Shown: positions 1 through 44,753 of the stretch, in pieces
Numbering within the stretch: position 1 is the stretch's first letter
Layout: the number at the start of each line of letters is the position of its first letter
Source of the DNA: a virus
Direction: 5' to 3' (one strand)
IMG/VR virus record: IMGVR_UViG_3300018412_000025
Span: 1 to 44,753 of that record
Length of the DNA stretch: 44,753 nucleotides
Made by a program: the position numbers and the translations under genes
Notes under the pieces: model-generated
The model's database searches: none
What the model saw: only the letters and a program-made list of their open reading frames with translations
Told to the model about the DNA's origin: nothing

Positions 1-140
1 GTAATTCACGGGTATCTTTATAATATAGGAAGCAAGTATCTTTATCGATGGGTGGCGGGTTTCTTTGTGTGATAGGTGGCAGGTATCTTTGTTTGTGGTG
101 GCGGGTGTTTTTGGTTGCAGTGTTGCAGGTATCTTTGCTT
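1..140. repeat. Left hairpin telomere arm with subterminal iterons
   Basis: Base 1 is the dyad centre of the telomere palindrome. Bases 1-60 match the mirrored right arm at 54 of 60 positions; the six differences (10, 22, 23, 31, 35, 46) are all transitions. A unit close to GGTATCTTTAT followed by a G-rich half (like TAGGTGGCA) starts at 11, 35, 58, 82, about 104 and 128, so its period is 21-25 bp. The later copies are degenerate (GGTTTCTTT at 58, GGTGTTTTT at 104). The right arm has copies at the mirrored distances 11, 35, 58 and 82 from its tip. The arms are probably read by the protelomerase. Confidence 0.9.
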
Positions 141-423
141 TAAAATGACTTGATAACACGTCATTTAACGCTAGATTAGGTGATTCATTAAAATTGACAC
201 ATTATCTTTGGTAATCAATCGCCAATAAATAACAGGCACGAGAAGAGACGAACGGTGTTGCTTCACATAAAAAACGGCAGCAGCTACTACCATGCATGGT
301 GGGTACAGTTATAACAAAACGCATTTATAAGCCGGAACAAACACTCTTGCAGCCCTTATATTACAGGGGTTACAAGTGGAAACAGACGCCTTTTCTCCTT
401 GCGAGTTCGCTACAAAGTTAAAT
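141..423. other. Subtelomeric region without a recognised gene
   Basis: Between the telomeric iterons and the partition promoter I see no credible coding frame. It holds an inverted repeat AAATGAC/GTCATTT around 143-166 and a 12-bp perfect palindrome ACCATGCATGGT near 290-301. No function is assigned. Confidence 0.4.
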
Positions 424-465
424 TAAACTAAAATAAACATTTGTTTAAATGTTTATTTTAGTTTA
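424..465. promoter_or_regulatory. 42-bp palindromic operator or centromere upstream of parA
   Basis: Bases 424-442 are the exact reverse complement of 447-465, with a 4-base spacer (19-bp arms). The core contains the 13-mer family AACATTTAAACAA that recurs at five other intergenic loci. It ends 40 bp before the parA start, which suits either autoregulation by the ParA partner or a parS-like site. Confidence 0.75.
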
Positions 466-504
466 TTGTGTTTGTATTATTCATATGCAAGAAAGGAGCA
501 GGGA

Positions 505-1143
505 ATGGGGAAAATAATAGCTGTTGTAAATCAAAAAGGCGGTGTTGGCAAAACAACAACTGCTACAAACGTGGCAAGTCAGCTGTATCATAATGGTGAA
601 TCAGTCTTATTGGTTGATATGGATCCGCAAGCAAGCGCGAGTACATGGTCAGCTGAACAAGTTGAGGACACGTTCCCAGTGATACAAATGGGTAAAAACT
701 TGGTTCGTGATTTACCTAGAATAAGTCGAGGCTATGATTGGGTTATTCTGGATGGGGCTCCACAAGTATCTCTCTTGGCTGCAGAGGCTATAAAGGTGGC
801 TGATGTTGTACTCATACCAAGCACCCCTTCGCCATATGATATTTGGGCCTGTGGCGATGTGGTCGATATGATAAAAGTTCGTCAAGAAATTACTGACGGC
901 AAACCAAAAGCCGCCTTTGTGGTAACGATGGTTGTCAAAAATACTAAATTAAGCCATGAAGTGAAAGACGCCTTAGCAGCCTATGAATTACCCGTATTTA
1001 AAGCCATAACTACGCGTAGTGTTGTTTATCCAGAAACTGCTAAGAGCGGCTCTAGCGTGGTCTCTTTAAGCAAAGACCATCCGGCAGCACTTGAATTACG
1101 AGTGCTTACTAATGAGATAAAGGCTTTTGCTAATGAACAATAA
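505..1143 (+). CDS. parA: ParA-family partition ATPase (small, type Ib-like)
   Basis: This Walker-type ATPase should segregate the linear plasmid-prophage at cell division. The deviant Walker A box KGGVGKTTT is at residues 11-19, the DMDPQAS box follows near residue 40, and a hydrophobic strand ends in LDGAP. At 212 residues it lacks the N-terminal helix-turn-helix of F/P1 ParA proteins. I chose ATG 505 because AAGGAG lies at 493-498; a start at 466 would fall inside the operator. The stop overlaps the next start, as expected for a partition operon. Transcription is probably controlled at the 424-465 palindrome. Confidence 0.93.
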   Translation: MGKIIAVVNQKGGVGKTTTATNVASQLYHNGESVLLVDMDPQASASTWSAEQVEDTFPVIQMGKNLVRDLPRISRGYDWVILDGAPQVSLLAAEAIKVADVVLIPSTPSPYDIWACGDVVDMIKVRQEITDGKPKAAFVVTMVVKNTKLSHEVKDALAAYELPVFKAITTRSVVYPETAKSGSSVVSLSKDHPAALELRVLTNEIKAFANEQ

Positions 1144-1477
1144 ATTAAACATAAAATCCAGCTTAGGCAAAACAACCCACAAAGCTAAGGCCCAGGCAAT
1201 GGCGGATGTTATGAGCCAAGATGATTACTTAACTGGTCAAGTTGCCAATGCCAGAGTTGATTTGGATAAGCGCATTCACAAAGCAGTTAAGAAACTGGCC
1301 GATAGCACTGAGTGTATTACTCACCTAAACGATGGTGAAATTAAAGTTAAAAGTGTTTCAATGAAAATGCTAATGACGGAAGCGTTGCTTGATTTATTTA
1401 TAAAATATGAAGAGGGCAACGGTATTTACCCATTTGATCCAGATGAAGATTGGAGCTGGACAAAAAAAGAAGGCTAA
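1133..1477 (+). CDS. Putative ribbon-helix-helix partition partner of ParA
   Basis: This 114-residue protein overlaps the end of parA by 11 bp, the position of the centromere-binding protein in small ParA operons. A basic, flexible N-terminus of about 35 residues is followed by a strand-like ARVDLDKRIHKAVKKLA and a helical VSMKMLMTEALLDLFIKY. That layout resembles ribbon-helix-helix proteins of the ParG/Arc type, which have mobile basic tails. It has no ParB-family HTH or CTPase domain. By analogy it would bind the palindrome upstream of parA and perhaps the related sites elsewhere. Identification rests on context and shape, not on a sequence match. Confidence 0.6.
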   Translation: MNNKLNIKSSLGKTTHKAKAQAMADVMSQDDYLTGQVANARVDLDKRIHKAVKKLADSTECITHLNDGEIKVKSVSMKMLMTEALLDLFIKYEEGNGIYPFDPDEDWSWTKKEG

Positions 1478-1493
1478 TTTAAAACACAAAAAA

Positions 1494-1523
1494 GCCGGCT
1501 AGAGGTTGCACCCTCGAACCGGC
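1494..1523. other. Intercistronic hairpin
   Basis: Arms GCCGG/CCGGC (1494-1498, 1519-1523) enclose a second stem GAGG/CCTC. It lies 16 bp after the partition gene and 38 bp before the next start. No U-tract follows, so RNA processing or partial attenuation is more likely than termination. Confidence 0.5.
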
Positions 1524-1561
1524 CATACAAAACTAACCCACTAATCACAGAGGTATTAATT

Positions 1562-1711
1562 ATGTTGAACAATTCTAGCACGACAGTATCACAAGCCGCA
1601 AAGATCCTATTTTTTGATTTTATGCAGCTGTCTATCCCAGAGCGTAAAGCGCATATTGAAAAACACTCGCCTAATATGGCCGATTGGCAAAAGCGCGCCG
1701 TACTGCATTAA
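1562..1711 (+). CDS. Small hypothetical protein (49 aa)
   Basis: ATG 1562 is preceded by AGAGG about 9 bases upstream. The frame encodes 49 residues beginning MLNNSSTTVSQAAKILFFDF, with a predicted helix rich in Ile, Leu and Phe and a basic C-terminus (WQKRAVLH). It sits between two stable hairpins. I do not recognise a family; small size and position in an accessory operon would suit a regulatory peptide, but that is a guess. Confidence 0.5.
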   Translation: MLNNSSTTVSQAAKILFFDFMQLSIPERKAHIEKHSPNMADWQKRAVLH

Positions 1712-1722
1712 TCAATATTGAT

Positions 1723-1746
1723 GCTACCCTCATTCGTGAGGGTAGC
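1723..1746. terminator. TTCG-loop hairpin, possible terminator
   Basis: A perfect 10-bp stem GCTACCCTCA/TGAGGGTAGC closes on a TTCG tetraloop just after the 49-aa gene. No run of T follows on either strand, so it may be a transcript-end stabiliser or a factor-assisted terminator. Confidence 0.5.
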
Positions 1747-1779
1747 AAACCGACCACCCGTACACCCTAACCCCCGGAC

Positions 1780-1827
1780 TTCCATTTTTGGGAAGTTATT
1801 ACCCGTCTAGCATTCCCTTTTTGGGAA
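1780..1827. promoter_or_regulatory. Paired 15-bp palindromic operators
   Basis: TTCCATTTTTGGGAA (1780-1794) and TTCCCTTTTTGGGAA (1813-1827) are near-identical dyads 33 bp apart, about three helical turns. They lie about 130-180 bp upstream of the 1960 gene. A further dyad GTTGA-N6-TCAAC lies near 1873. The regulator is unknown. Confidence 0.5.
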
Positions 1828-1959
1828 TTTTCCCCTCTAATCGTTTCCTATATTGCCCCTATAAAAGTGTTGATATAACTCAACTTATCACCCTAAATCG
1901 TTTGCGGTTATAATTTAAACGCCTATAATAACGCAATAATTACTTAACTATTGCGGATT

Positions 1960-2673
1960 ATGGAAAGCAGACCTTTAACAATTGATGAATTTTATAATGA
2001 GCTAATTGCCAAAAACTCAGGCAAAAACAGCTTGTTTAAAGAGCGAGATAAATTATTGCTTGGCCTGTCGGTCATGTGCGGATTAAGAGAGATTGAACTA
2101 ACTCAATTAACAATCGGTTTAGTCACTTCGCCAACGTCTGAAATGAATGAATTTGTGGTATTGCCGAACAGCATTACTTATGACGGATATGATCGGCCTT
2201 TTCTTCTCTCTAATGATGAAATACAGGGATGGTTTGTTGATTATATGAAGTGGATGATTAGCAATGGCATTAATACGCAAGCAGGGGGCAGCTACTACGG
2301 TCTAAACCCAAACGCGCAGCTATTTGTTAATGATGATTTTAAACCGTTCACAGTGCAGAAACGGGGCAATGGCAACCTAAGCCCTGTACAAATGAATAAG
2401 CATTTAGACAAATTAATTAAAAACACTGAGCTATGGGCCAAAGGGATTAGGCGCAAGTCGTTTATTAGAACCTGCACTATTCAGTCATATCGAGCTGGCA
2501 TGAGTACCAACGATATAACACTTACAACAGGCCAAAGTGAAGAGACAATTAAAAACACTTTGGTAATGGATATTGCGCAATACGATCCAATCTGTGATTG
2601 GTTTGATAAGCGTAAAACAGATAAAGCAAAGCGTTTAGAGTCATTTAAAAAACGCCGTAGATTTATGATTTAA
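1960..2673 (+). CDS. Degenerate tyrosine-recombinase-like protein
   Basis: The 237-residue protein resembles the C-terminal catalytic fold of phage integrases. The first catalytic arginine region reads GLREIELTQL (Arg43), and the second-arginine region reads SFIRTCTIQSYRAGMS. The usual LGH motif reads TTGQ, and no tyrosine is seen at the normal nucleophile position, so strand transfer is doubtful. An integrase is not needed in a linear plasmid-prophage. A DNA-binding or regulatory role is possible, perhaps at the dyads upstream. I prefer ATG 1960 over TTG 1951. It ends in a very basic tail (KRLESFKKRRRFMI). Confidence 0.5.
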   Translation: MESRPLTIDEFYNELIAKNSGKNSLFKERDKLLLGLSVMCGLREIELTQLTIGLVTSPTSEMNEFVVLPNSITYDGYDRPFLLSNDEIQGWFVDYMKWMISNGINTQAGGSYYGLNPNAQLFVNDDFKPFTVQKRGNGNLSPVQMNKHLDKLIKNTELWAKGIRRKSFIRTCTIQSYRAGMSTNDITLTTGQSEETIKNTLVMDIAQYDPICDWFDKRKTDKAKRLESFKKRRRFMI

Positions 2674-2679
2674 AAAGAA

Positions 2680-2711
2680 CAGCTAGGCGCGGGTACGACC
2701 GAACCTAGCTG
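2680..2711. other. Intercistronic hairpin with 8-bp perfect stem
   Basis: CAGCTAGG (2680-2687) pairs with CCTAGCTG (2704-2711). Like the 1494-1523 hairpin it falls just after a stop codon and about 30 bp before a small gene, with no U-tract. Confidence 0.5.
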
Positions 2712-2740
2712 AATGACACATAAACTAAAAGGATAGCTAT

Positions 2741-2992
2741 ATGTCACAACAAGATAGTAACACCGGCTTTTATATATTTCCAAAGGGAACCGTTGATATT
2801 TCTGAAAATAGAAATACGTGGTCAAATGATGAACCGTTTCAATTATCATTTAGTAGTGAAGATCACAATGGATGGGGTATTACTAAAGCAATAAGTAAAA
2901 CTGAAGTCGAAGGAATTACTGAAGATAAAGTGGAAGCGTTTTATATTGAAGCGCTGAATTTACTAGGGATAGCTAATGAGGTGGCAGCATGA
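2741..2992 (+). CDS. Hypothetical protein (83 aa) upstream of the methyltransferase
   Basis: This 83-residue acidic protein overlaps the methyltransferase start by 4 bp (ATGA), so the two are probably translationally coupled. An AAAGGA ribosome site precedes the ATG. Its C-terminal half looks helical (TEDKVEAFYIEALNLLGIANE). I recognise no family; a helper of the methyltransferase is suggested by position only. Confidence 0.6.
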   Translation: MSQQDSNTGFYIFPKGTVDISENRNTWSNDEPFQLSFSSEDHNGWGITKAISKTEVEGITEDKVEAFYIEALNLLGIANEVAA

Positions 2993-4383
2993 GTCTTGCA
3001 ATGAAACAAGGTGAAATTGTTGTTGATAATTTTGCAGGAGGTGGCGGCACAAGCACTGGTATTGAGCTTGGCCTAAACAGATACGTTGATATTGCGATTA
3101 ATCACGACAAAGACGCAATTGATATGCACAAATTAAATCACCCGGAGACAAAACATTATTGTGAGTCAGTATGGGATGTTGACCCTGTTGAAGCCTGCGC
3201 AGGCAGACCCGTTGGCCTCGCTTGGTTTTCGCCTGATTGCAAACATTTTTCAAAAGCAAAAGGAAATAAGCCGGTTAATAACAATATCCGGGGCTTGGCA
3301 TGGGTAGCTGTTCGCTGGGCTGCTCTGGTTAATGTACGTGTGATGATGCTTGAAAATGTAGAGGAGTTTTTAACATGGGGGCCAATCGGGGATGATGGAA
3401 AGCCTTGCAAAAAAAGGGCTGGTGAAACTTTTCAGGCATTTAAAAGCGCTTTAACGACCGGGCTTGATAAAAACCACCCGGCCATTGCCGATATTAAAAT
3501 GGCGCTTGGTGATGATTTTAATTTAGAGCAGATTGCAAAGGGATTGGGTTATCAAGTTGAGTTTAAAATATTGAAAGCTTGTGACTATGGCGTCCCGACA
3601 ATTAGAAAACGCTTGTTTCTGATTGCCCGTAAAGACAACGAACCTATCACCTGGCCTGCGGCTACTCATGGCGACGGATTGGAGCCATATAAAACCGCCG
3701 CCGACATTATTGACTGGTCAATACCAGTGCGATCTATTTTCAACAGAAAACGTCCTTTAGTCGAAAAAACATTAAAACGCATCGCAAAAGGCTTGGAAAA
3801 ATATGTTTTTCAAGCCGAAGAACAATTCGTTGTACCAGGCGAATGCACAATTCCGATAATTGACAGGCAGTTTGGCAAGTCAACGTGCAATCCAGTAACG
3901 ACCCCGCTTGGAACAATAACAGCAGGGGGGTTGGGTAAATGCGCATTAGTCACAAGCCACATGCTAAAACTGCGTGGAACAAATATCGGACATGGCACAA
4001 ATGAGCCGGTTCATACTATTTCAGCCGGTGGTCTTCATATCGGTGAGGTAAGGGCCTTTTTAGTTAAATACTATGGCACTGGTGGTGCGGTTAGCTGCAA
4101 TCAACCATTAGATACAATCACCGTTAAGGATCGTTTTGGCCTGGTCACTATCAAAGGTGAAAATTATCAAATTATTGATATTGGCATGCGCATGTTGGAA
4201 CCGCATGAACTGTTCGCCGCCATGGGATTTCCTGTTAATTATCAGATTAGCCATGACAGTAACGGGAAAAAATTATCTAAAGCTAAGCAAGTTGCTCGAT
4301 GTGGTAATGCGGTTTGTCCTACGATGGCGCAAGTTCTGGTGATAGCAAATGTAGAAATTAAACAAAGTCGCATTGCGGCATAA
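2989..4383 (+). CDS. DNA (cytosine-5-)-methyltransferase, phage type
   Basis: It transfers a methyl group from S-adenosylmethionine to C5 of cytosine in duplex DNA, probably shielding the phage from host restriction. Motif I reads DNFAGGGGTSTG (residues 13-24), and motif VI contains ENV (122-124). The C-terminal motif X region contains CGNAVCPTMAQVL. The catalytic loop reads SPDCKHFSKAKG (Cys84), so the usual PPC is PDC. The middle target-recognition region, about residues 235-390, carries repeat-like phrases such as TISAGGL and ITAGGL. No restriction endonuclease is adjacent, so it looks like a solitary enzyme. Confidence 0.92.
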   Translation: MSLAMKQGEIVVDNFAGGGGTSTGIELGLNRYVDIAINHDKDAIDMHKLNHPETKHYCESVWDVDPVEACAGRPVGLAWFSPDCKHFSKAKGNKPVNNNIRGLAWVAVRWAALVNVRVMMLENVEEFLTWGPIGDDGKPCKKRAGETFQAFKSALTTGLDKNHPAIADIKMALGDDFNLEQIAKGLGYQVEFKILKACDYGVPTIRKRLFLIARKDNEPITWPAATHGDGLEPYKTAADIIDWSIPVRSIFNRKRPLVEKTLKRIAKGLEKYVFQAEEQFVVPGECTIPIIDRQFGKSTCNPVTTPLGTITAGGLGKCALVTSHMLKLRGTNIGHGTNEPVHTISAGGLHIGEVRAFLVKYYGTGGAVSCNQPLDTITVKDRFGLVTIKGENYQIIDIGMRMLEPHELFAAMGFPVNYQISHDSNGKKLSKAKQVARCGNAVCPTMAQVLVIANVEIKQSRIAA

Positions 4384-4407
4384 ATTAACCAATAGGAAAT
4401 AAATTCG

Positions 4408-4689
4408 ATGGAACATTTTGAACCGCGAAGTGAAAAAACAACGATTTTTGTTGATGGTATCGGGGGATTGGCTGTTATAACCGCCTCGCAAACCATTAAA
4501 TATGAATGCAAAGAATTGACCGTTTTTGATGTGTTTACAGATTTAGAAAAACTAGGTTTTGGCGTTTACTCTGTTGATGTTTCTGTTTGGACTGAGCCGG
4601 ATTGCACAGGCGATGGTTATCACGTTGTTACGCAGATTGAAGATCATGAAATTGACGCTGAAATGACAGCTAAATTAACAATTAATTAA
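4408..4689 (+). CDS. Hypothetical protein (93 aa)
   Basis: A 93-residue acidic protein following the methyltransferase by 24 bp, preceded by an AGGAAA ribosome site. Strand-rich composition with few charged clusters. No signal, membrane segment or known motif is visible. It belongs to the same rightward accessory operon. Confidence 0.55.
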   Translation: MEHFEPRSEKTTIFVDGIGGLAVITASQTIKYECKELTVFDVFTDLEKLGFGVYSVDVSVWTEPDCTGDGYHVVTQIEDHEIDAEMTAKLTIN

Positions 4690-4705
4690 AGTGGGAAATA
4701 AACCG

Positions 4706-5242
4706 ATGAATGCAAAACCATTATTTACCGAAGATAAAGCCGATATTGTTGCTTATTTTTGCAGCGAGTGTCGCATTGTAAAACAAACAGAAGAACAAGC
4801 AGATACTTGTTGTGTGCCGCCTAAGCCAGTGCTGTGTGACTGTGGTAATGAAGTGGAAATACATCGTTCAATATGCAGTTCTTGTTCTGACAAAAATCAA
4901 ATAGAAAAATTTAACGCGCTTCCGGTTGTTGAATGGAACGGTATGACGCCTCTTGTGCTACATAACTCTGATACATACTTCTTTGATCTTGAATCAATCG
5001 AAGAATATGCCGATGAAAACAATATTAAAACGTCTGACTTAAATCTTGTGTTATGTGAGCCTAATTACGCTTCACAGGTTGAAAGTGATTATTGGGAAGA
5101 TGATTTACCGCAAGACCAAGATTTTAATGAAGTAGTTAGCTTTGAAGTTGTCCGAGCATTAGCCGCACTTAATGAAGCGATTGGTCATAACAAAACAGTA
5201 TTATCTTGGTCTGAAGGAAGTAAAAGAGTCTTACTTAATTAG
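4706..5242 (+). CDS. Cysteine-rich putative zinc-binding protein
   Basis: The 178-residue protein (from ATG 4706; a GTG at 4691 lacks a ribosome site) has clustered cysteines in its first third: CSEC, then CC, CDC and ICSSC. This suggests one or two zinc ribbons. The C-terminal two thirds are strongly acidic. I do not recognise the family; the metal binding is inferred from spacing only. Confidence 0.55.
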   Translation: MNAKPLFTEDKADIVAYFCSECRIVKQTEEQADTCCVPPKPVLCDCGNEVEIHRSICSSCSDKNQIEKFNALPVVEWNGMTPLVLHNSDTYFFDLESIEEYADENNIKTSDLNLVLCEPNYASQVESDYWEDDLPQDQDFNEVVSFEVVRALAALNEAIGHNKTVLSWSEGSKRVLLN

Positions 5243-5255
5243 ATGGGAAATAATT

Positions 5256-5414
5256 ATGATGAATTGGCATGTTAGGAAGTGGCTAAGATGGCAGCATTTC
5301 ATGGCTGTTCAGCAAGGTAGGCAGCTTGCGCAATGCGTTTGGGCTACTGCTTATAACTCAGAATTCGGCGATGTGAAGATCACAAGCTTGCGATCTATTA
5401 CAAGCCCTAAATAA
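5256..5414 (+). CDS. Small basic hypothetical protein (52 aa)
   Basis: Tandem ATG codons at 5256 and 5259 follow a GGGAA element. The 52-residue product begins MMNWHVRKWLRWQHFMAV, rich in Trp, Arg and His. A longer in-frame reading from 5172 overlaps the previous gene and is unlikely. Role unknown. Confidence 0.45.
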   Translation: MMNWHVRKWLRWQHFMAVQQGRQLAQCVWATAYNSEFGDVKITSLRSITSPK

Positions 5415-5430
5415 TCTAGGAATTAATTTG

Positions 5431-5583
5431 ATGAAAATAACTGATTTGTTAAAGATGGATATGGGGGCGGTAGTTGATTGGCTTATCGTCAACAAAACCG
5501 AATTTGAACTGGTTCATAAAACAAAAGTTAAGAAAGATGAAGATCGTATTTCTGAACTAGAACACGCCTTAACGCAAGGGTAA
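5431..5583 (+). CDS. Small hypothetical protein (50 aa)
   Basis: ATG 5431 is preceded by AGGAA. The frame encodes 50 residues, mostly helical, with a C-terminal heptad-like stretch (KVKKDEDRISELEHALTQG). It is the last gene of the rightward left-arm operon and ends 10 bp before a bidirectional terminator. No family recognised. Confidence 0.5.
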   Translation: MKITDLLKMDMGAVVDWLIVNKTEFELVHKTKVKKDEDRISELEHALTQG

Positions 5584-5592
5584 GGATTTAAA

Positions 5593-5611
5593 AGCCCCTA
5601 GAAGAGGGGCT
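5593..5611. terminator. Bidirectional intrinsic terminator
   Basis: AGCCCCT/AGGGGCT (7-bp stem, AGAAG loop) lies between converging genes: the left-arm operon on + and the 236-aa gene on -. A-rich and T-rich flanks suit function on both strands. Confidence 0.75.
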
Positions 5612-5620
5612 AATTTACTT

Positions 5621-6331
5621 CTATTGGATAATCTTTAATATATCACCAGTTTCAATGTCAATTTCTGCATTTACCGTTTGCTTAACTTTATTATTGAAAA
5701 AAGTAGTGCTAACAATAGCCCTTGGATTTTTATTTAACACTAAACGATAATCGGTTTTAATATGCTCATAAGAGTTTTTATCATCCATACCAGATTTTAT
5801 TAGCTTTTCCAGTGCGTAGTGCGAACCATTCCAACCACTGAATTGCTTGTCAAAATAATCAAAATCCACCCAGTTATCCAGAGATAAAGGATCATCACTA
5901 TAATCCATGTAGCACCAACCAAGAGCCTTGCCTACCGTTAAATTATTGTCTTTTGTATAGACTGTCTGACTTAAACACCTATAAAAACCACCTACAAATG
6001 ATTCTGGCAAACCTTTATAAGCAATAAATTCTGCAACAACATCTCGCCGACTATCTTTTTCTTCCTGTCGGTATTCAGCAAGTGTGAGGCCAGAGGATGA
6101 AAATTCTTTCTGTTGAACGTCTTTTTTCACGACGGTATCTGCGGGTGTATTCTCTGTGGATGGCATAATAAGCTCTGCAACAACGCTAAATGCCAAATAT
6201 CCCAAACCATAGACTTTTAATACTCGTTTACGAGTAAATTCACCAGATTTAAAAACCCAATTAGGGCGAATTAAACCGGCAAGTAAAACAACAAATAAAA
6301 TGAATGATAATAGTAAAATGATCTCTTTCAT
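5621..6331 (-). CDS. Membrane-anchored accessory protein of unknown function
   Basis: The 236-residue protein begins with a transmembrane helix (residues 1-21, Ile/Leu/Val rich). A second hydrophobic stretch (VYGLGYLAFSVVAELIM) lies near residues 44-60, followed by a soluble domain. Two cysteines (in YRCLSQ and GWCYMD) could form a disulphide if that domain is periplasmic. Terminators flank it on both sides (5593-5611 and 6407-6426), the arrangement of a moron: a gene added to a phage with its own transcription. Superinfection exclusion or host modification is conceivable but not shown. Confidence 0.6.
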   Translation of the reverse strand: MKEIILLLSFILFVVLLAGLIRPNWVFKSGEFTRKRVLKVYGLGYLAFSVVAELIMPSTENTPADTVVKKDVQQKEFSSSGLTLAEYRQEEKDSRRDVVAEFIAYKGLPESFVGGFYRCLSQTVYTKDNNLTVGKALGWCYMDYSDDPLSLDNWVDFDYFDKQFSGWNGSHYALEKLIKSGMDDKNSYEHIKTDYRLVLNKNPRAIVSTTFFNNKVKQTVNAEIDIETGDILKIIQ

Positions 6332-6406
6332 ATCTAACCCCTTATTTTAATAAGGTATAGAGTAAGGGTAAGTGTGAGGGGGCGCAAGGGGGAATATCTA
6401 GGGAGG

Positions 6407-6426
6407 AAGCCCAAATGTTCGGGCTT
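6407..6426. terminator. Hairpin between the tail operon and the accessory gene
   Basis: AAGCCC/GGGCTT with an 8-base loop lies just beyond the gpD stop. A T-rich stretch follows on the + strand; on the - strand the tail is pyrimidine-rich but not a T-run. Confidence 0.55.
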
Positions 6427-6430
6427 TATA

Positions 6431-7396
6431 TTAATTAGCAGTAATTGAAGTAGTAAAACCACCGCTACCAAGTCTATGCTCGACTCTTGTGGCAATATAA
6501 TCACCGGCAAAACCATCACGCCAGCCTGCAGACAACGTGATCGGGCTTTCAGCTATCACCAAAGGATTTCCAGGTAACGTTAAGGACAAATCACGTTTAC
6601 CTCGCTGCAATGATGCCAACTCCGCTGTCGCAGCGGCAGTAGCTTCTGCAGGGGTTGGGTAGGTTTTGCGCAAAGCCTTACCTGGCTCAGCCTCATCGCC
6701 AATAATAACGGCAACACGCTGCGCTTTTGCTTTGTCCTGCCAGTAAGCAATAACATGCCCGATAGCCGATCGGTCGGCTAACACAACTCGGTAGGTTGTC
6801 ACATCTGCTTTAGCCAGTACAAGGCTGGGTAAGTCTTTACCACTCACCGTTTTTGATTGGTTGCGCGGCGCAAATAGGAGGTTTTTACCGCTTGGTTTTG
6901 CTATCGCATCATACTCCTTGGCCAGCCGGGTCAAGAAATGAAGATCACTCTCACCAGTTTGGTCAATATGCTCGATATAAGTTCCAGATAATACATCTGC
7001 TATTTTAGCCTGTAACTCATGTTCACCGGCCACGGTCTGGACAACATCACCCAGCGTTACTTTATCCCACGAACGGGTTTTACTGGTTTTGAGATTTTGC
7101 CGCAAATCAGCCCCGCGAGCACGAAAGACGATTTTATCAGGTGGACCAGATAGCTCCGGTTCATCAACAACATATTCACCCATATAAGCAAGCCCGGTTT
7201 CCTGATATCCAAGGTGAACTTCTAATCGAGCACCTTTTCGGGGCACTTCTAAAAGTCCGTCTGAATCATCAACAGTAATCGTTAATGCGTCGGATTTGAA
7301 CCCAGCCTCATCAGTAATAGTCATCTCTATTAACCGCTCAGCTATCCGGGCAGTTACATCACGGCTATCCGCAAGGATTTTAAAAATTGGTCGCAA
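6431..7396 (-). CDS. D: P2 gpD-like tail/baseplate protein (late control D family)
   Basis: The 321-residue protein matches the P2 gpD family, a baseplate hub component similar to T4 gp27. Typical features are the opening PIFKILADSRDVTARI and a central stretch resembling ESDLHFLTRLAKEYDAIAKP. It closes the tail operon in the order T-U-X-D, as in P2. In P2 its name came from polymorphic late-control mutations; its role is structural. Confidence 0.9.
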   Translation of the reverse strand: MRPIFKILADSRDVTARIAERLIEMTITDEAGFKSDALTITVDDSDGLLEVPRKGARLEVHLGYQETGLAYMGEYVVDEPELSGPPDKIVFRARGADLRQNLKTSKTRSWDKVTLGDVVQTVAGEHELQAKIADVLSGTYIEHIDQTGESDLHFLTRLAKEYDAIAKPSGKNLLFAPRNQSKTVSGKDLPSLVLAKADVTTYRVVLADRSAIGHVIAYWQDKAKAQRVAVIIGDEAEPGKALRKTYPTPAEATAAATAELASLQRGKRDLSLTLPGNPLVIAESPITLSAGWRDGFAGDYIATRVEHRLGSGGFTTSITAN

Positions 7397-7407
7397 AATC
7401 AGCTCTC

Positions 7408-7614
7408 TTAATCAAACAATGATATTTTAGTTAGCACCGCTGTTTTCGGCTCTTTGATATCCGGTAATTCAATCAGCAGCCCTGCCGGCAATACAGGCCC
7501 CCACTTACCAAGGCCGGGATTAAGCTCGTAAACTTGCACTGTTGCATCAGAGCGGCCGTAATAACGGTGGCAAATAGCGTCTATGACTTCGCCATCTTTT
7601 GTTCTGTATTGCAT
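7408..7614 (-). CDS. X: P2 gpX-like tail protein
   Basis: The 68-residue protein has the phrases AICHRYYGR and VYELNPGLGKWGPVLPAG, typical of the small P2 gpX family, which has a LysM-like shape. In P2-type tails it works with gpU and gpD at the tail. It sits between U and D with tight spacing. Confidence 0.9.
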   Translation of the reverse strand: MQYRTKDGEVIDAICHRYYGRSDATVQVYELNPGLGKWGPVLPAGLLIELPDIKEPKTAVLTKISLFD

Positions 7615-8070
7615 TTAACCCCCTTTGTAATTATCTCCGTAGAACAAAAGATCTAGGCTAAAATCTAATTTACGAGCCTGCCCATTGCGGTGAAATATTT
7701 TTTCCTCTTCGTGAATTGCCGTAATACACCAAAACCCCAAGATATCACCGGTACCAGACACTAACTGCAGAGGCCTACCTTGGTTTGCCTCGACAGCCAT
7801 TGCGTCAATCTGTTTTAAACCGCCTTTGTATTCCGGGTAAATAACCCCTTTCAAGCTCCGCTTAAACTCACCGAGACCCACGAATTGTGGCGTCGCATGA
7901 CCACCAAAACGCTGCTGAGTCGGCCATAAAAATGCAAGGTCACGGGTAAATGACTGATAAGCGGCGGTATCCACCGAAAACCTATAATTACCCAAAGCAA
8001 GCATGTAACTGGACGAACGCTCGGTTGGCAGCAATTGCTGCGCATAATCCCGCGCTATATTGTTATGCAT
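7615..8070 (-). CDS. U: P2 gpU-like tail protein
   Basis: The 151-residue protein fits the phage tail protein U family by length and by features such as the central KGVIYPEYKGGLKQIDAM and the following GRPLQLVSGTGDILGFW. It overlaps the tape-measure stop by 8 bp, so translation is probably coupled. Confidence 0.9.
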   Translation of the reverse strand: MHNNIARDYAQQLLPTERSSSYMLALGNYRFSVDTAAYQSFTRDLAFLWPTQQRFGGHATPQFVGLGEFKRSLKGVIYPEYKGGLKQIDAMAVEANQGRPLQLVSGTGDILGFWCITAIHEEEKIFHRNGQARKLDFSLDLLFYGDNYKGG

Positions 8071-11000
8071 CGTATAAATCTCCTCGGCTCGATGCCTGCT
8101 GTTCGTGCATCAACTGCAGAAACTGCCTGCGCACCTCCACCGCTATCTCCTGCGCATTCATCCCCGGCGTACCTTGTACATTGATATCCAACTGACCAAT
8201 GGCAATGCTTGGTGAAATGGATTGTACTGGCTGGCTGATTTTAGCAACGCTTGGAATTGTAGCTTGGTTATTAGCAGATACAGCAGGAGACTGATACGCG
8301 GCTACTGTCTCTTGGTAAGTTGGTGCCAATTGCACTGGTTCAGCGGCGACTGGCAATGCAATGGTGCTGGCAGCAAGCATCCCTGCAGCCGCAATGGCTT
8401 TAGGTGTACTTACTTTATTAGCCGCACTGGTTTGTGCTTCCGAAACTTGCGGTTTAACCGCCTCCAATCGTGCAACTGTCTCAGCTTGCTGAACTAAAGT
8501 GGGTTGACTGGCAGCGACTGGGTTTTGTGTCTGGTAAGAGTAAGCAGCAGCCGGTAACGCAATGGAGCTTGCAGCAAGCATACCAGCAGCTGTCATCGCC
8601 TTAGGTTTACTTACTTTTTTAACTGCAGCAGTTTGCTGAGCTATATTCGCTCCGCTACCCGAATATTTCTCTTCATCACCACCAAAGCCAAAAAACGATT
8701 TAACGCTATCAACCGCAGTGCCCAGCCAATCGAGCTTGCCCTTAATCCAGCTAAAAGCTGCGCCCCATCCTTTCATTAGCAGACCAATTGGTGACCATTC
8801 AAAAACAGTTTTAAGCGCATCCCAAAAAGAGAGCACACCATTTTGAATACCACCAAAAGCTGAACCAACAATACCTGCAACCCAGCTGATTAAGTTCGCT
8901 AAAAGGGTTATTCCTCCGATCACCAATCTGATTGGCAACAGAACGAGACTAAGCGCGCCGCCAATTAATCGACCGAACGATACGCCTGCACCTGCAGCAG
9001 ACTTTAATGACTCGGCGCTAGATTCAACAGGCTGAATTAACCGACCAAACCAATCGAAAACCGCCTTTACGCCGCCCCATACCCAGTTCAGCACCGCACC
9101 AATAGGTGCCAAGGCGGTAAATAATCCAGACAGCCCACTAATAATAGGTGAAAATCCTTGAAGAAATCCATCCCAAAAACCACCAAGGAAAGCCTTTAAC
9201 GGCTCAAAATATTTATAAATTAGCACGCCAAGAACGGCTATTAGTGCAACAACGGCAACCACTATCAATAAAATAGGATTAGCTAGCATTGCTGCGTTCA
9301 TCGCCCACTGTGCTGCTGTCACTAATCCCATACGGATAGCTGCTAATTTACTGATAGCACTAAATGCCACCATGCCGTAACGTGTTATTGCTATAATGCT
9401 GTTTAAACTAGCAAAGGCTAAAAGCAAAGGGCCGCCAGCCGCAGCCAGCACACCTATTGCTCCGGCAGTAATCGTTAATATTCTAACTAATCCAGGATGC
9501 GCTGCCGCCCACTTGTCAACATTTCGAGCAACATTTGTTAACCATATTGATACAGATTTAACCGTTGGCAATAGTGCATTGCCCAAGGTGATTTGTAGTG
9601 ATTCTACAGCAGATGAGAGTTCCTTTAACTTGCCCTTAGCATTGTCACCCATTTTATTAGCGACTTGTGCTGCGCGGCCTTGTGAATTTGTGACAACATC
9701 AAGGTACTTAGTAATGCCTTTCGCGCCCTCTTGGGATAGCAATTCAGCCATACCCGCAGCAGGCTCTTCGCCAAAAACGTCTTTTAATGCCTGTAATTTT
9801 TCTGCGCTACCCATACCATCGGTGGCTTCGGCCATATCGCCGATCACATCGATCATATTGCGCATATTGCCACTGGCATCTTGAGTTTCGACACCTAAAC
9901 TTTGTAACGTTTTAGCAGCCGCCGATGTTGGGGCAGCTAAACGAGTAACCATTGCTCGTAGCGTTGTACCTGCTTGTGAACTTTTAATACCAACATTGCC
10001 CAGTAAACCTGCCATAGCCGAGGTTTCTTCTAGACTCATGCCAGCCTGCCTTGCAATCGGCGCGACATATTTCATTGTCTCGCCGAGCATGCTCAAGTTG
10101 GTATTGGCAGTGGTAAAGGTGGCGGTTAATACATCCGACACTCTGTCCATCTGATCTGGATTTAAACCAAAACCAGATAAAATATCAGACGATATATCAG
10201 ATGCAGCGGCTAAATCAGTTGTACCTGCTTTTGCTAAATTCAACAGGCCCGGCATAGTGGCAATGATTTGGTTGGTTTTAAAACCTGCCATTGCCAGATA
10301 TTTCATACCATCGGCTGATTCAGAGGCACTATAAGATGTTTCTGCGCCCAATTTTCGAGACGTTGCGGTTAATTTTGCCAGATCAGATTCAGAGGCATTA
10401 GCAACTGCCCCAACACCCGCCATTTTCTCTTCAAACTCAGCGGCAACCCGCATCGGGCCGCCCAGCGCTCGCTGCATGGCTTGCCCCGTTTGTTGCAAGC
10501 CAAAACCAGCAACCGTCATATTTGCCGAAACCTGCATGCTTTTTTGCATGCGCTGTTTTGATTGGGCTATTTTTCCTTCAAGCTGGGCAATGCGTTCGAG
10601 CTTTTTAGCCTGCTTATCAAACGCCTGGTTTAATTCGTTAGTCTCTTGTTTAGCACTGGCTTGTGCACCTGATAGGTTTTTGGTCGATACACCTGCTTTA
10701 TTCAGTGCCTGACGCATCTGTTGGAGCTTTTGCGTCTCTTGCTGATGCGCCTGTTGAAGCTGATTAACCCGACTTTTGCCCTGTTCAAACTCCTTGGATA
10801 GTGATTTGTTATCCCTCTCCGCTTTTTTAAAGGCTTTACCGAGACGGTTAGCTTCTTTTTGTGCTTCTTTGAATTGATAGGTTAATAGGTCACTCGGCTG
10901 TTTTGACTGCTTCATCTCCTGCGCCAGTTCGGCAACCTGCTGCTCTGCAGCGCCTAAATCTTTTTTCAACGACTTAGCTGGAGCGGATGACTCTTTCATT

Positions 11001-11248
11001 CGCACAGCAAGCTGTTGCACTTCGGCCTGCGCATGGTTGAGTGACTGGCTTGTTTCTTTGCTCTCCTGCCGCAACTGACGGAACGCATTAAACTGGTCGG
11101 TCTGTGCATCAACAGATTTTAACCGTTCCTGTGTCTTTTTGAGTGATTCAATAACCTGACCGGATGCACCTGCCACGTTTTTAAGCGGTCCACTCAGCTT
11201 ATCAATCGCTTTAAGTTTTACGGCTAAATTTAAATTTTTTGCTGCCAT
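8063..11248 (-). CDS. T: Tail tape-measure protein (P2 gpT type)
   Basis: This 1061-residue protein sets tail length and is injected or ejected during infection. Residues 1-230 are predicted coiled coil, rich in Gln, Lys and Ala. The tape-measure core follows, with phrases such as KTNQIIATMPGLLNLAKAGT and SQAGTTLRAMVTRL. Hydrophobic membrane-like segments lie between roughly 575 and 800. Unusually, the C-terminal part has two copies of a segment like PKAMTAAGMLAASSIALP, encoded near 8548-8620 and 8345-8417, separated by a Gln-rich linker. It follows the E/E' frameshift gene as in P2. Confidence 0.95.
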   Translation of the reverse strand: MAAKNLNLAVKLKAIDKLSGPLKNVAGASGQVIESLKKTQERLKSVDAQTDQFNAFRQLRQESKETSQSLNHAQAEVQQLAVRMKESSAPAKSLKKDLGAAEQQVAELAQEMKQSKQPSDLLTYQFKEAQKEANRLGKAFKKAERDNKSLSKEFEQGKSRVNQLQQAHQQETQKLQQMRQALNKAGVSTKNLSGAQASAKQETNELNQAFDKQAKKLERIAQLEGKIAQSKQRMQKSMQVSANMTVAGFGLQQTGQAMQRALGGPMRVAAEFEEKMAGVGAVANASESDLAKLTATSRKLGAETSYSASESADGMKYLAMAGFKTNQIIATMPGLLNLAKAGTTDLAAASDISSDILSGFGLNPDQMDRVSDVLTATFTTANTNLSMLGETMKYVAPIARQAGMSLEETSAMAGLLGNVGIKSSQAGTTLRAMVTRLAAPTSAAAKTLQSLGVETQDASGNMRNMIDVIGDMAEATDGMGSAEKLQALKDVFGEEPAAGMAELLSQEGAKGITKYLDVVTNSQGRAAQVANKMGDNAKGKLKELSSAVESLQITLGNALLPTVKSVSIWLTNVARNVDKWAAAHPGLVRILTITAGAIGVLAAAGGPLLLAFASLNSIIAITRYGMVAFSAISKLAAIRMGLVTAAQWAMNAAMLANPILLIVVAVVALIAVLGVLIYKYFEPLKAFLGGFWDGFLQGFSPIISGLSGLFTALAPIGAVLNWVWGGVKAVFDWFGRLIQPVESSAESLKSAAGAGVSFGRLIGGALSLVLLPIRLVIGGITLLANLISWVAGIVGSAFGGIQNGVLSFWDALKTVFEWSPIGLLMKGWGAAFSWIKGKLDWLGTAVDSVKSFFGFGGDEEKYSGSGANIAQQTAAVKKVSKPKAMTAAGMLAASSIALPAAAYSYQTQNPVAASQPTLVQQAETVARLEAVKPQVSEAQTSAANKVSTPKAIAAAGMLAASTIALPVAAEPVQLAPTYQETVAAYQSPAVSANNQATIPSVAKISQPVQSISPSIAIGQLDINVQGTPGMNAQEIAVEVRRQFLQLMHEQQASSRGDLYDA
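8345..8620 (-). repeat. Internal duplication in the tape-measure gene
   Basis: Two diverged copies of about 72 bp (8345-8417 and 8548-8620) encode KVS-PKA-AAGMLAAS-IALP segments. The spacing is about 204 bp, a multiple of three, so the frame is kept. Confidence 0.7.
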
Positions 11249-11260
11249 ATTTCACCCTGC

Positions 11261-11437
11261 TTAACCGGGGCTTTTCGCCTGATTCATGGCTTTAAATCGG
11301 TCAATTGCTAACTCCCGCCAGCGATTTAACTCATCAAAACCCATGCTATCCATCTGTTGCGGCGGCCAATGAAAGATCGCCGCAATATCAGCCCACGCCT
11401 CATCTACAGAGTCGGGAGCTGCTCTTTCGTGAAAAAA
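11261..11437 (-). CDS. E': E' extension made by -1 frameshift (tail assembly chaperone)
   Basis: A -1 shift at T TTT TTC (11437-11431) near the end of gene E opens a frame to the stop at 11261. It adds about 58 residues including IAAIFHWPPQQMDSMGF and NRWRELAIDRF, the hallmark of the P2 E' family. The E+E' product is a minor chaperone for tape-measure folding, and E alone is made in excess. The slippery site resembles the T-run used in P2. Confidence 0.88.
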   Translation of the reverse strand, partial: FFHERAAPDSVDEAWADIAAIFHWPPQQMDSMGFDELNRWRELAIDRFKAMNQAKSPG

Positions 11438-11772
11438 GTGGCGACTTCGGTCATGACCTCCAGCAAATCAACAGGATCCAATTGATAAAAATGCTGCGCG
11501 GTGAAACCGTTCAATGAAATCCGCGGTACTAACTGAGCAGTAGCGGCAGTATCCATCTGGATAACATCCAATAGTTTAAGGCCGCGTAGGTCACCTGGCA
11601 TTGGTTTACGTAAAGCAAGCTCGTTGATTTTACCGCCGCCAACTGGGTGATCTAAACGAACAACTTTATCTGCATGAGGCCATTTTTCTTGCTCAATTTG
11701 TTCAACTGTTTTAAATTCTTCAACGACTTGTTGGGCGGTGTTTTCTTGTTCTTTCATATTTAATTTACTCAT
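11404..11772 (-). CDS. E: P2 gpE-like tail assembly chaperone
   Basis: This 122-residue protein is the upstream partner of the tape-measure chaperone pair. Phrases such as LRKPMPGDLRGLKLLD and QLDPVDLLEVMTEV fit the family. The start is odd: ATG 11772 directly abuts the T-tract of an intrinsic terminator and lacks a normal ribosome site. An internal ATG at 11757 (MKEQEN) is an alternative. Readthrough of the terminator would be needed to express E. Confidence 0.88.
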   Translation of the reverse strand: MSKLNMKEQENTAQQVVEEFKTVEQIEQEKWPHADKVVRLDHPVGGGKINELALRKPMPGDLRGLKLLDVIQMDTAATAQLVPRISLNGFTAQHFYQLDPVDLLEVMTEVATFFTKEQLPTL

Positions 11773-11809
11773 AAAAAAAGAGCGCCGACTGTGCTAACAG
11801 GGCGCTCTT
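11773..11809 (-). terminator. Intrinsic terminator/attenuator before gene E
   Basis: On the - strand a perfect 9-bp stem AAGAGCGCC/GGCGCTCTT is followed by seven T, ending at the base before ATG 11772. It separates the tube module from the E-T module. Confidence 0.85.
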
Positions 11810-11828
11810 GAATGGTTAATAGGATCTG

Positions 11829-12017
11829 TTACTTCGTTGTTTTAGCAGCCGCTTTGCTTGCCGACTCATTTGCCAAGTCGGCAATAAAACCACCGGCTAA
11901 CAGGTTAGTTGCTTGGCGCGGATTCAAATCCACAAATTCGGTCACTTTTACATTTTCATGCATAAATGGCTTGAGCACTTTATATTTGCGCTTAAGTATT
12001 AAATCAGGTTTTACCAT
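11829..12017 (-). CDS. Small tail-operon protein (62 aa)
   Basis: A 62-residue basic protein between the tail tube gene and E, with a strong ribosome site (AGGGGAAC) before ATG 12017. The phrase FVDLNPRQATNLLAGGFIAD is distinctive. It has an Ala/Lys-rich tail. I know of no P2 counterpart at this position, so it is a lineage-specific tail gene of unknown role. Confidence 0.65.
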   Translation of the reverse strand: MVKPDLILKRKYKVLKPFMHENVKVTEFVDLNPRQATNLLAGGFIADLANESASKAAAKTTK

Positions 12018-12033
12018 GCTTGTTCCCCTTAAA

Positions 12034-12546
12034 CTAAATGCCGATAGCGACGCGAGCAGCTTTTAATACGTCAACGCCAGCAATACGGCGCACCATGTTT
12101 GGAATATCGATAAAGACTTGCTCTTCACCGGCAATCTTTAGCTCATATTTTTTGAGACTCATGGCAATCTTCAGCGCGGCTTTTTCACCGGACTTCCATG
12201 TGCCAAAGTCCAGCTCTTTCCATGAGCCAGAAAGACTCATGACCACTTCGGTGGTTTCGCCATCTTCTTCAAAGGCCCCGCGCAGCGTGACGTTAATCAT
12301 TTTGCTCGGAACTAAGCCGTAGGCTTTGAATAAGTCGCTATCATATTTGGCAATGGTAAAGTTACACTCCAACTTATCCATGCCTTGATCAAGTTCAAGT
12401 GGCGCATCCATCCCCCCCGCTTTAAACTCTTCTGTTTTAATTGTTAGCTTAGGAGGGGTTACCTCCTCCACTACACCTGCGAACCCTTTGCCGTCGGCAA
12501 ACAGGTTCATCGCTCGAATTACTTGCGGTAATGACATATTAAACAA
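12034..12546 (-). CDS. FII: Major tail tube protein (P2 FII type)
   Basis: The 170-residue protein fits the P2 FII tube family. It opens with SLPQVIRAMNLFADGKGFAG and contains the phrase DALNAGG-like KAGGMDAPLELDQGMDKLE. Monomers stack as hexameric rings to form the inner tail tube. It overlaps the sheath gene by 8 bp. Confidence 0.93.
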   Translation of the reverse strand: MFNMSLPQVIRAMNLFADGKGFAGVVEEVTPPKLTIKTEEFKAGGMDAPLELDQGMDKLECNFTIAKYDSDLFKAYGLVPSKMINVTLRGAFEEDGETTEVVMSLSGSWKELDFGTWKSGEKAALKIAMSLKKYELKIAGEEQVFIDIPNMVRRIAGVDVLKAARVAIGI

Positions 12547-13699
12547 CCTCTGTTAGGTAACCATTGACCATGTGGCTACGGAATGTGATGTGCTCTGCAG
12601 GCGCATACGCACTAAAGTCATAATCAAAGTAGACTTTGCCCTGCTGAATTTGGTCCGCACTGTTCAGTTCCGGATCTACCCAGCATTCCCCCCCGGCAAT
12701 GGCCCCGATGTTTTTAAGATGCCGTAGGTAGTTATTTACTCCCTCGCTCACATCTTCAACGTAGGTTTTGGTGATATTGCGATCAACTGCCCAGAGATGA
12801 TTACGCACTAGACTGTCCGAAATCATATCGTTAGTGATAACGACATTTTTAAATGCCCATTTGGCATCTGCAGAACAAGTACGATCACCCCAAATGCGGA
12901 AACCGTTCTGCTGAATCGTGGTGGTCACTGCTTTTTCATTCAGCAAGTTTGCACGACAAGTCGGATCGTCAAGTTTGAAATCAATTGGACGACATAAACC
13001 ATCAATGCCGTAAATTTCTTGATTGGAGTTCGACCACCAAAAACCAAGCGTGTTATGCACTCGCGCCATCACGCCTGCATGGCGAGCAGATGGTGGCTGA
13101 ATCACTTGGGTGCTGGTTGTAACATCAAAAACCTTGTACCACGGGTCAATCACTTCACAGCGACGACTGCCGAACAGTTCTCGATAGGTGATTGCAGCTG
13201 CATCATTGGTGTTAGGCCCGTCAAGCAAGGCATAACCGCGCAGTTTATCGGCCACGCTAACCAGCGAATCAGCAACTGCTTTTTGATTGGAAAAACCAGG
13301 CGCAATTAAGATGCGCGGTGACACTTTTGCCGTATTTTCAGCGGCAAGCAGCGCGAGAATACCTGTGTACTGACCAGTGTCGGCATCAACAGTACCAATC
13401 ACATTTGACTGCGTAGCGGCAGCATCAGCACCTTCGGCAACACGAATCACGACAACAATGGCGCCTGTCTGGTCAAAAATGCCGTCAATAGCCTGCGGCA
13501 ATGTACCCGCTGTACCCAGCTTAGCAGCCTCGCGGCGACTACCTGCAATCAGCACAGGTGTGTTCAACGGAAAAATAGAAGCATCGGCGTCTTCTGCCGT
13601 ACCCACTAATCCAATAATACCGCTTTGAGCGGTTTTGATGGGCCGAGCCCCACCGTCAATCTCGACGACTTCGGCGCCGTGTAAATACTGTTCAGCCAT
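12539..13699 (-). CDS. FI: Tail sheath protein (P2 FI type)
   Basis: The 386-residue protein is the contractile sheath subunit. It opens with EQYLHGAEVVEIDGGARPIK, and the core has RHAGVMARVHNTLGFWWSNSN and NEKAVTTTIQQNGFRIWGDRT, typical of phage sheath domains. Length matches P2 FI (396 residues). It is preceded by two tandem terminators and should therefore have its own promoter or depend on antitermination. Confidence 0.95.
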   Translation of the reverse strand: MAEQYLHGAEVVEIDGGARPIKTAQSGIIGLVGTAEDADASIFPLNTPVLIAGSRREAAKLGTAGTLPQAIDGIFDQTGAIVVVIRVAEGADAAATQSNVIGTVDADTGQYTGILALLAAENTAKVSPRILIAPGFSNQKAVADSLVSVADKLRGYALLDGPNTNDAAAITYRELFGSRRCEVIDPWYKVFDVTTSTQVIQPPSARHAGVMARVHNTLGFWWSNSNQEIYGIDGLCRPIDFKLDDPTCRANLLNEKAVTTTIQQNGFRIWGDRTCSADAKWAFKNVVITNDMISDSLVRNHLWAVDRNITKTYVEDVSEGVNNYLRHLKNIGAIAGGECWVDPELNSADQIQQGKVYFDYDFSAYAPAEHITFRSHMVNGYLTEVV

Positions 13700-13731
13700 A
13701 GGGGCCTCTTTAGTAAAGTGTAAAAACTAAA

Positions 13732-13755
13732 AAGCCCCGGCAAGTGCCAGGGCTT
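13732..13755 (-). terminator. Intrinsic terminator (second of two)
   Basis: On the - strand AAGCCCTGGCA/TGCCGGGGCTT forms a long stem with one mismatch, followed by a T-rich tract (TTTTTAGTTTTT). It lies just upstream of the sheath gene. Confidence 0.85.
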
Positions 13756-13771
13756 CGGTTAGGTCTAAAAA

Positions 13772-13791
13772 AACCGCTTGATTAAGCGGTT
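13772..13791 (-). terminator. Intrinsic terminator (first of two) after the DGR operon
   Basis: AACCGCTT/AAGCGGTT is a perfect 8-bp stem with a four-base loop, followed on the - strand by seven T. It ends the fibre/DGR transcription unit. Confidence 0.9.
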
Positions 13792-13793
13792 GG

Positions 13794-14108
13794 TTATTCT
13801 GGCTTGACGGGCCAGGCAATGTCGTATGGATCAGTAAACATTTGCGGGACATCGCGTAATGATTGGCGGTAATCCTTATATTGCGCTTGTTTTTCCAGTG
13901 ATAATGGCGAGTCAATGGCTTGCGTGTGGTCAGCGGCAGCAACTAGCTCGTCACGTTTTTTACGAGCTGCGCTCCATTGCTGCTCATTCTCGTATTCTTT
14001 TTGTCTCAGGACAGACTCGATAGCGTCGCTATTCATGCCAAGGTTTAGCATGTATTCTCGGCTGGTGTCGGTGTGTCGCTTGCCTTGATTTATATATTCA
14101 AATCTCAC
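13794..14108 (-). CDS. Putative tail-fibre/tail assembly chaperone
   Basis: The 104-residue protein ends with YRQSLRDVPQ and IAWPVKPE, phrases seen in small phage tail assembly chaperones that sit next to variable fibre genes. The middle is helical and charged (VLRQKEYENEQQW). It overlaps the reverse transcriptase stop by 4 bp (ATGA), placing it in the DGR transcript. It could help fold the diversified fibre protein. Confidence 0.7.
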   Translation of the reverse strand: MRFEYINQGKRHTDTSREYMLNLGMNSDAIESVLRQKEYENEQQWSAARKKRDELVAAADHTQAIDSPLSLEKQAQYKDYRQSLRDVPQMFTDPYDIAWPVKPE

Positions 14109-15136
14109 TGCTTTCTCCTGAATGGCTCTTTAAAAAGAGCTTGTTTTAAATAATGTGCATCGGCATGACTGGCGTGACCAAGCCATGACTGGATATTTTG
14201 GTTAATATCAGAAAACTGAATCTCTCCGGCGGCATACTGCTTACGGTACTTTTTCAGTTTTGTTTTTATTCGTTTAACCGTGCACTTCCTTAATAGCCGG
14301 TGCGTTGAGTAGATTCTATAGCCTAGAAAATCCAAGGCGCGACCGTTCTTTTTGGCTATTGGAAACACCTGCGTTTTGCTGTTTGTTTTTAACCTTAATT
14401 GCTGATGCAAAAACAGCTCGATATCCCTTCGCCACTGGTGTAGCTGCGCCTTGTCATGATGGATAATTACAAAGTCATCCATGTAGCGAGCATAGTTTTT
14501 TGCTTTTAATTCGTGCTTGGCAAATCTATCTAGCTCATTAAGGTAGATATTGGCAAATATCTGACTGGTTAAATTACCAAGTGGGATCCCAACTCCAAGC
14601 GCGTCGCATGGGCTATTGTCGATAATATAAAACAGAATTTGCTTTGTATGGCTGCATCGTATCTTTGCGTCAATAATTGACTTTAGAATGTGGTGATCGA
14701 TACTTGAGAAGTAACGGCTAATATCAGCCTTGAGCGCAAAAGCTTTGCCATGCTTTCTTTCTACATCTCTGATAAAAGCTTGCGCCCTATCAGCCCCTTT
14801 GTGTGTACCCTTGCCTCGCCTGCACGCGTAAGAATCGTGAATGTATTGCTTGTCAAACAACTGCTCTATAATGTTGTATATCGCTCGATGCACCACCCTG
14901 TCTCTAAAGTGAGGTGCTGATATCAAACGACGTTTTGGTTCAAAAACATAAAAATGATGATAAGCCGACATTTGATACATGCCCCACATCAACTCATTTT
15001 GAATCTGAATTACGTTTTCTTCTAGGTTGTTGAAAAACGCGAGCGTGGAGCTTGCCTTGGTCTTTCCTTTTCTGCACTGGTATGCAGCGTCGAGAATATT
15101 TTCAAAGCTTATTATCTTATCAAAAGAGCAGCCCAT
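14105..15136 (-). CDS. DGR reverse transcriptase
   Basis: This enzyme copies the template-repeat RNA into cDNA with errors at adenines. Motifs in order: KADISRYFSSID, then IPLGNLTSQ (the LG...SQ signature of DGR enzymes instead of QG...SP), then the catalytic YMDD at residues 218-221, counted from the Met at 15136. That start gives 343 residues, normal for the family. The same frame is open further upstream to ATG 15376, which overlaps the avd stop, but that reading passes through the template repeat. I therefore prefer 15136 or a nearby start, although no clear ribosome site is seen. It lies downstream of avd and the template repeat, as in BPP-1. Confidence 0.93.
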   Translation of the reverse strand: MGCSFDKIISFENILDAAYQCRKGKTKASSTLAFFNNLEENVIQIQNELMWGMYQMSAYHHFYVFEPKRRLISAPHFRDRVVHRAIYNIIEQLFDKQYIHDSYACRRGKGTHKGADRAQAFIRDVERKHGKAFALKADISRYFSSIDHHILKSIIDAKIRCSHTKQILFYIIDNSPCDALGVGIPLGNLTSQIFANIYLNELDRFAKHELKAKNYARYMDDFVIIHHDKAQLHQWRRDIELFLHQQLRLKTNSKTQVFPIAKKNGRALDFLGYRIYSTHRLLRKCTVKRIKTKLKKYRKQYAAGEIQFSDINQNIQSWLGHASHADAHYLKQALFKEPFRRKQ

Positions 15137-15247
15137 CGACGCATCGATGGACTTGATTCGTGTTTCAGCAATTGCTGAGGTATCGGCATCCTTTTCAAAA
15201 TTGCACTGGCAGCACCCCGTGGGGTGATTGCTTCTGGCGTCATCAAG
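15137..15247 (-). ncRNA. Spacer region of the DGR template RNA
   Basis: The 111 bp between the template repeat and the preferred reverse transcriptase start matches the position of the BPP-1 Sp region, which primes cDNA synthesis with Avd. It contains a strong hairpin CACCCC/GGGGTG at 15213-15226. It is read in frame with the reverse transcriptase, but constraint as RNA is the better explanation. Confidence 0.6.
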
Positions 15248-15363
15248 AGCGGGACGAAAACCAATGTTACTGTTCGCATTCGAACGACCATTATTCAGAT
15301 TGAGCATGCCCAAGCCGGCGTTCGAGCCATTGTTCCAGTTGCCCCCGCGAAGCGGGAATCGGT
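15248..15363 (-). repeat. DGR template repeat (TR)
   Basis: This 116-bp segment aligns without gaps to 15804-15919 with 16 differences. In the coding sense 14 of these are at A in this copy (to G, C or T) and only two are at T. It carries many AAC/AAT codons where the target has other residues. AAY mutated to NNY can encode 15 amino acids and no stop codon. Confidence 0.96.
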
Positions 15364-15372
15364 CTCGCGTAA

Positions 15373-15729
15373 TCATAATGCCGATACCTGTTGTTTAGAT
15401 TTAACAGATTTGATCCAGCCGCCAATCATGCGCCCTATCTCAACAAGCATCTCGATCCACATTTGATATTTTTTAACATCTAAATAACGCAAGTCTTTCG
15501 CAAGCCTAACGCGACGTTTTAGTATTGCTAATTCAATATCAAGATCGGTTAATGTTGTCTTTTTGTGATAACGCTTAAATGCCGTAATAATCAACCGCTG
15601 CAACTGCAGCATTGATACGCGAATTTCAGCGCCCAACACATGCCTTTCGTGCCTTGGGAATTGTTTTATTGCTTGATACCCATATAACAACATATCGCGA
15701 CATCTATCTTCAATGATTAGAGCTGGCAA
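15373..15729 (-). CDS. avd: DGR accessory variability determinant (Avd)
   Basis: The 118-residue basic helical protein lies between the variable gene and the template repeat, as in BPP-1. The helices include LLYGYQAIKQFPRHERHVLG, a phrase typical of the four-helix-bundle Avd/S23-like family, and ILKRRVRLAKDLRYLDVKKY. Avd forms a pentamer that binds the template RNA and reverse transcriptase. Its last codons overlap an ATG that opens the frame through the template repeat. Confidence 0.93.
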   Translation of the reverse strand: MPALIIEDRCRDMLLYGYQAIKQFPRHERHVLGAEIRVSMLQLQRLIITAFKRYHKKTTLTDLDIELAILKRRVRLAKDLRYLDVKKYQMWIEMLVEIGRMIGGWIKSVKSKQQVSAL

Positions 15730-15754
15730 TCTATTTCCTATTTATTTTTTTAAA

Positions 15755-15770
15755 CTGCGCTACCGCGCAG
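15755..15770. other. Hairpin/cruciform downstream of the variable repeat
   Basis: CTGCGC/GCGCAG (6-bp perfect GC-rich stem, 4-base loop reading GGTA on the coding strand) lies 34 bp past the variable repeat. A hairpin with a 4-base loop at this position promotes target recognition in the BPP-1 DGR. No T-run follows on the coding strand, so it is not an intrinsic terminator. Confidence 0.7.
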
Positions 15771-15791
15771 AGAGCAAATATTCAAGTTACA

Positions 15792-17048
15792 TTACGCAAA
15801 GAAAGCGGGACGAAAACCAATGTAACTGCCCGCAATCGAACGACCATTCCCCAGATCGAGCACGCCCAAGCCGGCGCTCGAGCCATCGCCCCAGCGGCCC
15901 CCGCGACGCGGGAATCGGTTGCCATAGTTGCGCGCATAGATTGCACCGCCGACGGTTGTGGTTGATGCAGACTCAATGAGCAAGCGGCGGAGCAGTTCTG
16001 ACGGGGTGTAATTTGCGCCTTTGGTGATGGCTGCAAAATGGCTATTGGTCATGTACGGATAATCGTTGCTGTCATTATCAACAGGACCGTTTCTGTTTGT
16101 TACCGCATTATTTAAAATCGGTGAGCCAATGCTGCCGGCGCCGTCCTGACTGGCCGATGGCGAGTCAAAATAAGCCCCGTTTTTATGCCAGTTTACCTCT
16201 GCAATGCTCGGGTCATTATCCAGTGTCGTAATAATTTGACCGTCATCAAGCATCATTTGATCGATCCATTCGTAGACATTTCCGACTAAATCATGTATTC
16301 CCCATGCGCTGTGATCATGTGCCCAAGATGAAGGTCCCTTGCCTGTGTCTGTTCTGCCCGTGCCTGATGTTTCACCGGGCATGCCGTTATCACTGCGCCG
16401 AGCTGTTTCCAACTTGTTTTCATGGCTGCGGCCGTAGTTAGTGTTGCCGCGTGGAGTGGTGTCATTTGCTAATGACCACAGCGCAATTGCAGCCCACTCA
16501 TGTATAGACATCATGTGCCAGCCATCACCCTTTGTTGTGCAGAGTGCTTTAGCTGCATCGTAATTAACTGATGTGCGCGGTTGCACGCCGCCCACCACAC
16601 TGCAACCACCATTAGCTCCGGAAGACGCTAAATACTTAGCGATAAAAACTTCGCCGCGTGTCACACCGTTGCTAGCAAACATAGTTGGCGTGCCACTGCC
16701 GAGTTGCAGATCGACGCCTGTTTTTGCCAGTATAGCTGCATTCAAATCTTCGTAATTAAAGCGCGGAATGCGCACCATGATATTTGGATTGCCCTGGGCA
16801 TCGATTAATATTGTGTTGCGACCCCCGGATGCATCTTCGATAGCTTTTTTGTGGCCCTCGATAGCGTGTTCCGTCAGCTCGTCAACCTTCCCGTTGAAAT
16901 CAGCCTCGGCGCGACCTATTGCATCGTTTGCTTTTTTATCAAGCGCGCCCATCATTCCGCCGACTTCAGAAGTTTGCTGTTGACTAGCCGCGGTTTGCTC
17001 TTGTGTTGCTTGCTTAATAAGCTGTAGTTCTTCTAAAACGCTAGACAT
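15792..17048 (-). CDS. DGR target: tail-fibre protein with C-type-lectin/FGE-type fold
   Basis: The 418-residue protein is the presumed receptor-binding tip. I chose ATG 17048 because GGAGG precedes it; it overlaps the upstream fibre gene by 8 bp. Residues 1-80 are coiled coil, probably the attachment and trimerisation region. From about 115 onward it resembles the formylglycine-generating-enzyme/C-type-lectin fold, with WHMMSIHEWAAIALWS and GIHDLVGNVYEWIDQM. The last about 40 residues are the variable repeat and contain ten substituted residues relative to the template: R385, G387, D388, S391, V396, D398, G400, I405, G407, Y409. It ends GFRPAFFA, as usual for DGR lectin folds. Confidence 0.93.
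   Translation of the reverse strand: MSSVLEELQLIKQATQEQTAASQQQTSEVGGMMGALDKKANDAIGRAEADFNGKVDELTEHAIEGHKKAIEDASGGRNTILIDAQGNPNIMVRIPRFNYEDLNAAILAKTGVDLQLGSGTPTMFASNGVTRGEVFIAKYLASSGANGGCSVVGGVQPRTSVNYDAAKALCTTKGDGWHMMSIHEWAAIALWSLANDTTPRGNTNYGRSHENKLETARRSDNGMPGETSGTGRTDTGKGPSSWAHDHSAWGIHDLVGNVYEWIDQMMLDDGQIITTLDNDPSIAEVNWHKNGAYFDSPSASQDGAGSIGSPILNNAVTNRNGPVDNDSNDYPYMTNSHFAAITKGANYTPSELLRRLLIESASTTTVGGAIYARNYGNRFPRRGGRWGDGSSAGLGVLDLGNGRSIAGSYIGFRPAFFA
15804..15919 (-). repeat. DGR variable repeat (VR)
   Basis: The 116-bp 3' end of the target gene is homologous to the template repeat at 15248-15363. Its 3' part (coding sense, CATTGGTTTTCGTCCCGCT) is invariant between the copies and would hold the initiation-of-mutagenic-homing site. 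Differences cluster in the middle at template adenines. Confidence 0.96.
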
Positions 17049-17586
17049 TAACTGCCTCCAATTTGCGTAATCGTTCGCCCAGTTGCATTTGCGTATGAGC
17101 CTGTTTTGTTTGTACGACTTGGCTGCGGGTAAACGCAACCGCATCCATCATCATTTCAAGATCAATTATTAGGTTGAGGTTTTCGGTGCCAACAACCACT
17201 GTTACACTGTCTGCTGGCAAAGCCTCGACATTAATCGTCAGCCACTGCGCGACTTTAATTGCAGGGGTTCTATAACCTAAAGTCTTTCCTGCCAGAGAAT
17301 AAGCGCCGAGTAAGGTGCCGTCAGAGAGGAACACTCCAATCTCACGGATGGCATACTCTAAGTCACCATTAAATACGCCAGAAATGCGTAAGCTACTACC
17401 ATAATCTTGGTAGTCAGTAAGCTCTATACGTTCCATTTCACGAGAAAGTTTCGTTTGCGTTTTGCTGGGTGTGTAACTGCCATCCCCAAATGCTATATGA
17501 GTTATCTCGCCCTTTAATCCGTTTTCCTTTGCGGATAGCAGCTTGGCTAGTCCGGCTTCTGTAAATTGCAGCTTTAAACCTGCCAT
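17041..17586 (-). CDS. Tail-fibre N-terminal/collar protein (P2 gpH-like N-terminus)
   Basis: The 181-residue protein looks like the baseplate-attaching N-terminal domain of P2-type tail fibres, with the phrases ITHIAFGDGSYTP and EYAIREIGVFLSDGTLLGAYS. In P2 this is fused to a long fibre; here the frame ends and the diversified lectin protein follows as a separate gene. It presumably connects gpI/gpJ to that protein. Confidence 0.85.
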   Translation of the reverse strand: MAGLKLQFTEAGLAKLLSAKENGLKGEITHIAFGDGSYTPSKTQTKLSREMERIELTDYQDYGSSLRISGVFNGDLEYAIREIGVFLSDGTLLGAYSLAGKTLGYRTPAIKVAQWLTINVEALPADSVTVVVGTENLNLIIDLEMMMDAVAFTRSQVVQTKQAHTQMQLGERLRKLEAVNV

Positions 17587-18329
17587 TAAATTACCCCTTC
17601 AAAATAAAAATCAGCGAGACACAGTTGGTAGCTAACAGCGGCAAGCCGAAAGCTACTAAAAACCAGATCTGGTACCACAGGCAAAAAGTCAACTTCGTGG
17701 TCATTACAATCAATGCAATATATCGCGGCAGCAAGTCCGGCTCCTCCGCGTGCCTCATCAGGCACAATCGGAATAAACTCGGTGGAGTGATCCATTAAAC
17801 CGATTGACGGTCCAATACCACCTGATAAACCTAGGCCTTCTTCAAAGTGCAAGCCAAGTTCAACATCAAAGTGAATAACGCCACGCTTGGCTTTTTTTAT
17901 AACTCTGGTGACCTGCTCCAGTGTCTCTTTGGTTAACAACCCTTCATCGTTATCTGTCAGGTTTTCATTAATCAATGCCACCGCCGTCATAGTGCCGGGC
18001 TCTTGACTTCCGTCAGGTTCCCACCACTCACGCAGATGTGATTTTATATTTAAACCATCCAGTGCCTTTTGCACCGCATACGGAGTGCCTTTATAGCGAT
18101 GAACATCAAAAGAGTTTTGCACCATTTGCCGTTTAATATGTTCCGGCCAACGGTCGTCCCATTCATCAACTGAAAAAGCCCAGGCTAACCAAGGCAATAG
18201 TGATAACGGGCAAGAAAAAGGATCCCAAAGTTCGGCAATACGCACAGGTAAATCGGTAGAATGAATGACCACTTGTTCAAGATTGCGTTCTAATTCACTG
18301 GCGTTCGGAGGTAATAAACTACTCATCAA
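17586..18329 (-). CDS. I: P2 gpI-like baseplate/tail protein
   Basis: The 247-residue protein fits the phage tail protein I family: SLLPPNASELERNLEQV at the start, then WDPFSCPLSLLPWLAWAFSVDEWD and YKGTPYAVQKAL. It joins the baseplate to the fibre. It has an extra C-terminal region after about residue 175. It overlaps the gpJ stop by 11 bp. Confidence 0.93.
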   Translation of the reverse strand: MMSSLLPPNASELERNLEQVVIHSTDLPVRIAELWDPFSCPLSLLPWLAWAFSVDEWDDRWPEHIKRQMVQNSFDVHRYKGTPYAVQKALDGLNIKSHLREWWEPDGSQEPGTMTAVALINENLTDNDEGLLTKETLEQVTRVIKKAKRGVIHFDVELGLHFEEGLGLSGGIGPSIGLMDHSTEFIPIVPDEARGGAGLAAAIYCIDCNDHEVDFLPVVPDLVFSSFRLAAVSYQLCLADFYFEGVI

Positions 18330-19254
18330 CCCCTCCTACTGTAACGGTTACACCGCTGCAGTAAGCCGCCTGGGTATTATTCATAATCAAATCTGCAGCC
18401 GGGCTGATTAAATTAACGTTATGCACGCCAGCTTGATGTAATGCGGCATATAACCCTGAGCGAATAACGTCATAACCCAATTTGTGACGATCTAAGACAT
18501 ACGCCAGCACCGCCGCTTCGGCAGCCTGTTGAATTGTGCTACCTGCAGGACCGGGTAATATTGTTAATTCGGCAATGACGGCATATTCATGCACCTCTGC
18601 AGCAACGACCGACAGCCTATCCCCCAATGGGCGAACCTTAGATGATTGAACCGCTGCCGCAGTGCCATCATCCGTCAAACCAAAATAACGACGCACGGTA
18701 ACCAGCAAGTCATTATTAGGCGTACCATTACCGGCACGACTTAATAACGTCACCACCATATTGCACGGACTTGGACTTGTCGCATCGGCATCAAGCACAC
18801 TCGCATCTGCCGATAAGGCATGAAAAACATAAGCATCGTCACTGCCGGCTGTATTCAACGCATCAAAGGCCATTTGAGCACGGCGACGCAAGCTTTCATT
18901 GTCTTCCATTATTAGAGGTATCGGTGGGCGTGCTAACGCATCCTCAGCCTGAACAACCAGTCGCGCTATGTTATAGCGTGCAACATGACCATCTAGGTCG
19001 TTACCTTTCGCGGTAGCGAGCATGTTAGCTCTGGTCGCATCATTAATTTTGGCCTCAAGTACCATTTCACGATATGCAAATGTCTGCAGCGCCATCGCCA
19101 GCGGATCCGATTCAAGCACCAACACTTCGGCATAATCAGGATTAAGCCCGAGTAAAATGGCTTTTAATTCGTTATATTTTGTTTCAAAGTCCGGCACGGT
19201 AATAATGTCCGGTACCGGAACTTTCGACAGATCCAATAATTTAAATGCGGTCAT
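18319..19254 (-). CDS. J: P2 gpJ-like baseplate protein
   Basis: The 311-residue protein matches the baseplate J family (T4 gp6-like wedge). Features are the opening LLDLSKVPVPDIITVPDFET, YREMVLEAKINDATRANMLA, and ESLRRRAQMAFDALNTAGSDDAYVFHA (split here as ESLRRRAQMAF and AGSDDAYVFHA). It overlaps W upstream by 4 bp. Confidence 0.94.
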   Translation of the reverse strand: MTAFKLLDLSKVPVPDIITVPDFETKYNELKAILLGLNPDYAEVLVLESDPLAMALQTFAYREMVLEAKINDATRANMLATAKGNDLDGHVARYNIARLVVQAEDALARPPIPLIMEDNESLRRRAQMAFDALNTAGSDDAYVFHALSADASVLDADATSPSPCNMVVTLLSRAGNGTPNNDLLVTVRRYFGLTDDGTAAAVQSSKVRPLGDRLSVVAAEVHEYAVIAELTILPGPAGSTIQQAAEAAVLAYVLDRHKLGYDVIRSGLYAALHQAGVHNVNLISPAADLIMNNTQAAYCSGVTVTVGGVDE

Positions 19255-19592
19255 ATTGCCACCTGCAGACTGTCTAAAAGAATTGATTTACCGTTGATCA
19301 GGTATTCTCCGTTCAAATCTATTAATACCTTTCCACCATCTTGCCGATACACCTGAATTTTCTTAAGCCTGATTCGAGGCTCCCATTTAGCCAAAGCCTC
19401 TGCAGTAGCTGCATAAACATCCACGGCCCACGCATCATTAGTTGGTGCATCAATAAGTTCAAATAGCCGGGAACCGTAATCCCTACGATAAACCCGACTC
19501 CCCAAAGGTGTAGTCAAAATATTAAGCACTGACTGACGTAAATGAGCAACGTCTGACACGCTTTCGCCTGTTTGCATATTCATGCCTTGCAT
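19251..19592 (-). CDS. W: P2 gpW-like baseplate wedge protein (T4 gp25 family)
   Basis: The 113-residue protein contains the gp25-like core SVLNILTTPLGSRVYRRDYG followed by a LFELIDAP phrase. It initiates wedge assembly between the spike and gpJ. Order V-W-J-I is as in P2, with one small insertion upstream. Confidence 0.93.
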   Translation of the reverse strand: MQGMNMQTGESVSDVAHLRQSVLNILTTPLGSRVYRRDYGSRLFELIDAPTNDAWAVDVYAATAEALAKWEPRIRLKKIQVYRQDGGKVLIDLNGEYLINGKSILLDSLQVAI

Positions 19593-19599
19593 ATATCAC

Positions 19600-19797
19600 C
19601 TACGTCACTTTATACGTCCCGGCACTTGAGCCTCCCTGAACAGGAACCTCTGCCACACCCGTTATATGTTCCACTACTGCCTCGGCAATAGCTTTAACCA
19701 TAACATTTGCCTTAGCGTGCTCACCGGTAGTTTTAAAGCCTGCTGCTTGCAGCTTTGAAATAATTAACCCCTCAAGTGAGCTTGCATTCAATGCCAT
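19600..19797 (-). CDS. Small baseplate-operon protein (65 aa)
   Basis: This 65-residue protein between V and W opens MALNASSLEGLIISKLQAAG and has a helix with VKAIAEAVVEHI. Spacing is one base from V and 7 from W, so it belongs to the operon. No P2 counterpart occurs here; related small proteins occur in other contractile-tail prophages. Function unknown. Confidence 0.65.
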   Translation of the reverse strand: MALNASSLEGLIISKLQAAGFKTTGEHAKANVMVKAIAEAVVEHITGVAEVPVQGGSSAGTYKVT

Positions 19798-19798
19798 A

Positions 19799-20404
19799 TT
19801 ATTTTCCCGCTGTTACTGTAGTGGAGCCGTCCCCATGAGGATTGCCCGTATAATGACAAATATGACCTGTGGTCACGACTGGCGAACCACCATTGAGGTG
19901 GATATTGCTCGCCTCAACATTTACATCACCGTCTGCAATAACTTTGGCATTGGCTGATGTATTGACCTTGATATCTTTTACCGTCGTAATATTTAACGTT
20001 CCCGCAGAAAGCACATCAACAGTGGCATCTGCACCTTTAATATCTATTAAATAGCGATGACTTTTACGGTTATAGCTGATCACCGAACCGTCTTTTAACG
20101 TCTTACGCTCTTCGTCTAAATCATCAGAATTAGCTGGGTGCGCCTCTTGGTAAAGAGAGCAAATAATAAGGCCTTGAGCAAAATCACCGGAAGGACACAA
20201 AACAACAACCTGCTCATTAATATCAAGCGGATTCCAGTCGCGGTTTTCACCTGCTCGGCTGACTCCTTTATCGAGCCAGGTGCTATTCAGTTTGCCATCA
20301 GTCACTTTGACCTTGCCGCCCTCTCCATGCTCAGTGACAGTACAAATTCGCACTAGACCATGTAGCAGTCGTTCAATTTCAGCTATCTGTAATTGTTGCA
20401 TCAA
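19799..20404 (-). CDS. V: Baseplate spike protein (P2 gpV)
   Basis: The 201-residue protein is the membrane-piercing spike. An N-terminal OB-like domain (VRICTVTEHGEGGKVKVTDG, DWNPLDINEQVVVLCPSGDF) is followed by a beta-helix-like repeat region (INTTVKDIKVNT-type strands). The C-terminus contains HICHYTGNPHGDG, a His-rich tip that binds iron in P2 gpV. The start overlaps the previous gene. Confidence 0.93.
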   Translation of the reverse strand: MMQQLQIAEIERLLHGLVRICTVTEHGEGGKVKVTDGKLNSTWLDKGVSRAGENRDWNPLDINEQVVVLCPSGDFAQGLIICSLYQEAHPANSDDLDEERKTLKDGSVISYNRKSHRYLIDIKGADATVDVLSAGTLNITTVKDIKVNTSANAKVIADGDVNVEASNIHLNGGSPVVTTGHICHYTGNPHGDGSTTVTAGK

Positions 20405-20924
20405 ATACCTTATCGTGTTCCTGTGCAGCTGGGACTTCTCTGCCTGGCGCGTGGGCTAAATAAACTTTCTGTGGCGTGATACCGTCCGCAGTCCATACCG
20501 ATTCACCAAGGTAAACAGTCTGTTCCCAGCTAACTACCCACGAGTCATAGCCGCTATTCGTGTCTTTGCGAAAATTACCAGGATAAGCCCCAATCTGCTT
20601 TGGTTTTGTTAATACGCTGCCTTTTAGCCAGATGCCGTTATCTCTAACAAGCATGGCAACTGCGGCGGCAAATTCACGTATCTCTAATGCTAAATTTTCA
20701 ACTTCCCACCCCAACACGCAGTGAATTGAAAAGCGGCACTGAGCAGGTAAACGCCCGTCTCCAATATCATCACCGGGATCAAACTCTTCAAGCTCTAAAA
20801 ATAAAGCGGGAGCTAAAACAGATAGCTTTGGGTCAGGGTCATAGCTTTCTACCGTAACTTTTTGGAACGTATCACGTAGGCGAGCTAATATGGCTTCATG
20901 TACTTGAGTTAGTGTTGTGCTCAT
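20379..20924 (-). CDS. Tail completion/terminator-like protein
   Basis: The 181-residue acidic protein lies between a gpZ-like gene and V. Phrases such as DPDPKLSVLAPALFLELEEF and AVAMLVRDNGIWLKG recall small tail-end proteins of other myovirus prophages. A role at the head-tail end of the tail is suggested by position. It overlaps both neighbours by several bases. Confidence 0.6.
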   Translation of the reverse strand: MSTTLTQVHEAILARLRDTFQKVTVESYDPDPKLSVLAPALFLELEEFDPGDDIGDGRLPAQCRFSIHCVLGWEVENLALEIREFAAAVAMLVRDNGIWLKGSVLTKPKQIGAYPGNFRKDTNSGYDSWVVSWEQTVYLGESVWTADGITPQKVYLAHAPGREVPAAQEHDKVFDATITDS

Positions 20925-21454
20925 TTGCCCTCGTGATTCAGTATAAAATTAAGCTCTTGCTGCAACAGCTCGGTAAACCGGGCTTGTGCTCGTTGGTAAT
21001 AACGCTCAAATACCGGCGTGGCTTGTTCATCTATAGGGAGTCGAATAACTTCAATAGGTAACCGCTCTCTCGTTTTTCGTTTAAATACGTTTTCGTGGCC
21101 ACTTTTCATCGTAGCGACAAACGCGCCATCAAATTGATATTTACCAACCCGAGTACCACGTTTACTTTGCCGCGCTTTACCGATATGTCTGACCTGTACC
21201 GGATCTAAACCGAACCAGACCTGAGCAGCGCGTTCGTCACCTTTTAAATAAAAAGTGTGACGAAAGCGCACTGACAATACTCGTACAGGCAATTGCAATT
21301 CCCGGGCAAGTTCTCGCTTGCTATGCGTTTCCAACCATTTTGTTGTTTTCCGCAATGCACGGTTAATCGCTTTTTGAATCTGCGGAACAGAAGCAAGCAT
21401 CTGGGCCTCTAAATAGGCCAACTCTTTATTTAATTGAAGATCAAGACTGAGCAT
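20921..21454 (-). CDS. Minor tail protein Z-like (tail completion)
   Basis: The 177-residue basic protein resembles the prophage minor tail protein Z (lambda gpZ) family: IQKAINRALRKTTKWLETHS, then LPVRVLSVRFR and VWFGLDPVQVRHIGKARQ. The family completes the head-proximal end of the tail. ATGA overlap with the next gene. Confidence 0.8.
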   Translation of the reverse strand: MLSLDLQLNKELAYLEAQMLASVPQIQKAINRALRKTTKWLETHSKRELARELQLPVRVLSVRFRHTFYLKGDERAAQVWFGLDPVQVRHIGKARQSKRGTRVGKYQFDGAFVATMKSGHENVFKRKTRERLPIEVIRLPIDEQATPVFERYYQRAQARFTELLQQELNFILNHEGK

Positions 21455-21455
21455 A

Positions 21456-21809
21456 TCAACGCCAACTAGAATCTTTGTTTTGTGAAAGTTTCAATGGAAG
21501 AACAGTTTCAAATATTCCCTTATTAAAGGGTAAAACCAGATAATTCTCACCATCAATAATCAATCGGTCACCGTCTTTACCAGACACTGAGTGTGGCTGC
21601 ATGGTGAAAAATGCCTGAGCATGTTTAATATCTAATTGCCCTGCGTTTTTACCGTTTGATTTAGCATTAATTGTTTTGTTTGCCAGGCTAAAAATACCGA
21701 CAACTGGATCTGATCGGCCGGACTGGTGAAGCCAAGTGGCGCTTGTGCCAAACTCTTCATCCATAGCCGCTTTTAATTCTACTAGATTGCTTTTCATGTT
21801 TTCGTTCAT
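21456..21809 (-). CDS. Putative head-tail joining protein
   Basis: The 117-residue protein is the first gene after the capsid terminator. Small size, strand-rich composition and place between the capsid and tail completion genes fit a lambda gpFII-like joiner, but I do not see a diagnostic motif. The product reads MNENMKSNLVELKAAMDEEF at the start; a second Met at residue 5 is an alternative start. Confidence 0.55.
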   Translation of the reverse strand: MNENMKSNLVELKAAMDEEFGTSATWLHQSGRSDPVVGIFSLANKTINAKSNGKNAGQLDIKHAQAFFTMQPHSVSGKDGDRLIIDGENYLVLPFNKGIFETVLPLKLSQNKDSSWR

Positions 21810-21829
21810 AGGCTTGGCTTTTAATTTTA

Positions 21830-21873
21830 TTACTTATCGAAAAAAACTAAATTTAATTTTTTTTGATAAGTAA
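21830..21873. other. AT-rich 17-bp stem hairpin
   Basis: TTACTTATC plus GAAAAAAA pairs with TTTTTTTT plus GATAAGTAA around a 10-base loop. It lies between the capsid terminator and the next gene and may act as a cruciform, RNA stabiliser or promoter region. Confidence 0.55.
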
Positions 21874-21902
21874 AAAAGCCCCGGTTAATTTGGGGGCTTT
21901 TT
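21873..21902. terminator. Strong intrinsic terminator after the major capsid gene
   Basis: AAAAAGCCCC (21873-21882) pairs exactly with GGGGCTTTTT (21893-21902). Six T follow on the - strand. It caps the highly expressed capsid transcript. Confidence 0.88.
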
Positions 21903-21921
21903 GAGTTGTATAAACAATTGA

Positions 21922-22917
21922 TTAGTTAGAAGATAAAACTTCACATAATAAACTTGGATCACGGGCAATCGGCAGGTAAATAGCACGAGAGCGAATTGAT
22001 AGCCCCTCGTCATGCTCTTTAGGCTCTGTCGTGATATGACATTCGCGCTTGCTTGCTGAACTGGCAGTTAATACATCTGCAGGTGCACGCAGCATGCCAA
22101 ACAGGTCTTTTACGCCAGTTGGGTATGATGCCCCTTTTGTAGCAACAGCATCTGCCTCATCTGTTACAAAGGTAACGCCACAGATGTTAATTTTGCTAGG
22201 GTCATCAGCAAATGCAACGACGCGCTTTGCATGAATTTCTGCTGAGTAAAATGCTTTAACGCTATCATGGTTTAAGATGCGTTCAATCATCTCCTGACCG
22301 ATGCGACATGTCACACCTTTAACGGTCAAGTGGCCATGGTCTTTGGCATTTTTAATAGTATCTTTGCGCAGCTGCTTGATTAGTCCAGGTACATCCGTAC
22401 CCGTAGTGCCAAGCTTTAAATCAACAATGCGTTTTGATACGCCGAGCGCACTAAACAGATCAACCAGTACTGTACCTTTTGCATTTGTTACTTTACCTTT
22501 TAAAGCAGAATAAGCGGTAAATGCGGCTGTGTAACGGTGGTTCGATTTGTGCTTGGCCATGTGCGACTTAACCAGCGTCGCTAGCTCTGTCGCTTTGAAT
22601 TTTTTATCTTGCAACGAAGAGATACGGTTTAAATCATCGGGTACGATTGACGTATCAAACGGATAGCGAATCAGTGATACTGGCACTGCATTTTCTGCAT
22701 CATGCTGATCAATATTAGGATGTTGGCCAATCTCACCTGGCATTAATACTTGCAGCTGTTTACCGGCCTTAACAATCATCACGGTGCGGCTTTCTACGTT
22801 TTCCACTTCGAATAGATCTAGCACTTCGGCATCAATATGCGTTACTGAGTTAAAGCCCGTGGTCAATGAAGTAAGCGAAAACGCTTCGTGGTCAAAAATT
22901 TCTGCTAATTTTGCCAT
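21922..22917 (-). CDS. Major capsid protein (lambda gpE family)
   Basis: The 331-residue protein fits the lambda-E capsid family: the FDHEAFSLTSLTTGFNSVTH opening, the YPFDTSIVPDDL phrase, and the late IYLPIARDPSLLCEVLSSN ending. Length is close to lambda gpE (341). It lies directly after a gpD-like decoration gene, as in lambda. A strong terminator follows. Confidence 0.94.
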   Translation of the reverse strand: MAKLAEIFDHEAFSLTSLTTGFNSVTHIDAEVLDLFEVENVESRTVMIVKAGKQLQVLMPGEIGQHPNIDQHDAENAVPVSLIRYPFDTSIVPDDLNRISSLQDKKFKATELATLVKSHMAKHKSNHRYTAAFTAYSALKGKVTNAKGTVLVDLFSALGVSKRIVDLKLGTTGTDVPGLIKQLRKDTIKNAKDHGHLTVKGVTCRIGQEMIERILNHDSVKAFYSAEIHAKRVVAFADDPSKINICGVTFVTDEADAVATKGASYPTGVKDLFGMLRAPADVLTASSASKRECHITTEPKEHDEGLSIRSRAIYLPIARDPSLLCEVLSSN

Positions 22918-22924
22918 GGTTAAA

Positions 22925-23257
22925 TTAGTCCTGTTTAATAATTAAAAATGATTTTTCAAGATGATCAATCACCAGCGTTTTTTGTGGCTCAGTAATGCCG
23001 TCTGGCCATACAATATACAGGGGATTAAACACCGAATTGGCGTAATACACCTGACTGCCGCCGATGTGTACACCGTAGGCATCGGTGCCGTCATAATCGG
23101 CAACAGTTGGATCAATAGCGGAACCGTTTTTTTGAACCAGAGAAAACTCAGGTTTATCTACTGCTGCAGGGATTGATTTGTTACAAAGTTCACCGCGCTC
23201 ATGACTCCAAAGTAATTTCAGAGACAGAGGTACTGGCTTAGTAATAGATAAAATCAT
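22925..23257 (-). CDS. Head decoration protein (lambda gpD-like)
   Basis: The 110-residue protein sits between the protease/scaffold and the capsid genes, the lambda order C-D-E. Strand-rich, with an N-terminal region ILSITKPVPLSLKLLWSHER. In lambda the gpD trimer stabilises the expanded shell. It overlaps the upstream stop by one base. Confidence 0.78.
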   Translation of the reverse strand: MILSITKPVPLSLKLLWSHERGELCNKSIPAAVDKPEFSLVQKNGSAIDPTVADYDGTDAYGVHIGGSQVYYANSVFNPLYIVWPDGITEPQKTLVIDHLEKSFLIIKQD

Positions 23258-24429
23258 TACGCGTCCTTAATAAGTTGTTGCATATCAAATGAGTCATCAA
23301 CAAGCGAACCTAATCCGCCTGTTAATGCAATCTCTTCGTCTTTTTTTGCCGCTTCAATTATTAATGTTGCGGCAGCAGTTTCTAGCGAAACTCCTTTTTC
23401 AATCAATGGTCCGGCAAATTCAGGAACACCGGCAGAAGCTGCTAGCTGATTGATTTTTTTAGCGAGTTCAGCTGTTTCTACCTGTCCACTTTCGATCTTA
23501 CTTTCAAGATCGACGTTAGTGCCTTTTAACAATGCAATCTCAGCTTCATGAGCTGTTTGTAATTGCATCACCTTTTCACTGTGAGTTGCGCTTAGCTGGC
23601 TCACTGTTTCTTTATGTTCAAGGTTTAAATCTGATACAATTTTTTCATGAGTGGCATTTCTCATCATGGTTTTGATCTCTTCTTCTGTTTTAATTCCATC
23701 AATCAGACCGTGTTCAAGCAGGGCCTGAGCATCAAAAATATTGGCCTGTAAGTTGTGCACGTCATCAACGTTAACGTCACGATGTGACGCAACTAATTTA
23801 CAAAACGAATAACCGATGTTATTAACCATCTTGGTTAATCTTTCGTGCTCTGGTTGTTCCAATTTAGTCAACGGTGCACCATCTGCTTTGGCTTCACCTG
23901 ATGTGTAATAAGTCATTTTAAGTGTCGGGCTTGTTACTTCAGCTCGACCTAAAATGGCACCGATTGAGCCGCCTTGACTGTGCTCTGTCATGTAAAGTGA
24001 TGAACAGGCACTAGCTAAACCAAAGTGCGCTGAATAACAGCTGCCATTGATAAATCCAATGATCGGTTTACGTTCAGCCATTTTGCGAATAAACATCGCC
24101 AAATCAAAACAACCGGCCCCCTCACCTCCTGGCCCATCAAACTCAATAAAAACCTCTTTTATATCTGGATTTTCAACATGACTATGTAACTGTTGGCGCA
24201 AACTACGATAGCTAGTAACCTCATTACAGTTATTGTCTAAACCGTTAAATCGGTGAGACAACGCACCGAACGCAGCCATGTGACAAAATGTATCACTGCG
24301 GTCACTGCTGCCACCGGTGAACATTTTCGGGTTTTTATGAAACTCATTTATCAGATCCAGACTTGCTTGATGCGCTGTCGTTGTCATCAGCATTGGAACG
24401 TTCATCATCAGACTCAGCAAATGCTTCAT
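23257..24429 (-). CDS. S49-family capsid maturation protease with scaffold tail (lambda gpC/Nu3-like)
   Basis: The 390-residue protein has a ClpP/SppA-fold N-terminal part with EVFIEFDGPGGEGAGCFDL and the nucleophile region INGSCYSAHFGLASACSSLY. A possible cleavage/oligomer loop is HSQGGSIGAI. Residues about 250-330 are coiled coil (HKETVSQLSATHSEKVMQL), as expected for a fused scaffold like Nu3. It cleaves capsid and portal components during prohead maturation. Confidence 0.9.
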   Translation of the reverse strand: MKHLLSLMMNVPMLMTTTAHQASLDLINEFHKNPKMFTGGSSDRSDTFCHMAAFGALSHRFNGLDNNCNEVTSYRSLRQQLHSHVENPDIKEVFIEFDGPGGEGAGCFDLAMFIRKMAERKPIIGFINGSCYSAHFGLASACSSLYMTEHSQGGSIGAILGRAEVTSPTLKMTYYTSGEAKADGAPLTKLEQPEHERLTKMVNNIGYSFCKLVASHRDVNVDDVHNLQANIFDAQALLEHGLIDGIKTEEEIKTMMRNATHEKIVSDLNLEHKETVSQLSATHSEKVMQLQTAHEAEIALLKGTNVDLESKIESGQVETAELAKKINQLAASAGVPEFAGPLIEKGVSLETAAATLIIEAAKKDEEIALTGGLGSLVDDSFDMQQLIKDA

Positions 24430-25760
24430 TTTTTTGTTATTCCTCTTTTTTCAAGTGCGTCGTTACTACGCTTTACGCCATCAAGATGCTTATCTAATGT
24501 TTTGCCTCTGCCATTTGAAACTTCTTCAAGCGATGTAATATCGTGTTGCATCTCAAGTACTAGGGCCTTAGCGGCTTTAAGTGGGTCAATTTCTTCCCAT
24601 TCCGGCCAAATCCATGTTGGATCCAGATATTGATATGGGTTTTCAAAATAACCAGGTAACTCATTGGCAGTTTTAAGTTGATAAGCCTCAATGAACCAAC
24701 CAAGTATTCGGTTAAATGCGGGGACTAAAACAATATCGCGCAACTGCCCGATAAAGCGGCGGTGGTTGATCATACCGGCACGAATGCTGGAATAATTAAC
24801 CTGCGTTAAATCACCCGTTAACATTTCAAATGTGATACCGAGCAAGCCAGCAATCATGCGTAAAACCTGATTGTTATGCTCTTGATAGTTACCAGCTATT
24901 TCAGCGGGAGAAGCTGTTTTTAGCTCTTTCACGCCATTTAAAAACGTTACACCACCCGCTTTAACAACAAGCTTGTCTTGTTTTTGGATTGTTCCCGGCG
25001 CACCAGTTTGTTGATTAGGTGCAGCATCGCGAAGGGCAAATACCTGTTGGCCAATGCGCTTCATGCGTGATTTAATTTCAACAGTTTGGTTGTCTTTATA
25101 CTGCTTGGCAAAATCAGCGCCAGCAGACACCCACGGCTGTGTGGTCGTTTGCCCTGCGTGAATAACATCGCGTAGATGAATAACATCAGCGACAGGCAAC
25201 CAGTTCACCGAGTCCTCATCAAATTCCGGATGGTCACGCGGGAGTTTATAAAAAGCGTACTTTTTCACCTTACCGTTTTTGGCATACATAATGCCGCCCC
25301 GGATATAACTGCCATTTCCTGACTTTTCCAACTCTGACGCATGGCTTAACGGACTGACAATCTGCAGCTGCAGTGGCACTGCATCCAGCGTTCGACGGCG
25401 TACAATAAACGCACTGCCATCAAGCAACATAGTTATCACAGCTAATGCCTGCACCCCAGTAAAGTTGCTGTTCTCGTCAAAATCACAATACAAGTTCCAT
25501 TCGTTAAAACTCTGAATAAAATCTGCATCAAATAAATGGGGGTCAAAAACGGGTTTTGCACCACCCCCGATACATGATGCACGAAAACGTCGCGCCCCAA
25601 TGCCAAGCAATGGGTTGTTGCGCATTAAATGATGGCTGGCAGTGATCTCTTTTCTAAGTGCCTGTTCACTTTTTTCGTTATCGTGCAGCTGCGCATCTGA
25701 AAAAAGAGCTGATTCAGCAACATCCGAGTAACTAGCCAAAATCAATCTCCACATCAACAC
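24426..25760 (-). CDS. Portal protein (lambda gpB family)
   Basis: The 444-residue protein is the dodecameric DNA gate of the head. Family phrases include ASHHLMRNNPLLGIGARRFR, MLTGDLTQVNYSSIRAG and FNRILGWFIEAYQL. It overlaps gpW upstream by 29 bp and the protease by 4 bp. The codon at 25760 is GTG; ATG 25754 is an alternative start. Confidence 0.94.
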   Translation of the reverse strand: MLMWRLILASYSDVAESALFSDAQLHDNEKSEQALRKEITASHHLMRNNPLLGIGARRFRASCIGGGAKPVFDPHLFDADFIQSFNEWNLYCDFDENSNFTGVQALAVITMLLDGSAFIVRRRTLDAVPLQLQIVSPLSHASELEKSGNGSYIRGGIMYAKNGKVKKYAFYKLPRDHPEFDEDSVNWLPVADVIHLRDVIHAGQTTTQPWVSAGADFAKQYKDNQTVEIKSRMKRIGQQVFALRDAAPNQQTGAPGTIQKQDKLVVKAGGVTFLNGVKELKTASPAEIAGNYQEHNNQVLRMIAGLLGITFEMLTGDLTQVNYSSIRAGMINHRRFIGQLRDIVLVPAFNRILGWFIEAYQLKTANELPGYFENPYQYLDPTWIWPEWEEIDPLKAAKALVLEMQHDITSLEEVSNGRGKTLDKHLDGVKRSNDALEKRGITKK

Positions 25761-25968
25761 ACTGCATCAGCGGTGTTGGATTTAAAGTTTGTTGCATCTG
25801 CACTTCTAATGAGCGCAACTCTGGCAGACTAACATTTGAATATTCGACAGTGTTTCTATCTCCTGTCGGGGTAGTATGCTCAAGGCGTACTTTTCTTTGC
25901 CCGGATGCCAATTTCATAATGGCATTCTGTACGGCTAATAAATTCTCATCGGTTGCTAAAATAGACAT
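25732..25968 (-). CDS. Head-tail joining protein gpW (lambda)
   Basis: This 78-residue protein between the large terminase and the portal is in lambda gpW position and size (68). The phrase RKVRLEHTTPTGDRNTVEYSNVSL and the helical NLLAVQNAIMKLASGQ match the family's two-helix, two-strand layout. It plugs DNA in filled heads before tail joining. Confidence 0.85.
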   Translation of the reverse strand: MSILATDENLLAVQNAIMKLASGQRKVRLEHTTPTGDRNTVEYSNVSLPELRSLEVQMQQTLNPTPLMQCVDVEIDFG

Positions 25969-27887
25969 CAGTAAGCCTCATAATCGGATGTTTGATAATC
26001 ATCTGAATAGTCTGGCTGTTCATCTGATAAAGTTGAATTAATGCCTGTCTGGTCAACTAAACCGAGCGGGTTTTGCGGACTAGCAGTTTGAATTTCTAAA
26101 CGTAAAAAATCATAAAGCCACAACACATAAACAATTAAATCCCATGGCTCGTTACGAGCTTGTCCCGGCTTTTTCTTCCACTTAACATTGTTACCACTCC
26201 CGACTAATTCTTCTGCAGTGAGCATCTGAAAATAATCAAGGTTGAATGTGTCGTTCACAGGAAAGTGAACAAAGTTTTTACCGGGAAATTCGTTGTTTAA
26301 TCGCTCTGCAGCGCGGTTTTTTAATTGATGAACGTTAAGACTTCGATAGTCACAATGTGCTTCTGCATGGGTTTTATGGGTTAACGTTAATTCAGGTCGA
26401 AACTTGTTTTTACCGTTTGCCTCGCCACGTATTGCGTAAATCCAACCTTGGTATGGTTGAACAAATTCAAGCATCGCTTTCCAGGCATGGCCATTGCAGT
26501 CCATCACCACGTTATAAACGCTGAGCTCACGACCATCGTGCAAACGATAACGTTGCGACAAAGCATCAATTAATGTTTTTTGAGTAGCCTCATCTTCTGG
26601 ATCGCCCATTACAATTTTATAATCAACTGCCCAAAATTCACCTCGACTACCCATAGCCCAAATATGATATTCAAAACGATTTTTCTGAGTATCAACTGAT
26701 GCTAATAAACAACGAGTTTCAACGGGCAACAACTGCAGGGGTTCGTAATATTCACGGCGTTCGTACAACGCATCGAAATTGTTTAATTTATGAATCTTCT
26801 GTGTTGTTGAATATTCAACACCGATCTTGGTGTTCATAAAAGACTGCATTTTCAGCGGGTCTTTTTTGGCCTTGTCGTACTCTTTTGCGAGTGTTGGCAA
26901 TGCGGTGTTGGGGTTGTCGTTGTAGGCCATCCAAATATGGAATCCTGCATCAACTTTACCTCGTTCATTTGTATCACCGGGTTTACCACATTTGCAGCAA
27001 AGTGCAGTGCCTGTTTCATCCCACTGCTCTGGCTTTTGGTGAGTGTTACAACAGGTAAATTCCCGTGTAGCTCGCCATTGGCCACTTTCAACCATGGTGA
27101 ATTTGTGGTGCTCTCGGATTTTTCCGGTGCATTCAACGCAAACAAAATGCGCTGATTTATAATCACCTTTTTTATACCGTAAATTTTCTAACTTAAGACG
27201 CTGCTTGTGTTGGCAATGTGGGCAAGGAACATATAAATAACGCTGGTCGGTAAGTAAAAATTCTTTTGTTATTTTGCAGGTTCCTGCCTCTTTCGGCGTT
27301 GAACCCATAACAATTTTGCGTTTACTTTCTGTCTCAGTTCGCGTAATCGCGTTTTCAACTGGATCACCTTCATTGTCGGGATTCTCCGGCCAACCTGAAA
27401 CCTCATCGAGGAACAGGTATCGGATGGTAACCATCCGAAATGAACCAGCAGAGGTTGCCCAAACAACACTAAAATCACCGCCATAAAAAGCTTTCTCGGT
27501 AGATGTGTTTTTACCAAGCATACATTGCGCAACGGGCGCACAATATGTAAATACTTTACCTGCTTCTTTCGTTGCGTATTTTTCAGCGTCAGTATTGGTA
27601 TTCTGCGCAACCATTATATTTGCTGGGTCGTTGGTAATTGACCAGCCGATACAGGTGTTCATAAAAATGGCATACCCAACACGCGCACTTTTAGATAAAA
27701 CAATTTTTTCTATAAACGGTGATTCGTATGCTAACAGCCACGCTCTTTGAAAAGATTTCGGCTTGTATATCTGCGCGTCTGGGTTCTGGTTAGTCGTCGC
27801 CCATATAATTATCTCTGTCCTCTTCGGAGGCACGATAATATTTAGAATACCGTTCGATAATCGGCGAGATAATTGCCTGTAGTTCAT
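25968..27887 (-). CDS. Terminase large subunit (lambda GpA family)
   Basis: The 639-residue protein is the packaging motor and cos nuclease. The ATPase region includes IVLSKSARVGYAIFM and RYLFLDEVSGWPENPDNEGD; a zinc-finger-like set CPHCQ/CVEC and CCNTHQ/CCKCGKPG lies near 240-310. The nuclease part has SVDTQKNRFEYHIWAM. It overlaps the small subunit gene by 98 bp, which is unusually long, so the real start could lie downstream. Confidence 0.94.
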   Translation of the reverse strand: MNYRQLSRRLSNGILNIIVPPKRTEIIIWATTNQNPDAQIYKPKSFQRAWLLAYESPFIEKIVLSKSARVGYAIFMNTCIGWSITNDPANIMVAQNTNTDAEKYATKEAGKVFTYCAPVAQCMLGKNTSTEKAFYGGDFSVVWATSAGSFRMVTIRYLFLDEVSGWPENPDNEGDPVENAITRTETESKRKIVMGSTPKEAGTCKITKEFLLTDQRYLYVPCPHCQHKQRLKLENLRYKKGDYKSAHFVCVECTGKIREHHKFTMVESGQWRATREFTCCNTHQKPEQWDETGTALCCKCGKPGDTNERGKVDAGFHIWMAYNDNPNTALPTLAKEYDKAKKDPLKMQSFMNTKIGVEYSTTQKIHKLNNFDALYERREYYEPLQLLPVETRCLLASVDTQKNRFEYHIWAMGSRGEFWAVDYKIVMGDPEDEATQKTLIDALSQRYRLHDGRELSVYNVVMDCNGHAWKAMLEFVQPYQGWIYAIRGEANGKNKFRPELTLTHKTHAEAHCDYRSLNVHQLKNRAAERLNNEFPGKNFVHFPVNDTFNLDYFQMLTAEELVGSGNNVKWKKKPGQARNEPWDLIVYVLWLYDFLRLEIQTASPQNPLGLVDQTGINSTLSDEQPDYSDDYQTSDYEAY

Positions 27888-28383
27888 CCAGCCCCTTTTT
27901 ATTTAGCTCGTTCAATGCATCGCGAACTAAGTCATCTATGGTTTTTATTTCAGATGGGTCGATGGGGAGTCTTTTAGATATCTGGTTGGATAGATCAATA
28001 AGTTTACTTTTAACTAGCGATAGTGGTTTATTGTACAGCTCCATGATTGCATCAAACGGGACTAGCTCACCCAAATCTTTTTCATTCTGCAAGCGGATTT
28101 TAATGGCACCCTGTTTCTCTTTTTCCGCTTTCCATTCGTCAGAGTTTTGCGGCTCTGATTCGCTTTGACTATTTCCACTTTGCACTCTAATTTCGCGACC
28201 ATGCGCAGCATTCATTTTTCTAATTATTTCAGATTGATGTTTAACGAAAGCATGAGCTGATTCAACGAGTAATATTTTACCTACTTCATTTTTTTTTAAT
28301 TCGTAACCGTTTGTGTCCATTTGGTTTTTGAGCGTTCTAGGTGATACGCCAAGATAATCAGCTACCGCTTTTGCTGTACTCAT
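27790..28383 (-). CDS. Terminase small subunit (lambda Nu1-like)
   Basis: The 197-residue protein begins with a winged-helix DNA-binding motif (TAKAVADYLGVSPRTLKNQM), as in Nu1, which recognises cosB. A charged linker and helical C-terminus for binding the large subunit follow. It opens the packaging operon; three copies of the 13-mer control site lie 18-60 bp upstream. Confidence 0.88.
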   Translation of the reverse strand: MSTAKAVADYLGVSPRTLKNQMDTNGYELKKNEVGKILLVESAHAFVKHQSEIIRKMNAAHGREIRVQSGNSQSESEPQNSDEWKAEKEKQGAIKIRLQNEKDLGELVPFDAIMELYNKPLSLVKSKLIDLSNQISKRLPIDPSEIKTIDDLVRDALNELNKKGLDELQAIISPIIERYSKYYRASEEDRDNYMGDD

Positions 28384-28400
28384 AAACTCACAATAAAGCC

Positions 28401-28442
28401 TTGTTTAAATGGTGATTTGTTTAAATGTTAACTTGTTTAAAT
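28401..28442. promoter_or_regulatory. Three tandem 13-mer control sites upstream of terminase
   Basis: TTGTTTAAAT occurs at 28401, 28417 and 28433, a strict 16-bp period. On the - strand the units read AACATTTAAACAA (one as ACCATTTAAACAA) separated by 3 bases. Confidence 0.8.
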
Positions 28443-28535
28443 GTTGTTCTTATCAATTAAACAAACTAGAAACAGAAACAGTCATAAAAACTATAAAAAA
28501 TTCTCAGACTCGGCGAGTATTACACCCGTAGCGAC

Positions 28536-28556
28536 GAGGCCCCGTGGCGGTGCCTC
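28536..28556. other. Candidate cos site
   Basis: GAGGCCCCG-TGG-CGGTGCCTC is a GC-rich dyad (9-bp arms, one mismatch) in an AT-rich gap between the HNH gene and the small terminase. That gap is the cos position in lambda/HK97-type genomes. A T-run on the + side makes it look like a terminator, but no rightward gene is upstream. Confidence 0.5.
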
Positions 28557-28570
28557 TTTTTATATTGAGG

Positions 28571-29539
28571 TTAAATGTCGTCATATTTCCCGCTTTTCTT
28601 TAAGTTATCGACCGCCCACAAGGGCTGAAGATTAGATAGTGACCAGCACGCTTGCCACTGCTTATCATCTGATAAATTAAACAGTCTCTGGGGTTTGATG
28701 TGATCAATATGTATCGAGCCACGCCTGAATTCATTCCAGTTCATGTCATCAATAAACAAATTTTCTAAGTGTTGTGTTAAGTCTTTAATCGAGTAACCAA
28801 GTAAAGATTCCGCTTTATTTGAAAAGCCATTGTTATTGATAGCAGATCGAATTAACTCTGCAACTCCATCATTCTTAGCTTTCTTATTTAACTGACGTCT
28901 AAGTTTTTGTTTAGCGTTAAATTCATTATCAAGTCGGTATCTAACTCTATATTTTTCTGCGCCATTCAGTTTTGGATTTAACCATGCTCGACCTAGCTTG
29001 TAAAAAACGGTGCTTATCTCTTTGTTAGAGGCGTTTTTCAGCCAGTGCTGATAAGCCCAACCGTCCCACTTTGCTTTACTTGTAGAGCGCTTAGCAAGCA
29101 GGGATAATTTAAGCCGCTCTAAGCGGTGGTTTAATTTAGCCTGTTGATAGTCTTCATCACAACTAACTCCCCATCTTTTCCAGCGCCTACCCTCGAGCTC
29201 CGCTTTAGAGCTGGCAATGCGGGCTACAGTTCTGCATGCTGGGCATTGTTTCTTGTTATTTACTAACAAACCAATCGGGAAGGTGTTGCTGCATTCATGG
29301 CATAATGTTAAACCTTGAGCCTTTAATTTCTGTCTCTTATATTTATAAAAGCGAATGCTTTCATACTCTTCAAAGGTTTTTCCTGTAATTTTTCTAAATT
29401 CGGAGCATATAGTACATGTCCTAATTAAGTTTGTTCCTGCAGAAAAACTCTTTCCATGCCTGAAAAACAAACCATGCTCTCTTTCCTGTCCGCATACCTT
29501 GCATTTAACAAACAAGGGGCAAATTAATCCATTAACCAC
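28571..29539 (-). CDS. HNH endonuclease with N-terminal zinc fingers
   Basis: The 322-residue protein ends with an HNH signature: IHIDHIKPQRLFNL followed by SLSNLQPLWAVDN. The N-terminal 100 residues have several CxxC pairs (CKVCG, CTICS, CHEC, CPAC), enough for two zinc fingers. HNH proteins next to terminase take part in cos cleavage and packaging in HK97-like phages. Its place on the other side of the cos candidate supports that role. It is longer than the usual packaging HNH protein, so a homing endonuclease is also possible. Confidence 0.85.
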   Translation of the reverse strand: MVNGLICPLFVKCKVCGQEREHGLFFRHGKSFSAGTNLIRTCTICSEFRKITGKTFEEYESIRFYKYKRQKLKAQGLTLCHECSNTFPIGLLVNNKKQCPACRTVARIASSKAELEGRRWKRWGVSCDEDYQQAKLNHRLERLKLSLLAKRSTSKAKWDGWAYQHWLKNASNKEISTVFYKLGRAWLNPKLNGAEKYRVRYRLDNEFNAKQKLRRQLNKKAKNDGVAELIRSAINNNGFSNKAESLLGYSIKDLTQHLENLFIDDMNWNEFRRGSIHIDHIKPQRLFNLSDDKQWQACWSLSNLQPLWAVDNLKKSGKYDDI

Positions 29540-29541
29540 AA

Positions 29542-29781
29542 CTAATTGCCTCGTGGTAAAAAGTCGCTTAGTCGGGCGGTGATCGCTTTGGATTCGTTAA
29601 TCAGCGTGGAGGCTGACCACATGCAGGCTCTAAGTAATTTAGGATTTAAATCTTGGCTGGCTTCAATCGCACCTAAAATACCCTCTAATTGGGTTTGGCG
29701 AGTTTCTAACGCATCAAGGCAACCGAGGTTATTTAAATTACTAAATTGGTTTTTATTTGAGTTTGAATCTGAGTTTGGCAT
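29542..29781 (-). CDS. Small hypothetical protein (79 aa)
   Basis: ATG 29781 has a strong ribosome site (AGGAGG). The 79-residue product is helical with phrases ALETRQTQLEGILGAIEAS and ACMWSASTLINESKAITA. It is two bases from the HNH start and is the first gene of the transcript from the 30054 promoter. The similar-length + frame over the same bases has no ribosome site. Function unknown. Confidence 0.65.
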   Translation of the reverse strand: MPNSDSNSNKNQFSNLNNLGCLDALETRQTQLEGILGAIEASQDLNPKLLRACMWSASTLINESKAITARLSDFLPRGN

Positions 29782-29785
29782 GTGA

Positions 29786-30000
29786 GCCTCCTGAAAAATG
29801 ATTAATTAATCACCATCAGACGGTTCGAAGCAACTGGTGGTGAACTGAGCAAGGTTCGAACTACCGCTTCAGGAAACGGCCAGCCAAAAGGCTGCCTCAC
29901 CCAGCCCACCATTGAAATTGATGTTGCTGAGTATTACGCACAAAAAAACCAACTCAGGGTTGGCGCTATGCGCCTGAATATTACGGTGTTCGAATCCCGA
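29786..30000 (-). other. Untranslated leader of the packaging/structural transcript
   Basis: About 215 bp with no gene. On the - strand it carries hairpins CACCTG/CAGGTG (30001-30018, at its upstream edge) and GGCGC/GCGCC, then an intrinsic terminator at 29949-29963. Three GTTCGAA strings lie at about 29824, 29853 and 29991, but no tRNA cloverleaf forms. Confidence 0.55.
29949..29963 (-). terminator. Leader terminator (tR'-like)
   Basis: CCAAC/GTTGG with a five-base loop is followed on the - strand by seven T. The tail GGTTTTTTTGTGC is shared with terminators at 31758-31777 and 37425-37462. Confidence 0.75.
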
Positions 30001-30025
30001 CACCTGATTTTGCAGGTGCCCTATT

Positions 30026-30054
30026 AAGGTATTTTAATTCTAAGTGCGTGTCAA
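30026..30054 (-). promoter_or_regulatory. Late promoter for the packaging/structural operon
   Basis: On the - strand TTGACA (30054-30049) is separated by 17 bp from TACCTT (30031-30026). The matching promoter before the lysis operon has TTGACA-N17-TACTCT. Related 13-mer sites lie just upstream. Confidence 0.65.
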
Positions 30055-30075
30055 ACTTTTATTATTTAAACATGT

Positions 30076-30118
30076 AAGCAAATGTTCAAATGTAAAAATC
30101 AACAAATGAACATTTGTT
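30076..30118. promoter_or_regulatory. Inverted control sites upstream of the late promoter
   Basis: CAAATGTTCA (near 30079) and TGAACATTTG (near 30107) form an inverted pair; ATTTAAACAT at 30064 is a further variant. They resemble the 13-mer AACATTTAAACAA family. Confidence 0.6.
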
Positions 30119-30154
30119 TGCATACTCGATAATGCAAAAGCAGGGGTGGCGAAT

Positions 30155-30191
30155 CCCTTATACCAACGAAGTCACAGTGTTGGTATTAGGG
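30155..30191. terminator. Hairpin at the end of the lysis operon
   Basis: CCCTTATACCAAC pairs with GTTGGTATTAGGG (13-bp arms, one mismatch, 11-base loop). It overlaps the stop codon of the last lysis gene. No T-run follows, so termination is likely partial. Confidence 0.55.
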
Positions 30192-30395
30192 TACATCGTA
30201 TTGTTCATTCTTAATTGGCTTCAAAAGTTGCACCTGCAGTTTATATTCCTTGTGTTTGTAAACCCATGTGATGACAAACGTTGCAAAACCAAGTGCCATG
30301 CCAACCAACAGGGCCACAGTATTAATATTGAGGACAGATAGTCCGGAGATTATTGCAGAAACCCAATAGCTAAATTTAGTTAGAAATTCGCTCAT
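30186..30395 (-). CDS. Putative holin
   Basis: The 69-residue protein has two hydrophobic segments (VSAIISGLSVLNINTVALL-like and LVGMALGFATFVITWVY) and a charged C-terminus (KHKEYKLQVQLLK). Size and layout fit small class II phage holins of the HP1/P2 type. It overlaps Rz1 by 20 bp. Since the endolysin here has its own export signal, this holin may control timing rather than form large holes. Confidence 0.75.
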   Translation of the reverse strand: MSEFLTKFSYWVSAIISGLSVLNINTVALLVGMALGFATFVITWVYKHKEYKLQVQLLKPIKNEQYDVP

Positions 30396-30639
30396 CGTTA
30401 AACTCTCTTAATAATTGTTTGTCGTTATTACATTGTTCAATTGATGACTGCAGGCTAAGAATAAAGTCCGCAAGCTCACCGTTATTCCCGCCTAACCACT
30501 TAGGCTCTTGACACTCCTGAATCAATGATTCAGGAGGGGAAACTTTTACATATTCAGTTTTGATTAGAATCTTTGGTGCGGAGCAACCGGCTAATAGCGT
30601 CAGGCACAGGCACAGTAGCCCAATCTTTAACTGTTTCAT
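30376..30639 (-). CDS. Rz1: Rz1-like outer-membrane spanin lipoprotein
   Basis: The 87-residue protein has a lipoprotein signal peptide with lipobox LLAGC (Cys19). It starts inside the Rz gene in another frame, the classic Rz/Rz1 overlap. The mature part is longer than lambda Rz1 and less proline-rich. It would bridge to Rz and fuse the membranes at the end of lysis. Confidence 0.88.
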   Translation of the reverse strand: MKQLKIGLLCLCLTLLAGCSAPKILIKTEYVKVSPPESLIQECQEPKWLGGNNGELADFILSLQSSIEQCNNDKQLLREFNDERISN

Positions 30640-30916
30640 CTATTTTACTGAGCTCTAAAAGCTCCCTTTGTTTGCGCCGCAACGTGGCATTCAATGATTG
30701 ATTTTCTTGATGCTGTTTTGCTAACATCAAGTCACGTTTAATCATTGACTGTTTTAGTTTGTTGATTGAATTTTGGTTGCTTTGCGCGGCTAATTCGTAC
30801 TGTGCAACATCATCAATCAGTTGATTATTGACAACTGCTAGGTGATCAACTCTTAACCACAGATAGCTGCAAAGTAAGCTGATAACGGCAAGAGCAATCA
30901 GTAACACTCTAATCAT
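30554..30916 (-). CDS. Rz: Rz-like inner-membrane spanin
   Basis: The 120-residue protein has an N-terminal membrane anchor (IRVLLIALAVISLLCSYLWL) and a long periplasmic coiled coil (SINKLKQSMIKRDLMLAKQ). Rz1 begins within its last third. It overlaps the endolysin stop by 4 bp. Confidence 0.9.
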   Translation of the reverse strand: MIRVLLIALAVISLLCSYLWLRVDHLAVVNNQLIDDVAQYELAAQSNQNSINKLKQSMIKRDLMLAKQHQENQSLNATLRRKQRELLELSKIDETVKDWATVPVPDAISRLLRTKDSNQN

Positions 30917-31473
30917 TGTAATTGCCCGTAATATTTATTAATTCGCTGCACGTAAGTGCTGGTTTCTTTTGCATTATGACCTGTTACCAATGGCAAACAC
31001 TGCATGATGTCAGCGAACAGCGGTGCATTATCACAACGTTTCTGCGCTTTGTGTAAATTTCCCGCACCAGCGTTATAACTAGCAAACATTAGGTTGTAAC
31101 GATCTTGTGTTGGCCGTGGGCTTCGCCAGAAGCTATACATTTTGCTGTCATACCATGCAGCAGCAATGATGTTGTGGTGTGAGCTAAAGGCCGATTCATT
31201 AAAATTGAGCGATGTTTGCGCTTCTCGCCATGTAAATGACATGAACTGACACAGGCCTTTAGCTCCAACAGGTGAAACCGCCCGAGGGTCAAAGCGGCTT
31301 TCTTGGAAACATTGTGCTTTTAGCAAGCGGTAATCATGCCCTGGCATGTACCTGCTAAACGCTGTTTTAAACTGTATTTCATATTTAAGCGAACGCAAAG
31401 ACGAAGCTAACGATGATTGCGAAAGCAATAATGCGAAAGCAAAGATAAGCGCCTTTGTTAGAGTTTGTTTCAT
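30913..31473 (-). CDS. Lytic transglycosylase endolysin with signal peptide
   Basis: The enzyme cleaves peptidoglycan glycan strands. From ATG 31473 it is 186 residues; I chose this start because a Sec signal follows at once (KALIFAFALLLSQSSLA). The SLT domain has the catalytic Glu in CFQESRFDPRAVSP, then GLCQFM and MFASYNAGAGNL. A longer frame from 31560 would bury the signal. Signal-bearing endolysins can be exported by the host Sec system, with timing set by the holin. Confidence 0.92.
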   Translation of the reverse strand: MKQTLTKALIFAFALLLSQSSLASSLRSLKYEIQFKTAFSRYMPGHDYRLLKAQCFQESRFDPRAVSPVGAKGLCQFMSFTWREAQTSLNFNESAFSSHHNIIAAAWYDSKMYSFWRSPRPTQDRYNLMFASYNAGAGNLHKAQKRCDNAPLFADIMQCLPLVTGHNAKETSTYVQRINKYYGQLQ

Positions 31474-31711
31474 TTTCCCACCACGATCTAAATTTAATTC
31501 CTGCTTGTAAATCCATAATGCGCAACACCGACCAAAGGCAAACGCATGCAACAACTGCAATGAATGATTTATAGCTGACTGACTGCACGATGCCCGGCGG
31601 GAAAGTTAGCCCAAAGAACACCAGTAAGAGCACGATGAACGGAATAAAAATAGCTATTCGATCACCAATCGTGAAATTTTTAAGTTTGTTTTTCATTTTC
31701 TTTTTATCCAT
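31385..31711 (-). CDS. Small membrane protein, possible holin or antiholin
   Basis: From ATG 31711 the product is 108 residues with three hydrophobic segments: IAIFIPFIVLLLVFFGLTF, FIAVVACVCLWSVL, and a C-terminal IIAFAIIVSFVFAFA. The basic N-terminus (MDKKKMKNKLKN) points to the cytoplasm. It opens the lysis operon and overlaps the endolysin by 89 bp. The ATG abuts the T-tract of a leader terminator. Confidence 0.7.
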   Translation of the reverse strand: MDKKKMKNKLKNFTIGDRIAIFIPFIVLLLVFFGLTFPPGIVQSVSYKSFIAVVACVCLWSVLRIMDLQAGIKFRSWWENETNSNKGAYLCFRIIAFAIIVSFVFAFA

Positions 31712-31715
31712 AAAA

Positions 31716-31737
31716 AGCCCCCGCAAATGCAGAGGCT
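31716..31737 (-). terminator. Leader hairpin abutting the lysis operon start
   Basis: On the - strand AGCCTCTGCA/TGCGGGGGCT (two G-T pairs, short loop) is followed by TTTTT ending at the ATG of the first lysis gene. It is the second of two leader terminators. Confidence 0.65.
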
Positions 31738-31757
31738 CATAAATTACAGGCACAAAA

Positions 31758-31777
31758 AAACCGCAATAAAGCGGTTT
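31758..31777 (-). terminator. Intrinsic terminator in the lysis leader
   Basis: AAACCGC/GCGGTTT with a six-base loop; on the - strand the run GCGGTTTTTTTGTGCC follows. The same 16-base string occurs at 37425-37440. Confidence 0.88.
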
Positions 31778-31812
31778 ATGGTGTTTGGATGCAACTTTCC
31801 AACGTTAGAAAA

Positions 31813-31841
31813 AGAGTACGCTTGCCGCTGTCATTTGTCAA
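31813..31841 (-). promoter_or_regulatory. Late promoter for the lysis operon
   Basis: TTGACA (31841-31836, - strand) and TACTCT (31818-31813) are 17 bp apart. A 13-mer control site abuts the -35 box. About 100 bases of leader with two terminators precede the first gene. Confidence 0.65.
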
Positions 31842-31883
31842 TTGTTTAAATGTTATTTATTACAATTGTTTTATTGTTTAAAT
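31842..31883. promoter_or_regulatory. Two 13-mer control sites at the lysis promoter
   Basis: TTGTTTAAAT at 31842 and 31874, 32 bp apart (twice the 16-bp period seen at 28401 and 35509). The first touches the -35 box of the lysis promoter. Confidence 0.75.
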
Positions 31884-31897
31884 GTAACTAAAATAAT

Positions 31898-32092
31898 TCA
31901 TTGAACAATAACATAACGCCCAGCGTAATCCCCATGGTTTGGTGCACCAATTGTCAGGCAGCTTCTAACCTCCGTTGCATTATTCAAAGATAAGTCCATG
32001 TCAACTACACGACAGCCAAGGTTAAGTGCATCAGTGAGCGTTTTAGGCGTTTCGCTGGATTCAGGCACCCATGCTACTGCAAAATCCGTCAT
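31898..32092 (-). CDS. Small hypothetical protein (64 aa)
   Basis: A 64-residue protein at the end of the early operon, coupled to the upstream 53-aa gene by TAATG. Phrases include AVAWVPESSETPKTL and RSCLTIGAPNHGDYAGRYVI. No family recognised. Confidence 0.55.
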   Translation of the reverse strand: MTDFAVAWVPESSETPKTLTDALNLGCRVVDMDLSLNNATEVRSCLTIGAPNHGDYAGRYVIVQ

Positions 32093-32253
32093 TATAGTTT
32101 TTGCTCTTGATAGCGGTCGCTGTTATCGATTAGCCAATTTTCTAATCCATCAATCGTTCCGTAAAATAAACACTGGTTATTCATGTTCATAACATTCCAA
32201 GTATCATTCGCTGTGTCGAATGTGGAGTAAACTTTTATTTTATTTTTGTCCAT
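32092..32253 (-). CDS. Small hypothetical protein (53 aa)
   Basis: ATG 32253 to TAA 32092 encodes 53 residues beginning MDKNKIKVYSTFDTANDTWN, with a Trp-rich, acidic middle (GTIDGLENWLIDNSD). Its stop overlaps the next start by one base. No family recognised; operon position supports it as a real gene. Confidence 0.55.
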   Translation of the reverse strand: MDKNKIKVYSTFDTANDTWNVMNMNNQCLFYGTIDGLENWLIDNSDRYQEQKL

Positions 32254-32279
32254 CTGCGCTTACCATCTTTAAAAGTTAC

Positions 32280-32305
32280 CCACAGGGAAAGTGGACAACC
32301 TGTGG
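32280..32305. other. Hairpin downstream of ssb
   Basis: CCACAGG/CCTGTGG with a 12-base loop lies between ssb and the 53-aa gene. TTACCCACA next to it differs from a DnaA box by one base. It may separate expression of ssb from the genes after it. Confidence 0.4.
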
Positions 32306-32309
32306 TTAT

Positions 32310-32861
32310 TTAAACGTTATGTTGCTGTGCAGAGGCTGGACCGTATATGGGTTGTTTGTTTACATCATATCCAACTATCACCTGTTTAGGCGGTACTGGC
32401 TGATAAGCAGGGGGTTGTTGTGGCACGGCTTGCTGTGGTGCATTGCCCCAGCTTTGTTGTGCGGGTGCCGCTTGCTGTGGTGCTGGCCGTTGAGATTGCC
32501 CTTGTGCTGATGCCGTATTTTGCCTCGCATCCATCATCTGTATTTCATCAACGACAATTTCAGTAGTGTAACGGTCTTGCCCATCTTGACCTTGCCACTT
32601 GCGGGTTTGCAATTTTCCTTCGACGTAAATCTTTGCGCCTTTCTTTAAAAATTCACCACACATTTCACCAAGGCGATTAAATACTGTTAAACGATGCCAC
32701 TCTGTTTTATCTTTACGTTCGCCAGTTTGCTTGTCTTTCCAGCTCTCGGTTGTGGCTAACGTTAAATTAGCTACTGCGCTGCCATTTGGCATATAACGTA
32801 TTTCTGGGTCTTTACCAAGATTACCCACTAACACAACTTTATTTACACTGCGATTGAACAT
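32310..32861 (-). CDS. ssb: Single-stranded DNA-binding protein
   Basis: The 183-residue protein has a full OB-fold ([20 protein letters not shown], then [20 protein letters not shown] and [16 protein letters not shown]). A Pro/Gln-rich linker follows. The C-terminus ends [12 protein letters not shown] and lacks the acidic DDDIPF-type tip through which bacterial SSB recruits partner proteins. It supports phage replication. GGAATAACC precedes the ATG. Confidence 0.95.
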
Positions 32862-32874
32862 GGTTATTCCTTTT

Positions 32875-32919
32875 TTATAAACCCGGTGTTACGTCTTTGT
32901 TTGCACTACGGTTAAACAT
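32875..32919 (-). CDS. Mini-ORF duplicating the ssb start (14-codon leader)
   Basis: ATG 32919 to TAA 32875 encodes [14 protein letters not shown]; ssb itself begins [10 protein letters not shown]. In the first ten codons the two copies differ at five synonymous third positions and only two amino acids. AGGGA lies just before the ATG and overlaps the stop region of the gene upstream. It may be a leader peptide regulating ssb. Confidence 0.6.
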
Positions 32920-32927
32920 ACGAATCC

Positions 32928-33032
32928 CTATCTGTAGTTATACGTTAAATTACACAAATGAATATGATCCTCAATTCGAGGCTTTACACTTCGAGGCGCA
33001 TGCTGCAAAAGCACTCTAGCCTTTTTTATCAT
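32928..33032 (-). CDS. Small basic hypothetical protein (34 aa), uncertain
   Basis: ATG 33032 opens MIKKARVLLQHAPRSVKPRI and overlaps the end of the 48-aa gene, suggesting coupled translation. The frame is open upstream to a GTG at 33137 (69 residues), but that lacks a ribosome site and overlaps the 48-aa gene more fully. Confidence 0.35.
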   Translation of the reverse strand: MIKKARVLLQHAPRSVKPRIEDHIHLCNLTYNYR

Positions 33033-33162
33033 CACGCTTAATTCGTTCTTTGTGGGGGCCGAATCTTTTTTCAGCCCCTTTGATTGCGAGTTGGTTTTCA
33101 GATCGAAAATCATCGACAGTCCAGCTAGCAAAGTCACTTTTACTATTAACTCGCTTTGACAT
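33016..33162 (-). CDS. Small basic hypothetical protein (48 aa)
   Basis: ATG 33162 follows a purine-rich ribosome site (GAGAGAAG) and overlaps the end of the 174-aa gene by 17 bp. The product, starting MSKRVNSKSDFASWTVDDFR, is strongly charged and basic at the end (ERIKRDDKKG). No family recognised. Confidence 0.5.
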   Translation of the reverse strand: MSKRVNSKSDFASWTVDDFRSENQLAIKGAEKRFGPHKERIKRDDKKG

Positions 33163-33670
33163 TCTCTTCTCTCGCAATAATTAAAAATTGGTTACAAATT
33201 AACACATGCTTTTTAAGCGTTGGTGCAATATCAATAGGGCAACAAAGGTACATTTCTTTTGCAATTCCAAATATCAATTCAGTTTCGTTTACCGTTAATA
33301 TTTCAGACTGCAGGTGATCTAATTGGTCATTAAGCTCTGATAGAAAATCTAAATCTTTCCAGCCGCCAAAATCAGAAGCTGTCTTTTTTATCATGGCTTC
33401 AACATCACGAAAAGGCATTAATAGAGCGTGTTCAAGTGCTTTAGCTCTGTTATCTTCGTGTTTATCAGCAATAGGCAATGATGCCGACGCAGGCCGTCCA
33501 TCTCGACTCACTAACATTTCAAAGTCACAGCTATTATTAAGCGTCCAATCAGCAAACTGCTCACCACTGAACATCGTCAATAACTGATCTCTTTCACTTT
33601 GTATGCTGCTTGATAATTTAAACAATGCAGGTTGAATAGTTGCTGGTTCATCTAAACAAATTGATTCCAC
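33146..33670 (-). CDS. Hypothetical early protein (174 aa)
   Basis: The 174-residue acidic helical protein lies two bases after rdgC. Phrases include RDGRPASASLPIADKHEDNR and LNDQLDHLQSEILTVNETEL. No domain recognised. Sitting between rdgC and ssb suggests a link to replication or recombination, by context only. Confidence 0.6.
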   Translation of the reverse strand: MESICLDEPATIQPALFKLSSSIQSERDQLLTMFSGEQFADWTLNNSCDFEMLVSRDGRPASASLPIADKHEDNRAKALEHALLMPFRDVEAMIKKTASDFGGWKDLDFLSELNDQLDHLQSEILTVNETELIFGIAKEMYLCCPIDIAPTLKKHVLICNQFLIIAREENVKAS

Positions 33671-33672
33671 GG

Positions 33673-34581
33673 TTACCCCTCCATCTCAACAACTGACAAA
33701 ACTTCGAACAGTCTTTTAATTGTTTCGTCCAAAATACCAGCCATTAATGCAAAATCAGCATCAAACCGGGCAGCAAAATCATCTTTATCAATATCTTCAT
33801 TTTGCTCCTGCAGCACATTCGAGAAATCAATACCTTTCAACTGCAGCTGTTCTGTTAGTGTGAATGACAAATCATCTGTTTTTAAACCAATTTCAGTAAC
33901 AAATTTGTCGGCACTAACATGGTTATGCACTGGCTCAGAAAAAAGGTCTTCTTCTTTTACTGTGATTTTTCCGCCACCTTTGAGTGCAGAGCTAAATTTT
34001 GCATTATGTGTGATGGTAAAATATTCAGGGTTCTTTTGTTCAACAAGCCAATCCGTCATAAGTGCATCAAGCTGTCCTTTAGTCTGCGCAGGAACAACAG
34101 GTAAACTGCCTAATGTTTTACGTAATAATGCAATTAGGCTTTCTGCAGCGTTAGCGCTGCTGGTGTTAACAACTAACGTGTTCTGCTTTGGTGATAAATA
34201 GGCATAGGTTGTTTTTTCATCTACAAATGCACGAGGTAACAGCTGCATCACAATATCTTCTTTAAGTGCGTCCTTTTCTTTTTTACGCAACTTCCGACCT
34301 TGCTCTAATTCAATTTCATCAACACGTTTGTTTAATTGTTTACTTATTTCTTTCGCTGGTAAGACTTTGCGCTCTTCTTTCATAGCCAGCAAAATACGAC
34401 CATCAACAATGTGAGCCATTAGTTCACCCTGCGGCAAGGCAGACACCCAACCAAATTTACTAATATCTTGTGCACCAAGTTCTTTAAAAGAAAACTCTTT
34501 TAAACACTCTTCAATATTTTCTAACTTAGAAAATAGATCATGGCGGGTAGATTGATAAACAAGTACATTTTTAAAAAACAT
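33673..34581 (-). CDS. rdgC: Recombination-associated protein RdgC
   Basis: The 302-residue protein has the RdgC hallmarks: opening MFFKNVLVYQ, GWVSALPQ, then KERKVLP-like REVLPAKEI (here ERKVLPAKEISKQLNKRVDE) and AFVDEKTTYAYLSPKQ-type central strands. RdgC forms a ring dimer on duplex DNA and antagonises RecA loading. On a phage with hairpin ends it could tune recombination during replication or weaken SOS signalling; that is inference. It is as long as the host version (303). Confidence 0.95.
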   Translation of the reverse strand: MFFKNVLVYQSTRHDLFSKLENIEECLKEFSFKELGAQDISKFGWVSALPQGELMAHIVDGRILLAMKEERKVLPAKEISKQLNKRVDEIELEQGRKLRKKEKDALKEDIVMQLLPRAFVDEKTTYAYLSPKQNTLVVNTSSANAAESLIALLRKTLGSLPVVPAQTKGQLDALMTDWLVEQKNPEYFTITHNAKFSSALKGGGKITVKEEDLFSEPVHNHVSADKFVTEIGLKTDDLSFTLTEQLQLKGIDFSNVLQEQNEDIDKDDFAARFDADFALMAGILDETIKRLFEVLSVVEMEG

Positions 34582-34583
34582 AG

Positions 34584-34928
34584 TTAATCCTTATTGCTGC
34601 TAATTTGTTGTTGGTGTGCCTCGTTCCATAACCGCAATGAATCAGCACAACGAGGTTTATTGCATCGGTGCCACATTGATATTGCAGCTTGTAAATCTAA
34701 AAATGTGCCCACCAAATGAGAACAGTGAGCACAATAAAAAGTGAATGTTTCACATTGAGCGCCGACTTCTGACGCTGGTGCCGTTTGTTCTAAAATATCA
34801 GTACCAAACAGTCCCGTTTTATAATTAAGTTTTGCGTTACCACCACACCCTATACAAATACGAAGTGGTTTATGCTGCTGTAGCGTCTTGCCCACCCATT
34901 CGCGCCGTTCTTGTGCTGTAATAGACAT
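34584..34928 (-). CDS. Zinc-ribbon protein, possibly Lar-like
   Basis: The 114-residue protein has ICIGCGGNAKL, then FYCAHCSHLVG about 45 residues later, and DLQAAISMWHRC. That order (CxxCG, CxxC, then a helix with AI..W) is the layout of Lar-type restriction-alleviation proteins. The match is to layout only. A further CNKPRC pair follows. Confidence 0.5.
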   Translation of the reverse strand: MSITAQERREWVGKTLQQHKPLRICIGCGGNAKLNYKTGLFGTDILEQTAPASEVGAQCETFTFYCAHCSHLVGTFLDLQAAISMWHRCNKPRCADSLRLWNEAHQQQISSNKD

Positions 34929-35466
34929 GCTCTAATATCCTGTTTTCTTCATCACAAATAATTTCTTTTAACTGCTGCCAAAATGGAGACCAATCTCTGT
35001 GCCAGTTCTTCTCGTTTGTTACGAGTAATTCCTGAATTTTAATCGGTGTGTGGACTGACTTGCCCGTTTGCGAATAATGTTTCCACTCCTGCATAGCTAA
35101 AAAAACCATTGCCTGTAGCGTCTTTTTTTTCTTTACCCTGAATGGTTTTTCCTGCGATGCCTCAAACTTTGCCCATATTTCTTTTGCAACACATTCGATA
35201 TGACACCACTGCGGGTTATCACTATATAAAACCAAAGATAATGAATTGAGGTGAACGGGCAGCATGTTTAACGCCTTCGATATTTGAGAGTAATAAAACG
35301 CATCTGGTGGGAGTGGGCAGGTAGAACGTTTAAAGGTAACACTACAACCGTTTCCGCTTATACCTGTCTCAGCGGAGTCATCGTCGCGGCTTCTAGTTAA
35401 TAGATGAATATTCACTGCGGTAATGATTTCAACTCTAACTGCTTGTAATGTTATTGATTTTGTCAT
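34870..35466 (-). CDS. Hypothetical early protein (198 aa)
   Basis: From ATG 35466 the protein is 198 residues; a TTG two codons earlier is an alternative. It has a basic middle (RVKKKKTLQAMVFLAMQEWK) and a Trp-rich region (NWHRDWSPFWQQLKEI). Size resembles lambdoid Q antiterminators, and an antiterminator is expected from the late leaders, but no Q motif is visible. Two 13-mer control sites lie upstream. Confidence 0.5.
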   Translation of the reverse strand: MTKSITLQAVRVEIITAVNIHLLTRSRDDDSAETGISGNGCSVTFKRSTCPLPPDAFYYSQISKALNMLPVHLNSLSLVLYSDNPQWCHIECVAKEIWAKFEASQEKPFRVKKKKTLQAMVFLAMQEWKHYSQTGKSVHTPIKIQELLVTNEKNWHRDWSPFWQQLKEIICDEENRILEHVYYSTRTARMGGQDATAA

Positions 35467-35508
35467 TTGCAACCTACTCGTCCGTGTTTTATTTATCTTA
35501 ATGTGAGT

Positions 35509-35534
35509 TTGTTTAAATGTTGTTTTGTTTAAAT
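35509..35534. promoter_or_regulatory. Two tandem 13-mer control sites in the early operon
   Basis: TTGTTTAAAT at 35509 and 35525, 16 bp apart. On the - strand both units read AACATTTAAACAA with a 3-base spacer. They lie between two early genes. Confidence 0.8.
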
Positions 35535-35535
35535 G

Positions 35536-36177
35536 TTATTTAATTTGATTGTTGTTTATTTTTAAGCTTTGAACAATTAACCCTGCACGAGTGGTGGTTA
35601 AATTAACCACCTTATGAATAGCAAGTAATTGACCTATACTGGCCTCAATAACATCAACTAATTCATTACTTAATTGTTTTAATTCTTGGGGATCGTCTTT
35701 TGCGTCATAAACACCGTCAGCGGCCGCAGATGCACCGGTAGTCATTACATCCGCAACTTCTCGCAATAACTGTCCAATGTATGCCTGTGCAACTGGGATT
35801 TGCAGTGATGACAAATCTGGAAGATCTAATGCGCCCATTAAATTTAGTATTTGCTTGCGTGCATCAGTTCCATACGGAGCCGGTAGTGCAGATAACCAGA
35901 CGTTAATCCATCGAGCTGGTACGTTAGTTGTATCGTTAAGCACATTGTTAATCTGACGAACTTTATTTGAATGCCATTTTTCATATTCAATTGCCGTCGT
36001 AAATTGTCCTGGCTGCTCTAATCCAAGTTTTATTAATACTGGTAATAATGATTCATGTACGAAATTGGCCTGACTAAAATTACTATTAGCAAGAAATTTC
36101 TTGGTTTGAATTCTTAATATTTTTTCAAATGAGTTAGCTGGTTCTGGCAATGCAGGAAATAAATCATCACTATTCAT
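35536..36177 (-). CDS. Hypothetical early regulator-like protein (213 aa)
   Basis: The 213-residue protein directly follows the Cro-like gene with an 8-bp overlap, the cII-like position. Phrases are FSQANFVHESLLPVLIKLGL and INVWLSALPAPYGTDARKQ. Helical with an acidic C-terminal part. I recognise no family; an early regulator is suggested by position only. Confidence 0.5.
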   Translation of the reverse strand: MNSDDLFPALPEPANSFEKILRIQTKKFLANSNFSQANFVHESLLPVLIKLGLEQPGQFTTAIEYEKWHSNKVRQINNVLNDTTNVPARWINVWLSALPAPYGTDARKQILNLMGALDLPDLSSLQIPVAQAYIGQLLREVADVMTTGASAAADGVYDAKDDPQELKQLSNELVDVIEASIGQLLAIHKVVNLTTTRAGLIVQSLKINNNQIK

Positions 36178-36427
36178 GACTATTTCCTTTCACATATCGA
36201 GACGGATACAAAATTTCCATTTCAGTTAATTTGCCCTTAAATATTCTAACAATAGCATTAACAATCTCTCTGCTAGGCCATACTTCACCACGCTCTAGTA
36301 AAGAAAAATAAGGAATTGAACGGATATGTCCTTGCTCTTTCATAGCCTCTGCCATATGACTTAAAGTTAGATTTGCATCGTTACGGATTCTACGTAAAGG
36401 CCAATTTCTAAAATTGTTAGTTGCCAT
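36170..36427 (-). CDS. Cro-like helix-turn-helix regulator
   Basis: The 85-residue XRE-type protein has LRRIRNDANLTLSHMAEAMK as the first helices and a recognition region near IPYFSLLERGEVWPS. It is divergent from the CI-like gene and opens the leftward early operon, the classic Cro position. The operator overlapping its -35 box is a likely autoregulatory target. Confidence 0.8.
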   Translation of the reverse strand: MATNNFRNWPLRRIRNDANLTLSHMAEAMKEQGHIRSIPYFSLLERGEVWPSREIVNAIVRIFKGKLTEMEILYPSRYVKGNSHE

Positions 36428-36446
36428 GATTGGATATTCCCGACGG

Positions 36447-36475
36447 ATTATTTTTGATTAATAGTTATCTTACAA
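36447..36475 (-). promoter_or_regulatory. Early leftward promoter
   Basis: On the - strand TTGTAA (36475-36470), 17 bp, AATAAT (36452-36447). It drives the Cro-like gene and overlaps the dyad at 36467-36478. Confidence 0.65.
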
Positions 36476-36478
36476 GAT
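36467..36478. promoter_or_regulatory. Candidate CI/Cro operator
   Basis: ATCTTACAAGAT, a 12-bp dyad of the form ATCTTANNAGAT, overlaps the -35 box of the early promoter in the CI/Cro intergenic region. A second copy of the same form lies past the CI gene at 37177-37188. Confidence 0.6.
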
Positions 36479-36517
36479 TCTTTAGCCAAATTAAACTTTT
36501 TTGAGGATAATATAGGT

Positions 36518-37162
36518 ATGGAAATACAAAAAATATTAAGTAGCGCTCGATTAAAATCAGGCAAAACAATGCAATCTATAGAATCTTTGACAGGGGTTCT
36601 TGCAGCTAATCAATCAAAAATAGAACTTGGTAATAATAAAAACCCAGGTTTTAACACGGTTGCTAAGCTGGCTAAGTATTATCAGCTTGATTTAAATGAG
36701 GTTTACAAGGCTACACAAAACGAAAGCTCAGATGCACTTGTTTTTGCAGGAACAGAGCTGCCTACAAAAATACCGCTGCTGTCTATTAATGAGATAGAAA
36801 AGTGGATAAATGCTGATAGGTCGGTTGTTACAGAAGATACTGTTATTATTAGCTCTCCGGTTCCCTGCTCAAAACAATCTTACGCGATGATAGTTAGTGA
36901 TGACAGTATGACCTCATTTAGTGGAGCGGTTCATAGCTTCCCAATGGGATATACCATAATTGTTGATCCAGTCGTTACATACAAAAATAATTCTTTTGTT
37001 ATAGTAAAATTTAAGGAAGACGAAACAATATCATTTAGACAAGCTGTATTCATGGAAAGCAAAGTGTATTTCAAGTGTATAAACACTCAATATCAGATTT
37101 TAACCTCATCGCAAAAATATGAGATTTTAGGAGTTGTTGTTGGAACATACCGTAGGATTTAA
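36518..37162 (+). CDS. CI-like prophage repressor (HTH plus S24-like domain)
   Basis: The 214-residue protein has an XRE helix-turn-helix (residues 4-60) and an S24/LexA-like C-terminal domain. A possible cleavage site Ala77-Gly78 and the nucleophile Ser130 (SDDSMTS) are present. The catalytic lysine position, by eye aligned at ISFRQA, is Arg174, so RecA-stimulated self-cleavage may be lost. It should keep the lytic genes silent. A GAGG element and a -10-like GATAATAT lie just before the ATG. Confidence 0.85.
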   Translation: MEIQKILSSARLKSGKTMQSIESLTGVLAANQSKIELGNNKNPGFNTVAKLAKYYQLDLNEVYKATQNESSDALVFAGTELPTKIPLLSINEIEKWINADRSVVTEDTVIISSPVPCSKQSYAMIVSDDSMTSFSGAVHSFPMGYTIIVDPVVTYKNNSFVIVKFKEDETISFRQAVFMESKVYFKCINTQYQILTSSQKYEILGVVVGTYRRI

Positions 37163-37174
37163 CTAACTTCTTGT

Positions 37175-37190
37175 TTATCTTATTAGATAA
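37175..37190. promoter_or_regulatory. Second candidate CI operator
   Basis: TTATCT-TATT-AGATAA is a 16-bp dyad containing ATCTTATTAGAT, the same form as 36467-36478. It lies 13 bp past the CI stop. Confidence 0.5.
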
Positions 37191-37235
37191 GGCGTGTATT
37201 ATTAAACACAGCTGTTTAATGTTGGCTTAAAAACA

Positions 37236-37263
37236 AAAGCCCCTACCGAGGTAGAGGCTTTTA
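37236..37263 (+). terminator. Terminator after the CI gene
   Basis: AAAGCCCCTACC/GGTAGAGGCTTT forms an 11-of-12-pair stem followed by a short T-tract on the + strand. Confidence 0.75.
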
Positions 37264-37424
37264 CAAATTAACTTTTGTACAAGTAAATTATATTAACCGT
37301 ACTATTTACACATTAAAAACAAAACAAAATAAAACAAAACAACCAACAGAGATAATTTTCGCCAAAATCTTATTTCTGATGTAGAGCTTAAATCTATTGC
37401 AGCAAACAATAGACAAACAGCGAG

Positions 37425-37520
37425 GGCACAAAAAAACCGCAGAACACTGTGACTTATCTGCTATTTTAGCCCTATCTACTCGGTTTTTCAATGTTTTGTT
37501 TTAATGTGCAAATGTAATGT
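37425..37520 (-). ncRNA. Candidate small RNA upstream of repA
   Basis: On the - strand a stem GCAGA/TCTGC is followed by GGTTTTTTTGTGCC, a strong intrinsic terminator with no gene before it. A transcript starting near the 13-mer cluster at 37496-37545 would be about 70-100 nt, divergent from repA. The terminator tail is identical over 16 bases to that in the lysis leader. It may control replication or compete for an antitermination factor; the promoter is not clear. Confidence 0.45.
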
Positions 37521-37545
37521 TTAACATTTGTTTATTTGTACAAAT
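37496..37545. promoter_or_regulatory. Control-site cluster at the repA promoter region
   Basis: Variants of the 13-mer family (TTGTTTTAATGT, AACATTTGTTTATTTG) and the dyad AAATGT-N8-ACATTT lie within 70 bp of the repA start. Together with the parA site this places the family at both plasmid-maintenance operons. Confidence 0.65.
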
Positions 37546-37563
37546 AATATATTGAGAATCACC

Positions 37564-40500
37564 GTGTCTAAAAATTTATTTTATGAATTCTGGAAAGAAC
37601 AGTTTGGATCCGCTCAAGGTGTGATCGACTACTTTAACGATGACATTACTATTAATGCAGAAGCAATTGGTGTTAATTGGTCAGCGGTAAAAGATCAGCT
37701 TTCTTGGTTGTCTGGTAAAGACGGAAAATTCAATGCACAAGGCAGCAAGTACATCAACAAAGGGTTTAAGCACTCTGTTGGTGTTTATGCGTCAATCGAG
37801 AAAGATAAAAATGATGTGCAATTCCCGTTAATCACTTTTAAAAACAAAGGTGGTGCAGGTGACACGATAGTTGTTAATGGCCTGACGTATATTTGGGGCC
37901 TGTATAAAGAACTAAAAAACGGAAAAATACCACAGCAAAAGAGTGATGATTGGGCGCGACAAAAACGCGAACGGGATGAGCAAACCCAACGTAAGCGCCA
38001 AGCTGCCATCCTTGAACAGCAAGCAGAAAATAAAAGGAGGGCAGCAAACGTTGAAAAAGAATTAACAAACCACACTACACTGCCTCGCGCAGTTTCTTTC
38101 GTTTATACGGATAAGAAATTAATCCCGCAAATTTTGAAACGTTTTGATGCCCGAGTAGGGATAGATAAACACGGTTCTCACCTTTCTTTTTTACTGCAAA
38201 ATGTACACGGCAAGTCAGTTGGTGTTCAACGCATTTACGAAAACAAGATCACAATGGCCGATGGCCATAAAACCGATAAAACATTTACATGGGGCATGGA
38301 AAAAGACGGTGCTCATTTTATTATCGGTGACTTGACCACTGCAGATCGGATTTATTCAGCAGAAAGTTTTGGTACTGCTGCATCTATCTTTAGAGCAATG
38401 ACAGAGATATTAAAAATAAACGTAGCGGTAATCGTTGCAATGGATGCGGGAAATCTGGTTAAAGTTATTGCTGCATACAAAGCGCATAAACCTTGGCTAG
38501 ATATTATGCCATGTTGTGATAATGACATGTGGAAACAAAAGCAAGGCAAAGGAAACAAAGGGATGCAGGTTGCCCTTGAATTACTAGGAACGGATAAAGA
38601 CTTAAAAGTTTACGCACCCAACTTTGATAAAGTGGACCCTACTTATCAACCAACCGATTTTAATGATTTGCATGTAAGGGCGGGGTTAGCTGAAGTTGCT
38701 CGACAATTAAAGGGCAATATTGCCCGAGTAAAAAACCAAGGTGATTTGTTTGAAAAATCACTGATACAGTTAAATTATATTAATTGGGAATCGACTCAAA
38801 AAGAGGCAATGAAATGTGCCGTCACTGGCATGCAAATCGGCTTGCCGAAATATAGGCCAAGTGATGTCATTGCCTTAATTCTTGATACTGCGTTAAAAGC
38901 CGGTATCCCCCGCGAACGCCTCGACATACAAAAATTAAATAAAAAAGCGACACAGATTTTTCATGCGAAAGTGAAAGAAGCGCAATCATTCAGATCGTTT
39001 TCTACTCGTATCACTAACGATAAATTCAGACCTGAACATATTACCTATACAAAATTCAATAAATCGGTTATCGATGAGGAAGTGCTAAATTTCGCCACGA
39101 GCCGAGACGGGATTGTGATCATTCGTTTTCCAATGGCATCGGGTAAAACTCAAAATTTAATAAAACCAGTGATGAGGCAGGAAGAATATTCAGCCTTTTT
39201 CGCACACCGGGTTTCATTGATTGGTGGCGCATGGGATGCACTAAATGACAAATTACCATCACACATTGCACCGATAACTCACTATCAAGAAAAGCACATT
39301 CACGACATGCTAACGTGTTCTAACAAGCTCGCATGTTGTATTAATTCATGTTTAAAACCAGTGTTTCAGCCTGTTTTAAATCATTTGAATGCACTTTGTA
39401 TTGATGAAGCAGCGCAAACATTACGCCATATTACCGCTGGTAGTGCAATTCAATATCCGGTAGCTGTATTTAATAAGCTTTTGAGCATGATGGCTACCAC
39501 AAAAGACCAGGTCATTTTAGCAGATGCAGATGCCAGTGATACATTGGTTGAATTTGCAGAGCTTGCTTTAAAGCAACGCAATGCGCGGTTAGTTGAAGAG
39601 TTTGGCGAAAATGCACCAGTGCATAAAATTCATATTATTGATGGCCATACTCATTGTTCTGATTTTAATATCTATTATACAGATGGTGACACGGCGTTCT
39701 TAAAAGCGAAACAAGACGTTGGCGCAGGTTATAAAGTGTTGATTGCTAATGACTCGGCTAATGATTCAGAAAAATTATTTGAATCTATCAAAGCAAGTTA
39801 CCCGGACAAAAAAGGTTTGTTGATTTCATCTGATACCAAACCAGAAAAAGCGGTCGAGGTATTTAGTGATTCGCCAAATGCTATGAGTAAAAAATATGAT
39901 TACATTATTTATTCACCATCAATCAGCTCAGGTGTTTCCCTCGTAAACGGACACTTCCAAAAACATTACGGCATTTTCTGCGGAACAGTAGCACCGAGTG
40001 ATGCAGTACAAATGTTTCGACGTGACAGAAACGCACGAGATATTGTGCTTGGATTATCTACCATGCACAGCAGTCGTGAAGAAGATTCAATGGCTATGTG
40101 GTTGGGCATGATTCTCGCTAATGATAAACAGCTGGACATTAAAATTGATAATGAAACTGGTAAAATTGAGCTAGGTACCGATGACTTTCAATTTGACCGT
40201 TTCCGTCTTGATTTGATATCGCAAGAGAACAAAGCAAAAAATGATTTTGCGAACAATTTACTTTGTATTTTATATGGTGACGGTTACAACATTCACCAAC
40301 TGGACTCCACAGAACTTGATCAGGAAATTGGTAAATCAATTAAAGAGGCAGCTCGAGATCATATTAAAGCGATTGATAGGGGCCGTCACTTAACGCAAGC
40401 CACGCCGAATGAAGATGAAAAGAAAAAACTCGATAAAAAAATAAATCTAAACCGTGATGAGAAAGCACAGTTAAACAGATGGGACATTGAAAACTTACTG

Positions 40501-41316
40501 ATGATGGCTGTAAACGAGTCCAGCGTGGATTTTCATCATAAAGGCGGGCTAGGAAAGGTTAAGCTTTTTGAGTTGCTTAATATGAGTCCTGAAACTGCAA
40601 AAGAGTTTGACGACTTAGAAATAGCAAACGGGGTGCAACCATCTAAACGCATGTATCTAGTGAAACAACGCCAAGCATTACGCGACTTTTTTGAAATTGC
40701 TCGTTTTAATTGGGAAACAGGGCAAGGTACAGCAACCGAAGAAACAATAACGGCGGCTATCGAATATCTAACTGCAGGTGACAATATTCACTTGTTTAAT
40801 AACTGGTACCGTTTCGGCGGTTATATCAACCCATTCAGCAAACAGCTAAAACCTGTCAATAAAGCTAAAGCGATTTTAAGCGCATTAGGGCTGGAGATGG
40901 AAACTACGCAGCTTGGGCGCAATAACGACGACTCTGTGAAGCGTCAGCGCTATACAATCAACGCTGATACGTGGAACCTGATGTCTGGTATTAATACACT
41001 ACGAACAGCGAAAAAAACCAGCGCCTTTAAATTGATAATTCTGGATGGAGGGATGATCCATTCTTCTTCTGATAACTCTATAGTAGAAGAAAAAGAAATG
41101 GATCATGACAAATCCGCTATTAGCTTGGGTTCTATGGCTGATTTGATTGTTGAATCATTAAAAATTCCAGCGTCTTTGATTGATAAAATAGCAAATGGCC
41201 TTAAGTTTTTCGGAATTAAGAAAGCTGACCACCGAGAAATTGGGGCTTCGACTCTAAAAGAGGTGATTGAAGATCTTTATTCCGAAATAAAAATGGTCAA
41301 AACCGTCAATCGGTAA
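37564..41316 (+). CDS. repA: RepA-type replication protein (primase-helicase)
   Basis: This protein of 1250 residues starts and sustains replication of the linear plasmid. I prefer GTG 37564 (GAGAA upstream) over TTG 37528, which lies inside the control sites. A charged helical region near 115-160 precedes a TOPRIM-like part (VAVIVAMDAGN, then IMPCCDNDMW). The helicase part has a Walker-A-like FPMASGKTQNLI, LCIDEAAQTLRH and VILADADASD. N15 RepA (about 1300 residues) has the same order, and there the origin lies inside the gene. I cannot place the origin here. Confidence 0.92.
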   Translation: MSKNLFYEFWKEQFGSAQGVIDYFNDDITINAEAIGVNWSAVKDQLSWLSGKDGKFNAQGSKYINKGFKHSVGVYASIEKDKNDVQFPLITFKNKGGAGDTIVVNGLTYIWGLYKELKNGKIPQQKSDDWARQKRERDEQTQRKRQAAILEQQAENKRRAANVEKELTNHTTLPRAVSFVYTDKKLIPQILKRFDARVGIDKHGSHLSFLLQNVHGKSVGVQRIYENKITMADGHKTDKTFTWGMEKDGAHFIIGDLTTADRIYSAESFGTAASIFRAMTEILKINVAVIVAMDAGNLVKVIAAYKAHKPWLDIMPCCDNDMWKQKQGKGNKGMQVALELLGTDKDLKVYAPNFDKVDPTYQPTDFNDLHVRAGLAEVARQLKGNIARVKNQGDLFEKSLIQLNYINWESTQKEAMKCAVTGMQIGLPKYRPSDVIALILDTALKAGIPRERLDIQKLNKKATQIFHAKVKEAQSFRSFSTRITNDKFRPEHITYTKFNKSVIDEEVLNFATSRDGIVIIRFPMASGKTQNLIKPVMRQEEYSAFFAHRVSLIGGAWDALNDKLPSHIAPITHYQEKHIHDMLTCSNKLACCINSCLKPVFQPVLNHLNALCIDEAAQTLRHITAGSAIQYPVAVFNKLLSMMATTKDQVILADADASDTLVEFAELALKQRNARLVEEFGENAPVHKIHIIDGHTHCSDFNIYYTDGDTAFLKAKQDVGAGYKVLIANDSANDSEKLFESIKASYPDKKGLLISSDTKPEKAVEVFSDSPNAMSKKYDYIIYSPSISSGVSLVNGHFQKHYGIFCGTVAPSDAVQMFRRDRNARDIVLGLSTMHSSREEDSMAMWLGMILANDKQLDIKIDNETGKIELGTDDFQFDRFRLDLISQENKAKNDFANNLLCILYGDGYNIHQLDSTELDQEIGKSIKEAARDHIKAIDRGRHLTQATPNEDEKKKLDKKINLNRDEKAQLNRWDIENLLMMAVNESSVDFHHKGGLGKVKLFELLNMSPETAKEFDDLEIANGVQPSKRMYLVKQRQALRDFFEIARFNWETGQGTATEETITAAIEYLTAGDNIHLFNNWYRFGGYINPFSKQLKPVNKAKAILSALGLEMETTQLGRNNDDSVKRQRYTINADTWNLMSGINTLRTAKKTSAFKLIILDGGMIHSSSDNSIVEEKEMDHDKSAISLGSMADLIVESLKIPASLIDKIANGLKFFGIKKADHREIGASTLKEVIEDLYSEIKMVKTVNR

Positions 41317-41357
41317 CGTTATTTAGCTTTTTAACCCCTCTATTTTAGTTGTCAGCA

Positions 41358-41519
41358 TTAGTTGAGGCTTTTTGCTGCCCTCATTTTGAATATATCGGCT
41401 GTTTCATGTAATAAAAGCAATAGGTCATCCCTGTCTTTCTTTGATATTCTGACAACATTCTTTAATTTTGACATGGTATTCATTAACTCTTCTCTACATG
41501 CCATTTCTTGTTTGTTCAT
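41358..41519 (-). CDS. Small ORF (53 aa), candidate antirepressor/lysis trigger
   Basis: ATG 41519 has an excellent ribosome site (AGAGAGG, 4 bases before). The product begins MNKQEMACREELMNTMSKLK and is helical and charged, with a leucine run (DDLLLLLHETADIF). It is divergent from the XRE gene at 41711, with 191 bp between. In VP882, qtip lies divergent from vqmA and its product inactivates CI; related phages carry other regulator/small-protein pairs at this locus. By position this is the equivalent. No sequence similarity to Qtip is claimed. Confidence 0.65.
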   Translation of the reverse strand: MNKQEMACREELMNTMSKLKNVVRISKKDRDDLLLLLHETADIFKMRAAKSLN

Positions 41520-41710
41520 AAAACCTCTCTTTTCTATTTATTGTATTGGAAACAAGTCATTAGCAGCACCAAAACACCTTTGTTTTTTATTTTTTTTATA
41601 AGGTCGTTAAAGTGTAATATGCCATTTTTTTATATCTTTCATACCCAACAAACCCAAAATAGTCCCCATTAAGCCATAATTAGACAAAACAGTTCTTTTA
41701 AGGATTTGTT
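41520..41710. promoter_or_regulatory. Divergent promoter region of the small ORF/XRE pair
   Basis: An AT-rich 191-bp gap with divergent starts. On the - strand a -10-like TACAAT lies about 30 bases before the small ORF; on the + strand CATAAT lies about 35 bases before the XRE gene. I see no clear operator dyad and no copy of the 13-mer or ATCTTANNAGAT sites. Confidence 0.45.
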
Positions 41711-42034
41711 ATGACGAATAACCCGATAATCTTGGCACTAATTGCTCGCAGAAAAGCACAAGATATAAGCCAAACCCAAGCCGCTGATTTCGCGGGGTTG
41801 TCATTAAAAACGTATCAACGTATTGAAAATGGGACTGCAGATATTAGACTGAGAAATTATCAGGCTTTGATAAAAAAATTAAAATTGACTGATTTAGACA
41901 TTACATTAGACGCGTTAGGTTTTTCCGAAACGACGGCGTGGGATGTTGCAGCTGCCGCCAGATTATTACCACCGGAGGCACGTTCGGCCATGGTAAGTAT
42001 GATAATGATTATTTATAGGGATAAATTAGGATAA
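41711..42034 (+). CDS. XRE-family transcription factor
   Basis: The 107-residue protein has a helix-turn-helix at about residues 8-45 (QTQAADFAGLSLKTYQRIEN) and a helical C-terminal half (AWDVAAAARLLPPEARSAMV) probably for dimerisation or ligand sensing. AAGGA precedes the ATG. Its position between repA and the protelomerase, divergent from the small ORF, suggests that it activates that ORF in response to a signal. It overlaps the resolvase-like gene tail to tail by 22 bp. Confidence 0.8.
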   Translation: MTNNPIILALIARRKAQDISQTQAADFAGLSLKTYQRIENGTADIRLRNYQALIKKLKLTDLDITLDALGFSETTAWDVAAAARLLPPEARSAMVSMIMIIYRDKLG

Positions 42035-42381
42035 GACGAGATCAGTTTTTTTTCTATTTTAGCCATCGCGCTCACCAGTTCACAAAGTTTATCACTTTGA
42101 AACGAGTGGTTTATTTTCTCCTGAATAGTTTTTAACGCTACGTTTTCGCCATCGAATTGAGTCAGTAAATTTTGCAGTTCAGCCACACTATCAACCAGTT
42201 TGTCTAATCTCCAGATTATTAACGTATCACCAGGATGCAGATTTGGTAACAATTCCTTTCGTTGCGTGCGCTTGCCACAAGTGTCTGAGTAAATGTGATC
42301 ACATTGAGCTAACTTTAATGCCTTAATTTGCACTTTATCGTTAGTCTCATTATCAGAAAATGCATAACCGTATACGTTCAA
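42013..42381 (-). CDS. Truncated, catalytically degenerate serine-resolvase-domain protein
   Basis: The 122-residue protein fits the resolvase N-terminal fold: NVYGYAFSDNE, LKLAQCDHIYSDTCG, HPGDTLIIWRLDKLVDSVAEL and AMAKIEKKLIS. In active enzymes the first motif is GYARVST, and later LDRLGRS and FERxLIxER. Here the arginine before the serine is missing, the two motif arginines are Lys61 and Asp64, and the C-terminal DNA-binding domain is absent. It is probably not a recombinase; it may have been kept as a regulator or be a decaying remnant. Confidence 0.75.
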   Translation of the reverse strand: MNVYGYAFSDNETNDKVQIKALKLAQCDHIYSDTCGKRTQRKELLPNLHPGDTLIIWRLDKLVDSVAELQNLLTQFDGENVALKTIQEKINHSFQSDKLCELVSAMAKIEKKLISSYPNLSL

Positions 42382-42441
42382 ACTGCTGCCTACCTAGATA
42401 AAAATATTTAATTTCAAAGAGTAAGCCGGCTATCATAAAGA

Positions 42442-42468
42442 AAAAGTCACTAATTTAAAGTGACTTTT
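42442..42468. terminator. Bidirectional terminator after the protelomerase gene
   Basis: AAAAGTCACT/AGTGACTTTT (10-bp perfect stem, 7-base loop) lies between the converging... ends of the protelomerase transcript and the start of the resolvase-like gene. T-rich on the - strand side (TTTTTCTTT). Confidence 0.8.
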
Positions 42469-42496
42469 CATTATATTTTGAGTTAAGGCATGGTGA

Positions 42497-44509
42497 TTAT
42501 TTGCTTATTTCTTTCTTACAGAGAGATTTGTAGTGAACTTTGAACTCTTTAATTGCAGAACGTTTATTGCCTTTTATCAGTATTTCAAAGTATGTTTCAT
42601 TTACAGTTGCCGAAACATGCCACATTTTATCCTTTTTCACTGCGTTAATTTCAATTTCGTTTGGTTCTGGCCATGGCAGTGTTTCCTTTTCTTTGATTTT
42701 TTCAGGTTGCTCCTGTTCAACTTGCTTTTCGTCTTTTTTGGCTTGCTCTTGCTCGGCCAGTAACTGCTCTGCTAATAATTCTTCAAGTTTTTCTTGGAAC
42801 TCGCTGAGTTCATCCTCTATCAGTTCTTGCTCTTGTTCTAGTTCCGTATCCTCTTCTTCTATTTCTTTAATTCTATTCTGGGCCTCTATTTTTTCATCAT
42901 CAAGATCAGTGCGTTCGTTAGAGATCTCTTCTGTTCTGCTTTCTATCTCTTCAATGCGCTCTTGCAGCTCAAGTATTTCACGCTCTTTTTTGTTTTTAGG
43001 CTTTTTAGGCTCATCTTTTGGCGGCTCAAATTTACTGATATTTATAACTGGGCCAACATAATTATATGTACTTTTAGGTCCAAAATCTTCGCCAAGATAG
43101 CCTTTAATAATGTTTAGATTGAGTTGTTTCCCGTCGAACAGACAGTGACGGCGGATGTATGATGATTTTATTTGTTCATGCAGCAATCCACCAGCAACTT
43201 CATTTTTTAGCCATTGATGTACCATTGCCATTTTGGGTGCGCGCAAGTAAGCGTTCATGGCATCATCGAACTGGCTCAAGTATTCAACAAGGGCTGCTTG
43301 TATTTTATCTGAGTCTTTATCGGTACTTTCTTCTTTCGGCTCAAATAATTTCACACTTGTAACATCGTTGTCTATTTTGAAAGAGTCATAGTGTAGTTGG
43401 GTTTCAAATAGTGAGTGGCCGAGTACTCTATGTCTGTATGCTGATCTAGATTCACCTGGTACTGCATGATCTTGATAAGTGACTTCAGTGTACAAGGCGC
43501 GGCAATCTTTTAAACTGAAATGTCCGCTTTGCATTAGTGAACGGACAGCAATATTAATTGTGCTTTCGTATCTGATGTGTATTGCCCTGTTGTGATAGTA
43601 GTCTTTAATATCGCCAGCTTTAACTGTACTCTCAGTTTTCTCACCAAGTACATTACGATAACTTAATACATCATCATCCGTTTTTTTTCTTAACAACTTC
43701 AAAGCTTTAATGACTGTTTCCGCTTTTATCATACAAGGTATTTTATAGGGTTTCATGTCCTCAAACAGATGTCTGTTTTTTGTTTTTAGCTGTCCGCTGA
43801 ATAATAGCGTTTCATCATCCACCGTTTTAAATTCTGCCGTTTTCATTATTTCTGTGAGTCGTCGGCCAGTAGATAATGCAATGCCGATACATAGATCACT
43901 TACTGTTGGGTTTTTACTTGTCAATAATCGCGTAGCTGTCTCTTTTACCCAATCAGGGTTTACCAATACCTGACTCTTTAGTTTTTTAGTAAGACTCTTA
44001 TTATCATCGTCACTTATCCAATCGCGGACTGCACCACGTGGCTCAAACATATAATAAGAGTGGTGCTCTATCTTTAAATTAAGCAAGTCTGATTTGTAAT
44101 CTGAACCTGTTACCGACTTTGCTCTGAGAAGTATTAAATTCTCTCGTAATTTCTCAATGGGCAATGATGTGTCGAGCATGCCAGAGAGCCCGTCAACACT
44201 GTCAGAATACTTACGTAGAAAGGCTTTAACGTGTGTATCAATCAAATGATGCTTGTAACCTAATGCTTTAATTGCATTACGATAATTTTCCATAAGCTTG
44301 CAAAAATATCGGTATGAAACTAATGGTTTCGATAATAATTCACCTGTTTTATTATCTGTTACAACACCTAATTTATTGCGTTGTGCTCTAGCCAAATTAT
44401 TACAACTATCTGTTACTCGTTTAGACCACCCTGATTTCTTTTCTCCTGCTGCCGCCTCTATATCAACAACTCTCTTAACTACGTCTGCAACTGATGTGAT
44501 ATTTGACAT
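42497..44509 (-). CDS. telN: Protelomerase (hairpin telomere resolvase, TelN/TelK family)
   Basis: It cuts the telomere palindrome and rejoins the strands as covalently closed hairpins. The tyrosine-recombinase core has Arg217 (TGRRLTE), Lys242 (GQLKTKN), a likely Arg337 (KDCRALY), His365 (VLGHSLF) and nucleophile Tyr374 (LHYDSF). The Arg-Lys and His-Tyr spacings (25 and 9) equal those in TelK. The N-terminal helical part spans residues 1-200. A DNA-binding stirrup-like region follows the core. Residues about 500-605 form a very acidic coiled coil, then a small C-terminal domain. At 670 residues it is longer than TelN (631). It lies next to its target. Confidence 0.95.
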   Translation of the reverse strand: MSNITSVADVVKRVVDIEAAAGEKKSGWSKRVTDSCNNLARAQRNKLGVVTDNKTGELLSKPLVSYRYFCKLMENYRNAIKALGYKHHLIDTHVKAFLRKYSDSVDGLSGMLDTSLPIEKLRENLILLRAKSVTGSDYKSDLLNLKIEHHSYYMFEPRGAVRDWISDDDNKSLTKKLKSQVLVNPDWVKETATRLLTSKNPTVSDLCIGIALSTGRRLTEIMKTAEFKTVDDETLLFSGQLKTKNRHLFEDMKPYKIPCMIKAETVIKALKLLRKKTDDDVLSYRNVLGEKTESTVKAGDIKDYYHNRAIHIRYESTINIAVRSLMQSGHFSLKDCRALYTEVTYQDHAVPGESRSAYRHRVLGHSLFETQLHYDSFKIDNDVTSVKLFEPKEESTDKDSDKIQAALVEYLSQFDDAMNAYLRAPKMAMVHQWLKNEVAGGLLHEQIKSSYIRRHCLFDGKQLNLNIIKGYLGEDFGPKSTYNYVGPVINISKFEPPKDEPKKPKNKKEREILELQERIEEIESRTEEISNERTDLDDEKIEAQNRIKEIEEEDTELEQEQELIEDELSEFQEKLEELLAEQLLAEQEQAKKDEKQVEQEQPEKIKEKETLPWPEPNEIEINAVKKDKMWHVSATVNETYFEILIKGNKRSAIKEFKVHYKSLCKKEISK

Positions 44510-44537
44510 AAAAACCCCTTAAAAATTAATAGTAAAT

Positions 44538-44692
44538 AAAGATACCTGTAACAATAGTATTTAAACATAAAAAAGTCAACAACACCCGCAACAATAATAT
44601 TTAAAGATACCCGCCGCCTACCGCCCAAAGATACCCGCCACCCATCAATAAAGATACCTGCCTCCTATACCATAAAGATACCTGTGAATTAC
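44538..44692. repeat. Right hairpin telomere arm with iterons
   Basis: AAAGATACC occurs at 44538, 44603, 44627, 44650 and 44674; the last four are 23-24 bp apart and end 10, 34, 57 and 81 bases from the tip, the same distances as on the left arm. The tip GAATTAC|GTAATTC is at 44692/44693. Confidence 0.9.
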
Positions 44693-44753
44693 GTAATTCA
44701 CAGGTATCTTTATGGTATAGGAGGCAGGTATCTTTATTGATGGGTGGCGGGTA
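44632..44753. other. Perfect 122-bp telomere palindrome (hairpin read-through)
   Basis: Bases 44693-44753 are the exact reverse complement of 44632-44692. They match the right arm, not the diverged left arm, so they represent reading around the right hairpin or a right-right replication junction. The unit-length genome would be 44,692 bp. Confidence 0.92.

Follow-up and report, generated by a model that had tools for sequence, protein, structure and literature searches.

The 44,753-nt stretch of DNA analysed here in its entirety (IMG/VR virus record IMGVR_UViG_3300018412_000025, hereafter the window) almost certainly represents a telomere phage with a hairpin-ended linear plasmid genome, on which a complete and probably active diversity-generating retroelement (DGR) of the VHML lineage varies the tip with which a tail fibre would bind its receptor. 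The original prediction had placed a target gene with its variable repeat (VR), the accessory protein Avd, the template repeat (TR) and a reverse transcriptase (RT) at 14105-17048, in the order found in BPP-1. All of these parts were located there on the minus strand, and the element is a complete DGR. The cassette and its immediate neighbours are as follows:

13794..14108, minus strand: tail fibre assembly chaperone (PF16778, E 5e-17; also assigned by PHROG), overlapping the RT stop codon
14105-17048, minus strand: DGR cassette (target, VR, Avd, TR and RT, ordered as in BPP-1)
14105..15376, minus strand: DGR RT, 423 aa including a TR-encoded N-terminus (PF RVT_1, E 2.2e-18)
about 14474-14485, minus strand: catalytic YMDD of the RT (motif RYMDDF)
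15140..15247, minus strand: spacer between TR and RT core, apparently both translated in frame and a structured RNA
15248..15363, minus strand: TR, in frame with the RT open reading frame (ORF)
15373..15376, minus strand: ATGA, in which the avd stop overlaps the RT start codon
15373..15729, minus strand: Avd (PF22296 bAvd, E 7.6e-32; PHROG 3206 'Avd protein of DGR', E 5e-47)
15755..15770, minus strand: hairpin CTGCGC-GGTA-GCGCAG, 33 nt past the end of the TR/VR match, with a loop that fits GRNA
15792..17048, minus strand: target gene (variable protein), 418 aa (PF03781 FGE-sulfatase, E 1.8e-7; PHROG 2889, E 7e-147)
15804..15919, minus strand: VR, 116 nt at the 3' end of the target gene, 86% identical to TR
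17041..17586, minus strand: short tail fibre protein, P2 gpH N-terminus-like, upstream of the target (PHROG 3737, E 1.5e-70)

Alignment of the two repeats reproduced the predicted count of 16 mismatches over 116 positions, 14 of them at TR adenines. Adenines make up 25 of the 116 TR bases, and the excess of mismatches at these positions is highly significant (p = 1.1e-9, hypergeometric). The ten residue changes originally proposed are all present as products of A-directed substitutions, but the total is 11, as the target also carries L381R, which results from a non-A mismatch (T>G) close to the 5' edge of VR. The same T>G at the VR 5' edge is seen in several relatives, as would be expected if cDNA replacement often ends short of that position. 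The second non-A mismatch is an internal T>G for which we have no explanation. The RT is intact, with GIPLGNLTSQ and RYMDDF motifs and its catalytic residues present, and it is related to the BPP-1 bRT structure (8ub7, E 3e-64). A PDB sequence search with Avd gave no match.

The target protein is predicted to consist of a long N-terminal helix followed by a C-terminal FGE/C-type-lectin domain, and was modelled by AlphaFold2 with a pLDDT of 87.6. Foldseek matched the model to TaqVP of Thermus aquaticus (PDB 5vf4; E 1e-36, TM 0.76/0.84) and more weakly to Mtd, and 5vf4 is also its best solved relative. The domain assignment, the model and the structural match together bear out the lectin-type fold that had been proposed, with VR sitting at its C-terminus. 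The proposed GFRPA ending is present as a motif, although the chain actually terminates in GFRPAFFA. TaqVP and the target have a fold in common over nearly the whole chain at 33% identity. In the accessible part of its description, TaqVP is structurally characterised as a monomer and is not presented as a phage tail protein, unlike the target here. The neighbours of the cassette on the same strand are tail genes, encoding a P2 gpI-like protein, the short gpH N-terminus-like fibre protein, the assembly chaperone and the sheath. The homologue of the target in phage ACA1 has been called an antireceptor and was abundant by mass spectrometry (PMC10612066). By analogy, the target is probably a receptor-binding-type protein within a tail-fibre gene cluster.

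In phage DGR elements including that of VHML, a hairpin with a stem of 7-10 bp and a GRNA loop lies 4-34 nt after VR (Guo 2011, PMC3240598). The hairpin in the window, which is supported by DNA fold prediction, lies within this range of distances and has a stem of 6 pairs, one fewer than published. We compared the cassette with a clade of 28 loci defined by RT core identity of at least 66%; an equivalent stem with a GATA or GGTA loop is present in 27 of them, as against 0.5% of random stretches.

Homology with BPP-1 suggests how such a cassette would operate, and it is from BPP-1 that priming, the chemistry of mutagenesis, the role of the hairpin, receptor binding and late-phase timing are carried over to this phage. 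An RNA spanning avd, TR, spacer and RT would be transcribed together with the tail genes. The RT, starting before TR and coupled to avd via ATGA, would carry the translated TR and spacer as its N-terminus, so that one RNA would serve as both message and template. The structured spacer would be bound by RT and Avd, and cDNA would be primed next to TR, with misincorporation at template adenines during its synthesis. The mutated cDNA would then replace VR, guided by the common 3' end and the GRNA-loop hairpin, and each replacement could alter up to about ten residues of the lectin fold.

The placement of TR within the RT gene is the least explored detail of this cassette. Throughout the clade (28/28 loci) TR is in the RT frame, free of stops and preceded by an ATG that forms ATGA with the avd stop; because these loci are related by descent, they amount to few independent events. 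In distant loci TR lies in other frames and contains stops. The depositors or PGAP have likewise annotated the RT start at the ATG of ATGA in VP58.5, ACA1, ACA2, p0908 and pMR24a. A translated TR is not in itself new, since the ACA paper described TR as being translated as an N-terminal extension of the RT, which it called uncommon (PMC10612066), and TR/RT overlap is one of the layout classes in DiGReF (PMC3521204). What is added here, from comparison of the sequences, is the fixation of the in-frame TR across the clade together with a dual constraint on the spacer that follows it. The spacer helices covary, with 96.3% of cells paired and 15 pairs changed on both sides, a level reached by 0 of 500 shuffles; an Rfam search for a DGR RNA gave no match. 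Spacer differences at the three codon positions are distributed 661:708:1286 in the clade, compared with 60:77:72 in distant relatives whose TR is not in the RT frame. As this codon-position bias appears only where the region is in frame, the spacer is constrained both as protein and as RNA. Only the spacer bias was used as evidence of translation; the synonymous bias of TR itself was left out because VR requires the same reading frame.

The RT of the window has an in-frame internal ATG at residue 81, downstream of TR and close to the point at which the BPP-1 RT starts, and translation could therefore begin after TR in this member. On this account the RT of the window phage would be made from the internal start, and the in-frame TR would be an untranslated, inherited coincidence, TR being open anyway since it is obliged to encode the VR peptide. 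We consider this unlikely, given the conservation of the ATGA overlap throughout the clade and the codon-position bias of the spacer. Moreover, 20 of the 28 clade loci have no ATG, GTG or TTG between TR and residue 112, a position already behind the invariant RT residues R102, G104 and K105, and in these loci the RT must therefore start before TR. Our preferred reading thus remains that translation runs through TR and spacer, which form the N-terminus of the RT. AlphaFold2 gave no folded N-terminal domain for the RT: residues 1-85 have pLDDT below 50 in what is a mediocre model. Because they are left disordered, the peptide encoded by TR may simply be tolerated as a passenger. A more far-reaching proposal, which we put forward only tentatively and think doubtful, is that in this lineage enzyme and template always have to share a single message, translationally coupled to the preceding avd, that ribosome traffic through TR acts as a switch in cis and that the RT bears the variable peptide in unmutated form. 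If this were true, passage of ribosomes over TR would set the fate of the RNA, towards enzyme production or towards mutagenic cDNA. The in-frame TR and the doubly constrained spacer thus raise a testable question of how one RNA is shared between translation and templating.

Evidence for activity comes from sister loci. Across the 28 clade loci, the rate of mismatch between TR and VR is 0.470 at TR adenines and 0.006 elsewhere. Comparison of VRs between sister phages, which had been suggested as a check on the original prediction, showed that they diverge almost only at positions of TR adenines even where TR and RT are identical or nearly so. Loci L008 and L010 have no differences in the 300 nt upstream of VR, identical TRs and RTs that are 100% identical over 900 nt, but their VRs differ at 14 positions, 13 of which are at TR adenines. 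Likewise, L015 and L065 have identical TRs and 99.8% RT identity, and 17 of the 18 differences between their VRs are at TR adenines. A working DGR gives rise to just this pattern. VR divergence of this A-specific kind, between sisters whose TR and RT are the same, is a signature of the lineage at the population level, and argues that the window element, judged by its sister loci rather than by the window phage itself, is very probably a DGR that is active or was so until recently.

The alternative is a fossil element, anatomically complete but with its activity lost in the window phage and its VR differences left over from past mutagenesis. Decayed members of the group do exist: proACA1-A has a frameshift in its RT (PMC10612066), and in the VHML record the frame is broken between TR and RT. 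Nevertheless, none of RT, Avd, TR, spacer and hairpin is damaged in the window, the mismatches are still A-specific and show little of the background drift that an old copy should have accumulated, and VR divergence between close sister loci is fresh. A fossil is thus very unlikely, and we favour an element that is still, or was until recently, at work.

The original prediction further described the phage as a linear plasmid-prophage, and the ends of the window agree with this:

1..60, no strand: left hairpin-telomere half-site, 54/60 positions being the reverse complement of the right half-site
42497..44509, minus strand: protelomerase (telomere resolvase; PF16684, E 1.1e-31)
44633..44752, no strand: right telomere, a perfect 60+60 nt palindrome centred on 44692/44693

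Bases 44693-44752 are most simply explained as read-through of a hairpin end, and by these features the contig is assembled through to both hairpin telomeres. VP58.5 has a comparable 88-nt perfect palindrome beside its protelomerase. A search for palindromes in the L016 contig-end and L062-contig stretches found none. On sequence grounds the virus is Vhmlvirus-like, formal genus demarcation aside, with a P2-like tail module, N15-like replication and protelomerase, and a DGR; it is of marine Vibrio type and a small linear plasmid in its host. We also considered whether this DGR is generally linked to a protelomerase and rejected the idea: only 2 of 40 IMG/VR DGR-RT records, many of them fragments, contain PF16684, and the cassette occurs in P2-like phages and circular plasmids that have no protelomerase.

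It had also been proposed that the linear plasmid state lets diversification occur during extrachromosomal lysogeny, for which we found nothing in the sequence: the cassette lies inside a same-strand late tail operon, and promoter-like sites that might serve a dedicated cassette promoter show no excess (6 against 8.9 expected). The stronger form of the proposal, in which the linear-plasmid prophage is the main setting of diversification and the tail-fibre repertoire of lysogens keeps changing, has some encouragement from other systems. When hankyphage lysogens are grown in culture, DGR mutation can be detected (PMC12135933). The BPP-1 hairpin, for its part, required supercoiling in vitro (PMC3240598), a state that a linear plasmid with covalently closed ends could in principle adopt. 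Against this, besides the operon context, no high-quality single-nucleotide variants (SNVs) were detectable between the copies of the VP58.5 linear prophage in two isolates (PMC4359782), and since close relatives of the cassette occur without a protelomerase, the linear state is not required. We regard it as highly improbable that lysogeny is the main setting, and retain late expression with the tail genes as the likely one. In comparisons of VP58.5 copies, repeats may conceal changes in VR.

Cassettes of this type in this type of virus were already known. A DGR has been reported in two marine Vibrio phages, with citation of the VHML and Vp58.5 papers (PMC6199706), and synteny with VP58.5 and VHML upholds the expectation of a VHML-type phage with a DGR. 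Contrary to what the original prediction implied, the joining of a DGR to a linear plasmid is not a new combination, since VP58.5 and VHML each have both a DGR and a protelomerase. VP58.5 (Vhmlvirus, NC_027981), a published linear-plasmid prophage, has the same gene order as the window, Avd, a TR in frame inside the RT (81% RT identity), a GGTA hairpin, a protelomerase and a telomere palindrome, and all 12 of its TR/VR mismatches are at adenines. It is nevertheless a different species, its DNA being about 71% identical across 65% of the region, and its telomere sequence differs. VHML (NC_004456) matches the window in target, TR, hairpin and protelomerase, and differs from it in the frame break of its reference record. 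The window adds a DGR that is both complete and intact, on a telomere phage whose assembly extends to the hairpin ends.

The Pseudoalteromonas phages ACA1 and ACA2 have the same DGR, syntenic in ACA1, but are P2-like; an integrase and integration as a prophage have been described for them, and they have no protelomerase. The Bordetella phage BPP-1 is like the window in the order of target with VR, Avd, TR and RT, in A-specific mutagenesis and in its GRNA hairpin. Its RT is 39% identical and its target fold is only distantly shared. The TR of BPP-1 is intergenic and its brt start follows 144 nt after TR, whereas the TR of the window lies inside the RT ORF, behind ATGA.

Six loci related to the diversity-generating retroelement (L008, L009, L010, L014, L028 and L004) have a nearly identical template repeat (TR) and reverse transcriptase (RT), and are strongly divergent in the 300 nt upstream of the variable repeat (VR), where an ungapped alignment gave between 0 and about 180 differences. 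This pattern suggests that the target gene has undergone exchange or acquired indels behind a conserved element. A further related locus, L058, carries a near-duplicate of 669 nt (3712-4380) at an offset of 557 upstream of TR, which suggests a duplicated target end and thus a candidate second VR.

In the reference sequence of the Vibrio phage VHML (L091) the reading frame is broken between TR and the RT core (19977-20255), whereas this region is intact in VHML relatives. Either an error in sequencing or decay of the element could account for this break.

At the right telomere of the window, the 60 nt preceding the final base (44693-44752) match the reverse complement of the preceding 60 nt at every position. 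This duplicate arm is probably hairpin read-through, and the true genome end is therefore likely to lie at about 44692. Close to the left telomere there is a perfect inverted repeat of 42 nt (424-465; 19-bp arms, 4-nt loop).

Two neighbouring small RNAs were found in the window:
29833-29916, minus strand, C4 antisense RNA (RF01695)
29943-30019, minus strand, isrK (RF01394)
We take this pair (29833-30019) to suggest an antirepressor control region of the P1/N15 type.

Follow-up and report, generated by a model that had tools for sequence, protein, structure and literature searches.

Telomere-phage repressors that cannot be cleaved are already known from N15. The N15 repressor is non-proteolytic by experiment (PMC10432266), and in phiKO2 neither a cleavage site nor the active residues were found in the sequence (PMC4997575). 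On the TelN tree, repressors of linear plasmid phages that are predicted to be cleavable cluster separately from those predicted to be non-cleavable. The same phages carry pairs of a transcription factor and a small open reading frame (TF-smORF) that activate lysis independently of SOS, the smORF product inactivating cI without cutting it; the pairs that Silpe et al. characterized all come from phages whose cI is cleavable (PMC10432266). Examples are TF72-smORF72 of phage 72 (Vibrio 1F-97) and VqmA-Qtip of VP882, where a TF gene and a counter-oriented smORF lie between convergent repA and telN. SmORF72 and Qtip are small antirepressors that inactivate cI without proteolysis, and cI of both phages is also self-cleaving. 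A general scheme in which an uncut repressor is inactivated by a binding antirepressor is described for Gifsy (GfoR/GfoA) and 186 (CI/Tum) (PMC3121763). There the antirepressor is LexA-controlled, the Gifsy repressors have no S24 domain and 186 CI has the fold only.

We analyzed IMG/VR record IMGVR_UViG_3300018412_000025, a single metagenomic sequence of 44,753 bases that we refer to in full as the window. Its cI-type repressor resembles the CB repressors of N15 and phiKO2 in belonging to a telomere phage, in gene position and in being predicted to be non-proteolytic. The CB repressors, however, have lost the catalytic serine as well as the lysine and belong to another clade (N15/PY54; 96/94), and N15 is under a separate immA antirepressor locus, whereas the window repressor keeps its serine. 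What is different here is this Ser-Arg state, its origin inside a clade of intact repressors, a parallel case in phiHAP-1-like phages and the pairing with a TF-smORF layout.

Genome organization and the repressor gene

The window is a telomere phage (linear phage-plasmid) with a protelomerase, RepA, a partition ATPase and a telomere palindrome. The left part of the gene order runs from ParA at the left end through contractile-tail structural genes to antitermination protein Q (34870–35472, minus strand), a CII-like activator (35536–36177, minus strand; phrog_4834, 2.2e-44), an 85-residue Cro-like HTH protein (36170–36427, minus strand) and the divergent cI gene; Q and Cro were assigned by family and profile matches. 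Behind cI follow RepA (37528–41316, plus strand; phrog_4913, 4e-302), a small ORF, an XRE regulator, a short resolvase N-terminal-domain protein (42013–42381, minus strand) and the protelomerase TelN (42497–44509, minus strand; PF16684, 1.1e-31). The record ends in a perfect 122-bp palindrome (44632–44753), which fits a telomere hairpin read through. Judging from the N terminus in relatives, the true start of RepA is probably a GTG at about 37564.

Both record ends (1–140 and 44528–44753) also carry iteron-like repeats with a period of about 47 bp around GGTATCTTT, and in these regions the record start aligns with the reverse complement of the record end. A diversity-generating retroelement occupies 14105–17144. 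Its template repeat lies within the 5' end of the reverse transcriptase ORF (PF00078) and its variable repeat lies at the end of a tail-fibre-like protein (15792–17144), the template having A at 14 of the 16 differences.

The cI gene (36518–37162, plus strand; P0001, phrog_4, 3.6e-21) is full length and encodes 214 amino acids, comprising an HTH domain (residues 1–66) and a degenerate S24/LexA-like C-terminal domain (residues 84–214) whose match to Peptidase_S24 (PF00717) scores 34.2 bits, above the curated cut-off of 23.3. The AlphaFold model has a mean pLDDT of 86 and matches the fold of lambda CI structures with Z of 14.8–17.5; residues 117–214 superimpose on residues 136–232 of the lambda CI chain 1f39 at 1.3 Å over 97 residues. 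Sequence patterns point to putative operators on either side of the gene. One, TATCTTACAAGATT (36466–36479), lies in the cro-cI gap and overlaps a -35-like hexamer of the cro-side promoter, and the other, TATCTTATTAGATA (37176–37189), stands just after cI and before repA. The relative L061, introduced below, has an operator-like TTATCTTACAAGGG resembling TATCTTATTAGATA in the corresponding position after cI. The pattern was derived from these same sites, so they suggest operators only weakly.

Active-site residues and cleavage loop of the repressor

The preliminary description of this DNA had placed the catalytic serine at Ser130 and had read Arg174 as the replacement of the catalytic lysine, and both assignments are right. 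By sequence, profile and structural alignment Ser130 (36905–36907, plus strand) corresponds to the lambda nucleophile S149 and Arg174 (AGA, 37037–37039, plus strand) to lambda K192; aligned with 1f39, the model pairs residue 130 with 149 and 174 with 192. In pairwise alignments Arg174 lies opposite K192 of 2ho0/1kca, and in 2hnf, a lambda K192A mutant, it pairs with the mutated residue itself. It also occupies the lysine column of a 15-sequence alignment that includes P22 C2, lambda CI, LexA and telomere-phage repressors. A self-cleaving repressor needs both residues of this dyad, and here the serine is present and the lysine is replaced. The possibility had been left that Lys164 or Lys166 fills the lysine position. 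The alignment places neither of them there and puts Lys164 at the conserved Arg of the ARL/ARI strand, so that they were rejected as the general base.

A third active-site change had escaped the preliminary description. The conserved Gly of the GxSM motif (lambda G147), two residues before Ser130, is Asp128 in sequence alignments (36899–36901, plus strand). In lambda CI and LexA, ind- mutations are known at the scissile Ala-Gly as well as at the GxSM glycine, and 1jhf, a deposited LexA G85D structure among our structural matches, is one such mutant. Asp128 and Arg174 may pair and thereby stabilize a dead active site.

The cleavage site itself had been sought in the wrong place. Ala77-Gly78 (36746–36751, plus strand) lies in a disordered linker (residues 69–79, pLDDT below 50) and is not homologous to the site in lambda, P22 or LexA. 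It precedes Ser130 by 52 residues, against 37 from G112 to S149 in lambda, and is ruled out by alignment and structure model together. The cleavage loop aligns elsewhere: the SWVQAGxW/SWVSAGQW segment (SWVSAGQW in P22, SWVQAGLW in VP882) stands opposite SINEIEKW, residues 89–96, of the window repressor. The equivalent of the scissile Ala-Gly (lambda A111-G112) is therefore Ile93-Glu94 (ATA GAA, 36794–36799, plus strand), where a self-cleaving repressor has Ala-Gly or a similar pair, and a structural alignment to 8gmu (residues 83–213 to 101–231) likewise puts Ile93-Glu94 at this point. We also considered that the loop had turned into a helix, as the model has a helix at 90–98, yet the intact L061 control, modeled with the same alignment rows, shows a short helix at 90–94 as well and the claim was dropped.

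Taken from these residues, SOS self-cleavage has likely been lost in the window repressor. The preliminary description had concluded from the arginine that self-cleavage would be hindered. That conclusion is supported, and the case for it is stronger than originally put because not only the Lys but also the Ala-Gly and the Gly two positions before Ser130 have been lost; that the Arg alone is decisive is not established. With three cleavage elements gone, RecA is therefore unlikely to open the switch.

Relatives and origin of the change

Used directly as query against viral and genome contigs, the repressor gave no matches, and the nearest relatives were found via the protelomerase. The closest repressors belong to L061 (IMG/VR 3300022221_000034) and L062 (IMG/VR 3300040808_002861) and are 41% and 38% identical to the window cI. 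Both elements share the window's clade, its gene order and related smORF and XRE genes, and L061 shares the resolvase gene too, but their repressors have an intact A-G, GDSM and TFKQL. With the trait columns left out of the alignment, the repressor tree has the window sequence as sister to these two (99/86) on a long branch (1.12), and together with L065 and L031 they form a clade of five (100/97). The repressors of L061, L062 and L065, 36–41% identical to the window cI, keep A-G, G, S and K; that of L031 has lost A-G (its site reads LN) and keeps the G and the Ser/Lys dyad. Because the nearest relatives keep these residues, the sequences indicate that the loss is derived and took place within a telomere-phage clade of mostly intact repressors.

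The phiHAP-1 repressor ORF37 (YP_001686773) and its relatives show the same set of changes: A-G is lost, Gly has become Asp, Ser is kept and Lys has become Arg. Unlike the window, they group in a clade of their own (100/99) adjacent to the intact VP882, and the supported branches of the tree force two independent origins of the Ser-Arg state. A count of residue combinations over 121 distinct repressors agrees. Those with A-G also have G, S and K, save the disrupted VHML sequence and three in which, on inspection by eye, the lysine column is off by one position, and those with S that lack A-G have Asp and Arg, except L031 and the misaligned L027. A search that used the A-G motif as part of its seed contributed 74 of the 121, many of the intact rows among them; the telomere-phage rows are therefore the main basis of the association, and the tree outweighs the counts.

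Several records among these relatives stand apart. As deposited, the VHML repressor (L003:6454–7296) is garbled at the serine and lysine motifs yet elsewhere agrees with VP58.5; the record seems to contain frameshifts or sequencing errors. In the TelN relative L063 (54% identical) a 154-residue protein upstream of repA (8460–8924) has no Pfam match, matches the repressor profile weakly and apparently occupies the place of an S24 repressor. In a Hamiltonella defensa chromosome contig, host genes adjoin a protelomerase fragment (L059:9992–11431) that shares 58% identity with the window enzyme and is a remnant of a related phage-plasmid.

Divergence has been faster in the C-terminal domain of the window repressor than in its HTH. 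Compared with L061, the two domains are 36% and 56% identical, against 52% and 58% between the intact repressors of L061 and L065. This is the pattern expected if constraint on the peptidase domain were relaxed while DNA binding was kept. Identity between the window and L061 is also lower for cI as a whole (41%) than for Cro (46%), CII (50%), TelN (61%) and RepA (63%); cI of L061 and L062 is 80% identical, above most neighboring genes.

The small ORF and the control of induction

Near repA lies a smORF of 53 amino acids (41358–41519, minus strand), a candidate antirepressor with the ribosome-binding site GAGAGG 4 nt before its ATG. Divergent from it is an XRE-family regulator of 107 amino acids (41711–42034, plus strand), a candidate TF that is 73% identical to the L061 protein; the resolvase-domain gene beside it is a neighbor conserved in L061 and L031. 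Between the convergent repA and telN genes, in other words, the window has an HTH regulator and a small ORF of opposite orientation. Members of the smORF family occur in the corresponding position of four relatives, L061, L062 (two copies), L065 (two copies) and L031, each beside an XRE gene, and share a conserved LLHEAADLLxM end. A phage search with the L061 smORF as query gave no matches. The window smORF has no detectable similarity to Qtip, and as shuffled controls reach higher scores it was rejected as a Qtip relative; its likeness to smORF72 and Qtip is one of layout. The early suggestion that the prophage depends on an antirepressor such as this small ORF is therefore plausible, in that the ORF is conserved, diverges from an XRE gene and sits where proven smORFs sit.

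Related modules were seen elsewhere among the TelN relatives. In L064 (2013–3042) the region between telN and repA holds a PAS-GerE, VqmA-like regulator and, divergent from it, a Qtip relative (41% identical). For phiHAP-1-like phages no TF-smORF module was reported (PMC12802170). Despite that report, a conserved ORF of 90–95 amino acids is found in these phages at the qtip position, antisense to the 3' end of telN (L008:10338–10625, L028, L029, L032, L024, L023 and L025). Its hhalign match to Qtip is weak (P 0.0045; probability 7.7, where 60 column shuffles gave 0.4 at most), and the ORF may represent a diverged Qtip that has no VqmA beside it.

The reading we favor, with a probability of about 0.62, is that of an SOS-blind repressor inactivated by the smORF. 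The repressor would retain operator binding and an S24-fold C-terminal domain while RecA-stimulated self-cleavage would have been lost through the changes from Ala-Gly to Ile-Glu, from Gly to Asp and from the general-base Lys to Arg, so that DNA damage probably does not directly open the switch. Induction would probably come from the XRE gene and the smORF that diverge from each other between repA and telN, acting as a TF-smORF pair. On a cue that it senses or relays, the XRE protein would switch on the 53-residue smORF, which in turn would bind cI and inactivate it uncut, freeing cro/cII/Q and repA. This makes the scheme comparable to Gifsy and 186. The intact L061, L062 and L065 would have the smORF route in addition to SOS, and the window would have no other.

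A non-cleavable repressor could also be induced by some other antirepressor, or by an unrecognized LexA-controlled gene in the manner of Gifsy GfoA, 186 Tum or N15 AntC. Such arrangements are well documented (PMC3121763) and many ORFs of the window have no family, but among the window proteins scanned we found no known antirepressor family or domain, and the window has no second S24 protein. LexA-like boxes are not above chance there (10 sites when one mismatch is allowed, 13 being expected), for which reason a LexA-controlled antirepressor was rejected as a candidate. A longer LexA pattern had no match in the window, and the sole exact CTGT-N8-ACAG, at 16069, falls within the tail-fibre-like gene (15792–17144). 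We regard this alternative as unlikely.

Less likely again is slow residual self-cleavage of the Ser-Arg protein, with Arg as a poor base and Ile93-Glu94 or some other bond as the target, which would make a weakly SOS-responsive or high-threshold prophage. Two points count here against the SOS-blind reading: Ser130 is retained, in both independent Ser-Arg lineages, though a fully dead site need not keep its serine, and at high pH LexA K156R retains part of its activity, Arg assisting slowly. A V. campbellii prophage called phiHAP-1-like, whose repressor need not be of the Ser-Arg kind, was released after mitomycin C, but its DNA was enriched without mitomycin too (PMC4877103). Slow cleavage is made less likely by the additional loss of the scissile Ala-Gly and of the Gly next to the serine.

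That the repressor gene is decaying in an element no longer functional as a prophage is highly improbable. The long branch and the fast C-terminal domain would fit decay, but the frame is fully open, the HTH is conserved, operator-like sites lie on either side of cI, structural, replication and telomere genes are present and the C-terminal domain is predicted to be well folded. A sequencing or assembly error, AGA being one transition from AAA, has next to no chance of being the explanation and is insufficient because several other active-site changes co-occur in one open frame, the same set recurring in a second lineage.

The two Ser-Arg lineages also allow a broader and more tentative view, which we hold at somewhat less than even odds. 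Telomere-phage repressors may have moved repeatedly from SOS cleavage to antirepressor-only control through one end state, in which A-G is lost, GxSM becomes DxSM, Ser is kept and Lys becomes Arg, leaving an SOS-blind prophage with the small-protein module, formerly a second input, as its only switch. Because the phiHAP-1-like phages changed in parallel, the Ser-Arg state could be used as a sequence marker for candidate SOS-blind repressors. The window presents a TF-smORF layout beside a predicted non-cleavable repressor whose nearest relatives are intact, and together with L061 and L062 it offers a natural comparison for the effects of losing the SOS input.

Follow-up and report, generated by a model that had tools for sequence, protein, structure and literature searches.

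The window, by which we mean the whole stretch of DNA analysed here, is the IMG/VR virus record IMGVR_UViG_3300018412_000025, with a length of 44,753 bases and a record class of "linear". Genes for terminase, portal, tail sheath, tape measure and baseplate proteins lie in the middle of the genome, and these phage structural and packaging genes were found together with plasmid partition and replication genes. Near the left end, a ParA partition ATPase is encoded on the plus strand (505-1143; NF041546, E 5.6e-67), with a small plus-strand ORF at its 3' side (1127-1477; phrog_15913) whose product is a candidate partner of ParA. A CyRepA1-family plasmid replication protein of the phage Rep/primase kind occupies 37528-41316, also on the plus strand (NF042913, E 6.7e-76), and the minus strand of 42497-44509 carries a gene for a protelomerase (telomere resolvase) of 670 amino acids. 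The dyad that marks the ends of the genome sits in the gap between parA and the protelomerase gene.

Several further features were noted in passing. Just 5' of parA, at 424-465, there is a perfect 19-bp inverted repeat with a 4-nt loop, a candidate operator or partition site. Positions 14105-17144 hold a diversity-generating retroelement that encodes Avd (phrog_3206) as well as a reverse transcriptase, and whose variable protein has an FGE-sulfatase domain. Of the 116 positions compared between its template repeat (15248-15363) and its variable repeat (15804-15919), 16 are mismatched, and the template has A at 14 of these. A DNA methyltransferase gene was located at 2989-4383, with a match to cytosine-5 (Dcm-like) enzymes that falls below the NCBIfam cut-off.

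The protelomerase

Assignment of the protelomerase was based on Pfam, profile and predicted-fold comparisons. The protein matched PF16684 (ResT-TelK_cat) with an E value of 1.1e-31, and a profile search returned TelK (2v6e) at E 1.2e-26. TelK was also the best PDB match when the predicted fold was searched (E 2.7e-13; AF2 model pLDDT 81.7), and TelA and ResT were matched in both searches. Residues were aligned with those that PMC3558466 names as the active site of TelA. The candidate catalytic Arg, Lys, Arg, His and Tyr are R216/R217, K242, R337, H365 and Y374, and they are invariant across 19 aligned protelomerase sequences.

The C-terminal domain was modelled as three strands and a helix on a long helix, with a pLDDT of about 90 over its core. 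Fold matches to this domain were weak and mostly dsRBD-like (Z of 5.9 or less), with a single AP2 match at E 0.67. The idea of an AP2-like arm-binding domain found no support in the fold searches or in Pfam.

Upstream of the gene, a candidate promoter, TTGACT-17-TATTGT (44551-44579, minus strand), was recognised by consensus match only, and a promoter scan of the window gave no more sites than shuffled sequence.

A terminal palindrome at the right end

The last 61 bases of the record (44693-44753) are the exact reverse complement of the outer 61 bp of the right telomere arm, telR (44632-44692), and the dyad thus lies between 44692 and 44693, with palindrome arms that reach the end of the record. 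As no other perfect zero-spacer palindrome with arms longer than 8 nt was found in the 44,753 bases, a chance origin of this 61+61 structure is excluded. The left telomere arm, telL (1-61), begins exactly at the dyad and is identical to telR at 54 of 61 positions. When the first 61 bases were compared with the fold-back, mismatches were counted at positions 10, 22, 23, 31, 35, 46 and 61 (6 of 60, or 7 of 61). The first position that distinguishes the arms is 10, and from there the fold-back follows the right-arm sequence for 52 bases. Because it carries the right-arm base at all seven diagnostic positions, the junction is telRR and not a circular junction, and because the last 61 bases are a duplicate, the unique genome is 44,692 bp long.

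The preliminary description had claimed that the final 61 bases reverse-complement the preceding 61, that the sequence from base 1 begins at this dyad and is a copy diverged at 6 of 60 positions, and that past 44692 the right arm is repeated in place of the left; our counts agree on each point. Its conclusion that the molecule is linear and 44,692 bp long is likewise supported, both by the arm identity of the fold-back and by the flanking protelomerase and parA genes. As to its claim of hairpin telomeres, the right end is supported by the fold-back, which was seen at that end only; the left end simply begins at the dyad, and a hairpin there is deduced from this exact start. The 61-nt length of the fold-back probably originates in assembly rather than in biology, and we would guess that the palindrome length of 122 reflects k+1 for an assembler k of 121.

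Ends of related contigs

A search of viral contigs with the single protelomerase of the window found no relative, and no exact match to the DNA of the telomere tip turned up in IMG/VR; relatives were found by an alignment-based search. Sixteen IMG/VR contigs with a related protelomerase were counted; in 15 of them the sequence stops within about 250 nt of the inferred dyad, whereas 0.83 of 16 would be expected for random contig ends within 600 nt of it. Distances were calculated with a fixed start-codon offset of 185, which makes single values approximate; a start codon lies nearer in L023, L024 and L027, whose directly read ends are at about +31, -17 and -11, respectively. The one contig that reads through an intact telRL is L025. 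Not included in the count were L028 and L051 (short weak matches), L038 (weak), L037 (a Hamiltonella chromosome) and the MAG contig L036, though the last of these also ends at the dyad. The par-side end of G006 (L032) begins, as the window does, at the dyad position inferred from the element register. These stops fit real ends, but palindromes or repeats that break short-read assembly may also explain them.

Shorter fold-backs of 8 to 32 nt were present at seven ends of five other contigs (L017, 12 nt; L024, 17; L034, 17; L027, 11; L035, 19; L053, 32; L036, 8). They cannot distinguish telRR from telRL, as they do not reach beyond the stretch common to both arms, or only one of the arms is available, as for L017; L027 and L035 were judged by analogy with Val-yong3 and phiARM81ld, respectively.

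Two other observations arose from this set. L037 (4992-6431) is a C-terminally short protelomerase ORF of 479 amino acids in a 705-kb Hamiltonella defensa contig, perhaps a remnant, and no telRL palindrome was found near it. Both ends of IMG/VR contig 2548876821_000002 (L046 1-60 and the end of L052) begin with sequence that resembles a sequencing adapter.

A linear genome with probable hairpin ends

We conclude that the window very probably holds the whole genome (44,692 bp), in its prophage form, of a telomere phage of the VHML-like kind, maintained as a linear plasmid with closed hairpins. Telomere phages with hairpin ends are a type already known, and that the window belongs to it is well supported. 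Covalent closure of the ends in the cell is what we infer from the junction, the arm identity, the enzyme and the gene order. Circularization or replication would create the palindromic junctions telRL, telRR and telLL, which the phage protelomerase would cut at the dyad, TAC|GTA, between parA and its own gene. Each strand would then be joined to its own complement, leaving a closed hairpin at each end of the genome (base 1 and base 44692). The terminal 61 bases may represent assembler read-through of the right hairpin, or of an identical telRR in replicating dimers.

The second of these sources would still make the window a telomere phage, with the fold-back derived from telRR in unresolved head-to-head replication dimers and not from a closed hairpin. 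The sequence would be identical for dimer and hairpin, and ntelRR and ntelLL are described as N15 replication products in PMC12624138; the exact start of the left end at the dyad and the relatives' contigs that stop at or near it fit real ends better, however, and we regard the dimer source as unlikely. It is highly improbable that the molecule is circular, or a virion form with intact telRL, and that the fold-back arose as an artefact of assembly or template switching. Read-through of telRL is indeed seen in L025 and in records of related phages and plasmids, but the fold-back turns exactly at the dyad common to both ends and has the right arm at 7 of 7 positions, and telRL, perfect for just 9+9 nt (first mismatch at 10), would presumably be too short to mislead an ordinary assembler.

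A hairpin chromosome end can be evident directly from the sequence of an IMG/VR contig, whether metagenomic or from an isolate, and contig ends that adjoin protelomerase genes mark hairpin-ended genomes.

Arrays of a short element in both arms

The core site of both arms contains the 10-mer GGTATCTTTR at +11 from the dyad, and this element is repeated outward at about +35, +58, +82 and beyond. Spacing is about 24 bp and the outward direction is the same in both arms. In the left arm (11-137, plus strand), GGTATCTTTR-like 10-mers start at 11, 35, 58, 82, (104) and 128; in the right arm (44537-44682, minus strand), exact copies are at 44673-44682, 44649-44658, 44626-44635, 44602-44611 and 44537-44546. 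A scan of the whole window gave eight exact copies outside the fold-back, all of them within 160 bp of the tips, and with one mismatch or fewer there were 18 matches (2 of them inside the fold-back) against 4.6 expected.

The element is also found near the protelomerase promoter, where an element-like 10-mer overlaps the -35 side of the candidate site and an exact copy lies just 3' of the -10. When 16 upstream regions were compared, the element overlapped the -35 side of the best promoter match in seven and was located just past the -10 in six; the remainder do not fit this layout or have no clear promoter.

Eleven genomes, representing about nine lineages because MAR/VP58.5 and PCAh2/VA7 are near duplicates, were tested for recurrence of their own core element in the distal arms; VP882 and HY01, where no dyad reached 20/25, were left out. 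The element recurred in 11 of 11, with three to nine copies at the best offset and zero or one on the opposite strand, and in each genome none of 400 Markov shuffles reached the observed distal copy number. The relatives share the array layout, each with an element of its own, and the first copy is always +10 to +20 from the dyad. A search with the window's element gave seven distal copies in the arms of the window and no copy in those of the other ten genomes, although the protelomerases of its nearest relatives are 48-61% identical; core and array have changed together. Recurrence was weaker in the out-groups N15 and PY54 (3 copies and p 0.0125 each), phiHAP-1 (2; p 0.24) and K242 (1; p 0.55).

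The Shewanella plasmid and L026 protelomerases lack the C-terminal domain, yet repeats of the array kind are present, which makes the domain dispensable for the repeats. Outside its array, the left arm has a single isolated GGTACAGTTA at 302-311, which is the type of element that the relatives carry; isolated sites of a similar kind occur at +245 to +317 in Val-yong3, VP58.5, MAR and L032.

Possible function of the arrays

We suggest that the arrayed elements are putative protelomerase-binding sites for end-capping and autoregulation, with extra protelomerase on the arm elements capping the end and regulating its own promoter. A fuller version of this proposal, which we advance tentatively and rate at a little short of an even chance, is that in this branch of telomere phages protelomerase coats both ends via the ~24-bp repeats over about 140 bp per arm as well as its own promoter, forming a multi-protein cap that senses its own occupancy, and that the lineage of the window switched core and array specificity together.

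Work on TelN offers some background. According to PMC12624138, TelN remains on hairpins and shields them from Mre11-Rad50, an activity that does not require its C-terminal domains; the authors of that study also speculate about end structures of higher order. The paper further records that repeats flanking the 56-bp core of N15 were already known. Among the papers searched on protelomerases with iterons and on resolvases with direct repeats, none described such arrays; the single paper listed for the second topic, on Borrelia, was unrelated.

The elements could instead be sites of another protein, as a partition (parS) array or Rep iterons. The left array is upstream of parA, and a Rep family is common to the window and several relatives. 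We consider this assignment doubtful, however. Both arms carry the array, the copy nearest the dyad is invariably at +10 to +20, a position that a protelomerase has to occupy, and arrays are found alongside two types of partition system. In VP58.5 and MAR, ParA is short and is followed by a small ORF, whereas phiARM81ld and Val-yong3 have long ParA-ParB pairs. If the arrays are protelomerase sites, they provide a concrete place to ask how a resolvase guards hairpin ends, and whether it does so as an array.

Comparison with known telomere phages

By sequence comparison, the nearest phages are VP58.5, MAR (vB_VpaM_MAR) and VHML (Vhmlvirus), with protelomerases 41-43% identical to that of the window over about 430-460 amino acids. 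A DNA search with bases 1-25000 found similarity to VP585 and VHML over about 10% of that segment. The three phages resemble the window in their parA-telRL-protelomerase order, their palindromic junction and their repeat spacing, and differ from it in the central hexamer (TAATTA against TACGTA), the element (TGTACA-type against GGTATCTTTR) and a much shorter linker before the C-terminal domain of the protelomerase. A palindromic telRL was present in the parA-protelomerase gap in all six records inspected (VP58.5, MAR, phiARM81ld, Val-yong3, PCAh2 and pVA7-2), being perfect for just 18 nt per arm in Val-yong3 and 19 in MAR.

Closer protelomerases, 47-61% identical to the window's, are encoded by uncultivated relatives from IMG/VR and by a contig of a Paraglaciecola MAG (L014-L021, L036 and L048). 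The TACGTA dyad of the window recurs where it is visible (L017 and L036) and is inferred for L032, and the element register of the group, approximately +11, +35, +59, +82 and +108, is like that of the window. The element itself is GGTACAGTTR-like in L017, L032 and L036, whereas GGTATCTTTR occurs in core and arms only in the window.

The better-known phages N15, PY54 and phiKO2 (TelN, TelPY and TelK) share the protelomerase family, a palindromic telRL and a prophage that is a linear plasmid, as described in part in PMC10612081 and PMC12624138. They are more distant, as the protelomerases of N15 and PY54 are about 24% identical to that of the window, and the core element of these two phages recurs little compared with the arrays seen here.
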